Positions 1 to 53,396 of a DNA stretch of 53,396 bases are shown here, piece after piece (within the stretch, counting starts at the first letter, position 1; the number at the start of each line of letters is the position of its first letter). Under the pieces are notes generated by a model. It made no database searches and had not been told where the DNA came from. It worked only from the letters and a program-made list of their open reading frames with translations. The DNA comes from Verrucomicrobiota bacterium (lineage in GTDB: Bacteria > Verrucomicrobiota > Verrucomicrobiia > Limisphaerales > UBA1100), in contig JAOLZA010000010.1 of assembly GCA_028343615.1 (NCBI GenBank), positions 1 to 53,396 on the forward strand, read 5' to 3'. A program made the translations under genes and the position numbers.

Positions 1-49
1 CCCCCCAACAGCATTTACACCAGAGCCGGTGAGGCGTAGGCTGATGGGC

Positions 50-721
50 ATGAAACAGATTCTATTGGTGATGGCGGTGGTGGCTTTGGTGGGATGTCAC
101 GCGGGGAATGCGAAGAGGGATGAAGAAGCCAAGCTAGCCGCTAAAGCCAAAGCCATCGCAGAGGCCAAAGCAGCAGCAGAGGCCAAAGCAGCAGCAGAGA
201 CCAAGGCAGCAGCAGAGGCCAAAGCAGCAGCATGGGTCTCTGACCCAAGCGATCCCAATAACGTCACGATTGAGGCAGCGATTCGTAAATCACTCAAGTA
301 TATTGGTGAATCTCCTACAGGCGAACTCACTCAAGCGGATTTGGAGAAGGTGACTGAGCTGGAACTCGATCGCAAACAACTGACCTCTGTGAAGGGTCTG
401 GAGAAGCTTACGCAATTAGAGTCTCTGCATCTTCCCCACAATAAACTAACCGATGTGAAGGGATTGGAGAATCTCACGCAGTTAAAGGAGCTGCCTCTCG
501 ATGACAATCAACTGACCTCTGTGAAGAGTCTGGAGAAGCTAACGCAGCTGGAGGGACTGTGGCTCCCCCGTAACCAACTGACTGATGTAAAAGGTTTGAA
601 GAAACTCACGCGCTTAACGGAGCTGGATCTCATCGACAACCCCGCTATCACCAAGGCACAGATTGATGAACTGAAAAAGGCATTGCCGAAGTGCAGAATC
701 CGCAGCAACCCTACGAAGTAA
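50..721 (+). CDS. Leucine-rich-repeat lipoprotein
   Basis: Predicted exported lipoprotein: the N-terminus reads MKQILLVMAVVALVGC, a short hydrophobic signal ending in a lipobox (LVGC). A 35-residue Lys/Ala/Glu-rich helical linker built on an AKAAAE repeat follows. The C-terminal half holds about four 22-residue leucine-rich repeats of the pattern LTxVKGLEKLTQLexLxLxxNqL, plus a cap ending LPKCRI. LRR lipoproteins usually bind proteins or sit at the envelope; the ligand here is unknown. I chose ATG 50 because it starts the signal peptide directly; ATG 44 and GTG 29 are in frame and possible. The gene is close to the window edge, so its upstream context is not visible. The gene at 43729 ends with the same LRR cap motif. 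Confidence 0.8.
   Translation: MKQILLVMAVVALVGCHAGNAKRDEEAKLAAKAKAIAEAKAAAEAKAAAETKAAAEAKAAAWVSDPSDPNNVTIEAAIRKSLKYIGESPTGELTQADLEKVTELELDRKQLTSVKGLEKLTQLESLHLPHNKLTDVKGLENLTQLKELPLDDNQLTSVKSLEKLTQLEGLWLPRNQLTDVKGLKKLTRLTELDLIDNPAITKAQIDELKKALPKCRIRSNPTK
127..230 (+). repeat. Ala/Lys-rich tandem repeat inside the LRR lipoprotein gene
   Basis: Imperfect in-frame units of about 18-24 bp (gccaaagcagcagcagag and variants) encode AKAAAE-type repeats. They form a probable helical stalk between the lipid anchor and the LRR domain. The copies are nearly identical in DNA, so the length may vary between strains by slippage. Confidence 0.7.
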
Positions 722-877
722 CCTGCTCTCTTATCCCTTCCGTCTCTTATCGAGTGTGCGGTGAATGTCCCCAAGCGCCTGAGCGTATCCACATTGCCAC
801 GTCCTGTCTTCGCCCTTCACGGCCACGTCGAGAGCCACAAGGGATGCGTGATTTTTGGACGCGAACCTAATGAAGAT

Positions 878-3800
878 CTATTTGTTGTGCGGATGTTCCT
901 TCAGTAAATCGGCCGGGTTATAGAGTCCCCTCATATCCTTTACCGAACTGCGTACACGAGATACCTGCGCAGGGCTGATCACTGAGGCTTCATTCCCATA
1001 GGAATTACGAACAAAGGTAAGCACGGCAGCAATTTCCTCATCATTCAATAGTGCTTCAAAGGGGGTCATCGGCACCTGCCCCGGATATTTTTTGCCCTGC
1101 ACTTCAATTGGCCCAAGCAGCCCCTTGAGAGTCAGTTTGATTAAACGTTCCGGGTCTCCATTTGACCATGATGTGCCAGCCAATGGGGGAAACCCCGATT
1201 CCGGCAAGCCCTTGCCATTGGGTTGGTGACAGGTGGCGCAGTGGGCATCCCGATTATAAACTTCCTCGCCCAGGACATAGAGTTTTGCATCCGCCTTGGA
1301 GAGATGTGCCGGAGGTTGAAGCCGTGACCTATGAACGGCAGGAGGCACAGGGGTGTTTTCAAGTACGCCTTTGGCAAAATCCATAGTTTGCTTGTAGGTG
1401 CGAACAATCCCTTTGGGCTCCGCTGCTGCCAAAACTTCTAGGCCATCTTTTTTACCAAGGAAAGATGCCGCCACTGTTGCCTCCATGCGCACCCGCCCGT
1501 GGGAATCGGTTGCCGCCTTGGCAAGTAGCTCCTTGTGATTCTTTACTTGCTTGAGGTTAAAGCGCAAAACGCGGACTGCTGCGGAACGAATGCGGTGATC
1601 TCCAGAGCCAAGTAATTGTTTTAAGAGTGCTGCATCAGTTTGCCCGGCACCCCACGTAACCCACAAGGCTTCCAGCTTCAGGCGTTCATCTGCATCTTTC
1701 GGCAAGTTCTTTACCCAGTCACGCGTGGCTTTTACCACCGTATCCGCATCTCTACCACGCAACTCCCTTCGGGTCCGGTAACGCGAACGGTACTCGTGGA
1801 GCTTAAGGTTATCCAGCAACTGGGCAATGGCTGCCCCAGCAATTTTTGCCGGCTTTACTAAAGGGCGGGATGGGTAGGTGATGCGGTAGACACGACCATG
1901 AGCGTGGTCACGATTGGGATCCCGTGCATTATGCTGCATGTGCCCGATCAAAGCATTGTGCCAATCGACCACATAAAGTGACCCATCCGGAGCAAACTCC
2001 AAGTCCGTGGGGCGAAAGTTAAGGTCCTTGGAAATAAACAGGTCGTGTCGGAACTCAGTTGTGAAGCCCGGATCCTTATCGATTATCTTGTGCTGCTTGG
2101 CCCCGAGAAAGCCAATGTTGTTGTTGATGATAACATCCCCCTGAACTTCATCAGGGAAATGCCGGCTGGAAACAAATTCCACACCGGAGGTCGGACGAAC
2201 ATTATTAGAAGTAATAATGTTGGGGGCCTTTAAATTAGCTCCATACCGTGCCTTGACTGATCCGGGAAGCATCCAGGACAAGCTTGTGCCTGATGTATGA
2301 AGGAAAAGATCCTGCCCATAGTTGTCAAAGGCAACCCCCCAAGGATTGGGGATACTGAACTGGGAGTAGCGGATGATTGTTTTGCGCTGCGGACTGTACC
2401 GGAAAAATCCGCCATTGGTTCCGCGTTGCGGACCAAATACCGACTCTACATTGCTGTGAAGAAAAACGCCTTCACACATGATAAAGGCACCGGAAGGATC
2501 GGCGCAGAACGCTGAGATGGCGTGGTGGGTGTCGTGATCATCAAACCCGGAAAGCACCACCTCCCTGATATCATAGCGGTCGTCGCCATTGGTGTCTTTA
2601 TACCGCACAAGGCTTCCGCTTTGAGACACGTAAACTCCGTCGTGAGAGATTTCAAAACCAATTGGAATATGTAGGTCATCGGCGAAGTTAATCTGCTTGT
2701 CTGCTTTGCCATCATTATTGGTATCCTCAAAAATGATCAGCTTATCCTTGGGATGCGGATCCCCAATTCGGTAATGCGGATAACTGGCCATGGTCGCAAC
2801 CCAGAGCCGGCCCTTGTTATCAAAGGCCATTTGCACGGGGTTAGCCAAATCCGGGAAACGCCCTTCATCGGCGAAGAGCTCTATCTTATACCCCTCAGCA
2901 ACCTGAATCTTGGTTTGGGTAACCTCGCCGGGATTATAGTTAACATTACCATTCTTGCCTCCTGGCCGGTAGTTGCTTTGCACTGCCGGTAATTTTGATG
3001 TCTTGGCATCAGCAGCTTTCACATCAAAACCCTTACCTTTTAGAGTCGCCCAGATCGCCTGATCACGAATTTCAGTCATCTCGCGAGTCTTCTTGAGCTC
3101 AAAGGGGTAATTCTTTGGGCCAAAGGGATTATAACGACGCCCATATACGTGGACGCCATTGGGGATTTTAAAGTCATTCTGCCAATAGAAGTTTTTATCC
3201 ATGACCGCTTTGTGAACGGCCGAACGCAGATTTCCTGATGGGTTTTCTTCCTGAAAAAGAGAATCGACCAGAAGACTCGCCAGTTTACGGTATCCCAACC
3301 CATTTAGTAGAGCTCCATCGACAGTGTGAGCCTTACCGTCCGAGTACCATTGATTGGATGGACTAAAGGCATCCACGAAAAGCACGTTGTTTTCGCGGGC
3401 CACCGCACGCATAGCCTCAGTGTAAAGAATGAGGTTGGTATTCTGCTGGACTCCATCGGTGACTCCCTTGATGGCCTGCACGGCTGTGGGGGAAACCAAG
3501 GCCAGACGGGGAGCGCTCTTCCCATTATATTTCTGCGCCAGCGTGTGTTTTAGGAATGCATCAAGCTCCTTCTTGAACCGATCAAGCTCGCCAACTCCAT
3601 CAAAGGAAGAATTAAAACCAAAGAAGGCAATAATCACATCGGTCTTTAAACGGGTTAGCCATTGGTCGGACGTTTCAAAGTGGCCGTTAGGGCCGGATCC
3701 TGCCTTAAGTTTTTGGCTGATCAATTGCTGTGCCCCCGGGAAGGCATACTGGCCTCCTTGCCCTCGACCAGGATGCGGGCGAAATCCAGGGGTATTCCCT

Positions 3801-4036
3801 TCATCACACAAGTTTCGGATGGTTAAGTCCTTGGAGGGGAAACGCAGATAAAGTTCTGTTTCAAGATGCCCATAGTGAATCATGCGAGAACCCATGCCCG
3901 CTCCTACCAATGTAATACGATCACCTTTCTTTAATGAAAGACTTGCAGGAGCCGCCTCCATCTTGGGCACATTAACGATCAGGATAAGGGGCCAAATTAT
4001 GAACAAACAAAATCGGATTAATTTGTGGGGAAACAT
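878..4036 (-). CDS. PVC-type GDSL / dehydrogenase propeller / HEAT / cytochrome c fusion protein
   Basis: A 1052-residue exported protein with four parts. A signal peptide (about residues 1-28) is followed by a GDSL/SGNH-hydrolase-like domain (about 35-270, with GAGMGSRMIHYGHLE and a later DGALLNGLGYRKLA segment). Next comes a glucose/sorbosone-dehydrogenase-type beta-propeller (about 375-740), the PVC-type membrane-bound dehydrogenase domain common in Verrucomicrobiota and Planctomycetota. A HEAT-like helical stretch (about 750-890) precedes a C-terminal cytochrome c domain with CATCH haem binding and a plausible distal Met in GQVPMTPFEAL. The family is thought to act in the periplasm on carbohydrates or sulfated polysaccharides; the substrate is unknown. 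It stands alone, with an AT-rich 5' region. Confidence 0.85.
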   Translation of the reverse strand: MFPHKLIRFCLFIIWPLILIVNVPKMEAAPASLSLKKGDRITLVGAGMGSRMIHYGHLETELYLRFPSKDLTIRNLCDEGNTPGFRPHPGRGQGGQYAFPGAQQLISQKLKAGSGPNGHFETSDQWLTRLKTDVIIAFFGFNSSFDGVGELDRFKKELDAFLKHTLAQKYNGKSAPRLALVSPTAVQAIKGVTDGVQQNTNLILYTEAMRAVARENNVLFVDAFSPSNQWYSDGKAHTVDGALLNGLGYRKLASLLVDSLFQEENPSGNLRSAVHKAVMDKNFYWQNDFKIPNGVHVYGRRYNPFGPKNYPFELKKTREMTEIRDQAIWATLKGKGFDVKAADAKTSKLPAVQSNYRPGGKNGNVNYNPGEVTQTKIQVAEGYKIELFADEGRFPDLANPVQMAFDNKGRLWVATMASYPHYRIGDPHPKDKLIIFEDTNNDGKADKQINFADDLHIPIGFEISHDGVYVSQSGSLVRYKDTNGDDRYDIREVVLSGFDDHDTHHAISAFCADPSGAFIMCEGVFLHSNVESVFGPQRGTNGGFFRYSPQRKTIIRYSQFSIPNPWGVAFDNYGQDLFLHTSGTSLSWMLPGSVKARYGANLKAPNIITSNNVRPTSGVEFVSSRHFPDEVQGDVIINNNIGFLGAKQHKIIDKDPGFTTEFRHDLFISKDLNFRPTDLEFAPDGSLYVVDWHNALIGHMQHNARDPNRDHAHGRVYRITYPSRPLVKPAKIAGAAIAQLLDNLKLHEYRSRYRTRRELRGRDADTVVKATRDWVKNLPKDADERLKLEALWVTWGAGQTDAALLKQLLGSGDHRIRSAAVRVLRFNLKQVKNHKELLAKAATDSHGRVRMEATVAASFLGKKDGLEVLAAAEPKGIVRTYKQTMDFAKGVLENTPVPPAVHRSRLQPPAHLSKADAKLYVLGEEVYNRDAHCATCHQPNGKGLPESGFPPLAGTSWSNGDPERLIKLTLKGLLGPIEVQGKKYPGQVPMTPFEALLNDEEIAAVLTFVRNSYGNEASVISPAQVSRVRSSVKDMRGLYNPADLLKEHPHNK

Positions 4037-4202
4037 ATCTATGGGTATTTAATTTTTTAATCACCTAGTCAAAGCTCAATTTTATTCCGTGCTGAACAGT
4101 GAATCAATGTATTAGAGAATTAAATTTTATGTAGGACAGTAAATGTCTCATGTCTCGTGAGAGGCTTAGCGCAGAGTTTGAACACGAACCAAGGAGAACA
4201 AA

Positions 4203-4418
4203 ATGTACAATGAACTGAACGAACAACTAGAGCTGGGTTTTGATCGCAACACCATTCGCAAGGATCTGCCGAGCAGCCGGCGGCGGGTGGCACGAGCGGA
4301 TTGGTGGTTTGATCAGATCCGCAAGATGATCAATGCAGAAGATGCTCCGCCCGTGCCGCGGCCGATACAAGGTCGGCTGGAGTTTCCTCCCACGCGTACG
4401 GTGAGTTTTCCGGTGTAA
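4203..4418 (+). CDS. Small conserved-looking protein, function unknown
   Basis: A 71-residue protein preceded by a clear AAGGAG ribosome-binding site 6 nt before the ATG, which is stronger than most in this window and supports expression. The sequence is charged and soluble. A central WWFDQIRKM segment and a proline-rich C-terminus (PPVPRPIQGRLEFPP) are its only distinctive features. There is no signal peptide, membrane segment or metal-binding cluster. It lies just upstream of cimA in the same direction and is divergent from the giant cytochrome gene. I do not recognise a characterised family; WWFDQxR-type short proteins recur in Verrucomicrobiota as I recall, so I take it as real. Confidence 0.7.
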   Translation: MYNELNEQLELGFDRNTIRKDLPSSRRRVARADWWFDQIRKMINAEDAPPVPRPIQGRLEFPPTRTVSFPV

Positions 4419-4474
4419 TCGGCTGGAAACAACCCGTTTGGGGTTTGCAAGCAAAGTGCCTTTGGCGTAGAACT

Positions 4475-4497
4475 CGCCTCCCGCTTTGCGGGAGGCG
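4475..4497 (+). promoter_or_regulatory. Strong hairpin abutting the cimA start codon
   Basis: A perfect 10-bp GC-rich stem (CGCCTCCCGC / GCGGGAGGCG) with a TTT loop ends at the base before the cimA ATG (4498); a T4474-A4498 pair could extend it into the start codon. The 3' arm contains GGGAGG, the only purine-rich Shine-Dalgarno-like sequence, though only 2 nt from the ATG. It could control translation or be the tail hairpin of the upstream gene. No T-run follows, so it is not an ordinary terminator. Confidence 0.6.
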
Positions 4498-6060
4498 ATG
4501 AGCAAGGGACTGATTGAAATCTACGATACGACACTGCGTGATGGCACGCAGGGTGAAGGCGTGAGTTTCTCGGTAGCGGACAAACTCCGTGTGGCCGAGC
4601 GACTTGATGCTTTTGGCGTGCATTACGTGGAGGGCGGCTGGCCGGGGAGTAATCCGAAGGATATCGAGTTTTTTAAGCAAGCGGCCAAACGCAAATGGAA
4701 GCACGCGCAGATTGCGGCCTTTGGCTCAACACGCCGCAAAAAAGTAAAGGCGAAGGACGATCCGCAGGTGAAACTGCTTATCGATGCCAAAACGCCGGTG
4801 GTGACCATATTTGGCAAAACCTGGCTGCTGCACGTGAAAGAAGTGCTGCGTACCACGCCCGACGAAAACATCGCGATGATTGCTGATACCATTGCGTTCC
4901 TGAAAAAGAAGGGGCGCAAGGTTATCTACGATGCCGAGCACGCGCTGGATGGATTTAAGGATGATCCGGAATACGCAATGGCCACGTGGAAGGCAGCGGA
5001 GGCGGCTGGGGCTGATTTTGTGGTCCTATGCGATACCAACGGTGGCACGTTGCCCAGCGAAGTGGCGGCCATCACCGCTGAGGCTCGCGCGATGCTGGCG
5101 TGCCCCATCGGTATCCACACACACAATGATATCGGCCTCGGCGTGGCCAACGCGCTGGCGGCGGTGGAGCAGGGCGCCACGCAGGTGCAAGGCACGATCA
5201 ACGGTTACGGCGAACGCACCGGTAATTGTAATCTCACCAGTGCCATTCCAAATATTGCATTGAAGATGGGGCGGCGTTCCATTTCCAAAGCGCGTTTAAA
5301 AAAACTGCGTGAAGTTTCGCGCTTCGTGGATGAAGTGGCCAATCTCGTTCCCGACCGTCATCAACCGTGGGTGGGCGGAACCGCCTTCGCACACAAAGGG
5401 GGTATGCATGTAAACGCCGTGCAAAAAGTGGCGTCTAGTTTTGAACATACCAATCCTGAAGTGGTCGGCAACGCGCGCCGTATCCTCGTGAGCGATCTCG
5501 CCGGCCGCAGCAACATTGTGATGAAGGCGCAGGAGATGGGTATTCGCATCGCCAATGATGCGCCGGAGTTGAAGGGCATCCTCGCGCGCGTAAAGGAGCA
5601 GGAACATCTCGGCTATGATTACGAGGGCGCAGAAGGCTCGCTGGCGTTGCTCATCCGCAAAGCGCTCGGCCGCGTGGAACCGGCGTTTGATTTGGAAGCT
5701 TATCATGTCTCCATGCGTGGTGATGCGGCTAATCACGTTTGCGAAGCCACCGTGAAAGTGCGTGTGGGTGATAAAAGTGCTCACACCGTGGCCAATGGAG
5801 ACGGTCCCGTGAATGCCCTAGACCAAGCACTGCGTAATGCCTTGCGTGGATTTTATCCGGTGCTCAAGCAAGTGCGCCTTACGGATTATAAAGTGAGGAT
5901 ACTGAACAGCACCACCGGCACGGCTGCCAAAACCCGCGTGCTCATTGAATCCACCGATGGCAAAGACCGCTGGTACACCGTGGGTGTAAACGAAAACATC
6001 ATCGAAGCCAGTCTCCAAGCGCTGCTCGACAGCATCGAATTCCGGCTGTTGAAGAAATAG
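4498..6060 (+). CDS. cimA: Citramalate synthase
   Basis: Condenses acetyl-CoA with pyruvate to (R)-citramalate, the first step of the threonine-independent route to 2-oxobutyrate and isoleucine. The N-terminus IEIYDTTLRDGTQGEG is the HMGL/DRE-TIM barrel signature with the catalytic DTTLRDG motif. Metal-binding HTHND occurs in the barrel (IGIHTHNDIGLG), and GNGYGERTGN-like INGYGERTGN follows. The C-terminal third (about residues 390-520) matches the LeuA-type allosteric dimer domain, which binds the feedback inhibitor (isoleucine for CimA). At about 520 residues it has the length of the CimA branch rather than LeuA. I start at ATG 4498; TTG 4486 lies in the loop of the hairpin. valS follows after 4 nt. 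Confidence 0.93.
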   Translation: MSKGLIEIYDTTLRDGTQGEGVSFSVADKLRVAERLDAFGVHYVEGGWPGSNPKDIEFFKQAAKRKWKHAQIAAFGSTRRKKVKAKDDPQVKLLIDAKTPVVTIFGKTWLLHVKEVLRTTPDENIAMIADTIAFLKKKGRKVIYDAEHALDGFKDDPEYAMATWKAAEAAGADFVVLCDTNGGTLPSEVAAITAEARAMLACPIGIHTHNDIGLGVANALAAVEQGATQVQGTINGYGERTGNCNLTSAIPNIALKMGRRSISKARLKKLREVSRFVDEVANLVPDRHQPWVGGTAFAHKGGMHVNAVQKVASSFEHTNPEVVGNARRILVSDLAGRSNIVMKAQEMGIRIANDAPELKGILARVKEQEHLGYDYEGAEGSLALLIRKALGRVEPAFDLEAYHVSMRGDAANHVCEATVKVRVGDKSAHTVANGDGPVNALDQALRNALRGFYPVLKQVRLTDYKVRILNSTTGTAAKTRVLIESTDGKDRWYTVGVNENIIEASLQALLDSIEFRLLKK

Positions 6061-6064
6061 TTTC

Positions 6065-8734
6065 ATGGCAGAAATCCCAAAGGCTTACGAACCGCAAGCG
6101 GTTGAGACGAAATGGTATTCCTTTTGGGAGGAGCATGAGTGTTTCACTGCGCAGCCTGATCGCGTGAGTGAGGCGCGTCCGGCGTATTCGATTGTCATCC
6201 CGCCACCGAATGTCACGGGTACGCTGCATATGGGGCATGTGCTTAACAACACTATCCAGGATATTCTCGCGCGTAAGGCGCGGATGGATGCTAAAGAGGT
6301 CTTGTGGCTGCCGGGAACGGATCATGCGGGCATTGCAACGCAGAGCGTGGTGGAGCGCAAGTTGCGTAAGGAAGGAGTCATGAAGCATCGCGATGACCTT
6401 GGGCGCGAGAAACTCCTTGAGCATATTTGGGAATGGAAAGAGAAACACGGCGGTATCATTATCGAGCAGTTAAAAAAGCTCGGCGCGAGTTGTGATTGGT
6501 CGCGGCTGCGCTTCACGATGGACGAAGACTACACGAAGTGCGTGCAGCGCGTGTTCGTGGATCTTTATGAAAAGGGGCTGATTTATCGCGGCAAACGGAT
6601 GGTGAATTGGTGCCCTAAATCCTTGACCGCCCTCTCGGATGAAGAGGTCATCATGAAAGAGCAAAACAGCCAGCTCTTTTATTTCAAAGTGCAAGTGGTC
6701 GAAGAGCCAGGCACGTGGCTGGAGATTGCCACCACACGGCCCGAAACCATTCCCGGCGACAGCGGCATCGCGGTAAACCCGAAGGACCCACGCTACGCAA
6801 ATCTCATCGGCAAACACGCGATCCGGCCCTTACCGATGGAGAATAAGGCGCACTTGCCTATTGTGGCCGACGAGCACATCGACATTGAGTTTGGAACGGG
6901 AGTCCTCAAGGTCACGCCCGCGCATGACAAGGCGGATTTCGAGATTGGCCAGCGTCACGGATTAGAGGTCATCGACGTCATTGATGCCGATGGGAGAATG
7001 AACGAGTTGGCCGGTGCGGACTTGACCGGGCTGGATCGATTCGAGGCGCGTAAAGTTGCCACAGTGAAGCTAGAAGAAATGGGTGCGCTGCTTAAGGCTG
7101 AGGATTATAAAAACAACGTTGGTTTCAGCGAACGCGCCGATGTACCCATCGAGCCGCGGCTTTCCGAGCAATGGTTCTTGAAGTATCCGAGCCAAGGGCA
7201 GTCACGCGAATGTGTGGCCACCGGCGCGCTGAAATTTTATCCCGAGCGTTGGTCCAAGACATACGATTACTGGATGGACGGCCTGCAAGATTGGTGCATT
7301 AGCCGCCAGCTTTGGTGGGGGCATCGCATTCCGGTTTGGTATCGTGGCGAAGAAATTTACTGCGGGCTTGATAAACCCGAGGGCGGGGGCTGGGAACAAG
7401 ATCCCGACGTGCTCGATACCTGGTGTAGCTCGTGGCTTTGGCCGTTTGCGACGATGGGCTGGCCGGACAATACCGAGACGCTCAAGAAATTTTATCCCAC
7501 TTCCGATCTTGTCACGGGGCCGGACATTATTTTCTTTTGGGTCGCGCGAATGATTATGGCGGGCTACGAATACAAAGGCGAATTACCATTTCGCAACGTG
7601 TATTTCACCGGCATTGTTCGTGACAAAAAAGGCCGCAAAATGTCCAAGAGCCTTGGCAATTCACCCGATCCGCTGAAGCTAATCGAGCAATACAGCGCGG
7701 ATGCGTTGCGATTTGGTACGATGCGTAGCGCGCCGTTGGGGGCAGATGTGCTCTTTGACGAAAAGGACGTCGAGCTCGGTCGGAATTTTTGCAACAAGCT
7801 GTGGAATGCCTGCCGCTTCCGCCAAATACAAGGCGGTGAAACTGAAGGCGAGATTGATCCCACGCTACTTACCAGCGATGACCGTTGGATTCTGCGCCGA
7901 CTTGACCAAGCCATCATCGAGGTTACAGACGCCTTCGCCGCGTATCGGTTTACGGACGCCACGGCGACGCTTTATCGTTTTTTCTGGAGCGAATTTTGTG
8001 ATTGGTATGTCGAATCCTGCAAAGCAACCTTCTTCAGTGAAGACGCCGCGCGCAAAGCCAACGTGCTGGCGGTATTCGATTTTGTAACTGGCCACACGCT
8101 GCGATTGTTTCATCCGTTTATGCCGTTCATCACGGAAGAGCTTTGGCACGGCCTCGACTTCTCCGCCGGGATGCCAAGCGATCAAGGTGGCCAAACGATT
8201 ATGACCGCCCATTGGCCGAAATCGTTTGAGGAAGATTTTAAAGAGCATTATGCGTTGGACGAAACCATTGACGATCTCGTCGCTGCCAAGCACGAACTCG
8301 TCACCGCCGGTCGCAACTTGCGCGGCATCGGCAACATTCCGTTTGCGAAAAAAATTGATTACATCATCAAACCCGCCGCTAAGCTCGATGCGTACGAAGT
8401 GGAAGTCATTCAAAGTTTACTGAACGCCGAGAGCTTGAAAGTCGATGCCGATTACGCGCCACGCAAAGGCACGCCCGCCGCGCGCTCGGCGTTGGGCGAA
8501 TTGTATTTGCCGCTCGATGGATTGATCGATGTGGACGCCGAAAAGGTGCGGTTGGAAAAACAGTTAGAAAAAATCGCAAGCGAAATCCAGAGAGCCGGCA
8601 ACAAGTTGAATAACCCAAAATTTACCGAACGCGCCCCCGAAGAAGTTTTGCAGAAAGCCAAAGATCGCTTAGCCGAGTGGCAGCAAAAGGAGCAACAAAC
8701 CCGCGAGGCCATTGAATATCTCGCTGAGGCCTGA
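6065..8734 (+). CDS. valS: Valyl-tRNA synthetase
   Basis: Class I aminoacyl-tRNA synthetase that charges tRNA-Val and edits threonine. Near the N-terminus PPPNVTGTLHMGHVLNN holds the HIGH-type ATP-binding motif, and KGRKMSKSLGNSPDP (about residue 520) is the KMSKS loop. The CP1 editing insertion (about 200-360) contains the TTRPET motif. The C-terminus (about 830-889) is a charged helix, the tRNA-binding coiled-coil arm of ValRS. The 889-residue length is normal. It follows cimA by 4 nt and precedes the next ORF by 1 nt, so the genes are probably co-transcribed. Confidence 0.97.
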   Translation: MAEIPKAYEPQAVETKWYSFWEEHECFTAQPDRVSEARPAYSIVIPPPNVTGTLHMGHVLNNTIQDILARKARMDAKEVLWLPGTDHAGIATQSVVERKLRKEGVMKHRDDLGREKLLEHIWEWKEKHGGIIIEQLKKLGASCDWSRLRFTMDEDYTKCVQRVFVDLYEKGLIYRGKRMVNWCPKSLTALSDEEVIMKEQNSQLFYFKVQVVEEPGTWLEIATTRPETIPGDSGIAVNPKDPRYANLIGKHAIRPLPMENKAHLPIVADEHIDIEFGTGVLKVTPAHDKADFEIGQRHGLEVIDVIDADGRMNELAGADLTGLDRFEARKVATVKLEEMGALLKAEDYKNNVGFSERADVPIEPRLSEQWFLKYPSQGQSRECVATGALKFYPERWSKTYDYWMDGLQDWCISRQLWWGHRIPVWYRGEEIYCGLDKPEGGGWEQDPDVLDTWCSSWLWPFATMGWPDNTETLKKFYPTSDLVTGPDIIFFWVARMIMAGYEYKGELPFRNVYFTGIVRDKKGRKMSKSLGNSPDPLKLIEQYSADALRFGTMRSAPLGADVLFDEKDVELGRNFCNKLWNACRFRQIQGGETEGEIDPTLLTSDDRWILRRLDQAIIEVTDAFAAYRFTDATATLYRFFWSEFCDWYVESCKATFFSEDAARKANVLAVFDFVTGHTLRLFHPFMPFITEELWHGLDFSAGMPSDQGGQTIMTAHWPKSFEEDFKEHYALDETIDDLVAAKHELVTAGRNLRGIGNIPFAKKIDYIIKPAAKLDAYEVEVIQSLLNAESLKVDADYAPRKGTPAARSALGELYLPLDGLIDVDAEKVRLEKQLEKIASEIQRAGNKLNNPKFTERAPEEVLQKAKDRLAEWQQKEQQTREAIEYLAEA

Positions 8735-8735
8735 G

Positions 8736-9521
8736 ATGGCTGCGCTTGCGAAAGCCCTGCTGCAGCCGGTGGCCCTTTTGTGGCTGGTGCTGCTGGGCTC
8801 AGCCGGTTGGTTTGTTTACAAACGCAAATATCGTATGGCGGCGCTGCAGGGCGGTCTGGCTTTGGTGTTGTTCCTCCTCGGCAGTTCACCGCTGGCGGGA
8901 GGATTGCTATCGCGATTGGAGGCGCCGTATGGGCGCACTAGTTGGGGAACGCTTCCGGAGGTCGATGCGGTGTTGGTGTTGGGCGGTATCGGCGGCGGGT
9001 CTGATTCAGAAATCAACGACATTAATTTTGGTTCCGCGGTGGATCGGTTATTGACGGGCATCGAGCTCGCTCGCCGCGGCAAAGCGCCGGTACTAGTTTT
9101 GGGTGGAGGCGGTTACTGGAAAAATAGAAAGTTGGAGCCTGAAGCGGACCGCATTCGCCCGTGGATGGAAAAATGGAATCTCGCTGAAGGCATCCCTGTG
9201 CACGATCTCGGCGTGTGCGCTAACACTTATGAGGAGTCGCAAAAATTTGCGGCACTTGCGAAGAAGGAGGAGTGGGAAACTGTTTTACTTGTTACCTCAG
9301 CAAGCCACATGAAACGCGCAGAGGCGGTATTCCTCTCCAGTGGTGTTGATGTCACACCGGTGGCTTGCGATTTTGGTGCTTGGCCTTACCGGGGGGAGTG
9401 GAGTTTCTTCCCGAGTATTGACCGGCTTAAGACCGTTCAAATTTGGATGTACGAAACTGCAGGTTGGTTGTATTACCGCTCGAAGGGTTGGGTTCAACTC
9501 GATGCATTACCCGAACGATGA
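8736..9521 (+). CDS. YdcF/ElyC/SanA-type DUF218 envelope protein
   Basis: A membrane-anchored DUF218 protein of about 261 residues. Two hydrophobic segments (LLQPVALLWLVLLGSAGWFV and LQGGLALVLFLLGSSPLAG) precede a soluble domain. This carries the family hallmarks: DAVLVLGG at the first strand, ELARRGKAPVLVLGGGG, EADRIRPWM and VLLVTSASHMKRAEAVF. ElyC and SanA act in envelope integrity and lipid-carrier or peptidoglycan metabolism in enterobacteria; the biochemical activity is unsettled. ATG 8736 lies one base after the valS stop and is preferred over the in-frame TTG 8712 inside valS. Its TGA overlaps the next gene by 4 nt (ATGA). Confidence 0.85.
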   Translation: MAALAKALLQPVALLWLVLLGSAGWFVYKRKYRMAALQGGLALVLFLLGSSPLAGGLLSRLEAPYGRTSWGTLPEVDAVLVLGGIGGGSDSEINDINFGSAVDRLLTGIELARRGKAPVLVLGGGGYWKNRKLEPEADRIRPWMEKWNLAEGIPVHDLGVCANTYEESQKFAALAKKEEWETVLLVTSASHMKRAEAVFLSSGVDVTPVACDFGAWPYRGEWSFFPSIDRLKTVQIWMYETAGWLYYRSKGWVQLDALPER

Positions 9522-10318
9522 AGCCCCCGAACATTACTGCCGCCGCCCGATGCGCCAAGGATGTGTCCCGCAAAGTCGGGGTCTTTCTCAAAAGCCAACT
9601 GCGCACGCCCAAGCACATCAACCTGCAAACCGCGCACGACATCAAGCTGGAGTTGGATAACCGCAGCCAAGCGATGATCGAGCGCGGCCTGCGCAAAAGC
9701 TTTCCGCATGTGCCCTTTTTGGGCGAGGAAGGCGAGGTGGGTGATACCACCGGTGAGTGGCGTTGGGTGGTGGATCCCATCGACGGCACGGTGAATTTCA
9801 GCCGTGGCATCCCGCACGCATGCGTATCCATCGCTTTGCAACAACGCCGCGCGGATGCCACCGGTCATTGGGCGGATTACGATTCAGTGATCGGCGTGGT
9901 GTACGATCCGTTTCTCGATGAGATGTGGACCGCGCGTGCCGGTGGCAAGGCTAAACTCAACGGCCGCGCCATTCACGTTAGTGAAACGAGCACGTTGGAA
10001 ACCTCCATCGTCTCCATCGGGTTTTCCAAAAGCCGCACCACCATCAAAAAAAATCTGCCGCTCTTTGCGCGGTTGTACCAACGCGTGCTCAAAGTGCGGT
10101 TGATGGGCAGCGCGGCTCTGGCGCTCACGTGGACAGCGGCGGGTCGGCTGGATGCGTATCGGCAGCTCGGCGTATATTTGTGGGATATCGCCGCGGCCGG
10201 ACTCATCCTCGAATGCGCCGGTGGCGAGTGTTGGCGCAAACCCACGCCGCGCAAGTACACCTATGATATGATCGCCACCAATGGCCGGTTGCGGAAAAAA
10301 ATTCAGCGGATGCTTTAG
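9518..10318 (+). CDS. Inositol-monophosphatase-family phosphatase
   Basis: A 266-residue Mg-dependent phosphatase of the IMPase/FBPase/CysQ superfamily. Metal-binding motifs are present in order: GEEGEV (about residue 75), WVVDPIDGTVNFSRG (about 90-104), and WDIAAAGLILECAGGE near the C-terminus. Substrates across the family include inositol-1-phosphate, histidinol phosphate and PAP. Sequence alone does not separate these, so no gene symbol is given. The ATG overlaps the previous stop by 4 nt (ATGA). Its TAG shares bases with the stop of the convergent hydrolase gene (TTAG, 10315-10318). Confidence 0.88.
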   Translation: MKPPNITAAARCAKDVSRKVGVFLKSQLRTPKHINLQTAHDIKLELDNRSQAMIERGLRKSFPHVPFLGEEGEVGDTTGEWRWVVDPIDGTVNFSRGIPHACVSIALQQRRADATGHWADYDSVIGVVYDPFLDEMWTARAGGKAKLNGRAIHVSETSTLETSIVSIGFSKSRTTIKKNLPLFARLYQRVLKVRLMGSAALALTWTAAGRLDAYRQLGVYLWDIAAAGLILECAGGECWRKPTPRKYTYDMIATNGRLRKKIQRML

Positions 10319-11067
10319 GCGCACGCCTTCACGAACGCCTTGAACACGCGCAGAAATTCCGGATGTGTGTCGATTAATCGTTCGGGGTGGAATTGGACGC
10401 CCAACAAAAAGGGTGCGTTTTTGGTTTCGGTCTCGGTTAACTCAATCGCTTCGATGATGCCATCTTTGGTTTGCGCTGTGGCGCGGAGCATTGGCGCGAG
10501 GTCGCCGACGGCTTGGTGATGGGCGCTGTTGATGCGCAGCGTGTCGCGTCGAAAAATTTTTTGCATCAATGAACCCTTTGCCAATTGCGCTGAGTGCACC
10601 AATTTGTGGGCTGCGTCTTTGCGGGCGTGGTTCATGGCTTCGGGGCGTTCGGAGGGAATGTCGGTCACTAACCCGCCACCGAGGGCGACGTTGAGCACTT
10701 GCGGGCCGCGGCAAATGGCGAGCATCGGTTTGCGCTGTTGGAGTGCCTGTTCGATGAGTTGAAACTCAAACAAATCGCGCTCGGGATCCACGCCGCCAGC
10801 TTTGGTTTTGATGCGACGTGGCAGGGTGGGGTTGTATAAATCCGGTTGTAAATCATCACCGCCGGTGAGCATCACGCCATCGGCGCGGTCGACCATATCG
10901 CGCGCAAGATTTTTCTGTTCAGTAAAATTTGGCGCAAGCAAAGGCAAACCACCCGCTCGCGCCAACGCGCGTGTGTACCAAAAGGAAAGGCTCGTGGAGC
11001 GGTCGCGAAACTCCGCGCCTTTGTGCTCGGTCATAGTGGATACCACGATGAGCGGCGTGTGCTTCAC
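10315..11067 (-). CDS. Gamma-glutamyl-gamma-aminobutyrate hydrolase family (peptidase C26) protein
   Basis: Class I glutamine-amidotransferase-fold hydrolase, 250 residues. The nucleophile elbow MLAICRGPQVLNVALGGGL contains the catalytic Cys in the family pattern ICRGxQxxNVxxGG. The catalytic His-Glu pair appears in GVQFHPE near the C-terminus. An N-terminal VSTMTEHKGAEFRDR segment takes the usual substrate-loop position. PuuD-like members cleave gamma-glutamyl-GABA, but PVC homologues are mostly uncharacterised. The start is GTG 11067, overlapping the upstream stop as GTGA. It is third in a minus-strand run with ispF and the 90-aa gene. Confidence 0.88.
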   Translation of the reverse strand: MKHTPLIVVSTMTEHKGAEFRDRSTSLSFWYTRALARAGGLPLLAPNFTEQKNLARDMVDRADGVMLTGGDDLQPDLYNPTLPRRIKTKAGGVDPERDLFEFQLIEQALQQRKPMLAICRGPQVLNVALGGGLVTDIPSERPEAMNHARKDAAHKLVHSAQLAKGSLMQKIFRRDTLRINSAHHQAVGDLAPMLRATAQTKDGIIEAIELTETETKNAPFLLGVQFHPERLIDTHPEFLRVFKAFVKACA

Positions 11068-11336
11068 AGCGTGGCCTCCGGATAACGCTCGCGGATGGTG
11101 GCGGTGAGGCGAGCTTCTTCGTCAAATGGAATTTTTTTGCGGGCGATGCGGCGCCTTACGTTGTCGAGCAGCTCCAGCCAATCTTCCAGCTCGGGTTCGT
11201 CGTATGTTTGCCAAGCGTCGTAGCGTTTATCGCGCAATCGAAACAGCCAGCGGTTGCCCACTTTTTTTGCGGAAACCTGAATACGTTCGCCATCAGCGTC
11301 GCGGCGTTTCCAGCCAATGTCGCCTTTGCTCGCCAC
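11064..11336 (-). CDS. Conserved-looking 90-aa protein, function unknown
   Basis: A small basic/acidic soluble protein with a beta-rich N-terminus (IQVSAKKVGNRWLFRLRDKRY) and a helical C-terminus (LEDWLELLDNVRRRIARKK, then TIRERYPEA). There is no signal or transmembrane segment. It is tightly embedded between ispF (1-nt gap to the ispF stop) and the C26 hydrolase (4-nt overlap), so it is very likely translated. The start is GTG 11336. I do not recognise a characterised family. Confidence 0.75.
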   Translation of the reverse strand: MASKGDIGWKRRDADGERIQVSAKKVGNRWLFRLRDKRYDAWQTYDEPELEDWLELLDNVRRRIARKKIPFDEEARLTATIRERYPEATL

Positions 11337-11337
11337 G

Positions 11338-11817
11338 TTAAACCGCTAACTCCACGCTCGCCACTGCGTGCGCCGCCATCCCTTCGCCGCGACCCACAAA
11401 GCCCATCGTTTCGTTGGTCGTAGCTTTGATGCCCACCGCGCTGGGGTCGATACTCAATGCGGCGGCGATGTTCTCGCGCATTGCAGAAATGTGTGGGCCA
11501 ATCTTGGGCGCTTCGGCGATGAGCATCGCGTCAACATTGTTGATGCGGCCGCCGCGATTTTCAACTTGGCGCGCGGCTTCTTCGAGGAAAATTTTACTGG
11601 GCGCGGCTTTCCACTGCGCATCGCTGGGCGGGAAAAAGGAACCGATGTCGCCCTCACCAATCGCGCCGAGCACCGCATCGCAAATGGCGTGCATCAGTAC
11701 GTCGGCATCCGAATGGCCATCGAGGCCGGTATCGTGCGGGAGGGTGACGCCGCCGAGAATGAGCGGCCGTCCGGCCTTAAGCTGATGCACATCGTATCCA
11801 ATTCCCACGCGATTCAC
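11338..11817 (-). CDS. ispF: 2-C-methyl-D-erythritol 2,4-cyclodiphosphate synthase
   Basis: Forms the cyclic diphosphate in the non-mevalonate (MEP) isoprenoid pathway. The protein begins [11 protein letters not shown], carrying the metal-binding Asp and His. [18 protein letters not shown] (second metal/active site), [12 protein letters not shown] and the C-terminal [16 protein letters not shown] follow, all hallmark motifs. Start GTG 11817 gives 159 residues, the normal length. The longer open frame back to 11943 merely translates the tRNA-Pro fragment. Homotrimeric cytosolic enzyme; first gene of the minus-strand run. Confidence 0.95.
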
Positions 11818-11895
11818 GGCGGCATTGTAGTGGAGAGGGAAGGGCGGGGCAAGGCGATGTCGTGCTGCCGGCAAGGTGGCGGCAGCACATTGGGT

Positions 11896-11947
11896 AAATT
11901 GGTCGGGACGAGAGGATTCGAACCTCCGACTTTCTGCTCCCAAAGCA
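11896..11947 (-). other. tRNA-Pro 3'-half fragment (att-like duplication, distal end)
   Basis: These 52 bp match positions 14235-14286 with two mismatches. They contain the tRNA-Pro anticodon arm (TTTGGGA loop), variable and T arms, the 3' acceptor strand and CCA, but no 5' half. The tRNA identity stops at 11947, where the sequence becomes unrelated. This is the pattern left when an element integrates at a tRNA 3' end and displaces the original half. The fragment lies just upstream of the ispF start. Confidence 0.85.
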
Positions 11948-12006
11948 AATGGGGCGTTTCAAAAAATGGGGGAAAAGCGACAAATCACCTTTTTACACCC
12001 ACCAAA

Positions 12007-12026
12007 AAAAGTGAACAAAAGTGAAC
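12007..12026 (+). repeat. AAAAGTGAAC iteron pair, left
   Basis: Two perfect tandem copies of the 10-mer AAAAGTGAAC, followed by G. The same motif occurs at the other end of the tRNA-bounded segment (14181-14206) in the same orientation. The pair lies about 60 bp inside the tRNA fragment. The placement resembles arm-type recombinase-binding sites; that function is inference. Confidence 0.75.
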
Positions 12027-12089
12027 GAAATTATTCGCAATGTAGTCGCTTCATTCGGTTTAATAAAAGGAACTTAAGTCGCTAAACAA

Positions 12090-12728
12090 ATGAAACCCAC
12101 CCTCATAGCCCTACTGGCTCTATTCCTCTCCCTGCCTTTGGTTGCAGCGGATAAGGAAAAGCCTTTGCCGAAAGACTTTAAGTCGTTGAAGGCGTTGGCG
12201 GAGAAGGGGGATGCAAAGGCGCAAGTCCGGCTTGCGGCGATGTATTTTAATACAGAAGGAGTAGAGCAGGATTTCAAGGAAGCGGTTAAGTGGTACCAGA
12301 AAGCTGCAGATCAGGGAGTTGCAGAAGCGCAATACAACCTTGGGGCGATGTATTATTTTGGCCAAGGAGTAGATCAGAATATCAAGGAAGCGGTTAAGTG
12401 GTGGCAGAAAGCTGCTGATCAAGGAGATGCAGATGCGCAAACCATCCTTGGGCTGATGTATTATAAAGGCCAAGGATTTGAGCAGGATTTCAAGGAAGCG
12501 GATAAGTGGTACCAGAAAGCTGCCGATCAGGGATATGCAGCTGCGCAATACAACCTTGGGATGATGTATTATTTTGGCCGAGGAGTGGAGCAGGATTTCA
12601 AGGAAGCGGCTAAGTGGATCCAGAAAGCTGCCGATCAGGGAATTGCACATGCGCAAAACACCCTTGGGATGATGTATGACAAGGGCCAAGGATTTGAGCA
12701 GGATTTCAAGGAAGCGGGTAAGTGGTAA
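12090..12728 (+). CDS. Sel1-repeat protein, open N-terminal segment
   Basis: The part upstream of the first TAA: signal peptide plus five full Sel1 repeats (212 residues). If anything is secreted from this locus it is most likely this product. ATG 12090 has no close Shine-Dalgarno (an AAAGGAAC lies about 20 nt upstream). Confidence 0.55.
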   Translation: MKPTLIALLALFLSLPLVAADKEKPLPKDFKSLKALAEKGDAKAQVRLAAMYFNTEGVEQDFKEAVKWYQKAADQGVAEAQYNLGAMYYFGQGVDQNIKEAVKWWQKAADQGDADAQTILGLMYYKGQGFEQDFKEADKWYQKAADQGYAAAQYNLGMMYYFGRGVEQDFKEAAKWIQKAADQGIAHAQNTLGMMYDKGQGFEQDFKEAGKW

Positions 12729-13460
12729 CAGAAAGCTGCCGATCAGGGAGTTGCAGGTGCGCAATACAACCTTGGGTCTATGTATTATAATGGCCTAGGA
12801 GTGGAGCAGGATCTCAAGGAAGCGGTTAAGTGGTTACAAAAAGCTGCCGATCAGGGACTTGGAAATGCGCAATGCACGCTTGGGTGGATGTATTATAAAG
12901 GCCAAGGATTTGAGCAGGATTTGAAGGAAGCGGTTAAGTGGTTTCAGAAAGCTGCCGTTCAGGGATATGCAGGTGCGCAATACAACCTTGGGCTTATGTA
13001 TTATAAAGGCCAAGGAGTTGAGCAGGATTTGAAGGAAGCGGTTAAGTGGTTTCAGAAAGCTGCCGTTCAGGGATATGCAATTGCGCAAATCACCCTTGGG
13101 GTGATGTATTAAAAAGGCCAAGGATTTGAGCAGGATTTCAAGGAAGCGGCTAAGTGGTTTCAGAAAGCTGCCGATCAGGGATATGCAGATGCGCAATCCA
13201 CCCTTGGGCTGATGTATTCTAAAGGCCAAGGATTTGAGCAGGATTTCAAGGAAGCGGTTAAGTGGTATCGGAAAGCTGCCGATCAGGGATATGCAGGTGC
13301 GCAATACAACCTTGGACAGGTGTATCGCAAAGGCGAAGGAGTTGAGCAGGACTTCAAGGAAGCGTTTAAGTGGTATCGGAAAGCTGCCGAGCAGGGAAAT
13401 GCAGATGCGCAAGGCAACCTTGGGGTGATGTATGACAATGGCGATGGAGCCCTAGAGGAC
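12197..13460 (+). repeat. 108-bp tandem repeat array (Sel1 coding)
   Basis: About twelve units of 108 bp in register with the 36-residue Sel1 repeat. Several stretches (aaggaagcg, cagaaagctgccgatcaggg) are identical across most units. High DNA identity points to recent unit duplication or gene conversion, and makes the region prone to assembly collapse. Confidence 0.85.
12780..13112 (+). pseudogene. Sel1-repeat gene, middle open segment
   Basis: Lies between the two TAA codons in the same frame and holds about three repeats without a signal peptide or ribosome-binding site. The nominal ATG is an internal Met of the repeat (GSMYYNG). Independent translation is unlikely. Confidence 0.5.
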
Positions 13461-13706
13461 GACGTGCTAGCCTATGCATGGTACAACATAAGTACTGCCA
13501 ATGGGAGTGCGAATGGAAAAAAGAACAAACGCATGGTCGCCGAGAAAATGACCCCCGACCAAATCGCTGAAGCTCAAAAACTCTCCCGCGAACTCCTTCG
13601 CAAAATTGAAGCCAACAAGGCTGGCAAACCAAAACCGTCCGACTCACCTTTCGGTCGGCCGATCATTGACCCGGATACCGGTTTGCCGATTATCGAGCGT
13701 AGGTAG
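13212..13706 (+). pseudogene. Sel1-repeat gene, C-terminal open segment
   Basis: Follows the second TAA in the same frame and contains the last Sel1 repeats and the conserved C-terminal tail. The tail ends in a proline-rich stretch, SDSPFGRPIIDPDTGLPIIE. It has no signal peptide of its own; the ATG at 13212 is again the repeat-internal Met. Confidence 0.5.
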
Positions 13707-13708
13707 AG

Positions 13709-14044
13709 ATGGCAGAAATGCATGATAAAGAATCAGCAGAAATTGAAATCTACAGCCGAGATTATTATTTCAAGGTTGTTGAATTTTTGCAGCAAAACTG
13801 GGCTCTCATAGACGAACATGGGAGTAAGGTGACTGTATGGTTTATACATGATGCATCGGGGATCTTTGATCAATTGGATTTCGCCTCTGTCGAAGAAGCA
13901 AAATCTGGGCTTGAACGAAATGGATTCCGTCGCCTTTCGGAAGATCCTGAATCGCAAAAATTCATTTACCCACCAGAGCCGCCTTTTCTTAAAGAGTGCC
14001 ATGGAAATGGCCCGATATATTCAAGCGGTCGTTTCTGGAAGTGA
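13709..14044 (+). CDS. Small acidic protein, function unknown
   Basis: A 111-residue soluble protein starting 2 nt after the Sel1 frame ends, so probably its partner. It opens with an acidic stretch (HDKESAEIEIYSRDYYFKV), then VTVWFIHDASGIFDQLDF. The fold looks alpha/beta, with no signal or membrane segment. Closing motifs PPEPPFLKE and SSGRFW are not ones I recognise. It is more AT-rich than the flanking housekeeping genes and sits in the tRNA-bounded segment, suggesting it came with that segment. A guess such as an immunity or adaptor partner of the Sel1 protein has no direct support. Confidence 0.65.
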   Translation: MAEMHDKESAEIEIYSRDYYFKVVEFLQQNWALIDEHGSKVTVWFIHDASGIFDQLDFASVEEAKSGLERNGFRRLSEDPESQKFIYPPEPPFLKECHGNGPIYSSGRFWK

Positions 14045-14048
14045 AGAC

Positions 14049-14065
14049 CTTCGGTTAAACCGAAG
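14049..14065 (+). terminator. Hairpin after the small unknown gene
   Basis: CTTCGG/CCGAAG stem with a TTAAA loop directly after the stop codon, followed 25 bp later by a second hairpin (CCTTCAA C TTGAAGG). Neither has a T-run, so termination is only tentative. Confidence 0.35.
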
Positions 14066-14180
14066 ATATTGGTGAAAAGCTTGCGACCTCCTTCAACTTG
14101 AAGGAATGAGGCCCGTAGAATCGATTCTCTCGCATTGCAATACCGCCGCCCAGTACGACCCGCTCTTTAATGCGCCTGCT

Positions 14181-14206
14181 AAAAGTGAGGTGAACAAAAG
14201 TGAACG
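14181..14206 (+). repeat. AAAAGTGAAC iterons, right
   Basis: One perfect AAAAGTGAAC (14196-14205), preceded by TGAAC and a degenerate AAAAGTGAGG. The 17-bp string GTGAACAAAAGTGAACG is identical to 12011-12027. It lies about 33 bp from the tRNA-Pro 3' end, inside the tRNA-bounded segment. Confidence 0.75.
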
Positions 14207-14234
14207 GGCTTTTTCGAGGGCGTGAAAATGGAAA

Positions 14235-14286
14235 AAATTGGTCGGAACGAGAGGATTCGAACCTCCGACTTCCTGCTCCCAAAGCA
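14235..14286 (-). other. att-like duplication, tRNA end
   Basis: The intact-tRNA copy of the 52-bp repeat shared with 11896-11947, 2339 bp apart, in direct orientation. Under an integration model this is the junction that restored a complete tRNA. Supporting evidence is the repeat and the flanking iterons; no recombinase is encoded between the copies. Confidence 0.65.
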
Positions 14287-14315
14287 GGCGCACTACCAGG
14301 CTGTGCTACGTTCCG
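14239..14315 (-). tRNA. tRNA-Pro (TGG anticodon)
   Basis: The 77-nt gene on the minus strand folds as a full cloverleaf: acceptor CGGAACG/CGTTCCG, anticodon stem CCTGC/GCAGG with loop TTTGGGA (anticodon TGG), T-loop GGTTCGAATCC, and an encoded CCA. Its 3' half is duplicated at 11896-11947. This copy is intact and presumably functional. The acceptor strands match each other here, whereas the fragment carries CGTCCCG. Confidence 0.95.
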
Positions 14316-14403
14316 TGCGACTACCATAGGGAAAAACGTCGCGCGGCTCAATCACGAAATAGTTTGCACCATTCGCGCGCCTCTGCTTTAGTATCGCCCT
14401 TTT

Positions 14404-15642
14404 ATGCCATTTAACAAACTCGGCCTTTCCAAATCAGTCCTCGACGGAGTCAAAGCCATGGGCTGGACCGACCCCTCGCCCATCCAGTTGCGCGCCATCC
14501 CGCTGCTGCTAGAGGGCACCGACGTGATCGGTAGCGCCCAAACCGGCACCGGCAAAACGGCGGCGTTTGTTCTACCCATTATTTCTCAACTCAGTAAAAA
14601 CTCCGGCAAATCCCGCGTGCTTATTCTTGAGCCCACGCGCGAACTGGCTTCGCAGGTGGAAACTGCTGTGCGCGATTACGCGCGTTTCACTGGCCACACC
14701 GTGGCGGTGATTTATGGTGGCGTGGGCTACGGCAAACAAGTCGATGCCCTCAAATCCGGAGTCGACATCATCGTCGCCACACCCGGCCGCTTGCTCGATC
14801 TGATGCAGCAAGGCAACGCCAAGCTCGGCGATATTTCCCACGTGGTGCTCGATGAAGCCGATCGGATGCTCGATATGGGCTTCCTGCCCGATGTGCGGCG
14901 CATTCTCGACAAATGTCCGAAGGATCGCGTCACCGCGCTCTTCAGCGCCACCATTCCGCCCGCCATCGAGACGCTCATTCAATGGGCAATGAAAGACCCC
15001 GAGACCATCGAGATCGGGATGCGCCGTTCACCCGCCGATACGATTAAACACGTCATCTATCCTGTGGCTGAAAAACAAAAGAACGAGCTGCTCTTTGAAT
15101 TGCTCCAGCGCGTAGATTACGATTCAGTCATCATTTTTTGCCGAACTAAATACGGTGCCGACCGCATCGGTGCGGAGCTCAAGCGCCAAAACCACGCCGT
15201 CGCTATTCTTCACAGCAATCGCACTCAAAGTGACCGCGAGAAATCACTGCGCGGTTTCCGCGATGGTAAATTTGAAGTGCTTGTCGCCACGGACATCGCC
15301 AGTCGCGGACTCGACATCACCAATGTCAGCCACGTCGTTAACTACGATGTGCCTCAGCATCCTGAAGACTATGTGCATCGCATCGGCCGTACCGGCCGGG
15401 CAGAAACTACCGGTGATGCCTTCACCCTAATGGTAGCCGAAGACGTGCAACACGTGGATGCCGTCGAGCGCTTCATCGGCCGCCCCATCGAGCGTACCAA
15501 GCTGGATGATTTCAAATACACATATACGACCATCCTCGATGAAAAACGGTTCAAAGGCGTCAGCGTCCGCGATCGCAAAATGAAAACTGCTCGCATCGGT
15601 AAGGGCCAACACTTCGGCTTTGGTGGTCGCCGCCGCCGCTAG
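14404..15642 (+). CDS. DEAD-box ATP-dependent RNA helicase (RhlE-like)
   Basis: RNA-duplex unwinding ATPase, 412 residues. The motifs in order are the Q motif (DPSPIQLRAIPLLLEG), motif I SAQTGTGKT, Ia PTRELASQ, Ib TPGRLLDL, motif II DEAD, motif III SAT, then in domain 2 IIFCRTK, VATDIASRGLDI and HRIGRTGR. A short basic tail (KMKTARIGKGQHFGFGGRRRR) ends the protein, as in RhlE/DeaD-type helicases acting on ribosome or mRNA. The stop codon shares bases with the convergent polX stop (CTAG). Confidence 0.93.
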   Translation: MPFNKLGLSKSVLDGVKAMGWTDPSPIQLRAIPLLLEGTDVIGSAQTGTGKTAAFVLPIISQLSKNSGKSRVLILEPTRELASQVETAVRDYARFTGHTVAVIYGGVGYGKQVDALKSGVDIIVATPGRLLDLMQQGNAKLGDISHVVLDEADRMLDMGFLPDVRRILDKCPKDRVTALFSATIPPAIETLIQWAMKDPETIEIGMRRSPADTIKHVIYPVAEKQKNELLFELLQRVDYDSVIIFCRTKYGADRIGAELKRQNHAVAILHSNRTQSDREKSLRGFRDGKFEVLVATDIASRGLDITNVSHVVNYDVPQHPEDYVHRIGRTGRAETTGDAFTLMVAEDVQHVDAVERFIGRPIERTKLDDFKYTYTTILDEKRFKGVSVRDRKMKTARIGKGQHFGFGGRRRR

Positions 15643-17384
15643 TTTCTTTTCTTTGCCAATTCCTTCCGCAGCTTGGCCAATGGCTGTGTGTTCACCACGT
15701 CGCCTTTGGTTAGCCAACCTTTGCGGGCGATGCCGGTGCCGATTCTTAAGAAGCCCGCGTGTTCGTTACGGTGGGCGTCGCTGTTGATGACGCATTTTAC
15801 GCCTTTGCTTTTGGCGTATTGCCAATGGCGCCAGTCGAGATCGAGGCGGTGAGGGTTGGCGTTGAGTTCAATCCACGTGCCGGTGGCAGCGCAGGCGTCG
15901 ATGACGGCTTGTTGATTGAGCTTCTGCGGCGCGCGGCCGAGTAGGAGTCGGCCGCTGAGATGACCGATCATGTGGACGTTGGGGTTCTCGGCGGCGGTGA
16001 TGAGGCGTTTAGTGTTGTCAGCTTCGTCGCTGCCGGCCACGTGCATACTGGCGACGACTACTTCGAGTTGGGCGAGCAGATCGTCCTCGAGGTCGAGGCC
16101 ATTTTTCAAAATATCCACCTCGATGCCGGTGAGTAAATAAAAGTCGTCGCCCTCGTCTTTGAGTTTTTGGTTCACCTCGGCGATGGCCTTGAGTTGTTTC
16201 TTGACGCGCGCGGCGTCGAGGCCGTTGGCTTGGAAGGACGCCTTTGAGTGGTCGGTGATGGCCCAGTAGGCGCAGCCGAGGCCGCTCATGTGGGCGGCAA
16301 TTTCCTCGAGGGTTTCGTGACCATCGCTCCAGTTGCTGTGATTGTGCAGCGAGCCTTTGAGATCTGTCCATTCGATGAGGCGCGGAATTTCGTTTTTCTC
16401 AGCGGCCTCAAATTCCCCGCGATCCTCGCGGAGTTCCGGTGGCACGTAGGCGAGGCCTAGCGCGGCGAAAATTTCCTCCTCGGTTTTGCAATCCAGCCGT
16501 AGCTTGGGGTCGCGCGTTTCCTCTTTGCTTTTGAACAAGCCGTATTCGTTGAGGCGCAACCCCCGCCCGATGGCGCGGCTACGCATTGAGATATTATGTT
16601 CCTTGCTGCCGGTGAAATACGCCAACGCGCTGGCAAACTCCAAATCCTCGACCACCCGCAAATCCGCCTGAATGCCGCCTTCGAGCAATACGCTCGCCTT
16701 GGTGCTGCCGGCGGCGAGTACGCTCAGCACGCCGTCCCGTGTGGTGAAGGCCTCGATAATATCTGCGCTTTCCTTGGCGGACACCAGAAAGTCGATGTCG
16801 CCACTCACCTCTTTGGCTCGGCGCAGACTACCCGCGATATCGCACCGAATCACATCTGGATGACTCCGCAAATCATCGAGAATTGGCTCGGCTGCAATCA
16901 ACATTTTATGCCGATGATGATGGCTCGCGTGTTGGCGCTTGAAGGCGATGCTCTCGAGAATTTTTTCCTCACTCTTTTTGCCAAACCCATCCAGCTCCGC
17001 TACTTTGCCCGCTTCGCAGGCTGCTTCGAGTGCCTCGATGGTTTCGAGTCCGAGCTTTTCGTGCAACGCCTTTACCTTCTTCGGCCCCATGCCCTGCACG
17101 TCCAGCATCTCGATCAAGCCCGGGGGGATGGATGCCTTGAGCGTGTCGTAATATTCCAGCTCCCCCGTCTCGACCAGCTCCGTGATTTTTTCAACCAGCG
17201 CTTTGCCGATGCCCTTGATGTCGCCCAGCCGTTCCTCCGCGATGAGCGTTTCCAGTGGCTCCGTCAGCCCCTCCAACACCCGCGCCCCGTTCACATACGC
17301 CCGCGTCTTGAACGGGTTCTCCCCCTTTAACTCGAGGAACACCCCGATTTCCTTAAGCACACCGACTACTGAATCTTTGTCCAC
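15639..17384 (-). CDS. polX: DNA polymerase X family protein with PHP domain
   Basis: Bacterial PolX, 581 residues: N-terminal helix-hairpin-helix 8-kDa-like region (LKGENPFKTRAYVNGARVLE, then DIKGIGKAL and VQGMGPKKVKAL), nucleotidyltransferase palm with GDIDFLVSA and ADLRVV carrying the acidic residues, and a C-terminal PHP phosphoesterase domain from SLHNHSNWSDGHETLEEIA. Such enzymes fill gaps in base-excision repair, and the PHP part gives 3'-5' exonuclease or AP-endonuclease activity. I place the start at GTG 17384 (VDKDSVVGVLKEI); the frame continues to 17417 into the palindrome without family similarity. Confidence 0.92.
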   Translation of the reverse strand: MDKDSVVGVLKEIGVFLELKGENPFKTRAYVNGARVLEGLTEPLETLIAEERLGDIKGIGKALVEKITELVETGELEYYDTLKASIPPGLIEMLDVQGMGPKKVKALHEKLGLETIEALEAACEAGKVAELDGFGKKSEEKILESIAFKRQHASHHHRHKMLIAAEPILDDLRSHPDVIRCDIAGSLRRAKEVSGDIDFLVSAKESADIIEAFTTRDGVLSVLAAGSTKASVLLEGGIQADLRVVEDLEFASALAYFTGSKEHNISMRSRAIGRGLRLNEYGLFKSKEETRDPKLRLDCKTEEEIFAALGLAYVPPELREDRGEFEAAEKNEIPRLIEWTDLKGSLHNHSNWSDGHETLEEIAAHMSGLGCAYWAITDHSKASFQANGLDAARVKKQLKAIAEVNQKLKDEGDDFYLLTGIEVDILKNGLDLEDDLLAQLEVVVASMHVAGSDEADNTKRLITAAENPNVHMIGHLSGRLLLGRAPQKLNQQAVIDACAATGTWIELNANPHRLDLDWRHWQYAKSKGVKCVINSDAHRNEHAGFLRIGTGIARKGWLTKGDVVNTQPLAKLRKELAKKRN

Positions 17385-17396
17385 GCGCGGAAACTG

Positions 17397-17461
17397 ACAC
17401 AGATAGGCAGGATACACAGGATTTTTTTATTCATTATCCTGAACATCCTGCCTATCTGTGT
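17397..17461. repeat. Large intergenic palindrome between polX and thiD
   Basis: Perfect 17-bp arms, ACACAGATAGGCAGGAT (17397-17413) and its reverse complement (17445-17461), continue after a 3-nt mismatch into CAGGAT/ATCCTG. The loop is ttttttattcatt. It fills nearly the whole space between two divergent genes, so it overlaps both promoters or 5' leaders. Repeats built on GATnnnCAGGAT are common intergenic palindromes in bacterial genomes; the function is unknown. Confidence 0.8.
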
Positions 17462-17473
17462 TAAGACTCGCGC

Positions 17474-18226
17474 GTGCCTTTCATTAAAAGTCCAGTGGTG
17501 TTGACGATTGCGGGGAGTGATTCCTGTGGGGGGGCGGGTATACAGGCGGATTTGCGGGTGTTCGCAGCATTGGGCGTGCGCGGGGTTTCGGTTGTGACCG
17601 CGGTGACGGCGCAAAGCCCCAAAATCGTGCGAGCGGTGGAGGGGGTGAAGGTTGAGATGGTACGGGAGCAGTTGACGGCGGTGTTTGAAGGGAACAAACC
17701 CAAAGCAGCCAAGACGGGGATGTTGCTGACTGCACGAAATGTGGAAGTGGTTGCAGAATGGTTCGTCAAACGCCGGTTGCCGTTGGTGGTGGATCCGGTG
17801 ATGCTTTCCACTAGTGGGGCGATGTTGTTGAAACCTTCGGCGGTGAAGGTGATTCAAAAGAAATTGTTGCCGGTGGCGAAGTTGGTAACTCCGAATGTCC
17901 CCGAGGCAGAGGCGTTGACAGGATTGCGCATCCGCGAGCCGGAGGATTTACGTACCGCCGCGCGCGCGCTTTTTGAAAAATATGGCTGCGCAGTGCTCGT
18001 CAAAGGCGGTCACTTGCGCGGGCTTAATGAAGCGGTGGACGTTCTCTTTGATGGTCGCGAAGAATGGCTCTTTTCGCTGCCTCGCGTGAAAGGACGCGGG
18101 ATGCACGGGACAGGCTGTGTTTATTCCGCAGCAATCACAGCGGGCTTAGTAAAGGGTCTTTCGCTTCCCAAATCAGTTGAGCAAGGGAAAGAGTTTGTGA
18201 CTCATGAGATGCTGAAAATTGAGTAG
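17474..18226 (+). CDS. thiD: Hydroxymethylpyrimidine/phosphomethylpyrimidine kinase
   Basis: Phosphorylates HMP and HMP-P in thiamin biosynthesis; ribokinase-like fold, 250 residues. The N-terminal LTIAGSDSCGGAGIQADLR is the family signature, followed by GVSVVTAVTAQ, VVDPVMLSTSG and the anion-hole GMHGTGCVYSAAITAG with the catalytic region near the C-terminus. The start is GTG 17474, just outside the palindrome. No TPP riboswitch is visible upstream. The next gene begins after a short gap in the same direction. Confidence 0.94.
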   Translation: MPFIKSPVVLTIAGSDSCGGAGIQADLRVFAALGVRGVSVVTAVTAQSPKIVRAVEGVKVEMVREQLTAVFEGNKPKAAKTGMLLTARNVEVVAEWFVKRRLPLVVDPVMLSTSGAMLLKPSAVKVIQKKLLPVAKLVTPNVPEAEALTGLRIREPEDLRTAARALFEKYGCAVLVKGGHLRGLNEAVDVLFDGREEWLFSLPRVKGRGMHGTGCVYSAAITAGLVKGLSLPKSVEQGKEFVTHEMLKIE

Positions 18227-18283
18227 AATTTGCAGCCCCACAACTCACTAGACACTCGCCCGCTTTCAATCCACCCTTCAGCA

Positions 18284-19195
18284 ATGCGCATCGGCCTTAT
18301 TTTTAATCCCACCGCCAAGGGCGATCAGGCGCGGCATTTGCGTAAGCAGTTGGATGAGATTGCCGACGAGTGCACTTTGTTGCCTACGGAAGGGCCGGGA
18401 CACGCAGAGGATTTAGCAGAGCAAGCGGTGGCTGATGGTATTGAGTTACTGGTGGCTGCCGGCGGAGATGGCACGGTACACGAGGTGGCCAATGGCTTAG
18501 CGCGGGATCCCGGTGGCTTGACGCGGACGGCGTTGGGGGTTCTGCCGTTAGGCACGGTGAATGTTCTGGCGCGGGAATTGGGCATCCCCTTGGATTTTGA
18601 AGCGGCGTGGCGCGTGATTCGGCGCGGCTTCATGCGGCAAATTGATTTGCCGTGGATGGAGCTGCAGCGCGAAGGCAAAACTCAACGACGCTGTTTCCCC
18701 GCATTGGGCGGCGCTGGGATGGACGGCCGCGCATGTGAGTTGGTAAATTGGGAAACCAAAAAGCGTAGTGGCCAGTTTGCCTATCTCACGGCGGGCTATC
18801 GCGCGGCGATGGAGCTGCTGCCGGCGATGCGCGTGGTGGCCGATGGCCGAGTGATTGAAAGCGCGGAACTGATTATGCTGGGCAACGGGTCATTTTATGG
18901 TGGGCCTTTCGATGTGTTTCCCGCCGCGCGACTGGACGATGGCAAAGTGGACGCGATCATCGCCGAGCGCGTGCAAAAATGGCGCACCCCCGAGTATCTT
19001 TGGGCCTTGCTCACGGGCAATTTGCCGAGCCTCGCGGGCGTGCATTACGTTCAGGCAGAGAACCTTGAATTGACGCCTGTGAATGGCGCACGCGTGGTTG
19101 TGCAACTTGATGGCGATGCCACGGGTGAATTACCGGCGAAAATAAATGTGGCCGCGCGCGCCCTCCGCATGGTGGCTCCTGCGCCGGTACAATAA
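18284..19195 (+). CDS. Diacylglycerol/sphingosine-kinase-family lipid kinase (YegS/DgkB-like)
   Basis: A 303-residue DAGK-catalytic-domain protein. MRIGLIFNPTAKGD opens the domain, LVAAGGDGTVHEVANGL is the nucleotide-binding GGDGT signature, and LGVLPLGTVNVLARELGIP is the following conserved GTxNxxAR motif. The C-terminal beta-sandwich ends with QLDGDATGELPAKI, the typical DGE-type region. It phosphorylates a lipid (diacylglycerol or similar) at the membrane; the substrate is unresolved. ATG 18284 was chosen over TTG 18230 because the domain begins immediately. Confidence 0.88.
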   Translation: MRIGLIFNPTAKGDQARHLRKQLDEIADECTLLPTEGPGHAEDLAEQAVADGIELLVAAGGDGTVHEVANGLARDPGGLTRTALGVLPLGTVNVLARELGIPLDFEAAWRVIRRGFMRQIDLPWMELQREGKTQRRCFPALGGAGMDGRACELVNWETKKRSGQFAYLTAGYRAAMELLPAMRVVADGRVIESAELIMLGNGSFYGGPFDVFPAARLDDGKVDAIIAERVQKWRTPEYLWALLTGNLPSLAGVHYVQAENLELTPVNGARVVVQLDGDATGELPAKINVAARALRMVAPAPVQ

Positions 19196-19299
19196 AATAA
19201 CCTAAAAGAGGGCTTGCTTTCCCGTCCCACGGCGGCTAAATTCCCGCCCCTTTTTGATGGTTCAGGCCCCATTTGGCTCTGGAAAACAGTTTTTAAATT

Positions 19300-19668
19300 A
19301 TGGCAGTAAAGATGAGATTAAAGCGGATCGGCATGAAAAATACGCCGGTTTTCCGCATTGTGGTGGCCGATGGCCGCAGCCCGCGCGATGGCCGGTTTAT
19401 TGAAGAGATTGGCACCTATTGGCCGCTGAAAGAAGGGGCCGACAACTTCACCATCAACCTCGACCGTACCAAATACTGGCGCGGCGTGGGTGCGCAGCCC
19501 AGCGAAACCGTGGCCAGCATCATCAAGCGCGCCCTGCGCGCCGAAAAAGGCCTTGATCCCAAGGTCAAGAAAATCAAAACCCCTAAAGCCGAAGAGCCCA
19601 AAGCCGAAGAGCCCAAAGCCGAAGAGCCCAAAGCCGAAGAGCCTGAGGATTCCAAGTCGGACGCCTAA
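19300..19668 (+). CDS. rpsP: 30S ribosomal protein S16 with acidic repeat tail
   Basis: [37 protein letters not shown] is the S16 core (about residues 1-80), an assembly protein of the 30S body. Beyond the usual end lies a 35-40-residue tail with four EEPKA-type pentapeptides and an acidic end (EDSKSDA). Tails of this type occur in PVC S16 proteins as I recall. It begins the conserved S16-KhpA-TrmD-L19 cluster. Confidence 0.95.
19584..19643 (+). repeat. 15-bp tandem repeat in the rpsP tail
   Basis: About four copies of AAAGCCGAAGAGCCC in frame, coding KAEEP. The near-perfect DNA identity makes length variation between strains likely. Confidence 0.85.
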
Positions 19669-19688
19669 TTTTTAAATCGATTTTTGTT

Positions 19689-19934
19689 ATGCAAGATTTT
19701 GTGGAATATGTGGTCAAGGGTTTGGTCGATGAACCCGATGCAGTCAACGTAACTGAAGTGGAAAACAACGGCACCACTGTTTACGAACTGCGAATGGATC
19801 CTGATGATATAGCAAAGGTGATTGGCCGGCGCGGCGTGACGATTAACGCCATTCGCTCGCTTATCCAAGCCGGCGGCGCAAAAAAAGGAATGCGTTGCGG
19901 TCTGGAAATCATCGAGGACGAGGACGACGATTAG
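19689..19934 (+). CDS. khpA: KH-domain RNA-binding protein KhpA
   Basis: An 81-residue single KH domain. The RNA-binding GXXG loop reads VIGRRGVTINAIRSL, and the acidic C-terminus ends EDEDDD. KhpA pairs with KhpB to bind many RNAs and affects cell division and elongation in Firmicutes. Its position after rpsP is the standard one. The usual next gene, rimM, is absent: trmD starts 25 nt after the stop. Confidence 0.92.
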   Translation: MQDFVEYVVKGLVDEPDAVNVTEVENNGTTVYELRMDPDDIAKVIGRRGVTINAIRSLIQAGGAKKGMRCGLEIIEDEDDD

Positions 19935-19958
19935 GCACGCTCCGCGTGCCGCGCAGCC

Positions 19959-20627
19959 ATGAAGGTGGACGTGCTCACGCTATTTCCCGCGATGTTCGCG
20001 GGGCCGCTGGATGAAAGCATCCTGCGCCGCGCCCGCGAAAACGGCCGGCTGGAGATGGCCCTCCACGATTTACGGGATTGGACACACGATCGGCACCGCA
20101 CGGTGGATGGTACACCCTACGGCGGTGGTCCAGGAATGGTGCTCAAGCCTGAACCGATCTTTGAAGCGATAGACGAGCTGGCGAACGACACCACGCAAGT
20201 GGTGCTGCTCACCCCGCAAGGCGAGCCGTTCCGCCAAGTCACGGCACGTAGGCTATCGGCGCACGAGCATCTGCTCCTGCTCTGCGGTAGTTATGAAGGT
20301 TTTGATGAACGCATCCGCACGCGGGTGCATCACGAAATCTCCATCGGCGACTACGTTTTAACCAACGGGGCGTTGCCCGCGATGGTGGTCATCGACGCCG
20401 TGACACGATTATTGCCCGGCGTGCTGGGCGATGATGCCAGCAGCGTCGAAGAAAGTTTTAGTCAAAACATGCTGGACTACCCGCAGTATACGCGGCCAGC
20501 CGAATACCGTGGGTTGGAAGTGCCTGAGGTGTTACAAAACGGCAATCACGCTGCTATCGAACAATGGCGCCGCGAGCAAGCCGAGCAACGCACGAGCGAA
20601 CGCCGGCCGGATTTATTAGAAGAATAG
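19959..20627 (+). CDS. trmD: tRNA (guanine-37-N1)-methyltransferase
   Basis: SAM-dependent SPOUT methyltransferase that makes m1G37 and prevents frameshifting. The protein begins MKVDVLTLFPAMF. DGTPYGGGPGMVLKPEP and the trefoil-knot sequence LLLCGSYEGFDERI and ISIGDYVLTNGALPAMVVID are all present. The C-terminal Asp/Arg-rich helix (LPGVLGDDASSVEESF) is standard. At 222 residues it is slightly short at the C-terminus. Co-directional with khpA and rplS. Confidence 0.96.
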   Translation: MKVDVLTLFPAMFAGPLDESILRRARENGRLEMALHDLRDWTHDRHRTVDGTPYGGGPGMVLKPEPIFEAIDELANDTTQVVLLTPQGEPFRQVTARRLSAHEHLLLLCGSYEGFDERIRTRVHHEISIGDYVLTNGALPAMVVIDAVTRLLPGVLGDDASSVEESFSQNMLDYPQYTRPAEYRGLEVPEVLQNGNHAAIEQWRREQAEQRTSERRPDLLEE

Positions 20628-20653
20628 AAAAATAATTTAACTAAGGACACAAA

Positions 20654-21004
20654 ATGAATCAGGCATTGATGGATAAAATTGAGTCGGAGCAACTGCGCGC
20701 CGAGCCACTGGAATTTAACGTGGGCGATATCGTCAAGGTGCACACCCGCGTGAAAGAAGGCGGTAAGGAACGCGTGCAGGTTTTTCAGGGGATTGTTATC
20801 GCCCGGCGCGGCCGCGGTCTCAACGCCACCTTCACCGTGCGCCGCATCAGCTATGGTCAGGGCGTCGAGCGAGTATTCCCCGTCAATAGCCCCAACGTCG
20901 AAAAAGTCACCGTCGAGCGTCGCGGCAAAGTCCGCCGTGCCAAGCTCAACTACCTCCGCGAACGCATCGGCAAACGCGCTATGCTCGTCAAAGAGCGCAA
21001 GTAA
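20654..21004 (+). CDS. rplS: 50S ribosomal protein L19
   Basis: A 116-residue protein with the L19 core [33 protein letters not shown] and [15 protein letters not shown]. It sits at the 30S-50S interface. Last gene before a strong intrinsic terminator, so this is the end of the ribosomal transcription unit; rnhB downstream probably has its own promoter. Confidence 0.97.
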
Positions 21005-21026
21005 TCCGGGCAATCACTATTTTCAG

Positions 21027-21056
21027 AACGGGGCTCCTAAGGGCCCCGTTTTTTTG
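21027..21056 (+). terminator. Rho-independent terminator after rplS
   Basis: Stem AACGGGGC / GCCCCGTT (loop TCCTAAGG) followed by a run of seven T in all. It begins about 22 nt after the rplS stop and is the clearest terminator in the window besides the riboswitch one. Confidence 0.9.
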
Positions 21057-21120
21057 TTGGAGGGTACAAGACGAATATCTTTAAGTTTCCAATAGCCACG
21101 TCATCCCGCACAACTGGCGC

Positions 21121-21777
21121 ATGGATTCGGGTTTAGATCGATTCAATTTTGAACGTGAACATCACGCCCGCGCGCTAATTCGATTGGCTGGGGTGGATGA
21201 AGCCGGTCGTGGCCCACTTGCCGGCCCTGTGGTGGCGGCAGCGGTAGTGTTGCCAGTCAAGTGGTTGGAGACGGGTTTGCCTGAACCGCTCCAACGCCTC
21301 AATGATTCCAAAAAACTAACCGAGAAAATCCGCGAGCAACTCTTCGCCGCCATACACGCGGAAACGGAAATCTATTTTGGCATTGGCGTCATTGAGGCAA
21401 TTGTCATTGATGAAATCAATATCCTTCAAGCCACCCACCGCGCGATGAACATCGCCCTTGCGCAACTCTCTCCACCCGCTGCGCACGCGCTCGTGGACGG
21501 GCTTCGCGTTCCCACTCTAACCATCCCCCAAACGGCAATTGTCAAGGGTGACCAAAAAAGTTTTAGCATTGCAGCCGCCAGTATTCTGGCCAAAGTCACC
21601 CGCGATCGCATTATGCGCGAGCACGACATCCGCTGGCCCGAATACGCCTTCGCCAAGCACAAAGGTTATGGAACTGCCGCCCACCTAGCCGCCCTCCGTG
21701 CTCACGGCGCGTGTTCGATTCATCGGCGAAGCTTTGCCCCCGTGTTCGCGGTGCAGCAAAAGGGAGCGCGTCAGTAA
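21121..21777 (+). CDS. rnhB: Ribonuclease HII
   Basis: Cleaves RNA in RNA-DNA hybrids and single ribonucleotides. The active-site Asp-Glu pair is in GVDEAGRGPLAGPVV; the third Asp lies in AHALVDGL, and the region NDSKKLTEKIRE is conserved. SIAAASILAKVTRDRIM and KHKGYGTAAHL complete the motif set. 218 residues, standard. Position after trmD-rplS is conserved in many bacteria. Confidence 0.95.
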   Translation: MDSGLDRFNFEREHHARALIRLAGVDEAGRGPLAGPVVAAAVVLPVKWLETGLPEPLQRLNDSKKLTEKIREQLFAAIHAETEIYFGIGVIEAIVIDEINILQATHRAMNIALAQLSPPAAHALVDGLRVPTLTIPQTAIVKGDQKSFSIAAASILAKVTRDRIMREHDIRWPEYAFAKHKGYGTAAHLAALRAHGACSIHRRSFAPVFAVQQKGARQ

Positions 21778-21834
21778 TATGTAAATATCAAAATGTATAC
21801 TTGCACCTTTGTTTAATGTATTTACGCTCTTAGC

Positions 21835-22248
21835 ATGGTCTGGGGTGATAGTTTCATGGAATGGTTTCGGGGCGCAGAGCCGGAGCATCTTCGTCGAGGC
21901 CGGCTGGGCGAGCGTGCAGCCAAGCGGCATTTGAAAAAAGCGGGTCTGAAATTCCTTTACGCAAATTATCGGACCAACAAAGGTGAGATTGATCTCATTT
22001 TTCGAGACGGCAAGGCGTTAGTTTTTGTGGAAGTGAAAACTCGTTCCTCTGAATCTTGGACGCGTCCCGCCGCCGCTGTGAATGCCGACAAAGAGAGAAA
22101 GCTCATCGCCACCGCACGTAATTACTTGCGTCTTTTGCACAACCCCGAAATTGCTTACCGCTTCGATATCGTTGAAGTGCTGCTCAATGACGGCGAGGTG
22201 GCTGAAATCCGCCATCAACCCAATGCCTTCACCCCGGGGCGCCGATAA
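21835..22248 (+). CDS. YraN/UPF0102 family endonuclease-like protein
   Basis: A 137-residue restriction-endonuclease-like fold protein of the UPF0102 family, which commonly follows rnhB. The nuclease core reads GEIDLIFRDGKALVFVEVKTRSS: the E..D..EVK catalytic pattern is complete. GRLGERAAKRHLKKAG matches the family N-terminus. Its cellular role is unclear; some members bind or process DNA. An alternative start is ATG 21856. Confidence 0.88.
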   Translation: MVWGDSFMEWFRGAEPEHLRRGRLGERAAKRHLKKAGLKFLYANYRTNKGEIDLIFRDGKALVFVEVKTRSSESWTRPAAAVNADKERKLIATARNYLRLLHNPEIAYRFDIVEVLLNDGEVAEIRHQPNAFTPGRR

Positions 22249-22289
22249 TTGTTCCTGCAAATTCTGATCGCACCTGTTAAAACTAGCCC

Positions 22290-23138
22290 GTGCCGGAACT
22301 GCCTGAAGTGGAGGTGCTCATGCGCCATCTCGATCCCGCCTTGCGCGGGAAAACCATTCGTACAGTAAACATTCATCGCGCCAAAAGCACGCGTCCCACT
22401 TCCGCCCGTTCACTTCGCGGCAAACTGGTTGGTGCAAAATTCACCTCAGTAACGCGTCGTGCTAAGTATTTGATTTTTGAACTCAAGCGACCCCGCAGCG
22501 ACCATTTCACCCTGCTCGGGCATCTCGGCATGGCCGGGCGCATGTACCTCCAATCCGACAAGGTGCCCCTGCCAAAACACGCCGCGGTAACCTTCAGTCT
22601 CGGTCGGCGTACGTTTGTGTTTGAAGACACCCGCTATTTTGGGCGACTGACACTTGACCTTTCATCGTTGGACTCCCTTGGCCCCGAGCCATTGAGTGAT
22701 GCCTTCGATGGGGAAAAACTCCATACTGTTCTGAGGCGCAGTACCCAGGCCATTAAGCCAAAATTGCTCGACCAAAAAACGCTCGCTGGCGTTGGTAACA
22801 TATACGCCAGTGAAGCTCTTTGGCGCGCGGGTATTTCCCCACGAAAATCCGCTCGCCGCCTCACCCATACCCAATGCGCTGCCTTGGCCGCGAGCATCCG
22901 TGAAGTGCTCGTCGAGGCCATCGCGTGCGGCAGCACCGTGCCTCTGGATTTTGCCGGAGTAGACCGACGTGACCGCCTTTTTTATTACGGCACCACCACC
23001 GGCACCCAAGGTTTTGAAGAACGCCTCAGAGTTTACAATCGTGCTGATGAGCCTTGCGATCGCTGCGTTACCCCCATCCAGAAAATCACTCAAGCCGCCC
23101 GCAGCACCTATTATTGCCCTCAATGCCAGCGCGGCTGA
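22290..23138 (+). CDS. mutM: Formamidopyrimidine-DNA glycosylase
   Basis: Removes 8-oxoguanine and related lesions and nicks the abasic site. Starts GTG then PELPEVEVLMRHL, giving the essential Pro-2 and Glu-3. The helix-two-turn-helix region is QKTLAGVGNIYASEALWRAGI and the C-terminal zinc finger is CDRC...CPQC. Between the last helix and the zinc finger the segment VPLDFAGVDRRDRLFYYGTT is somewhat longer than in the E. coli enzyme. 282 residues. Third of the repair genes rnhB-yraN-mutM. Confidence 0.94.
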   Translation: MPELPEVEVLMRHLDPALRGKTIRTVNIHRAKSTRPTSARSLRGKLVGAKFTSVTRRAKYLIFELKRPRSDHFTLLGHLGMAGRMYLQSDKVPLPKHAAVTFSLGRRTFVFEDTRYFGRLTLDLSSLDSLGPEPLSDAFDGEKLHTVLRRSTQAIKPKLLDQKTLAGVGNIYASEALWRAGISPRKSARRLTHTQCAALAASIREVLVEAIACGSTVPLDFAGVDRRDRLFYYGTTTGTQGFEERLRVYNRADEPCDRCVTPIQKITQAARSTYYCPQCQRG

Positions 23139-23187
23139 AACGCATTGACGTGCTCGATCTGCTTCGGTAGCCTCTGCTCCTTCGAGT

Positions 23188-23262
23188 TCCAGAGTAGCTC
23201 AATGGTAGAGCATGCGACTGTTAATCGCAGGGTTGAAGGTTCGAGTCCTTCCTCTGGAGCCA
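23188..23262 (+). tRNA. tRNA-Asn (GTT anticodon)
   Basis: A 75-nt cloverleaf: acceptor TCCAGAG/CTCTGGA, D arm with AGCTCAATGGTAGAGC, anticodon stem TGCGA/TCGCA with loop CTGTTAA, T arm with GGTTCGAGTCC, discriminator G and encoded CCA. It is followed by a short T-run (ATTTTTTG). Confidence 0.96.
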
Positions 23263-23285
23263 TTTTTTGTATTTCTCAGTTTTGC

Positions 23286-24071
23286 TTAATCCCACTTCGA
23301 GTGGTTTGCGCTTGCTGCGCGGTCCAGATGCGAATAGCCGCCATCCACAAACATAATTTGGCCCGTAGTGTGACTACTGCACGGGGAGGCGAGGAAGACA
23401 ATCATGGCCGCTAGTTCTTCCGGAGTGGTCATTCGGTTACCCAGTGGAACCAATCGCTCGATCGCCGCACGTGTGTCTGCAGGATCTTCCAGTGAATCAA
23501 ACCAGTGCTGATACTGCGGTGTGATGCATTCGGCGGGGATCACGCAATTCACGCGCACGTTGTCCGGCGCGAACGCGACCGCCCATTCGCGGGTGAGCGC
23601 GTTCATAGCCCCTTTCGCCGCCGCGTAGCCGGAGGTGCTTCCCTGGCCAGTCACCGCCACTTTGGAGCTGACGTTTACAATCGCGCCCGCGTGCTTTGCC
23701 AATTCCTCCCGGCATAAATGCACCAACGCGTACACATGTGATAAATTCAAATGCACCGAGGCCATAAACTCCCCCGGCGATGTGCTCAAATCCTTGCTGT
23801 CATTGAAACCGGCGTTGTTCACCAAAACATCAATCCGGCCAAATGCCTTGAGCGTTTCCTGTATCACAAGTTCACAGGCCGATGATTCCGCCAGCTCGGC
23901 TTCGATGAAAACCCCGTCCACCTCCCGCGCCAGCGCCTCGCCCTCCGCCGGGCTACGTCCCGCGATGGCCACCTGTGCCCCTTCTGCTGCAAATGCCCGC
24001 ACGGCTGCTGCGCCAATCCCCTTTGCGCCACCGGTGATGATGATGGTTTTGTTGTGCAGTTGTAAATCCAT
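23286..24071 (-). CDS. SDR-family oxidoreductase
   Basis: Classical short-chain dehydrogenase/reductase, 261 residues. Cofactor motif TGGAKGIGAAAV (TGxxxGxG), VLVNNAGFND (NNAG), catalytic Ser in NVSSKVAV and YAAAK (YxxxK). A C-terminal GQIMFVDGGYSHLD follows, as in SDRs acting on sugars or small alcohols. The substrate is unknown. It faces the tRNA-Asn gene and is 24 nt downstream of the PQQ-propeller gene on the same strand, so the two may be co-transcribed. Confidence 0.92.
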   Translation of the reverse strand: MDLQLHNKTIIITGGAKGIGAAAVRAFAAEGAQVAIAGRSPAEGEALAREVDGVFIEAELAESSACELVIQETLKAFGRIDVLVNNAGFNDSKDLSTSPGEFMASVHLNLSHVYALVHLCREELAKHAGAIVNVSSKVAVTGQGSTSGYAAAKGAMNALTREWAVAFAPDNVRVNCVIPAECITPQYQHWFDSLEDPADTRAAIERLVPLGNRMTTPEELAAMIVFLASPCSSHTTGQIMFVDGGYSHLDRAASANHSKWD

Positions 24072-24095
24072 GCGCTGAGCTTTGCGTGATTTGAC

Positions 24096-25370
24096 TTAAG
24101 GAATTATTGGTTTGCTGGATTTCCAATCATAAAACGCAATTCCATTCAGCTCACGGACGGCTAATTGATTATCACTTACCGCTAGGTGACCCCAGGTCGG
24201 CTGCTCAGAGACTTTTTTTGAGTCGATAATCTGGAACTTCTCTGGATTGGCCCTGATTAGGTGGAGGGTTCCCCCTTGGTCAAGTGCTAGAATCTGGTCC
24301 CCTTGTCTTACCAGACTCATGTATTTACCATGGCGACCGCTACCGAATTGCTTGTCGCTTCTCCAACGTTCTTCACCGGTTTTCAGGTCGTAACAAGCAA
24401 AGTTCCCATCTTGAATAAGTAAATAAGCATGTCCTTCAAAGAGTACCGGACTGGACATGTAAGCTGAGGATTTAGAGCCATTTTTCCATTTCTCGCGAGA
24501 GGTCCATGACTCATTCACCTTATTAATTTTATAGTAATAAGATCCAGCTCTGTAAGTGCCAGTAAAAATTCCGCCCTCATAGGGCAAGGGAGTGAGGATG
24601 TTCATCCCCAGATAGGCCTTGACCGGTTGCCTCCATAGGACGGCTCCTGAATCGATATCAATTCCGGCTAGCTCGGTTCGAGCTTGAATGAGTATTTGGC
24701 GCTTTTTATCCAAGGTAGCAAAAACCGGTGATGAGAAGCCGCCACCTCCCAAACCGCCTTCGCCTTTCATTGTCCGCCAAATAATTTTCCCGGAAGCTTG
24801 GTCTATTTTACAGAAGCTGGCGCCAGCCTGCATATATACAAACTTACCGTCCACCATTGGTGAACAAACACAACCGAAACCGGGGATAGAGGTTTTGAAT
24901 TGTTTAGGGAAATTGATTTCCCAAATTTTTTTGCCGGTTTCGGTTTCCAAACAAAGGAGATTGTCGTGCATGCCGGCCACAAACAGTTTGCCGTTGGCTA
25001 GTGCGGGAGTGCTACGAATCCAGCTACCATTTACTCTGCCTGGATATGTAACCCTCCATTTTCCGGTTCCGGGCCACTGTTGCTTCCATTTTACTTTTCC
25101 TGTTGCCCGGTCTAGTGCCTGAACCACATCATTTTTATTTGCTCCCACTGATTCGGTTACATATACGGTATCCTTATCCAAGAGTGCTCCTGAATAACTG
25201 GAGCCCAGTTTCACGCGCCATTTAAGGTTTAGGTTTGATTCCTTTAGTGTGACTGGCCACTTCTTGCCACCCGCAACTCCATCCCGATTGGGACCACGCC
25301 ATTGGGTCCAATCTTCGCCACATAGGTTAGAAACGGTGAATGTAAGGATAAAAAAAGAGACTATTTTCAT
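24096..25370 (-). CDS. PQQ-like beta-propeller exported protein
   Basis: A 424-residue secreted protein: signal peptide MKIVSFFILTFTVSNLCG, then DWTQWRGPNRDGVAGG, a hallmark opening of PVC PQQ-repeat propellers. Repeats of the WKxxxxGxxxxxPAVANGKLFVAG type form the blades, for example GKVKWKQQWPG and SGKIIWRTMKG. The BamB-like fold in these families need not bind PQQ, and no dedicated substrate is apparent. The DNA is more AT-rich than adjacent genes. Upstream is a 227-bp divergent region to the SRAP gene. Confidence 0.88.
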   Translation of the reverse strand: MKIVSFFILTFTVSNLCGEDWTQWRGPNRDGVAGGKKWPVTLKESNLNLKWRVKLGSSYSGALLDKDTVYVTESVGANKNDVVQALDRATGKVKWKQQWPGTGKWRVTYPGRVNGSWIRSTPALANGKLFVAGMHDNLLCLETETGKKIWEINFPKQFKTSIPGFGCVCSPMVDGKFVYMQAGASFCKIDQASGKIIWRTMKGEGGLGGGGFSSPVFATLDKKRQILIQARTELAGIDIDSGAVLWRQPVKAYLGMNILTPLPYEGGIFTGTYRAGSYYYKINKVNESWTSREKWKNGSKSSAYMSSPVLFEGHAYLLIQDGNFACYDLKTGEERWRSDKQFGSGRHGKYMSLVRQGDQILALDQGGTLHLIRANPEKFQIIDSKKVSEQPTWGHLAVSDNQLAVRELNGIAFYDWKSSKPIIP

Positions 25371-25597
25371 TGTGAATTTTTTTTGAGATATTGATGTTCA
25401 ATTGCGCGGGAAGCTACTGCTTGCCCCAATCCAAGGCAAGATTTATAAGCAATCGATTTCCCCTTCTGCTCGTGATTTAGCTGGGCAGAGAATTGCCCCT
25501 TGGATGCCATTGTCTGCGGGCAAGAGCCAAATCTTCTTCCTTAATCTTAGTTCTGTTTTTTGTTTAGAATTCCGAAACTAGCATTTAGAATTTTCGC

Positions 25598-26221
25598 ATG
25601 TGCGGGCGCTATTCCGAGACTGTTGATCCCATGGAACTAGCCGCCGTGTTGTCGATTGAGCTCTGCACGTACGAGTTCACCCCGCGTCCGATGATTGCGC
25701 CCACGCAAATGGCTCCGGTCGTCCTGCGCGAAAATGGACGCACGGAACTGCGCCCCATGCGCTGGGGTCTCATCCCGCATTGGGCCGAGGACGAAAAAAT
25801 CGGCAGCAAACTCATCAACGCCCGCAGTGAAACTGCTGCTAATAAGCCCGCCTTCCGCGAGGCATGGCAAAGCCGCCGTTGCCTTATACCGGCTACTGGT
25901 TTCTACGAATGGAATCATCGTGAAGTTAGCAGGCAACCCTTTCATTTTCATATTCCATCACGGCCAATTTTTTGTTTTGCCGGCCTCTGGGAGCGTTGGC
26001 ACCGTTCGGCTTCTAAGCAGGCTGAATTGTTTCAAGATGCTTTCGAGCCTCCGCCTGCCGTGTTGGAGACCTTCACTATCCTCACCACCGAGCCCAACGC
26101 CGTAGTGGAAGGATATCACGACCGAATGCCGGTGGTGCTGGAAGCTGAAATGGAAGGCTGGCTCGAGAACAAGTGCGAGATTCTCAAGTACAATGGGGAT
26201 TTGGATGTGGAGCCGTTGTAG
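25598..26221 (+). CDS. SOS-response-associated peptidase (SRAP, YedK/HMCES-like)
   Basis: Caps abasic sites in single-stranded DNA by a covalent thiazolidine link through Cys-2. The protein begins MCGRYSET, with Cys-2 exposed after Met removal. Other conserved elements follow: RPMRWGLIPHWA, NARSETAANKPAFREAW, RRCLIPATGFYEWNH, TTEPNAVVEGYHDRMPVVL with the catalytic His and Glu. 207 residues, a normal length. Divergent from the PQQ-propeller gene. Confidence 0.93.
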   Translation: MCGRYSETVDPMELAAVLSIELCTYEFTPRPMIAPTQMAPVVLRENGRTELRPMRWGLIPHWAEDEKIGSKLINARSETAANKPAFREAWQSRRCLIPATGFYEWNHREVSRQPFHFHIPSRPIFCFAGLWERWHRSASKQAELFQDAFEPPPAVLETFTILTTEPNAVVEGYHDRMPVVLEAEMEGWLENKCEILKYNGDLDVEPL

Positions 26222-26291
26222 CCGGGTGTGGCAGCCGAGTGGTGGTCAACAACAGGGTCTATTCTCGCAGAATCGGTTGCTTAATTAAGGG

Positions 26292-26297
26292 TATAAT
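26292..26297 (+). promoter_or_regulatory. Candidate -10 box upstream of the DUF192 gene
   Basis: A perfect TATAAT lies about 80 bp before the likely start, in an AT-rich pocket (cttaattaagggtataatta). No matching -35 is seen at 17 bp, so this is a tentative promoter for the DUF192-nadE pair. Confidence 0.3.
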
Positions 26298-26378
26298 TAG
26301 AGTCCGACACACTGGCCAAGGTCAAGATATGAGCATCAGCGGCTTGTTATCCAAGTTTGGGTGCGGCAGTCTGTGCGC

Positions 26379-26894
26379 ATGCGAATCGAGATGGTTTTCA
26401 TGGTGATTCTGCTGGGGGGCTGCGAACAGCCGCCGCCGGTGGTCAATGGCGCCAAATTGCCGGCTGATCCCGATGGAATTACCCAAGCGCAACCCAAGCT
26501 ACCTTCTATCAAACTGTTTGTGGGTGCGGTAGAGATGGAGGCGGAACAGGCGTTGACGGCTCGGCAAATCGAGACTGGCATGATGTTTCGCAAAACAATG
26601 GGCGAAAATGAGGGGATGATCTTTGTGTTCCAGCGGCCTAACTCGCGGGGGTTTTGGATGAAGAACTGCCCGGTGCCGATGAGTGCCGCGTATATCGATC
26701 CGCAGGGGCGCATCAACGAAATCGTAAAACTCGAGCCGCATAATACTAACAGTGTGAAGTCCCGGAGTATTCAAATCCAATATGTGCTCGAAGCGCCGCG
26801 CGGGTGGTTCAAGAAACACGGCCTTGGGCCGGGCGTGACGATCATGACCCCGAAAGGCACGTTGCAGCAGACGTATTTTCCTAGACGCCAATGA
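26379..26894 (+). CDS. DUF192 (UPF0127) lipoprotein
   Basis: A 171-residue lipoprotein: MRIEMVFMVILLGGC is a signal with lipobox LGGC. The C-terminal DUF192 domain shows ARQIETGMMFRKTMGENEGM, FWMKNCPVPMSAAYID and YVLEAPRGWFKKHGLGPG, all conserved. DUF192 is a small beta-barrel of unknown function, often exported. ATG 26379 is preferred over GTG 26361 because it begins the signal sequence. Its stop overlaps the nadE start (ATGA). Confidence 0.88.
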   Translation: MRIEMVFMVILLGGCEQPPPVVNGAKLPADPDGITQAQPKLPSIKLFVGAVEMEAEQALTARQIETGMMFRKTMGENEGMIFVFQRPNSRGFWMKNCPVPMSAAYIDPQGRINEIVKLEPHNTNSVKSRSIQIQYVLEAPRGWFKKHGLGPGVTIMTPKGTLQQTYFPRRQ

Positions 26895-28522
26895 AGATTG
26901 CTTTAGCGCAAATAAACACCACCGTGGGCGATTTCGCCGGCAACACGGCGCGCTTGCGGGAAGCGTGCGAGCGCGCTGCAGAACTGGGCGCGGAACTGGT
27001 GCTGGCGCCGGAGTTGGCGATTACCGGGTACCCGCCGCGCGATTTACTGCTGAAGAGTGGCTTCATCGAAGGCAACCTTGCTGCGTTAGCGGAACTCGCG
27101 GCGGACATTGGCGATACGGCGTTGGTGGTGGGGCACGTAGGTTTGAATGCCGATCAACCGGGGCGTCGGGCGATCAATGCGGTTTCGCTTTTGTATAGGG
27201 GCAAGGTGGTGGCCACGCGCACTAAAAGTTTGCTTCCTACTTATGATGTGTTCGATGAGGCGCGCTACTTCGAGCCGGCCACGGAAAATACACCGGTCGA
27301 TTTTAACGGCCATTCGCTTGGTCTCACGGTGTGCGAGGATGTGTGGAATGATGAAAATTTCTGGTGCGACCGGCGTTACCGCGTCAATCCCGTAGAGGCC
27401 TTGGTGGAGCAAGGCGCTGAACTGATTCTGAACGTGTCCGCCTCGCCGTGGCATCTGGGCAAACACCGTATGCGCGCGGATATGCTCGCCAGTCTCGCCG
27501 CCAAGGTGGCGAGACCATTGCTGTACTGCAATGCCGTGGGCGGCAATGACGAATTGATTTTTGATGGCGGCAGCCTCGCCTTGAATACTGAGGGCAAGCC
27601 CATCGCTCCGGGGAAATTTTTCGCGGAAGATTTGGTGATGGTTGACACCGAAGCATCACCTGTCGAGCTTTCCACGCCCAAAGATGAAGCGTTGCTGCAC
27701 GATGCGCTGGTGCTGGGCGTGCGCGATTACCTTGGTAAATGTGGCTTCCGCAGCGCGGTGATTGGCCTTAGCGGCGGCATCGATTCCGCAGTTACCGCAG
27801 TGCTCGCCGTAGCGGCGCTTGGGAAAGAGAATGTACGAGGAGTAGCGCTGCCCTCGCAATATTCTTCCGCAAGCAGTCTCGATGACGCGCAGGCACTTGC
27901 CAGGAATCTTGGCATTCAATATGACGTGGTACCAATTAAGGCCGGTTTTAAAACCGCCAAGCAAAGCCTCGAGCAGGTGTTTGGCGACCGGCCCGAAGAT
28001 GTTACAGAAGAAAATATGCAAGCCCGTTTGCGTGGATTGTTGCTGATGGCGATGAGCAACAAGTTCGGCTCGCTTGTTTTAACGACCGGCAATAAAAGTG
28101 AATTGGCCGTGGGCTACTGCACGTTGTATGGCGATATGTGCGGCGGGCTGGCGGTCATCAGCGATCTGCCCAAGACAATGGTGTATCGCCTCGCGCGCTG
28201 GATGAATCGCGATGGAGAAGTGATTCCCGTCAGCACCATCGAAAAGCCTCCAAGTGCCGAGCTGCGACTCGACCAAAAAGACGAAGACTCGCTGCCGCCT
28301 TACGATGTGCTCGATGCCATCCTTGAGCGTTACGTAGTGGAAGGCCAATCGGTGGATGAAATCCTCGCCGCAGATTTTGATGCCGACACCGTTCGCCGCA
28401 TCGCCCGCCTCATCGAACACAACGAATACAAACGCCGCCAAGCCGCGCCGGGATTAAAGGTCACGAGTAAGGCGTTTGGCGTGGGGCGGCGGATTCCGGT
28501 GGCGCAGCGTTACCAAGGCTAG
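26891..28522 (+). CDS. nadE: Glutamine-dependent NAD+ synthetase
   Basis: Amidates nicotinic acid adenine dinucleotide to NAD+. The N-terminal nitrilase-like glutaminase domain (about residues 1-255) has the Glu-Lys-Cys triad region: APELAITGYPPRDLL, KSLLPTYDVFDE and GLTVCEDVWN. The C-terminal synthetase domain (about 270-543) has the P-loop GLSGGIDSAVTAVLAV and the GNKSELAVGYCTLYGDMCGG stretch. 543 residues fits the bacterial two-domain type. The last 62 nt lie under the PAP2 gene on the other strand. Confidence 0.96.
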   Translation: MKIALAQINTTVGDFAGNTARLREACERAAELGAELVLAPELAITGYPPRDLLLKSGFIEGNLAALAELAADIGDTALVVGHVGLNADQPGRRAINAVSLLYRGKVVATRTKSLLPTYDVFDEARYFEPATENTPVDFNGHSLGLTVCEDVWNDENFWCDRRYRVNPVEALVEQGAELILNVSASPWHLGKHRMRADMLASLAAKVARPLLYCNAVGGNDELIFDGGSLALNTEGKPIAPGKFFAEDLVMVDTEASPVELSTPKDEALLHDALVLGVRDYLGKCGFRSAVIGLSGGIDSAVTAVLAVAALGKENVRGVALPSQYSSASSLDDAQALARNLGIQYDVVPIKAGFKTAKQSLEQVFGDRPEDVTEENMQARLRGLLLMAMSNKFGSLVLTTGNKSELAVGYCTLYGDMCGGLAVISDLPKTMVYRLARWMNRDGEVIPVSTIEKPPSAELRLDQKDEDSLPPYDVLDAILERYVVEGQSVDEILAADFDADTVRRIARLIEHNEYKRRQAAPGLKVTSKAFGVGRRIPVAQRYQG

Positions 28523-29216
28523 CGGTTGGGTCGATTCCCGCGACTCGTTCCAATTTCCCATCACACCATCCCGCCATGCGCGCGGCGGCCAGTGCGGCGA
28601 GGCCGGCCATAGCCGCGCCGGCGACAATATCCATCGTGTAATGCGCACGCAAGGTAAGCACGGTGATAATTTCAAAAATTGCGATGCCCACGCCGATCAC
28701 CGCGCCGGTGCGGCCAAAGCGTCGGGCCAATTCAATGGCTCCGAAGACGGCGATGCCGGTGTGGCCGGAAAAGAAAAAGTCATTGGCCACGCCGTAGGTA
28801 ATCAGCAGTGAAGGCATGCCGGGGTCTCTCCAAATAATTCCGTCCGGCAATGGTAGCGCGCAAAAATATTGGCACACCTGTCGCGCGGCGAACAGAATGA
28901 GCAACGCGAGAAATGGCCTAATGGATTTGCCAAAGATGGCGTTGGCCAGCAACCAAATACCAATGAGATCGATCAGGGCCGTGCTGACGATCAACAGGGT
29001 GTTGGCGGCTTTTTCATTTTGGTTGAGGTACGCATTCCAATTAGCGGTGAGTACGTGCGCTTGGTCGACGATGGCAGCGGTTGCGCCGGTATACTCCACG
29101 TCGCGCTGGCCGATCATGGATTGCGTGAAGTGCCACAGTACGAGGCCGATGATGATGGCTGCCAGCCGCAAGTTTCGTAGTCGCCACGGGAGATTCTTGT
29201 TGGTTGGGTCGGTCAC
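28461..29216 (-). CDS. PAP2-type membrane phosphatase/phosphotransferase
   Basis: About 251 residues with six predicted membrane helices and PAP2 active-site motifs: FFSGHTGIAVFG (SGHT) and LRAHYTMDIVAGA (HYTxD). The arrangement resembles the PAP2_C / sphingomyelin-synthase-like branch more than PgpB, but the classic first motif (KxxxxxxRP) is not seen. The likely role is lipid-phosphate hydrolysis or headgroup transfer at the membrane. Start GTG 29216 is chosen since upstream frame residues (to 29336) are hydrophilic and low in family character. Its 3' end overlaps nadE by 62 nt. Confidence 0.75.
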   Translation of the reverse strand: MTDPTNKNLPWRLRNLRLAAIIIGLVLWHFTQSMIGQRDVEYTGATAAIVDQAHVLTANWNAYLNQNEKAANTLLIVSTALIDLIGIWLLANAIFGKSIRPFLALLILFAARQVCQYFCALPLPDGIIWRDPGMPSLLITYGVANDFFFSGHTGIAVFGAIELARRFGRTGAVIGVGIAIFEIITVLTLRAHYTMDIVAGAAMAGLAALAAARMAGWCDGKLERVAGIDPTASLGNAAPPESAAPRQTPYS

Positions 29217-29326
29217 AATCTTTTCGTTTCCACCATGATGCCTGTGTTTTTCGATTTTCCTAATTGATAAAACAATTCGGTCGATTGATTGAGTCGATGG
29301 ACGTTTTCCCTTATGATCTGCCGCCC

Positions 29327-30613
29327 ATGATTTCACGCACCAAGTCCGAGGCCCTATTTTCTAAATCGCTGAACCATATTCCCGGTGGCGTGAATTCGCC
29401 TGTGCGGGCGTTTCGTGGTGTGGGTGGGCAGCCGGTTTTTGCGGAGCGTGCGGCGGGGGCGCACATGTGGGATGTGGATGGTAATGAGTACATCGACTAC
29501 GTGGGTACTTGGGGCCCAGCGGTCTTGGGGCATGCAAATCCTGCCATTATTGAGGCGATAAAACAGGCGGCGGAAAAGGGCTCCAGTTTTGGTATCCCCA
29601 CAGAGGCCGAGGTGCGGATGGCACAATTGGTGAAGGCTTGCGTGCCGAGTGTGGAGAAAATACGAATGGTTAATTCCGGTACCGAAGCGTGCATGAGCGC
29701 TATTCGCGTGGCGCGTGGGTTTTCGGGGCGACCGAAGATTATTAAATTCGATGGTTGCTATCACGGGCACGCTGATTCGCTTTTGGTCAAAGCCGGCTCG
29801 GGTGCGCTTACGTGCGGCAATCCGGACAGCGCGGGTGTGCCGCCAGAGTTTACCGCGCACACAATTGTTGTGCCTTTCAATGACGAGGCAGCGGTGCGCG
29901 AGGCGTTCGCGGCCAATGCCGGGCAAGTTGCGGGCATCATTCTTGAGCCAGTTCCGGCCAATGCGGGCGTGTATTTGCCTCGTGAGGGTTACTTGGAGTT
30001 TCTGCGTGAAATCTCAACGGTCAACGAAAGTCTCCTCATTTTTGATGAAGTAATGACAGGGTTTCGTGTGGGCCTCGCCGGGGCGCAAGGGCACTTTGGC
30101 ATCACGCCTGACTTGAGTTGCTTTGGCAAAATCATCGGTGGCGGACTGCCCGTGGGTGCCTTTGGCGGACGCGCGGACGTAATGGACGTACTCGCGCCTG
30201 ACGGCCCTGTGTACCAAGCTGGCACACTCAGCGGCAACCCCCTCGCGATGGCCGCCGGTATTGCTGCGCTTGAGCAATTGCAATCAGGCGAGGTGTACGA
30301 ACGGTTGGAAGCTCTCGGTGTGCGGTTGGAAGCGGGACTCAACGCGGCTGCAAAATCAGTGGGCGTATCGGTGGTAACCCAACGCCTCGGCTCGATGGGT
30401 TGTTTATTTTTCACCGATCAACCCGTCCACAATCTCGCCGATGCTATGCGCGCAGATCGCGATCGGTTCAAAAAATATTTCCACGGAATGCTCGCCGAAA
30501 GCATTTACTTTGCCCCCTCCGCATTCGAAGCTGGTTTCCTTTCCAACGCGCATACGGAGGCCGATGTGGACGCCACCATTGGTGCTGCGGAGAAAGTTAT
30601 GGGGGAACTCTGA
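29327..30613 (+). CDS. hemL: Glutamate-1-semialdehyde 2,1-aminomutase
   Basis: PLP enzyme producing 5-aminolevulinate in the C5 haem pathway. MISRTKSEALFSKSLNHIPGGVNSPVRAF is the family opening (split here: PGGVNSPVRAF is diagnostic). YVGTWGPAVLGHANPAI, NSGTEACMSAIRVARG, KFDGCYHGHADSLLVKAG and the PLP-Lys region CFGKIIGGGLPVGAFGG are present. Start ATG 29327 gives 428 residues, the normal length; earlier in-frame starts lack similarity. The TGA overlaps the ruvX ATG (ATGA-type junction TGATG). Confidence 0.96.
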   Translation: MISRTKSEALFSKSLNHIPGGVNSPVRAFRGVGGQPVFAERAAGAHMWDVDGNEYIDYVGTWGPAVLGHANPAIIEAIKQAAEKGSSFGIPTEAEVRMAQLVKACVPSVEKIRMVNSGTEACMSAIRVARGFSGRPKIIKFDGCYHGHADSLLVKAGSGALTCGNPDSAGVPPEFTAHTIVVPFNDEAAVREAFAANAGQVAGIILEPVPANAGVYLPREGYLEFLREISTVNESLLIFDEVMTGFRVGLAGAQGHFGITPDLSCFGKIIGGGLPVGAFGGRADVMDVLAPDGPVYQAGTLSGNPLAMAAGIAALEQLQSGEVYERLEALGVRLEAGLNAAAKSVGVSVVTQRLGSMGCLFFTDQPVHNLADAMRADRDRFKKYFHGMLAESIYFAPSAFEAGFLSNAHTEADVDATIGAAEKVMGEL

Positions 30614-31026
30614 TGAACGCATTGGGAATTGATCACGGAGACAAGCGGATGGGGATTGCAGGGAGCGATGCGTTGGGGATGTTGGCGCATCCGTTGGAGA
30701 TGGTTTTAGCAAAGCCCTTTGATGTTTTTCTGAAAAGGTTGGAGGAAATTTTGACGGAACGGCAGGTAGAACAAGTCGTGGTGGGGATGCCGCGGAATAT
30801 GGACGGCAGCTTCGGTCCCCAAACCGTGAAGGTGCAGGAATTTGTGAGTTTATTAAAAAGATCGGTGGCCGTGCCGGTGCGCACGTGGGACGAGCGGCTG
30901 ACGAGCGTGGCGGCAGAACGGGCGCTGCGCGAGGCGGGCATCAACGCCAAGGACGCCAAGGGCAAGGTGGATGCTTCGGCGGCTGCGGTGATGTTGCAGG
31001 GGTATCTAGACAGCCTCTCGATGTGA
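30613..31026 (+). CDS. ruvX: Putative Holliday-junction resolvase / pre-16S rRNA nuclease
   Basis: YqgF/RuvX, 137 residues, RNase-H-like fold. NALGIDHGDKRMGIAGSD holds the first Asp, VVVGMPRNMDGSFGPQ the middle motif, TWDERLTSVAAE a conserved acidic segment, and VDASAAAVMLQGYL the last Asp. In E. coli YqgF matures the 16S rRNA 5' end; the resolvase role is weaker. The start is ATG 30613, overlapping the hemL stop; truA begins 2 nt after the stop. Confidence 0.93.
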   Translation: MNALGIDHGDKRMGIAGSDALGMLAHPLEMVLAKPFDVFLKRLEEILTERQVEQVVVGMPRNMDGSFGPQTVKVQEFVSLLKRSVAVPVRTWDERLTSVAAERALREAGINAKDAKGKVDASAAAVMLQGYLDSLSM

Positions 31027-31028
31027 AA

Positions 31029-31793
31029 ATGAAAAACGACAGCGAGGCGGTTCGGTTCAAGCTTACGATTGCTTACGACGGCACGGGGTATGCCGGCTGG
31101 CAGTTGCAAAAAAATGCAATATCGGTGCAGCAAAGGGTGGAGGAAGCGTTTCGGAAACTTTTTCCCGATGTGGCTCGCGTTCATAGTTCGAGCCGAACAG
31201 ACACGGGTGTGCACGCGATGGGGATGGTGGCGCACGTGGACATCCCACGAGCGGAGCTCAAAATGGATGAGCGCCAGTTGTTACTGGCGGTTAATTCGTT
31301 TTTGCCTGAGGATGTTCGGTTGAATGAGGTCCGTAAGATAGAACCGGGTTTTCACGCGCGTTTTGATGCAAAGAAAAAGCAGTATCGTTATGTGATTTGG
31401 AATCATCCGGCGATGAATCCGCTGCTGCGCAATCGCGTGTGGCAAGTGGCCGTGCCGCTGGATTTTGAGCGAATGCAAAAGGCGGCGAAGTTGTTTGTGG
31501 GTAAAAAAAATTTTCAATCTTTCGCATCCGCACACGAATACAAAATGGAATCCACGGTCCGCCGCGTGACCAGCTGCAAGGTCTATCAGCGCGACAGCGA
31601 ATTAACGGTGGTGATCGAAGGTGAAGGATTTTTGTATAAAATGTGCCGAGGTATTGTGGGCACTCTGGTGCTAGTGGGCCAGCGGAAGTTGACGCAAAAA
31701 GACATCCGTGAAATTTTTCGTAAACGCGACCGGCAAGTGGCGGGGATGAACGCACCGGCTTGTGGATTGACGTTGTGGAGGGTTTTTTACTAA
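31029..31793 (+). CDS. truA: tRNA pseudouridine(38-40) synthase
   Basis: Modifies uridines 38-40 in the anticodon stem. FKLTIAYDGTGYAGWQLQ opens the domain, SSRTDTGVHAMGMVAHVD contains the catalytic Asp in RTDxGVHA, and FHARFDAKKKQYRYVIWN and FLYKMCRGIVGTLVLVG follow. Start ATG 31029 (or GTG 31023) gives 254 residues. The last gene of hemL-ruvX-truA. Confidence 0.95.
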   Translation: MKNDSEAVRFKLTIAYDGTGYAGWQLQKNAISVQQRVEEAFRKLFPDVARVHSSSRTDTGVHAMGMVAHVDIPRAELKMDERQLLLAVNSFLPEDVRLNEVRKIEPGFHARFDAKKKQYRYVIWNHPAMNPLLRNRVWQVAVPLDFERMQKAAKLFVGKKNFQSFASAHEYKMESTVRRVTSCKVYQRDSELTVVIEGEGFLYKMCRGIVGTLVLVGQRKLTQKDIREIFRKRDRQVAGMNAPACGLTLWRVFY

Positions 31794-31873
31794 GGAGATA
31801 GAATTCAGCAGACAAAATTTAGGGTGAAACCAAGGCGGTCGATGTTCAAATTCTGACTCCTAACTCCTTAAAA

Positions 31874-32341
31874 ATGAAAATTGTCCTTCTCGAACCAGAA
31901 ATCCCGCCTAATACCGGCAACGTGGCGCGGTTATGTGCTGCCACGCATTCGGTGTTGCACTTGATCGGGCCACTAGGGTTTCGGTTGGATGATTCGCAGC
32001 TCAAGCGGGCGGGAATGGATTATTGGGAGCAAGTGGATTGGACGTTCTGGGAAAACTGGCCGGCCTTCGCAGAGAGTTTGTCTGCGGATATGCGGTTTTG
32101 GTTCGTGGAGCAGGGCGGTGGGCGGCGTTATGACTCAGTTGAGTTCGGGCCGGAAGATTATCTTGTGTTCGGCCGCGAATCAACGGGTCTCCCGAAGGCG
32201 TTGCTCGCGGAAAATCCCGAGCGATGCCTCGAAATTCCTGTGCAAAACCCGGAAGCGCGGTCGCTGAATTTGTCAAACTGTGTGGCATTGGTGCTGTACG
32301 AAGCGTTGCGTCAGCAGGGGTTTGGCGAAGATTCGGATTGA
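31874..32341 (+). CDS. trmL: tRNA (cytidine(34)-2'-O)-methyltransferase
   Basis: SPOUT methyltransferase modifying the wobble base of tRNA-Leu isoacceptors. MKIVLLEPEIPPNTGNVARLC is the opening (PPNTGN signature), LVFGRESTGLPKALL the SAM-binding loop and ARSLNLSNCVALVLYEALR the C-terminal knot. 155 residues, standard. An A/G-rich TAAGGAG lies further upstream. It stands alone before the riboswitch. Confidence 0.93.
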   Translation: MKIVLLEPEIPPNTGNVARLCAATHSVLHLIGPLGFRLDDSQLKRAGMDYWEQVDWTFWENWPAFAESLSADMRFWFVEQGGGRRYDSVEFGPEDYLVFGRESTGLPKALLAENPERCLEIPVQNPEARSLNLSNCVALVLYEALRQQGFGEDSD

Positions 32342-32393
32342 CCTCCTCTCTTCATCCTTTATTCTCCCCTTAGCCCCTTCAAGTTTGCGGGGG

Positions 32394-32506
32394 CACTCAT
32401 TGCGAGTGGCGGAGGGACTGGCCCGTTGATGTCACGGCAACCGATCGGAGCGACGACTTCGGTGGCAGGTGCCAAATCCAGCCGACGCGAGTCGGGAAAA
32501 TGAGTT
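32394..32506 (+). promoter_or_regulatory. SAM-I (S-box) riboswitch aptamer
   Basis: The conserved SAM-I core is present in order: P1 ACTCATT (32395-32401) pairing with AATGAGT (32499-32505); the kink-turn strand GGAGGGACTGGCCC; then CGGCAACC; a P3 arm (ccgatcggagcgacgacttcgg region); GGTGCCAAATCCAGC; and P4 CCGAC GCGA GTCGG. These match S-box consensus elements by eye. SAM binding normally stabilises P1 and lets the downstream terminator form. It stands before the ThrC-like gene, an unusual target. Confidence 0.9.
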
Positions 32507-32522
32507 GGCACGTGGTCGTTTG

Positions 32523-32552
32523 CCCGCTCAAAGAAATGAGCGGGATTTTTTT
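32523..32552 (+). terminator. Riboswitch expression-platform terminator
   Basis: CCCGCTCA (32523-32530), loop AAGAAA, TGAGCGGG (32537-32544), then A and seven T (32546-32552). The TGAG of the P1 3' strand can pair with the CTCA of the terminator 5' arm, so P1 and the terminator compete with an antiterminator. This predicts OFF at high SAM. The pairing is short (4-5 bp). Confidence 0.85.
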
Positions 32553-32579
32553 ATGCCAAAAATAAAACAACAGGGATTT

Positions 32580-33818
32580 ATGAAGGCGCTGCAATGTCGC
32601 GAGTGTGGGCGGGAGTATCCGCTCGAGGCGCGGCATGTGTGTGAATTTGATTTTGGGCCGTTGGAAGTGGCGTACGATTATGCCAAAATCAAAACTAAGC
32701 TTACGCGCGCGGCGATTGCGAAACGACCGCAAAGTATGTGGCGCTATCGCGAGCTGCTGCCTGTGGCGCAAGAGCCGACGGTGGGTGTTGAAGTGGGCTT
32801 TACGCCGCTGATCAAGGCTGATCGTCTTGCAAAGCGGTTGGGTATTCGCGAGCTTTGGATTAAAAATGACGCGGTGAATTATCCCACGTTGTCCTTCAAA
32901 GACCGCGTGGTGAGCGTGGCGTTGAGCCGCGCGCGGGAGTTGGGCTACGAGACGGTGGCCTGCGCTTCAACGGGCAATCTGGCTAACAGCGTGGCGGCGA
33001 ATGCGGCGGCTTCGGGGATGAAAGCGTTTGTGTTTATCCCACACGATTTAGAAAAGGGGAAGGTCGTCAACTCACTCGTTTACGATGCGAATGTGATTTC
33101 CATCAAGGGGCACTACGACGAAGTGAACCGCTTGTGCGCGGAGATTGCCGGCAAATATAATTGGGCGTTTGTGAATGTGAATATGCGGCCGTATTATGCG
33201 GAGGGTTCAAAGAGCCAAGGGTTTGAAATTCTGGAGCAACTCGGCTGGAAAATTCCGCGTCATACTGTGGTGCCGATGGCATCGGGCTCGTTGCTCACGA
33301 AAATTCACAAGAGCTATCAAGAATGTATCAAGGTGGGTTTGGTGAGGAAATCCAACTATAGCGTGCACGGCGCGCAAGCGACCGGGTGTTCACCTATTAG
33401 TACGGCGTATCGCGAAGGGCAGGATTTTTTTAAGCCGGTGAAGCCCGATACTATCGCGAAGAGTTTGGCGATCGGCACGCCGGCGGATGGCTTTTATGCG
33501 CTCAAAGTCTTTAAGGAAACCTGTGGCGCATCGGATGATGTGACCGATGAAGAAATTCGCGAGGGCATCAAGCTGTTAGCCGAGACCGAAGGCATCTTTG
33601 CCGAAACCGCTGGCGGCGTCACCGTGGGCGTCGCCAAGAAACTCATTGCCAGTAGCGCTATCCCCGCCGATGATTCCGCCGTGCTGTGTATCACCGGCAA
33701 CGGGCTGAAGACGCTTGATGCCGTGGAAAATCATGCGGGTAGCGCCCGCGAAATTAGCCCCAGCCTGCGCGAGTTTGATGCGCTTCTGGACCGTAATAAA
33801 ACGTTAACCGAAAAATAA
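32580..33818 (+). CDS. thrC: Threonine-synthase-like PLP enzyme (candidate SAM-regulated sulfur-pathway enzyme)
   Basis: A 412-residue fold-type II PLP protein of the threonine synthase family. The N-terminus is a zinc-ribbon-like segment, CRECGREYPLEARHVC, with Asp where a fourth Cys is expected (CEFD). The PLP-Lys motif is YPTLSFKDR. ACASTGNLANSVAANAA is the phosphate-binding loop, VPMASGSLLTKIHK the glycine loop, and ITGNGLKTLDAV the C-terminal signature. Threonine synthase acts on O-phosphohomoserine. Here the SAM-I riboswitch, the CysO-like gene 3 nt after the stop and the NIL gene suggest a homocysteine-forming sulfur transfer instead. The start ATG 32580 has AGGGA upstream; ATG 32553 abuts the terminator T-run. 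Authentic threonine synthase cannot be excluded. Confidence 0.85.
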   Translation: MKALQCRECGREYPLEARHVCEFDFGPLEVAYDYAKIKTKLTRAAIAKRPQSMWRYRELLPVAQEPTVGVEVGFTPLIKADRLAKRLGIRELWIKNDAVNYPTLSFKDRVVSVALSRARELGYETVACASTGNLANSVAANAAASGMKAFVFIPHDLEKGKVVNSLVYDANVISIKGHYDEVNRLCAEIAGKYNWAFVNVNMRPYYAEGSKSQGFEILEQLGWKIPRHTVVPMASGSLLTKIHKSYQECIKVGLVRKSNYSVHGAQATGCSPISTAYREGQDFFKPVKPDTIAKSLAIGTPADGFYALKVFKETCGASDDVTDEEIREGIKLLAETEGIFAETAGGVTVGVAKKLIASSAIPADDSAVLCITGNGLKTLDAVENHAGSAREISPSLREFDALLDRNKTLTEK

Positions 33819-33821
33819 TTT

Positions 33822-34097
33822 ATGCCAGTTGAAATTCGCATTCCCACCCCCCTGCGCAAACTTACCCACGACGAGGAAACCGTGGAGACCAGCGCTGAAA
33901 CTGTTGGCGCCGCCATCACTGATTTGGAGGCCCGCTACCCCGGCATTCAGGAACGCCTGCTTGATGATGAAGGCCAAGTGCGCCGCTTCGTAAACGTGTA
34001 CGTCAACGAAGAGGATATCCGCTTCTTGCAGGAAAAGGACACTCCCCTCAAAGATGGCGACGAAGTCAGCATTATCCCCGCCATCGCCGGCGGTTGA
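33822..34097 (+). CDS. CysO-like ThiS/MoaD-family sulfur-carrier protein
   Basis: A 91-residue ubiquitin-fold protein ending IIPAIAGG, the C-terminal Gly-Gly that is adenylated and converted to a thiocarboxylate. From memory it resembles Mycobacterium CysO closely: IPTPLRKLT near the start, then DLEARYPGIQERLLDD, RRFVNVYVNEEDIRF and DGDEVSIIPAIAGG. CysO delivers sulfur to CysM acting on O-phosphoserine, and a JAMM protease (Mec) then releases cysteine. The gene follows the ThrC-like stop by 3 nt and precedes the NIL gene by 4 nt. No E1-like activator or JAMM protease lies in this window. Confidence 0.9.
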   Translation: MPVEIRIPTPLRKLTHDEETVETSAETVGAAITDLEARYPGIQERLLDDEGQVRRFVNVYVNEEDIRFLQEKDTPLKDGDEVSIIPAIAGG

Positions 34098-34101
34098 GCT
34101 T

Positions 34102-34446
34102 ATGCCCGTAAAGAAAAAAAAGACGGCGAAGAAAAAGACGGCGAAGAAAAAGACGGCGAAGAAAAAGACGGCGAAGAAAAAGGCGGTGAAAAAGAAGCCG
34201 GCACAGAGTCGCTTGCGTTTGTGGTTGATGTATCCGCCCAAGCATATTACTTCGCCGGTGATTTATGAATTGGTGACCCGCTTTGGTTTGCTCGTGAATT
34301 TGCGTCAGGCTGAGGTGCGTGATGAGATTGGTATTGTCTGCCTCGAGCTCGAAGGTCCGCGTGATGAATTGAAAAAGGCCACCCGCTGGCTCGAGCGAAA
34401 AGACATCAAAGTGGAGCCGGTTGAATTTAACGTCATTGAAAGTTAA
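34102..34446 (+). CDS. NIL-domain protein with histone-H1-like KTAKK tail
   Basis: A 114-residue protein: N-terminal about 35 residues are lysine/alanine-rich with four KTAKK repeats, then a NIL domain (about 36-114: LRLWLMYPPKHITSPVIY, ELVTRFGLLVNLRQAEV, GIVCLELEGPRDELKKATRWLERKD). NIL domains occur in the methionine-transporter ATPase MetN and in NIL-ferredoxins of the archaeal homocysteine pathway, so this fits methionine or sulfur metabolism. Start ATG 34102 is 4 nt after the CysO-like stop. The basic tail could bind nucleic acid or acidic proteins and is unexpected on a NIL domain. Confidence 0.82.
   Translation: MPVKKKKTAKKKTAKKKTAKKKTAKKKAVKKKPAQSRLRLWLMYPPKHITSPVIYELVTRFGLLVNLRQAEVRDEIGIVCLELEGPRDELKKATRWLERKDIKVEPVEFNVIES
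34117..34188 (+). repeat. 15-bp tandem repeat coding the KTAKK tail
   Basis: Four near-perfect copies of AAGAAAAAGACGGCG and one diverged copy (AAGAAAAAGGCGGTG). In-frame, so slippage would change tail length by five residues. Confidence 0.85.
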
Positions 34447-34455
34447 GGTGCGGCG

Positions 34456-34908
34456 ATGGCGGAGGCGTTTAAATTTGATTGGGACGTTCCTTCGGAAAGC
34501 ATTGCCGAAGTGAGGCGGCGTACACTATATCCCTTCAAATCATCTGGCCAGGAAACGGATGCCGAGATGAGGGAGAACTCCACTACCGTTTTTGGTGCAG
34601 TCTCGCAAGCGGGCGAACCGGTCGGCTGCATTGCGGTACTCGATGAGCCCAACCACGATTGTGCATTGCGCGTCCGTTGGTTAGGCGTGGATGATGCCGT
34701 GCGCGGTCGGGGTCTTGGCGCGCGATTGGTGCAAGCCACTCAAGTGTACGCAGCCACGCGTCAACTTGGTTTGTGGGCGGATGTGCGGGTGAAAGCAATT
34801 CCGGTCTACGAGCGATTGGAATTCGAGCCGTTTGGTGATTTTTTTGAGCTGCCGAACATTGGCCGACATCGCGTGATGCGTTGGTGGCCGGCGGGACTCC
34901 AGCCTTGA
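34456..34908 (+). CDS. GNAT-family N-acetyltransferase
   Basis: A 150-residue acetyltransferase. Motif A LGVDDAVRGRGLGARLVQAT carries the Arg/Gln-x-x-Gly-x-Gly/Ala acetyl-CoA site. ADVRVKAIPVYERLEFEPFGDFFEL is the usual motif B region of the ElaA-like branch, which acts on amino acids or amines. It is co-directional and 9 nt after the NIL gene, so it may be read with the sulfur operon, though its substrate is unknown. Confidence 0.85.
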   Translation: MAEAFKFDWDVPSESIAEVRRRTLYPFKSSGQETDAEMRENSTTVFGAVSQAGEPVGCIAVLDEPNHDCALRVRWLGVDDAVRGRGLGARLVQATQVYAATRQLGLWADVRVKAIPVYERLEFEPFGDFFELPNIGRHRVMRWWPAGLQP

Positions 34909-34978
34909 AGAAGCGCCCGTTTTCATGTTTTATTCTGCCTAGAAAAGACATGGAAAAGAGCGGTATATCCACCTGGCC

Positions 34979-36460
34979 ATGATGATTCACATATCCAGAG
35001 ACGGCGAACAGTTTGGCCCGTACAGCCCCGAGCAGGTGCAGGAGTATCTTGCCGGCGGCCAGCTTTTGCCAACCGACTTGGCGTGGTACGAAGGCGCTGG
35101 GGATTGGGTGCCTGTCACCGCGGTTGCTGGTGGGGCGGCTACGATACCCGTTTCGGGCGTGGCGTGCACTAACTGTGGCGCGGCTATGGATGCAGACCAA
35201 GTGATCTGCCTCGCTTGCGGCCAAAACATGGATGAGCCGAAGCTGAGCGAAGAGGAGGCGGCCGCTGCTGTGGCCGAAGCCATTAAGCACAAGCCGCTGG
35301 AGATTCCACCGCCTTACACGTACGAAGACGAAACCTCCGATCGCGCCGGTGCGGTAAATTCCATTGGCTGGGCGCTCATAACCGCTTGCTTGTTGCCAGT
35401 TTTCGGCGGCTCCGAATGGAATCTTGCGTGGATGAATTTCTGGAAATTGCCTGACTGGCAGATGATGTTCGACATTCTGGTGCCGGGCGTGTTGGGTATC
35501 GTATGCGTGATCCTTGCTTCCGCCGCGCATGGTCGTGCCCGGGGAGTCACGTTGCTGGTTTTGATGCTCATCATTTTTGGAATGGGGATGGCTGATGAAA
35601 AAACTGGCACTTTAAAATTAGCCGTTCCGATCGATACTACTCCGAAAATGAGTGCCACTTCTAATCCCGCTCCTCCGGATGCGATGGGCTCCGAAGAAGA
35701 AGCGGGAGAAAATGAAGTGGCTCCCGGCGTGCCGAAGGCTACTTCAGAAAAACGCGATAAGAATATTTTTTATGATAAACTAGATTTTCATCCGGGCGAA
35801 CACCCTATGCTGGTGGCAGTTTTTTTGGTCGGCTGGTTGGGGGTGGTTTTTGGCGCTAAGGCGCGCCTCTATCGGCCGGATAGTAAAGTGGCTTGGATTG
35901 TAGGGATGGTAGGCGGTGGGGTGGCGATTTTATTTTGGTTCATTCCCTCCGGCAGTGGTATGATGCTAACAACCATGATCGACGCGCTGGGCAACGATCG
36001 ATATTTGGGCACTGGTTTGCTGCTGATGTTTTTGCTGACGATTGGATCAGCCGTATGCTGCTTTATCAACACCCGCCGTATTCGGCCCAGTTTCATGAAG
36101 AAATATTCCAATCTTGCCGTGAGTTGCATGGTGGCCGGTGTGATGCTTTCGCTGGTTCCCGCTTGGGGCAAGGTGATGTATGATGAAACCAAGTCGCACC
36201 ATGCCAAAGCTAAGGCGCGTTACGACAAGGTGAAGGCATCACTGCCTAAGGCCTACATCGGAACCCAAACAGCACAGAACGAGGCCAAGCTCGCCAAGGT
36301 GGAGAAACCTACCAATGCGGTCATCAACTCCATCTGCGGTTGGATGCTTGTCGGGGTGAAATATTTTGCCTGGATTGGGGGGATGTTGATTGTACTTCCA
36401 TTGTCGCTAGTGGAAATTCTTTGTGGTCTGCGCGAGCCGGATTCCGCCGAGTTTGTTTGA
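34979..36460 (+). CDS. GYF_2-domain, zinc-ribbon multispan membrane protein
   Basis: A 493-residue inner-membrane protein. The N-terminal GYF_2 (DUF4339) domain starts MIHISRDGEQFGPYSPEQVQEYL and ends near DLAWYEGAGDWVPV. A zinc ribbon follows, CTNCGAAMDADQVICLACGQ, and about eight hydrophobic segments occupy the rest, with a charged linker in the middle. GYF_2 domains are adaptor modules in PVC and proteobacterial membrane proteins. No catalytic motif is visible. The gene at 44948 carries a second GYF_2 domain. Confidence 0.82.
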   Translation: MMIHISRDGEQFGPYSPEQVQEYLAGGQLLPTDLAWYEGAGDWVPVTAVAGGAATIPVSGVACTNCGAAMDADQVICLACGQNMDEPKLSEEEAAAAVAEAIKHKPLEIPPPYTYEDETSDRAGAVNSIGWALITACLLPVFGGSEWNLAWMNFWKLPDWQMMFDILVPGVLGIVCVILASAAHGRARGVTLLVLMLIIFGMGMADEKTGTLKLAVPIDTTPKMSATSNPAPPDAMGSEEEAGENEVAPGVPKATSEKRDKNIFYDKLDFHPGEHPMLVAVFLVGWLGVVFGAKARLYRPDSKVAWIVGMVGGGVAILFWFIPSGSGMMLTTMIDALGNDRYLGTGLLLMFLLTIGSAVCCFINTRRIRPSFMKKYSNLAVSCMVAGVMLSLVPAWGKVMYDETKSHHAKAKARYDKVKASLPKAYIGTQTAQNEAKLAKVEKPTNAVINSICGWMLVGVKYFAWIGGMLIVLPLSLVEILCGLREPDSAEFV

Positions 36461-36524
36461 CGACAAATCTTTGGCTGGGCAAAATAGTTGACGCGCACGT
36501 GCATTTGCACGAAACAACCCGCCC

Positions 36525-38216
36525 ATGAATGATGCCGAAGGCAACGAACCGTTGAAAGATTTTATCCGCGACCGCGTGATGGCGGATTTGGCAGCGGGGG
36601 CATATCCCAGCGTAGTCACGCGTTTTCCGCCTGAGCCTAACGGCTATTTGCACATTGGCCACGCGAAATCCATTTGTCTCAACTTTGGCATCGCACTGGA
36701 AAACAGCGGCGTCTGCAATCTGCGTTTTGATGACACCAATCCGGCAAAAGAAGACACCGAATATGTGGAATCCATCACCGAGGACGTGCGCTGGCTGATC
36801 GAGGGCTGGGCGGATTCTGTGCTTTCTAGTGAGGTTTTTTTTGCGTCTAGTTATTTTGAGCAGCTCCATAATTACGCCGTTCAACTGATCCGTGACGGTA
36901 ACGCGTACGTGTGCGATCTTTCGCTTGACGAATGGGAAAACTATCGCGGCGCACCCGAACTACCTGGAAAAGAAAGTCCGTACCGAAATCGCAGCGTGGA
37001 CGAAAATCTGAATTTGTTTTCACGCATGCGCGGGGGTGAGTTTGCCGATGGCGAGAAAACTTTGCGCGCCAAGATCGATATGACTTCGCCGAACCTGCAC
37101 ATGCGCGATCCTGTGATTTATCGCATTCGACATGAGGTGCATCATCAGGCAGGCGAGGCATGGTGCATTTATCCGATGTACGATTTCACCCATTGCCTTA
37201 GCGATTCCATTGAGGGCATTTCACATTCCATCTGCACGCTGGAGTTCGAGGTGCACCGGCCGCTGTACGATTGGGTGTTAGATCAACTACCCGTTCCGCA
37301 ACCACGTCCGCATCAGCATGAGTTCTCGAGACTAAATCCTACCTACATGGTGATGAGCAAACGCAAGTTGTTGCATTTGGTGCAGGAAAAGCACGTGGAC
37401 GGCTGGGACGATCCGCGCATGCCCACGATTGCCGGGTATCGGCGGCGTGGCTTCACGGCGGCGTCCATTCGCAGTTTTTGTCAGGGCGTAGGCGTTACTA
37501 AATATAAGGGCATCACGGATGTCGGGCTATTGGAAAACGCCATCCGCGAAGAACTGAACAAAACTGCCGAGCGCCGGTGCGCTGTTCTTGATCCGTTGGA
37601 GGTGATCATTGATAACTACCCTGAAGGCCAATCGGAAGACCTGGAGGCCATCAACAATCCGGAAGATGAAAGTGCCGGCGAACGTGCGCTGCCTTTCGGG
37701 CGACGACTATTTATTGAGCGGGCGGATTTCATGGAAAACCCGCCGAGGAAATTTTTTCGGCTCGGGCCCGGGCGCGAAGTGCGTTTGCGCTACGCATATT
37801 TTATCACCTGCCAAAGCGTAGAGAAAGACGGCGTTGGGAACATTTTACGCATCCACTGCACGTACGACCCCGAAACACGAGGAGGCAGCGCGCCAGATGG
37901 TCGCAAAGTGAAAGGTACCCTCCACTGGGTCAGCGCCGAGCACGCTGTTGATGCCGAAGTACGTCTTTATGACCGGCTCTTCACCGAGCCGGAACCCGAG
38001 GCGGAAGGCGATTTCCTCGACTGTCTCAATCCCGATTCATTGAGAACAATCACCGCTAAACTCGAGCCTTCGTTGGCGAAGCTGTCCGCGGGACAGCGAG
38101 TGCAATTCGAACGCCTCGGATACTTCATGCCCGACCCCAAAGACAACAGGGTCGATAAACCCGTTTTCAACCGCATCGTCGGCCTACGCGATAGCTGGGC
38201 CAAGTTGGCAAAATAA
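36525..38216 (+). CDS. glnS: Glutaminyl-tRNA synthetase
   Basis: Class I synthetase charging tRNA-Gln directly. [20 protein letters not shown] carries the HIGH motif of the GlnRS/GluRS group; [18 protein letters not shown] is GlnRS-specific; [11 protein letters not shown] is the KMSKS loop. The C-terminal beta-barrel anticodon-binding region (about 380-563) ends [12 protein letters not shown]. Possession of GlnRS suggests that tRNA-Gln charging does not depend on GatCAB. Confidence 0.95.
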
Positions 38217-38222
38217 GTAGCG

Positions 38223-39641
38223 CTATTTTTGCCAGCACTTCAAACCACTGCTGCATGGTCCGGGGGTGTCGACCAAGAAACTCCGCGCCGTTATCGGATC
38301 ATATGCCGCGCGATGGGCCACGGCGGCTTTGGCCACGATCACGTTGAGCGTTGCCGGTTCCACGCCTTGGCTGCGCCATTGGCCGAGGTCAAAGGGAGCG
38401 GTTTTGTTTGAGGTCAGTAAGATTTTCATGCCTACATGCTCCACCACGGCGCAGTTGCCCATATCGAAATAATCACCGCACATCGAGGCGAGGTGGCTTT
38501 GCTTGTCTTCTAATTTAAACCGACCGTTACTGCGCGAAATCAATTCCACGTCCAACTCCAACGGTCCTTTATCAAACCGACTTCCTTTTCCACCGAGCGC
38601 GAGCGTGCGTCTGCCGCCTATATGCAAATCAGAAAGTGCCCGCACCGCTTCTGGATCATTGATGCACACGGCGGAGTTTTCTATGCGGTGGGAAACCAGC
38701 GCGCGCATGCAGCCCGTGCAATCGCCTGGCGCGCCGCCGCCAATATTGTCGCTCGGCTCGACCAAAACCGTGAGGCCATTTATGGTTTTACAAATTTCTG
38801 GCATCACGTTTTCGACCGGCGGATCAATGCCAGCGCCAATCTCCTTGAGCTCCAACGCGAGCGATTCTAATTCATCCAACGCAGTCGAAGCGTCACCGGT
38901 TGTGATAGCTTGTAAACTGACGCCCGTATTCGGCGTGTCTGCAAAGGCAAAGCCGGCGGTAATATTGATGGCCCAAGTGTCGCTGCCTTCCAATTCGCGC
39001 GCCAGTTGTTCCAGCGCGCGCATCGGATTCTCGGCTGTTGCGGTGCCCGTCGGCGGCCACACGATAGGGGGTTGGCGCAGTTGTATTTTTGGTGTTTGGC
39101 CGGATTTAAAATGACGCGCCAAAAGGCGTCCTGCGCGCACGGCGCTTTCGCGGGCATCCGTGTGCGGGTTTTTGCGATAGGCCAAGAGGCAGTCGGCGTG
39201 GCGCGCCATCTCGGGGGAAAAGTTTGCGTGCAAATCATACACGCCAAAAATGGGTTTGCCAATGGCGCGGGGTAGGGCGCGGATCCGCTTTAGCACTTCA
39301 CCTTCCGCATCGGGAAAAGATTCGCACACCATCGCGCCGTGCAGCACAAGGAAAAGCGCATCACAATCGGCATCCCAACGCGCCTTAAACTCGGCCCACC
39401 AAATTTCGAGCACATCATCATTCACTGTGCCACTGGGTGTGGCGCGGGCGTCGAGGGCGGGGAGAATTTTCCAATTTTGATTTTGGGAGAATTCAAGCAC
39501 GCCTCCCAGTGGTGAGGAATCGCCGACGCAATCGAGCATCGCGTCTCCCACGCGAAATCGGAAATCGGCCAGCGAGGTGATATCGTCCACGAACGTATGC
39601 GTCTCGTGAAACAGTCCGGCGATGAGGATTTTTTTGTTCAA
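38223..39641 (-). CDS. M81-family (MlrC-like) metallopeptidase
   Basis: A 472-residue protein of the MlrC family, named for the last enzyme of microcystin degradation. The N-terminal domain has ILIAGLFHETHTFVDDIT and FLVLHGAMVCESFPDAEGE, with candidate zinc ligands (His, Asp, His in GVYDLHANF). EPSDNIGGGAPGDCTGCMRAL starts the C-terminal MlrC domain. The natural substrate is unknown. Its TTG start overlaps the RraA stop by 4 nt (TTGA). Together with the RraA-like gene and the divergent transporter genes this suggests a catabolic cluster. Confidence 0.87.
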   Translation of the reverse strand: MNKKILIAGLFHETHTFVDDITSLADFRFRVGDAMLDCVGDSSPLGGVLEFSQNQNWKILPALDARATPSGTVNDDVLEIWWAEFKARWDADCDALFLVLHGAMVCESFPDAEGEVLKRIRALPRAIGKPIFGVYDLHANFSPEMARHADCLLAYRKNPHTDARESAVRAGRLLARHFKSGQTPKIQLRQPPIVWPPTGTATAENPMRALEQLARELEGSDTWAINITAGFAFADTPNTGVSLQAITTGDASTALDELESLALELKEIGAGIDPPVENVMPEICKTINGLTVLVEPSDNIGGGAPGDCTGCMRALVSHRIENSAVCINDPEAVRALSDLHIGGRRTLALGGKGSRFDKGPLELDVELISRSNGRFKLEDKQSHLASMCGDYFDMGNCAVVEHVGMKILLTSNKTAPFDLGQWRSQGVEPATLNVIVAKAAVAHRAAYDPITARSFLVDTPGPCSSGLKCWQK

Positions 39642-40285
39642 AGAATCCCGTGTTTTACAAATGCTTCGGTGACTGGCATCCCATTTGCCAGGTCAGCGCG
39701 CACCGTGTTTTCGGCGGCCACTTTTTCTTGCGCAAGTCGGAGGGTTTCGCCCAGCGCCTCGGCGGGGATAATAACCACGCCATCGGAATCGCCGAGAAGG
39801 TAATCACCGCTTTTTATTTTTACGCCGTTGATGGTGATGGTCTGGCCGATGGTGGTGACATCAATACGGCCTTTGCTGTCTGTAGGGGTTACGCCGATTG
39901 CGAAAACGGGGAAATTCAATTTTTCCAGTGCCCACAAGTCGCGCGTGCAAGTGCTCATCACTGCGCCGCGCACGCCTTTGGCGATGCAGGCGGTGGAGAG
40001 AAGTTCGCCCCAAAACGCACAATCTAAATGATTGCCGGCATCCACCACGAGTACATCGCCGGCTTGCATGGTGTCGATGGCGGCCATCTCGAGTTTGTAT
40101 GGCTCGGCGGGGATGCTATCTACCGATTCGGCTCTGGCGGTGAAGACTCGTCCGCATAGCTGGCGTGCAGACGTCATGGCACGGAGGTTGGGACTGAGGG
40201 TTTGGTGGCGGTGTTCGAGGGTGTCGAGCACATCTGAAATGACAGCGCTATAGAGTTTTTCCAAAATGGGGAGGGGATCGCTCAT
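39638..40285 (-). CDS. RraA-family protein (HMG/CHA aldolase-like)
   Basis: A 215-residue member of the RraA / 4-hydroxy-4-methyl-2-oxoglutarate aldolase superfamily. VISDVLDTLEHRHQTLSPNLRAM opens the fold. The segment GDVLVVDAGNHLDCAFWGELLSTAC and GAVMSTCTRDLWAL hold the expected conserved Gly, Asp and Arg (TCTRD). GDYLLGDSDGVVIIPAE is the C-terminal signature. Members are aldolases, RNase E inhibitors or unassigned. It is the first gene of the minus-strand pair with the M81 protein and is divergent from the DUF997-transporter genes. Confidence 0.87.
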   Translation of the reverse strand: MSDPLPILEKLYSAVISDVLDTLEHRHQTLSPNLRAMTSARQLCGRVFTARAESVDSIPAEPYKLEMAAIDTMQAGDVLVVDAGNHLDCAFWGELLSTACIAKGVRGAVMSTCTRDLWALEKLNFPVFAIGVTPTDSKGRIDVTTIGQTITINGVKIKSGDYLLGDSDGVVIIPAEALGETLRLAQEKVAAENTVRADLANGMPVTEAFVKHGIL

Positions 40286-40365
40286 GTGCGTAGTGTGCGG
40301 GGGCTCGACCTGTGCGCAAAGTTTTTTCGTTGCGTCTTAGGGGCGATCCAGAGAATCGTTTGTGC

Positions 40366-40662
40366 ATGGCCGATTCCAATCAACGCGTGGACACCGGTGC
40401 CTCGTTTCGACAGTGTTTACTGGAATTGAAATGGATGGTGGCGACGTGGGTGTTTTTTTTTGCGTGGGTGATTGGGTATTCCAGCGTGGCGGGTTATGCC
40501 GCGGCGGAGCAAGCGGAGGTGCAAATGGTTTGGGGCATTCCGCGTTGGGTGTTCTTTGGCTGGTTGATTCCACTGGGGGTGGCAAACGTTTTTACCGTTT
40601 GGTTTTGCTTGTGCAAAATGCAGGATGAACCGATGGAGGAACTTCCGGAGGATACGCCATGA
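40366..40662 (+). CDS. DUF997/YhdT-like small membrane protein
   Basis: A 98-residue membrane protein with two helices (WMVATWVFFFAWVIGY and WVFFGWLIPLGVANVFTVWF), linked by a short loop. YhdT-type proteins are encoded next to sodium/solute symporters such as PanF, as here; the next gene overlaps by 4 nt (ATGA). It probably assembles with, or stabilises, the transporter. ATG 40366 is preferred over the TTG/GTG starts further upstream (frame open from 40312). Confidence 0.8.
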   Translation: MADSNQRVDTGASFRQCLLELKWMVATWVFFFAWVIGYSSVAGYAAAEQAEVQMVWGIPRWVFFGWLIPLGVANVFTVWFCLCKMQDEPMEELPEDTP

Positions 40663-42593
40663 TGCTAGCTGCCACGGAAGCCACGGCAGGCAATGCGGCG
40701 TTGGTGAGTTTTTGCATTTACACGGCGGTGGTGTTTGCACTGGCGTGGTTGGCTAGTCGCAAGCGCACGGGGAAGTCGTTTATGAACGAGTATTTCCTCG
40801 GGAGTCGCAATCTTGGGATGTGGGCGTTTGCGTTCACCTACGCGGCCACCAGCGCTTCGGGCGGGAGTTTCATGGGGTTCCCGGCAAAAATTTACACGTA
40901 TGGCTGGGTGATGGCGTTATGGATTGCCGGTTATATTATTGTTCCGCTGGTGGCGATGGGGCTGATTTCCAAGCGGCTCAATCAAGTGGCGCGCAAGTCA
41001 GGCAGTATCACAGTGCCGGAAATGATGCGAAAACGGCTTGGTAGCCCGAACGTGGGTCAGGTGGCGACGGTGTTGCTGGTGTTTTTTCAGTTCTTTTTCC
41101 TCCTAGCGCAATTCAAGGCGGGGGCAAAAATCATGACCACACTGCTGGGTGACGTTGGGGTTTTTATTGCTGCCAAAGACGCCATTGAGTCGGTGTTGCA
41201 ACCGCTGCCGTGGATTGGCGGCAGCGGAGTGGACGGCGGGTATTATTTGTGTCTGGGCGTGTTTGCGGTGTCGGTGGTGGCGTATACGGCATGGGGCGGT
41301 TTCCGTGCGGTGGTGTGGACGGATATGATGCAGGGAGCGGTAATGTTGGTGGGAGTAGTAATTTTGCTGGGATTGGCGCTCACGCAAGTGGGTGGACTGG
41401 CGAATGCCACAAGGGAGGTCGCCAAAATGGTGCCGCCGGAGGACGGGGTGTTGCGAATGAAAGTGAACGCAAAAACCAAACTATCGCAAGGGACTTGGTT
41501 TAAATTGCAAACCGATGAGCGGGTGAAATTTTTTCGCGTGAAAAAAGATACAGAAGTTTCACCGACAAAAGGAAGCGCCGGTGATGAAGTCGATGTGATT
41601 TGCCTGCCGCAACCAACGGATGCCGAGGTGAACGCCATCGAGAAACAAATGGGACAACAATCTGTGGCGACCATTCCGTTCGTTTATCAAAAGGAAAGCG
41701 ACTACAAATATGGCGCGGGCAAGCAGGGCGTGTACGTTAGTGCGCCGGGGCCTTCGTCGGCGGAGGCGCAGGGTTTTTTGCCAGTGATTATGGCGATGTG
41801 TTTCTTTGCGTTTTGGCCGTTCGCGGGTTCGGGGCAGCCCAGCTATATGGCTCGGCAAATGGCGTTCAAAGACACGGTGACATTACGGCGGTCAATTGTA
41901 TTTGTGATGATTTATTTTTCTCTGATTTATTTCCCGCTCATCATCATTTTCACTTGCGGCCGCGTGCTGTTGCCGGGGTGGGAGATTGACTCGGACCGCA
42001 TCATGCCGGAGATGGCGATGTTTCTCACGTCCAACGCCGGTGCACCGTGGCTGGCGGGGCTGTTGCTGGCCGCGCCCTTTGCGGCGGTGATGAGCAGTGT
42101 GGATAGTTTTCTCCTGCTGTTTTCCTCCACGATCACGCGCGATGTGTATCAGCAAAAACATCCGGACGCCTCCGAGGCCAAGCTGAAAAAAGTCAGCTTC
42201 GCCGTTACCATCATCATGGGCGTAATGGCGCTGGTGGCGATGCTCAAGCCTCCCCAATTTTTGCAGGATCTCATCGTGTTCGGCTCCGGCGGATTGGCGG
42301 CGAGCTTCCTGATGCCGGTTGTGTTGATGCTCTATTGGCCCCGCCTAAACCCAGCGGCTACGATGGCGGGGATGGTTTCGGGTGGATTTACCATCGGAGC
42401 GATTTATTTGGTTGGTCTTTTTGTGCATGGCAAGTTTGGCGAATTTCCGTTGCTGGGACTGCACCCCTTCATTTGGGCAGTGGCCGTCTCGGCGTTGGTG
42501 AGTGTCATGGTCGTCCGTTTTACAAAACCAACGGATCCTGAATTGGTGGAGAAATATTTCGGCAAGGTTGATGGGAGGCCGGAAATCGGTTAG
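40659..42593 (+). CDS. Sodium:solute symporter family protein with a large insertion
   Basis: A 644-residue SSS-family transporter. It begins with a helix, VSFCIYTAVVFALAWLASRK, and has SSS features: NEYFLGSRNLGMWAFAFTYA and ATSASGGSFMGFPAKIYTYG. The core has about 13 helices. An extra hydrophilic segment of roughly 120 residues (about residues 245-365, with KTKLSQGTWFKLQTDERVKF) lies between helices, so the protein is longer than PanF-type members. Substrate is likely an organic anion; pantothenate and others are possible. It overlaps the DUF997 gene and follows it in one operon. Confidence 0.87.
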   Translation: MMLAATEATAGNAALVSFCIYTAVVFALAWLASRKRTGKSFMNEYFLGSRNLGMWAFAFTYAATSASGGSFMGFPAKIYTYGWVMALWIAGYIIVPLVAMGLISKRLNQVARKSGSITVPEMMRKRLGSPNVGQVATVLLVFFQFFFLLAQFKAGAKIMTTLLGDVGVFIAAKDAIESVLQPLPWIGGSGVDGGYYLCLGVFAVSVVAYTAWGGFRAVVWTDMMQGAVMLVGVVILLGLALTQVGGLANATREVAKMVPPEDGVLRMKVNAKTKLSQGTWFKLQTDERVKFFRVKKDTEVSPTKGSAGDEVDVICLPQPTDAEVNAIEKQMGQQSVATIPFVYQKESDYKYGAGKQGVYVSAPGPSSAEAQGFLPVIMAMCFFAFWPFAGSGQPSYMARQMAFKDTVTLRRSIVFVMIYFSLIYFPLIIIFTCGRVLLPGWEIDSDRIMPEMAMFLTSNAGAPWLAGLLLAAPFAAVMSSVDSFLLLFSSTITRDVYQQKHPDASEAKLKKVSFAVTIIMGVMALVAMLKPPQFLQDLIVFGSGGLAASFLMPVVLMLYWPRLNPAATMAGMVSGGFTIGAIYLVGLFVHGKFGEFPLLGLHPFIWAVAVSALVSVMVVRFTKPTDPELVEKYFGKVDGRPEIG

Positions 42594-42603
42594 ATTAGAG
42601 GGG

Positions 42604-43692
42604 ATGCGTTTGCTGCTTACATGGATTGGACTCGCGCTGTTGCTTCCGGCCGCGGGGGCGGCGAACTCTGTGGTGTGGCATCCCAAGGCGCGTACGTTTG
42701 ACATGAATGTGCGTTCGATGGGCCTAGAGCAATTGCTGGGAGTGATCAAGGCGGAAACCGGCTGGGAAGTGCTGGTAGAGCCGGGATTGAAGGGACGCGT
42801 TGCGGTTAAATTCGGGGAAAAGCCAGCTGCGGATGCCATGCGCTTGTTGCTGGGCGATAAGCGATTTTCGCTGGTTCCCCGCACCAAAGGCGGCACCCGA
42901 TTGTTGGTTTACGAGAGCAACCGGCGCGGTGCCACACAGGAGGTCGCGGCTGCGATGCTCGCTTATGAAGAGACGGAACCCTTGGTGCCGGACGGGGATG
43001 ATGGCCGGCTACTCACTCTCAAGGTAAAGGTGCATCATCTAAAGAGCTCTTTTGCATCCATCAATGCAGATTCAAAACTGACCAACATCCGCCCATTACT
43101 TGCAGGCGTAAATGAAATGTGGCAATCGGCGAACATCCGTTTTCTGGCCGATCGACCCTTGCCCATGCGCGCGGCGGATCGCGATGCAGAGAAAGCTTTC
43201 GCGGGGTTGTTCAAGCCGGATGTTTCCGCCACGGCAGTGGCGCAACTTCAATCACGCATCTTGCACAAAATGTTGCCGGATCTGCCGGATCGCGGGAAGG
43301 TTTTTCACATTGTGGTGATTTATACCATGCCGCGCACGTATGGCGCGGTGTATTTACCAGCCAAAGGGATGGTGTTAATGCCTCAGGTGAAATTCGCGGC
43401 CTTAGTGGATGCCAATGGCGTGTGGAAAGATGGATCGCCAGTGTTCTTCGCACAGTCGAACATTCTCGCGCATGAGATGGGCCATTCGCTTTCGCTGCCT
43501 CATGTGGCTACGCAGGGAAACTTGATGATTGACGGCAAGTTGCGCGAGGGTGATGGAGTGGGGCCGGGCGATAGACTCACGGCTAAACAGATTATTGCTG
43601 CGCGACGGCAAGCCTTTACCGGTGGCCCCTATGTGCCGGGACTTAACCCTAAACCTAAGCGCCCCGCCAAACCCAATCTTCCGGAGGATTGA
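42604..43692 (+). CDS. Exported STN-like / zinc-metalloprotease fusion
   Basis: A 362-residue exported protein. Signal peptide MRLLLTWIGLALLLPAAGAA; an STN/secretin-N-like domain (about residues 30-110: FDMNVRSMGLEQLLGVIKAE, VEPGLKGRVAVKFGEKPAADAMRLLL is its core); then a protease domain with HEMGHSLSLPH, the HExGHxxxxxH metzincin zinc signature. A conserved Met-turn may lie in NLMIDGK. The combination of an STN-like and a matrixin-like domain is unusual. The start ATG 42604 is chosen because the signal follows; the open frame extends upstream into the transporter. Confidence 0.78.
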   Translation: MRLLLTWIGLALLLPAAGAANSVVWHPKARTFDMNVRSMGLEQLLGVIKAETGWEVLVEPGLKGRVAVKFGEKPAADAMRLLLGDKRFSLVPRTKGGTRLLVYESNRRGATQEVAAAMLAYEETEPLVPDGDDGRLLTLKVKVHHLKSSFASINADSKLTNIRPLLAGVNEMWQSANIRFLADRPLPMRAADRDAEKAFAGLFKPDVSATAVAQLQSRILHKMLPDLPDRGKVFHIVVIYTMPRTYGAVYLPAKGMVLMPQVKFAALVDANGVWKDGSPVFFAQSNILAHEMGHSLSLPHVATQGNLMIDGKLREGDGVGPGDRLTAKQIIAARRQAFTGGPYVPGLNPKPKRPAKPNLPED

Positions 43693-43728
43693 TTACGGCT
43701 GCAGCTGGTGTTACTTTCGAACCACGTT

Positions 43729-44001
43729 ATGGATGATCCGTTATTGCAGGCACTTAGTGAATCAGGCGATGATCTTATCGCTGCGTTAAAAACAGTTGCG
43801 CGCGCAGAGGTGTGTGTAGTGGTTACCCAAGGTGCGCTGGTCGGACTAAATCTTGATGGCTCCAAGATCACTGATGCTGCGCTTGAAAAATTGTCGGATC
43901 AAGAAAAGCTACGTTGGATTGGTCTCGCAGGCACGGGGGTTTCTCCTGAGGGCGTAGCCCGATTGCGCGAACGTTTGCCTGACTGCAATATTCTTTATTG
44001 A
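43729..44001 (+). CDS. Short LRR-cap-like protein
   Basis: A 90-residue soluble protein. The second half, LVGLNLDGSKITDAALEKLSDQ and LAGTGVSPEGVARLRERLPDC, matches one or two leucine-rich repeats and the cap (LPxCxI) seen in the lipoprotein at the start of the window. There is no signal peptide, so it is cytosolic, unless the true start is TTG 43708. It sits between the protease and a mini-prepilin gene in the same direction and could be a remnant of a larger LRR gene. Confidence 0.65.
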   Translation: MDDPLLQALSESGDDLIAALKTVARAEVCVVVTQGALVGLNLDGSKITDAALEKLSDQEKLRWIGLAGTGVSPEGVARLRERLPDCNILY

Positions 44002-44214
44002 ATGAACCTTCGCCGATCCAAATTTCACCGCGCTTTTTCCTTAGTAGAAATGTTAGTGGTGATTGTTATTATTGGGATTTTGCTGAGCCTCATGCTGCCG
44101 GTATTTGCCAAGGCCATCGATAAGGCACGGAAGGTGGGGCGTCCTGTTGATGGCAATGATCCAAGCAAGGGCATTCTCGGCCCTTCGTCCGTTCGGCCTG
44201 AAGATTTGGATTAG
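44002..44214 (+). CDS. Short prepilin-like (type II/IV pseudopilin N-terminal) protein
   Basis: A 70-residue protein with a prepilin-type cleavage/methylation motif: basic leader MNLRRSKFHRAFSLVEMLVV then a hydrophobic helix (IVIIGILLSLMLPVF) and a short charged tail. The -1 residue is Ala instead of the usual Gly (A-FSLVE), which is less efficient for prepilin peptidase but sometimes accepted. The globular pilin part is missing, so it is either a minor signal-anchor peptide or a truncated gene. A prepilin peptidase is encoded at 49101. Confidence 0.65.
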   Translation: MNLRRSKFHRAFSLVEMLVVIVIIGILLSLMLPVFAKAIDKARKVGRPVDGNDPSKGILGPSSVRPEDLD

Positions 44215-44311
44215 AACCGGATAGTTTTTGAGGGTTTTTCTAGTTTCCCCAGTCCTTATGTCGATGGGTGGGTATTATTTTTACAAGTTTAGAGGCAATC
44301 AAGAAGCGCCT

Positions 44312-44326
44312 TTTACATATTGTAAA
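44312..44326. promoter_or_regulatory. Palindrome TTTACA-TAT-TGTAAA, operator-like
   Basis: A perfect 6-bp inverted repeat with a 3-bp spacer in an AT-rich intergenic stretch (44215-44415), about 90 bp upstream of the small membrane protein start. Symmetry and position suggest a regulator site; no regulator is recognisable here. Confidence 0.45.
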
Positions 44327-44415
44327 TTCTAAAATTAACATATTAAATTATATTCAATAATAATTGCATATGGTTCTCGACGCGCAATCGAAATCAACAC
44401 AACAAAGGAGTACAT

Positions 44416-44703
44416 ATGAGTAAGGAGCAATATTTAACTCAAATCCGGTCTGCAACTTCATACCCTCAATTCCGTATGGGTGTAACTATAATGACAGTTC
44501 TAGCCTACATCGGTTGTGCTGTTTTTGCCGTTATGAGTGTTATGTCTTTAAAAGTGAGTGTCCCAAGCGGGGTCATCGGGCTCTTGGGTGCTGCACTACT
44601 AGCTTTTATCGTCATTCCGTTCCATAGGCAAGCGTTGCTCATGGGTGCGGATTTTGTTGATTCTACGTTGGATAAAAACTCGAAAAATACGTCAGTCATG
44701 TAG
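44416..44703 (+). CDS. Small two-helix membrane protein
   Basis: A 95-residue protein with a good AAAGGAG 8 nt before the ATG. Two helices (MGVTIMTVLAYIGCAVFAVM and GVIGLLGAALLAFIVIPF) flank a short turn. The ends are charged, with NSKNTSVM at the C-terminus. No family is recognised. The gene is more AT-rich than neighbours and is followed by a terminator hairpin, so it is a monocistronic unit, possibly acquired. Confidence 0.7.
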   Translation: MSKEQYLTQIRSATSYPQFRMGVTIMTVLAYIGCAVFAVMSVMSLKVSVPSGVIGLLGAALLAFIVIPFHRQALLMGADFVDSTLDKNSKNTSVM

Positions 44704-44726
44704 ATTTTCGATCAATGGTCAAGATG

Positions 44727-44756
44727 AGGGGCAGGTCGTCGTCCTCCCCTTGTTTT
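44727..44756 (+). terminator. Probable intrinsic terminator after the small membrane protein
   Basis: AGGGG-C-AGG (44727-44735) pairs with CCT-CCCCT (44743-44750) with one bulged C and a TCGTCGT loop; TGTTTTG follows. The T-run is short. Confidence 0.6.
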
Positions 44757-44947
44757 GATTTACAATATAGCAATCCACACGTGAAATCATCACGGCGTAC
44801 GCATCGCGAGGTATGCAGTGCAGTGTGTAGCTGTAATCCTTGCCGTGAGTAAGGGGCCGGTTATTTCTGTGCGGGATGGGTTTTTAACGGACAGAGAAGA
44901 GGGCCTGTAATCGCTTGCAATCGTCGTTTCACCTCATATAAACAGTC

Positions 44948-46492
44948 ATCTCCAATTATTACGTCCAGAAAAATGGCGAGCATTTCGGCCCTCTTCTGCG
45001 CGATGAACTACAACAGTACATCGCTGCCGGCGTATTGTCGGTTGATGATTGGGCTATCGAGGAAGGCAAAGATGCATGGGTGCCGCTTGGCACTTACGTG
45101 CAGGTGCCTGCTTCGCAGGGAGCTGCTGCCCAAATCGATTCCACCCCCGCATCAACAAACCACACGACTGAACCTTCCGGAGTCCGTATGGCGTTGGTTG
45201 GCGTGGTGCTGCTGTTGATAGCCGCCGGCACGTTTGGCGCGTGGCAGATGTGGGGTGGCAAAATCACGTCGACGGATGATCATTCACAAAACGTAATCAA
45301 AGTGAGCGTGTTGAGTCTTGAGGTTATTCCTCAGCTTCCCCCTCCGCTCAAGCTCAAAGCATTGCCCACCAACAGTCTTCCAGCCGCCGTTGCTGAGGAA
45401 TTGATTTTTATTTCCCCTGAAAATCTCGAGCCACTCCATGCTCGGGCCGAGGGCGGAGACGCAGAGGCAATGTTGGAATTGGCTCGCCGCCATGAAACGG
45501 GGTGGGGCGTGCGTTGGGATCCTGCAGCGGCTTTCAAGTGGGCCGAGGCTGCTGCTAGGAAAAACGACCCGCGCGCGCGTGTGCTCTTGGCTTTCTATTG
45601 CATGAGCCGCGTAGGAACAAACCGGGTAAATGTGCAACTCGCCGCGGAGTTGGAGCAAACCGGCACCGCAGACGGTGCGCTGGAAGAGGTTCGGCAAATG
45701 GCAGGTGAGGGAGATCCCGCTTCACTGACAATCCTCGGTTTGCGCAACAAGCCGCGCCGAGAATATCCTGGTCACCCGCGATTTTCCGGAAAACCCGAGT
45801 TGGCATATCGGCAGTTCAGGTTGGCAGCAGATCAAGGTGATGTGCAGGCGCAGTACTGGGTGGGCATGATGGAAGCGCAGGGTGTGGGTACCGAGCGAAA
45901 CATTGAGCGTGCTGCATGTTGGATCGCTGCTGCTGCCGAACAAGGTCAGGCACTCAGCATTTCTCTTCTCGGCCTTATGCGCATTCAGCACATTGGCTTG
46001 CCGAAAAATTCAAACGAAGGTGTTCGCCTTATTCGGAAGGCAGCAGAGCAAGGAATGCCTAAGGCCCGATATCGTTTGGGATATATGTACTTGAAAGGCA
46101 ACCATCTTCCCCCGGACGCTCAGCAGGCCTGCATATGGTTTTTATTGGCGTACAAGGGTACGGGTTTGGCGCGTCCGTATTTACATAAAATGCGCGAAGG
46201 AATGGATCCGGCTGATTATGATCAGGCTCTAGTCGAGGCTGCCAAACTTGATGATACATTCACAGACCCCAAACTGCCGGTGCCTGATCCGAATAAGCCC
46301 CCAAAACCACCGTTGATCGAAAAGCCAATTCAATCCGACGTGGCGAAACCACCGCCGGAATTACCTGTGCCTGATTCGAATGCCACCCCCCAACCGCCGT
46401 TCATCGAAAAGCCAATTCAATCCGACGTTGCTAAACTGCTACCGGAAGTGCCAGGGAAGGCTGCGCCGCCCCCAACAATCTTTGAGCCTTAG
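44948..46492 (+). CDS. GYF_2 / Sel1-repeat membrane protein, start codon unclear (ATC)
   Basis: The frame encodes a GYF_2 domain right at its start: SNYYVQKNGEHFGPLLRDEL, then AAGVLSVDDWAIEEGKDAW. Homologous GYF_2 proteins begin with Met at that point, but the codon here is ATC (44948) and an in-frame TAA lies at 44939. The next usual start is TTG 45035, which would remove half the domain. After it come a transmembrane helix (MALVGVVLLLIAAGTFGAW), four to five Sel1 repeats and a proline-rich tail with two copies of IEKPIQSDVAK. Either a rare ATC start, a lost start codon or a base error. Total 514 residues. Confidence 0.6.
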   Translation: MSNYYVQKNGEHFGPLLRDELQQYIAAGVLSVDDWAIEEGKDAWVPLGTYVQVPASQGAAAQIDSTPASTNHTTEPSGVRMALVGVVLLLIAAGTFGAWQMWGGKITSTDDHSQNVIKVSVLSLEVIPQLPPPLKLKALPTNSLPAAVAEELIFISPENLEPLHARAEGGDAEAMLELARRHETGWGVRWDPAAAFKWAEAAARKNDPRARVLLAFYCMSRVGTNRVNVQLAAELEQTGTADGALEEVRQMAGEGDPASLTILGLRNKPRREYPGHPRFSGKPELAYRQFRLAADQGDVQAQYWVGMMEAQGVGTERNIERAACWIAAAAEQGQALSISLLGLMRIQHIGLPKNSNEGVRLIRKAAEQGMPKARYRLGYMYLKGNHLPPDAQQACIWFLLAYKGTGLARPYLHKMREGMDPADYDQALVEAAKLDDTFTDPKLPVPDPNKPPKPPLIEKPIQSDVAKPPPELPVPDSNATPQPPFIEKPIQSDVAKLLPEVPGKAAPPPTIFEP

Positions 46493-46525
46493 ACCAAAGG
46501 GTGCAGCATCGGCAAAGTTTTTGGG

Positions 46526-47905
46526 TTATTCCATGCGCCTGTTTTCCAGCGGTGGAACTTCTTCGATCACTGGCACGGGCCGGTACTCGCGCGCCAATCG
46601 CACCGCTTCCGTCCGCTGGGCTTCGGTAATCTCTTTCTCCAGTAAGCTGCGCAATTCAGTCGTCTTTAAATGACCTAAATGGGCGGCAAGCAAAACCCAT
46701 TTGTATGATTGCACCAAGTCGCGTTCCCCCAGCCGACCGGTACCGTATAAAATGGAAAGTTGCAGCTGAGCCACGGTGAGTCCTTGTTGTGCCGCGCGTT
46801 CGTACCATTTGGCCGCTTTTGGAAAATCCTGACTGACGCCTTCGCCCATCTCGTACATTTCCCCCAGTGTCGATTGCGCGTAGCCGTTGCCTGCAATGGC
46901 GGCGCGTTGGATCCAGTCTACGGCGGTGATGAGGTCACGCTTTACGCCTCTTCCTTCACGAAAAAGAATGCCGAGATTGTACATGCTCATCGAGTAGCCA
47001 TTGTCTGCCGCGCGCGTGTAGTATTGTAACGCCAATGTATAATTGCGCGGCACGAGGCGCCCTTGTTCATACAGCCACGCCATGGCATGTAGAGGCAGGA
47101 GGTTTCCCTTTTGCGCCGCAAACTCATAATGTTTAAGTGCCAACTGAATGTTACGCTTAACACCGATGCCTTTTTCATGAATAAGTCCGAGGTTGTGATG
47201 GGCGTGAGAATTACCTTGCGCTGCAGATTTTCGAAACCAGCGAATGGATTCCTGTGGCTGAGTTTTGCCGCCAAGACCATCCCGCATCAATCGTGCCAGA
47301 TTGTTTTGCGCCATCGATTGTCCGGGAAGGGGTTTGCCGGTCGAAAAATCTTTACGTTGGCGCGCTGCGCGTTCATAATAATGTCGAGCTTTAACATAAT
47401 CGCGCTTCAATCCGTAGCCGCGTTCGTGCATCCAGCCGAGGTTGCTTTGCGCGTGCTCATTCCCCTTGGCGGCGGCCATTTGAAAAAGTTGCACGGCGGT
47501 CCGGTAATCTTTAATCACGCCACGACCATCGCGATAGAGGCAGCCAAGATTATTTTGGGCCATCGATATATCTCCGTGTTCTGCAGCCACGCGATAGAGT
47601 CGGGCAGCTTCAGTCGGGTCGGCTCTCACGCCAAAACCAGTATCGTATCGCCAGCCGAGCTGCATCATGGCCATATGTTCTCCTGACTTCACCCGTGCCT
47701 CGAGATTTTGCAGAGGCGTGTCGCTTAGCCGTCGGATGGCCTCGTAATCGCCCTTCCGCGCCATGGTCAGCAATTCTTTTCGGGATTTGCTGTTGTAAAA
47801 TTCACCGGGCGAAGCGAAGGGGTCAGTGGGGTCGAAAGTCTCACAAGCCACCAACGCCATTGCGCCAATGGCCAAACCAACTGTTTTGAAGTAGTCTCCT
47901 TTCAC
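46526..47905 (-). CDS. Sel1-repeat lipoprotein
   Basis: A 459-residue protein with a lipoprotein signal MKGDYFKTVGLAIGAMALVAC and about ten Sel1-like repeats (for example AQNNLGCLYRDGRGVIKDY, AQSNLGWMHERGYGLKRDY, AQSTLGEMYEMGEGVSQDF). The repeats are diverged, unlike the highly similar units in the pseudogene at 12090. Envelope-located Sel1 scaffolds can mediate protein assembly. It is convergent with the GYF_2/Sel1 gene. The start is GTG 47905; an AAGGAG lies just after it rather than before. Confidence 0.85.
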   Translation of the reverse strand: MKGDYFKTVGLAIGAMALVACETFDPTDPFASPGEFYNSKSRKELLTMARKGDYEAIRRLSDTPLQNLEARVKSGEHMAMMQLGWRYDTGFGVRADPTEAARLYRVAAEHGDISMAQNNLGCLYRDGRGVIKDYRTAVQLFQMAAAKGNEHAQSNLGWMHERGYGLKRDYVKARHYYERAARQRKDFSTGKPLPGQSMAQNNLARLMRDGLGGKTQPQESIRWFRKSAAQGNSHAHHNLGLIHEKGIGVKRNIQLALKHYEFAAQKGNLLPLHAMAWLYEQGRLVPRNYTLALQYYTRAADNGYSMSMYNLGILFREGRGVKRDLITAVDWIQRAAIAGNGYAQSTLGEMYEMGEGVSQDFPKAAKWYERAAQQGLTVAQLQLSILYGTGRLGERDLVQSYKWVLLAAHLGHLKTTELRSLLEKEITEAQRTEAVRLAREYRPVPVIEEVPPLENRRME

Positions 47906-48015
47906 CTTTTCTATAGTGCTGTTTTCATTTCTTAATTCAAGTGCAAACCATTCACAATCCAGCTGGCATTCCGCGCCGGATTGATTCCGAGGCCGTTCTG
48001 TGCCATCATTCGCGG

Positions 48016-49095
48016 ATGGGGAATTCTTTTGGCGAACTCTTCCGCATCACCACCTGGGGCGAAAGCCACGGTGGTGGTGTTGGCGTGGTGATCGATGGCT
48101 GTCCGCCACGCTTGGCGTTGACCGAAAAAGATATCCAAACTGATCTCGCCCGTCGGCGCCCCGGCCAATCCCGAATCACTACGCAGCGGAAGGAAACGGA
48201 TTCAGTGCGTATTTTATCCGGCACATTCAAAGGGCAGACGCTCGGCACGCCCATTTCGTTACTGGTGGAGAATGCCGATCAACGCTCCGAAGCTTATACG
48301 GAGATGCAAACCAAGTACCGCCCAAGCCACGCTGATTACACGTACGATGCCAAATATGGTATTCGCGCCTGGCCCGGCGGCGGTCGAACCAGCGCGCGCG
48401 AAACCATCGGCCGTGTGGCCGCCGGCACGATTGCCAAAAAAATTCTAAAAAAACATTTCAACGTCGAAGTGCTCGCGTGCGTCCAGCAAGTGCAGGAAAT
48501 TTCCGCAGACATCGACCCCAACAAATTTACGCTCAAACAAGTCGAGGCGAATATCGTCCGTTGCCCGCACAAGGCGACCGCCGAAAAAATGATTCGCCTC
48601 ATCGATCGTATCCGCAAGGCGGGCGACAGCGTGGGCGGCGTGCTCCTAGGCGTGGCGCGCGGCATGCCCGTTGGCTGGGGCGAACCGGTCTTTGACCGTC
48701 TCGAGGCTGACCTTGCCAAGGCGATGCTCAGCTTGCCTGCGACCAAAGGCTTCGAGATTGGCTCTGGCTTCGGTGGCATCGCGCTGAAGGGAAGCGAACA
48801 TAACGACCCTTTCCGAATGCGCGCCGGTAAAGTGCGTGCTTCCGACAACCGCTCCGGTGGTGTTCAAGGCGGCATCAGCAACGGCGAGAATATTTACTTC
48901 CGTACCGTCTTCAAACCCACCGCCACAATTTTACAAATCCAAGAGACCGTGAGCACCGCCGGTAAAAACGTGAAACTAAAAGCCCGCGGACGGCATGACC
49001 CCTGCGTGCTGCCGCGCGCCGTGCCAATGGTGGAAGCGATGACCGCATTGGTTCTGGTCGATCACGCATTGCGCCATCGCGCGCAGAATGGTTAA
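48016..49095 (+). CDS. aroC: Chorismate synthase
   Basis: Makes chorismate from EPSP with reduced FMN, last step of the shikimate pathway. [20 protein letters not shown] is the family opening, [14 protein letters not shown]-like [20 protein letters not shown] and the FMN motif [20 protein letters not shown] follow, as does [16 protein letters not shown]. Start ATG 48016 gives 359 residues (normal); the frame from GTG 47941 has no similarity. Convergent with the prepilin peptidase, 5 nt apart. aroE lies nearby on the other strand. Confidence 0.96.
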
Positions 49096-49100
49096 ACGCT

Positions 49101-50282
49101 TTAAACCGGCCCCAGGTTCTTCCACCACCATTGCCACAGTGCGTACCCGCCGAAAATCCAGCCCACTGCAGCGAGCGCAATGTACGGGCCGTAGGGGATG
49201 ACGTTGGCTTTGTCGCGGCGGAGGAGCATCATTAGTGAGCCCACCACCGCGCCCACCATTGCGCTGGCCATTAGGCCGAAGAGGGTGGCTTGCCAGCCGA
49301 GGAACGCGCCGATTGCGGCCATGAATTTCACATCGCCGAAGCCCATCGCCTCGCGCGGGATGGTTACTTCGCTGGTGAGCACTTCGAGATGCGGCACTTC
49401 GCTCGCGGGGAAATCCATCTCGCCGATGGTCAGCGTGTCGGCATTGAGCGCCACGGACCTGTCCCAGTAACAGCGATCCACCAACTCGACGTGCTCAGCG
49501 TGCAGCCTCACGGTATCGCCTTTGCGGTAAAACACATCCTCGAATGGAATCACCGTGTCCTCCTCGCCCGGTTCGCCGCCGAGGCACATGAAGTGGGTGG
49601 TGAAGGACACCGTCACCGGTACATCGCTGCTGTATGTTTGTTTGCCAAACATCGCTTTGCCTAGTCGCACCACCGCGTACACTACCGCGCCGCCCACCGC
49701 CATTCCCAGAACGCTGAGCCACAGCGCCTGCGCGTGGCTCACGGTTTGGCCGAGAAACACCCCGTGCAATTGTGGCACAGCCACGGAAAAAATCGCGCCC
49801 ATGACCATGCCGCCTTTGGTGAGTTCATCCGGAATAATGAAGTGCTCAAAATCAATAAATGTGGACGCAATCAATCCCGCTAACAAAGTGACGAGTGCCA
49901 CCGAAACGCCCGCTGCGATCAGCGGATGTTTGATAGGTGCCTCGTTGCCTTGAGTGAACTGAAAATAAACTAACAACCACGCGCCCAAAAAAGCCGCGCC
50001 GGTGAGGAACTCCACCAGTACATAGCGTGCGGGGATACGGGCTTCGCAGCCTGAGCATTTGCCGCGCTGCCACAGCCATGTGATGAGCGGCAGGTTTCGA
50101 TACCATGGAATTGAGTAGCCACACTGCGGACAATGTGAGGGCGGATGCAGAATGCTCATCTCGCGCGGTAGGCGATGGATGACGACATTCAGAAAACTGC
50201 CCACGATGCAGCCGAGCACAAAGAACACGAGTGAGAAGAGCGTCAATTCGCTACCAAAAAATGTAATCAGTTTATCCCCCAT
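49101..50282 (-). CDS. Prepilin peptidase (A24) with a large insertion
   Basis: Bifunctional leader peptidase/N-methyltransferase, 393 residues. The N-terminal domain has the zinc-binding Cys pairs CPQC and CSGC, flanking RNLPLITWLWQRGK. The first catalytic Asp lies in STFIDFEHFIIPDEL and the second in EAMGFGDVKFMAAIG (GxGD). Between the catalytic Asp residues about 100 hydrophilic residues (YSSDVPVTVSFTTH to LTSEVTIPREA) are inserted, whereas usual members have one short loop. It would process type II/IV (pseudo)pilins, such as the mini-prepilin here. The last 11 nt of aroE overlap its start. Confidence 0.9.
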   Translation of the reverse strand: MGDKLITFFGSELTLFSLVFFVLGCIVGSFLNVVIHRLPREMSILHPPSHCPQCGYSIPWYRNLPLITWLWQRGKCSGCEARIPARYVLVEFLTGAAFLGAWLLVYFQFTQGNEAPIKHPLIAAGVSVALVTLLAGLIASTFIDFEHFIIPDELTKGGMVMGAIFSVAVPQLHGVFLGQTVSHAQALWLSVLGMAVGGAVVYAVVRLGKAMFGKQTYSSDVPVTVSFTTHFMCLGGEPGEEDTVIPFEDVFYRKGDTVRLHAEHVELVDRCYWDRSVALNADTLTIGEMDFPASEVPHLEVLTSEVTIPREAMGFGDVKFMAAIGAFLGWQATLFGLMASAMVGAVVGSLMMLLRRDKANVIPYGPYIALAAVGWIFGGYALWQWWWKNLGPV

Positions 50283-51198
50283 GCACGGCTTCCTTTAGAG
50301 CGGAGCGCATCATATCCATCGGCACGGCTTGGCCGCTCCAAATCTCCAGCGATTTCGCACCTTGATGTAGCAGCATGCCTAAGCCGTTGGCGGTTTGGCA
50401 GCCAGCGGCACGCGCGGCGGCCAGTAGCGGCGTCTCGGCAGGTTGATAAATCATGTCGTAAACCGCGCGCGCTTTATCCAAAGAAAACGAGTCGATTTTC
50501 AGCGGCATCACATCGTCTGGCGCGAGGCCAAGGGAAGTGCAATTCAGCACGAGGTCCATTTCGGTGTCAGTGGCATCGGGGTAGCCCACCGCAATTTCCA
50601 CAGCAGGGAATCGGGTGCGGATTTCATGGGCAATGGCTTCGGCCTTGCTCGCGGTGCGGTTGACGATGTGCAGTTGGCGCACGCCCGTGGCCGCGAGCTT
50701 CAGTGCCGCCACGCGTCCGGCGCCACCTGCGCCGAGCAACAGCACATTTTCACCGCGCACCTCCATGCCTAGATCTTCACGCAAGCTTTGCGTGATGCCG
50801 TCCGCGTCGGTGTTATAGCCGTGACTGCGCAATTGATGCGGAGCGGTTTCAAAATCACGCAAAGCGCGCCAGTCGCCATTGTCATCTTGTCCCTCAAACA
50901 AAATTGTGTTTACCGCACCCCACTCGCTGGCGCTTTCGTCGAGCACATCCACCATGTCCAACGCGAGAAGCTTGTGCGGCACGGTGAGGTTGATGCCAAT
51001 GTAATGCATCGCCTGCGCGCCGGCGATCGCTTCGCGCAATTGCTCCGGTCGCACCTCGGCGGCCGTATAACGCCAGTCGAGCCCGAGATCCGCGATGCCC
51101 GCATTCTGCATTGCCGGCGAGGCCGAGTGCCCCACGGGAAACCCATACACCGCGCAAAGACGCGTACGAGCGGAAACAGGTTGCGAATGGCCGGACAC
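50272..51198 (-). CDS. aroE: Shikimate dehydrogenase
   Basis: Reduces 3-dehydroshikimate with NADPH. GFPVGHSASPAMQNAGI is the shikimate-binding signature, NLTVPHKLLALDMVD the catalytic Lys region, LLGAGGAGRVAALKLA the Rossmann loop, and the C-terminal GLGMLLHQGAKSLEIW the closing motif. 308 residues with a short N-terminal extension. Start GTG 51198. Probably co-transcribed with the prepilin peptidase, which it overlaps by 11 nt. aroC is close but on the other strand. Confidence 0.95.
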   Translation of the reverse strand: MSGHSQPVSARTRLCAVYGFPVGHSASPAMQNAGIADLGLDWRYTAAEVRPEQLREAIAGAQAMHYIGINLTVPHKLLALDMVDVLDESASEWGAVNTILFEGQDDNGDWRALRDFETAPHQLRSHGYNTDADGITQSLREDLGMEVRGENVLLLGAGGAGRVAALKLAATGVRQLHIVNRTASKAEAIAHEIRTRFPAVEIAVGYPDATDTEMDLVLNCTSLGLAPDDVMPLKIDSFSLDKARAVYDMIYQPAETPLLAAARAAGCQTANGLGMLLHQGAKSLEIWSGQAVPMDMMRSALKEAVHGG

Positions 51199-51294
51199 GC
51201 GCTGAATGTAGCTGACTCAATTGCTGTGGTCGAGATTTGAGTGGCTTGACGCCGGAGCGTGGCTTTCCCACAATGAGCGGGCCTGTATTTTACT

Positions 51295-53235
51295 ATGAGC
51301 GACAAAATATTTGTACCCACTGCTGCTGCGTCCGAGAACGCACATATTTCTTCTCTTGAACAATACCGGGAGCTGTACGATCGCTCCATTAATGACCCTG
51401 AGGGGTTTTGGGTCGAACACGCCGAGCGCCTTCATTGGGCGGAGAAATGGGACACACTGCGCGAATGGGATTATACCAAAGCGGAGTTGAAATGGTTTTT
51501 GGGCGGGAAACTTAATGCTTGTTACAATTGTGTGGACCGGCATGTGGATGACGGGCACGGCGATGACACGGCGTTGATTTGGGAGGGGAACGACCCCAAG
51601 GAGAGCCGCGCGTTTACATACAAGCAACTGCAGGCGGAGGTACAGCGGGCCGCGAATGCGCTGAAAAATCTCGGCATCGCGAAGAATGATCGGGTTTGCA
51701 TTTATATGCAAATGATACCGGAGCTAACCATCGCGATGCTCGCTTGCGCGCGGATTGGCGCGGTGCATTCGATCGTGTTCGGGGCGTTTAGCGCGGACAG
51801 TCTTGTTTCGCGCATCAATGATTCGGAGTGTAAAGTCATTATCACGCAGGACACCGGGGTGCGTGGCGCGAAGACAGACATCCCGATGAAAGCCAACGCT
51901 GATGCGGCGGTGGTGAGCACGCCATCTATTGGGAAAATTCTGGTCGTCCAGCGCACCGGTGCGGAGGTGACAATGGCCGAGGGTCGTGATGTGTGGTGGC
52001 ACGAGGCCTTGGCCGCCGCTGATTCGGAATGCCCTGCCGAGCCAATGGACGCGGAAGATCCACTGTTTATTTTGTACACTTCCGGCAGCACCGGTAAACC
52101 CAAGGGCGTACTGCATACCACGGGCGGTTATCTCGTGTACGCGGCCACTACGCATCATTATATTTTTGATTATCATCCAGGCGACGTTTACTGGTGCACG
52201 GCGGACATCGGCTGGGTGACAGGGCATTCGTACATCGTGTACGGGCCGATGGCCAATCGCGCGATCACGATGATGTTCGAGGGCGTGCCGAATTACCCCG
52301 ATCACGGGCGCTTCTGGGAAATCGTAGCCAAGCACAAGGTGAACATTTTTTACACTGCGCCGACTGCGCTGCGCGCGTTGATGAAGGAAGGTGACAGTTG
52401 GCCAAATGAACACGATCTCTCTAGCTTGCGACTGCTCGGCACGGTGGGTGAACCGATCAAGGAACCGGAATGGAATTGGTACAATACTGTTATTGGTAAG
52501 GAACAATGCCCCATCGTGGATACGTGGTGGCAAACGGAGACGGGTGGCATCATGATTTCTCCACTACCCGGTGCCACTCCCACCAAGCCGGGCAGCGCCA
52601 CGCTGCCGTTTTTTGGCGTAAAACCGGCACTTGTCGATGATGCAGGCGAGATTATTGAGGGCAACGGTGTGGCTGGAAATCTTTGTATCCTCGAGCCATG
52701 GCCCGGTCAAATGCGCACGGTCTACGGCGATCAACAGCGGTTTTTTGATACGTACTTTGCGCGCTTTCCCGGTAAATATTTCAGCGGAGACGGCTGTAAA
52801 CGCGATGCGGACGGCTATTATTGGATCACCGGACGCGTCGACGACGTCATCATCGTCAGCGGTCACAACCTCGGCACCGCGGAAATTGAGGGTGCCATTG
52901 GCGGTCATCCCGCAGTAGCCGAGGCGGCGGTGGTTGGCTATGAACACGACATTAAAGGCAACGCAATTTACGCGTATGTCACCCTGAGAACCGGCGAGGA
53001 AGTGACCGACACAATGACGGCGGAGATTGTGAAGCAAGTTCGCGCTGACATCGGACCGCACGCATCACCCGAGAAAATCCAATTTACTGCCGGCCTGCCT
53101 AAAACTCGCAGTGGCAAGATTATGCGCCGTATTCTCCGGAAAATCGCCGAAGGGGATACCGAAAACCTCGGTGACATTAGTACCCTTTCCGACCCCTCCG
53201 TGGTGGAGTCGCTGGTGGTGGGAAGGGTGAAATAA
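51295..53235 (+). CDS. acs: Acetyl-CoA synthetase
   Basis: Activates acetate to acetyl-CoA through acetyl-AMP, 646 residues. ANL-superfamily motifs: [19 protein letters not shown] (A3/P-loop), [17 protein letters not shown] (A5), and [24 protein letters not shown] (A7-A8). The C-terminal [18 protein letters not shown] holds the catalytic Lys, normally controlled by acetylation. N-terminal YNCVDRHV is conserved in Acs. The gene starts about 95 bp from the divergent aroE start. Confidence 0.97.
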
Positions 53236-53310
53236 TCTGCGGCTAGCAGCACTTGGCCGGTGGATGTCTAATTCTTGCACCGCCTATGCCTTCGCCATAT
53301 CTTCGCGGCG

Positions 53311-53396
53311 ATGAAATGGTTGCCATTTGAGTTTGCATTGGCGCTGCGTTATTTGCGGCCCAAGCGTACCTCGGTTTCCTTCATCACACTCATCTC
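53311..53396 (+). CDS. LolC/E-type ABC transporter permease, partial at window end
   Basis: Only the first 28 codons are present. They read MKWLPFEFALALRYLRPKRT then SVSFITLI, the opening of lipoprotein-releasing (LolC/E) permeases, which pull lipoproteins from the inner membrane. The window ends inside the first transmembrane helix. The match is short, so the assignment is tentative. Confidence 0.6.
   Translation, partial: MKWLPFEFALALRYLRPKRTSVSFITLI

Follow-up and report, generated by a model that had tools for sequence, protein, structure and literature searches.

A transcription-terminating SAM-I riboswitch very probably controls a MetM/MetO-type homocysteine-synthesis operon in Verrucomicrobiota

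The system closest to the locus described here is that of Streptomyces albulus, in which the homocysteine synthase MetM, a relative of threonine synthase, has a SAM riboswitch upstream of it (Hasebe et al. 2024, doi 10.1128/aem.01247-24, as reported in PMC12172450). The title of that study, as cited in PMC12172450, names the O-phosphohomoserine route, and, to the extent that PMC12172450 conveys the work, enzymes of the MetM type and the SAM riboswitch that goes with them are already described in Streptomyces. In Nonomuraea gerenzanensis L144 we found a SAM-I riboswitch at 3819-3960 (68.7 bits), followed by a gene for a MetM-type enzyme at 4001-5209 and one for a 91-aa carrier ending in VAGG at 5234-5509. 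The enzyme studied by Hasebe and colleagues reportedly uses O-phosphohomoserine together with a thiocarboxylated carrier protein, MetO. A sulfur carrier is also used in Wolinella, where a ThiS-like protein is the sulfur donor for homocysteine and the acceptor is a MetY-type enzyme that uses acetylhomoserine. This protein-thiocarboxylate route to methionine, involving HcyS with MetY, is cited in PMC5764234.

The window, by which we mean the whole stretch of 53,396 nucleotides that was analyzed, belongs to the Verrucomicrobiota assembly GCA_028343615.1 (2.53 Mb in 129 contigs, 59% complete). A SAM-I riboswitch is followed in it by metM, by a metO gene whose product has a C-terminal GG, by a NIL-domain gene and by a GNAT gene, with these features:

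32338..32365, + strand: candidate sigma-70-like promoter, TTGACC-16-TATTCT, 28 nt 5′ of the aptamer (from a consensus scan)
32394..32506, + strand: SAM-I (S-box) riboswitch aptamer (RF00162 match; precedes metM in relatives; compensatory changes in P1-P4)
32499..32506, + strand: 3′ side of helix P1 (AATGAGTT), which doubles as antiterminator strand (sequence; same pairing in relatives)
32523..32552, + strand: intrinsic terminator with an 8-bp stem, a 6-nt loop, and A then 7 T (sequence; terminators in orthologous leaders)
32553..33818, + strand: metM-type gene encoding 421 aa with a threonine-synthase fold; ATG 32580 is an alternative start (PF00291, TIGR00260, clade, clade-specific residues)
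33822..34097, + strand: metO-type sulfur carrier, 91 aa, ThiS/MoaD fold, ending IAGG (PF02597, 76.7 bits; SAMP1/MoaD models)
34102..34446, + strand: stand-alone protein with a NIL domain and an N-terminus rich in Lys/Ala (PF09383; closest to the MetN C2 domain among solved structures)
34456..34908, + strand: GNAT acetyltransferase (PF13508/PF00583)

As far as the Streptomyces system is covered by PMC12172450, the locus shares with it a MetM-type enzyme, an adjoining sulfur carrier and an upstream SAM riboswitch, and the whole order recurs in Nonomuraea. It differs in the addition of the NIL-domain gene after metO, and in an expression platform that has a clear terminator with a U-run, whereas none was seen in Nonomuraea. 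With the Wolinella route it would share the use of a ThiS-like carrier to donate sulfur for homocysteine, but the acceptor there is of MetY type and here is the ThrC-fold MetM. Set against SAM-I riboswitches of family RF00162, the complete P1-P4 aptamer, the terminator and the antiterminator present no structural difference; what differs is the controlled gene, a ThrC homologue instead of a classical met gene. New here are the breadth of the arrangement in Verrucomicrobiota, an antiterminator whose strands co-vary, and a third gene that is conserved and whose product resembles the methionine-binding domain of MetN. The best reading of the locus is SAM-OFF transcriptional control of an operon that would make homocysteine from O-phosphohomoserine.

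The initial annotation had recognized an S-box at 32394 by its consensus, and running the RF00162 covariance model confirmed it: the match at 32394-32506 on the + strand scores 75.2 bits (E 6.5e-16) against a gathering score of 44.4 bits and covers the whole model (1-108), and the span given earlier, 32394-32552, is precisely the aptamer plus the terminator. This is the only SAM-I copy in the window's 2.53 Mb assembly, which is 59% complete. Across 28 orthologous aptamers, the P1-P4 helices of the four-way junction show both-sided (compensatory) changes at 13 of 30 pairs. The minimum free energy of the leader is not significant when taken alone (z -1.27), so the covariance model and the comparative evidence carry the case for the riboswitch, which is predicted to bind SAM. 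The promoter candidate matches 9 of 12 consensus positions, where shuffles average 0.1.

The terminator hairpin, CCCGCTCA-AAGAAA-TGAGCGGG (32523-32544), has 8 bp, 6 of them G-C, and is followed by one A and a run of 7 T (32546-32552) that abuts ATG 32553, a codon in the reading frame of the ORF that runs to 33818, just as had been claimed from the sequence. Stem-loops with a T-run are present in 72 of 79 orthologous leaders by an energy-based count, which was used instead of an automatic terminator finder that missed bulged stems. In the window, TGAGT at 32501-32505 can pair with GCTCA at 32526-32530, which is the shortest type of antiterminator, with 5 bp including one G-U; in relatives the corresponding complementarity between P1 (3′ strand) and the terminator (5′ arm) usually extends over 5-11 bp. 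The two strands change together between subgroups (GATGAGC with GCTCATC; GATGAGAAG with CTTCTCATC), and the pairing score is 18.4 for strands of the same locus as compared with 15.8 (sd 0.33) for swapped partners, with none of 300 swaps as high, in a permutation test that is inflated by kinship among the sequences. Judged from its sequence, the arrangement of P1, terminator and antiterminator is the standard SAM-OFF layout, and from the conserved terminator and antiterminator we infer that the switch would be OFF at high SAM. Two observations in the window count against this best explanation: constrained folding of its leader favors the terminated form (-57.7 as compared with -53.8 kcal/mol), and its antiterminator is short, with the one G-U among its five pairs.

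No ribosome-binding site is evident ahead of ATG 32553, and the metM ORF stays open in the 5′ direction into the aptamer (GTG 32469). The in-frame ATG 32580 is preceded by AGGGA and may be the start of metM. At locus L072 of a close relative (genome G005), a frame change lies between the two candidate metM ATGs and a short upstream frame ends in a TGA overlapping the second, a hint that the second ATG could be the real start there.

The main comparison set consisted of 58 genomes, made up of the one containing the window and those of its relatives. A metM gene is found in 41 of these, and SAM-I lies directly upstream, 44-255 nt away, in 40; in the remaining one (G019) metM is cut at a contig start. 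SAM-I was found in none of the 17 genomes of this set that lack metM, and the co-occurrence gives a Fisher p of 9e-14, in a test that is weakened by kinship of the sequences. With a covariance model built here, the aptamer precedes metM at 77 of 80 named Verrucomicrobiota metM loci; it was not found before metM at L097, L114 and L129, the last of which is at a contig edge. None of 19 further loci sampled for ThrC paralogues gave a riboswitch match. In a phylum-wide sample, metM is present in 12 of 289 genomes and the riboswitch in 9 of those 12. In genomes G065, G093 and G114, two of which are just 0.9 Mb, metM is 64-68% identical and no SAM-I was found in the genome.

Other Verrucomicrobiota use the same switch ahead of other enzymes. 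The first long ORF behind SAM-I is of MetY type in 11 of 15 matches (two of these calls were confirmed against TIGR01326, the others rest on evident similarity) and is MetX in one. Since SAM-I precedes metM, metY or metX, the same switch would govern the homocysteine step, whichever enzyme carries it out.

The metM product, a PLP enzyme (PF00291) of the threonine-synthase type, has a zinc-ribbon-like segment at its N-terminus. It could in principle be the organism's true threonine synthase, controlled by SAM to tune the branch point between threonine and methionine, and its fold and nearest solved structures are those of threonine synthases. It passes the cut-off of the thrC model TIGR00260 (285.7 bits as compared with 167.1), as does the Nonomuraea MetM-type protein. 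On the threonine-synthase model NF006050 the window protein scores 280.2 bits, under the cut-off of 303, whereas relatives carry two further ThrC-type paralogues, of which the zinc-ribbon one scores 533. The window genome contains fragments of both, one adjoining aspartokinase. In a maximum-likelihood tree whose MetM-type reference is the Nonomuraea protein, 34 metM proteins, from the window, Verrucomicrobiota and Nonomuraea, lie on one side of a 100/100 branch, and all 22 ThrC-type paralogues, several of them on long branches, lie on the opposite side. These paralogues were drawn from related genomes and also from Haladaptatus, Chlorohelix, Bosea and Azospirillum plasmids. The window protein thus groups with none of the ThrC paralogues in the tree, and of the two threonine-synthase models it passes the cut-off of TIGR00260 but not that of NF006050. 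It is 53% identical to the Nonomuraea protein and 25-34% identical to the compared paralogues, and 43 clade-specific positions separate the MetM clade from the latter. These comparisons support assigning 32553..33818 to the MetM family rather than to ordinary threonine synthases. Because these genomes have separate ThrC paralogues without a riboswitch, and with metO following metM in a clade that excludes every ThrC tested, we consider a true threonine synthase under SAM control, which the initial annotation had raised with the plant enzyme as a contrast, to be very unlikely.

A second alternative takes the adjoining sulfur carrier as its starting point. In actinobacteria, CysM and CysO form a pair of a PLP fold type II enzyme and a sulfur carrier, and the locus could likewise encode a cysteine-synthase-like enzyme fed by its carrier under SAM control. 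The CysM model scores just 35.2 bits on the window protein against a cut-off of 413, its clade-mate is of MetM type, and the riboswitch class senses SAM and not cysteine, so that we give this explanation virtually no credence. An enzyme making both threonine and homocysteine from O-phosphohomoserine would need only the same substrate and fold, and Microcystis ThrC, which shares 51.6% identity with S. albulus MetM, has threonine synthase activity (PMC12172450); its bifunctionality has been suggested and is not settled (PMC12172450). The presence of other ThrC paralogues speaks against a bifunctional enzyme in our genomes, as does the consideration that control by SAM only would starve the cell of threonine while methionine is ample, and we regard it as improbable.

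The preferred assignment, to homocysteine synthesis, is consistent with what the genomes lack. Full-length MetX is encoded in 2 of the 41 metM genomes as compared with 9 of the 17 others (p 9e-5, again weakened by kinship), and neither MetA nor DUF39 proteins were found in any of the 58. The suggestion that the S-box marked this ThrC homologue as a methionine-side enzyme has therefore held up, given the MetM clade, the adjoining metO, the near-absence of MetX and the absence of MetA, and it is further backed by the replacement of metM with metY or metX behind the same riboswitch in other Verrucomicrobiota. Two counts run against the best explanation. A MetY/MetB-family enzyme is also present in 5 of the 41 metM genomes, where PF01053 matches, which occur in all genomes and are mostly weak distant relatives, were counted only if E was below 1e-80; and homoserine kinase exceeds the TIGR00191 cut-off in only 5 of the 58. 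Some relatives (G021, G022, G023, G048, G051 and others) have neither metM, MetX, MetA nor DUF39.

The C-terminal GG is retained in 112 of 115 metO-type copies, and metO and the NIL-domain gene are both downstream of metM at 72 of the 80 loci. ThiF proteins, the potential activators of MetO, are encoded in 57 of the 58 genomes, with just a weak match in the window's incomplete assembly. The one inspected in relatives is a separately encoded ThiF-rhodanese fusion, and it is probably this protein that would thiocarboxylate MetO.

At low SAM, pairing between the 3′ strand of P1 and the terminator's 5′ arm would let RNA polymerase read through, and metM, metO and the NIL-domain gene would be expressed. 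When SAM is plentiful, P1 would close, the terminator would form and transcription would halt ahead of the first ATG. MetM would draw O-phosphohomoserine from the threonine branch and combine it with sulfur supplied by the thiocarboxylate at the C-terminus of MetO, giving homocysteine, from which methionine and then SAM would be made. In this way the RNA would close an end-product feedback loop. The MetM route would then be the usual methionine route in a large order of uncultured Verrucomicrobiota, wired to SAM as in actinobacteria. Automatic annotation mistakes MetM for threonine synthase, and a thrC label on metM genes leads to mispredicted methionine auxotrophy.

The conserved NIL-domain gene may encode a third component of this pathway, a candidate that can be tested. 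Its profile finds the C2 domain of E. coli MetN in the PDB (E 5.6e-9), the structure predicted for its product (pLDDT 86.5) matches MetNI entries at a probability of 1.00, and N28 of the NIL core, a residue kept by at least 90% of members, aligns with MetN N295, which is required for L-Met binding (PMC12357092). The likeness to MetN C2/NIL thus extends to sequence, predicted fold and the conserved Asn; the difference is that the protein here stands alone in a biosynthetic operon, with no ABC-transporter part. Its N-terminus is a Lys/Ala-rich repeated stretch, KKKTAKKKTAKKK. The likeness and the conserved Asn make it a reasonable idea that the protein may be a stand-alone methionine sensor for MetM/MetO. 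A tentative and rather doubtful extension is that, as a methionine sensor or a sulfur-transfer partner, it might regulate MetM/MetO at the protein level, so that the operon would be feedback-controlled twice, by SAM acting on the RNA and by methionine acting on the enzyme. The GNAT gene probably belongs to the operon as well, its adjacency being retained in close relatives only.

Several loci depart from the common order in smaller ways. The genes between metM and metO at L078, L092 and L106 were rejected as parts of the pathway, as by eye they resemble toxin-antitoxin or unrelated small genes. Genome G007 carries a second SAM-I aptamer (L151:2490-2603, - strand, 71.4 bits by RF00162); the ORF behind it resembles, by eye, a MoxR-type AAA ATPase and is not an obvious methionine gene. 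At L077, L080 and L137 (also at L022, L024 and L033), two metO-type carriers stand in tandem after metM, both ending in GG.
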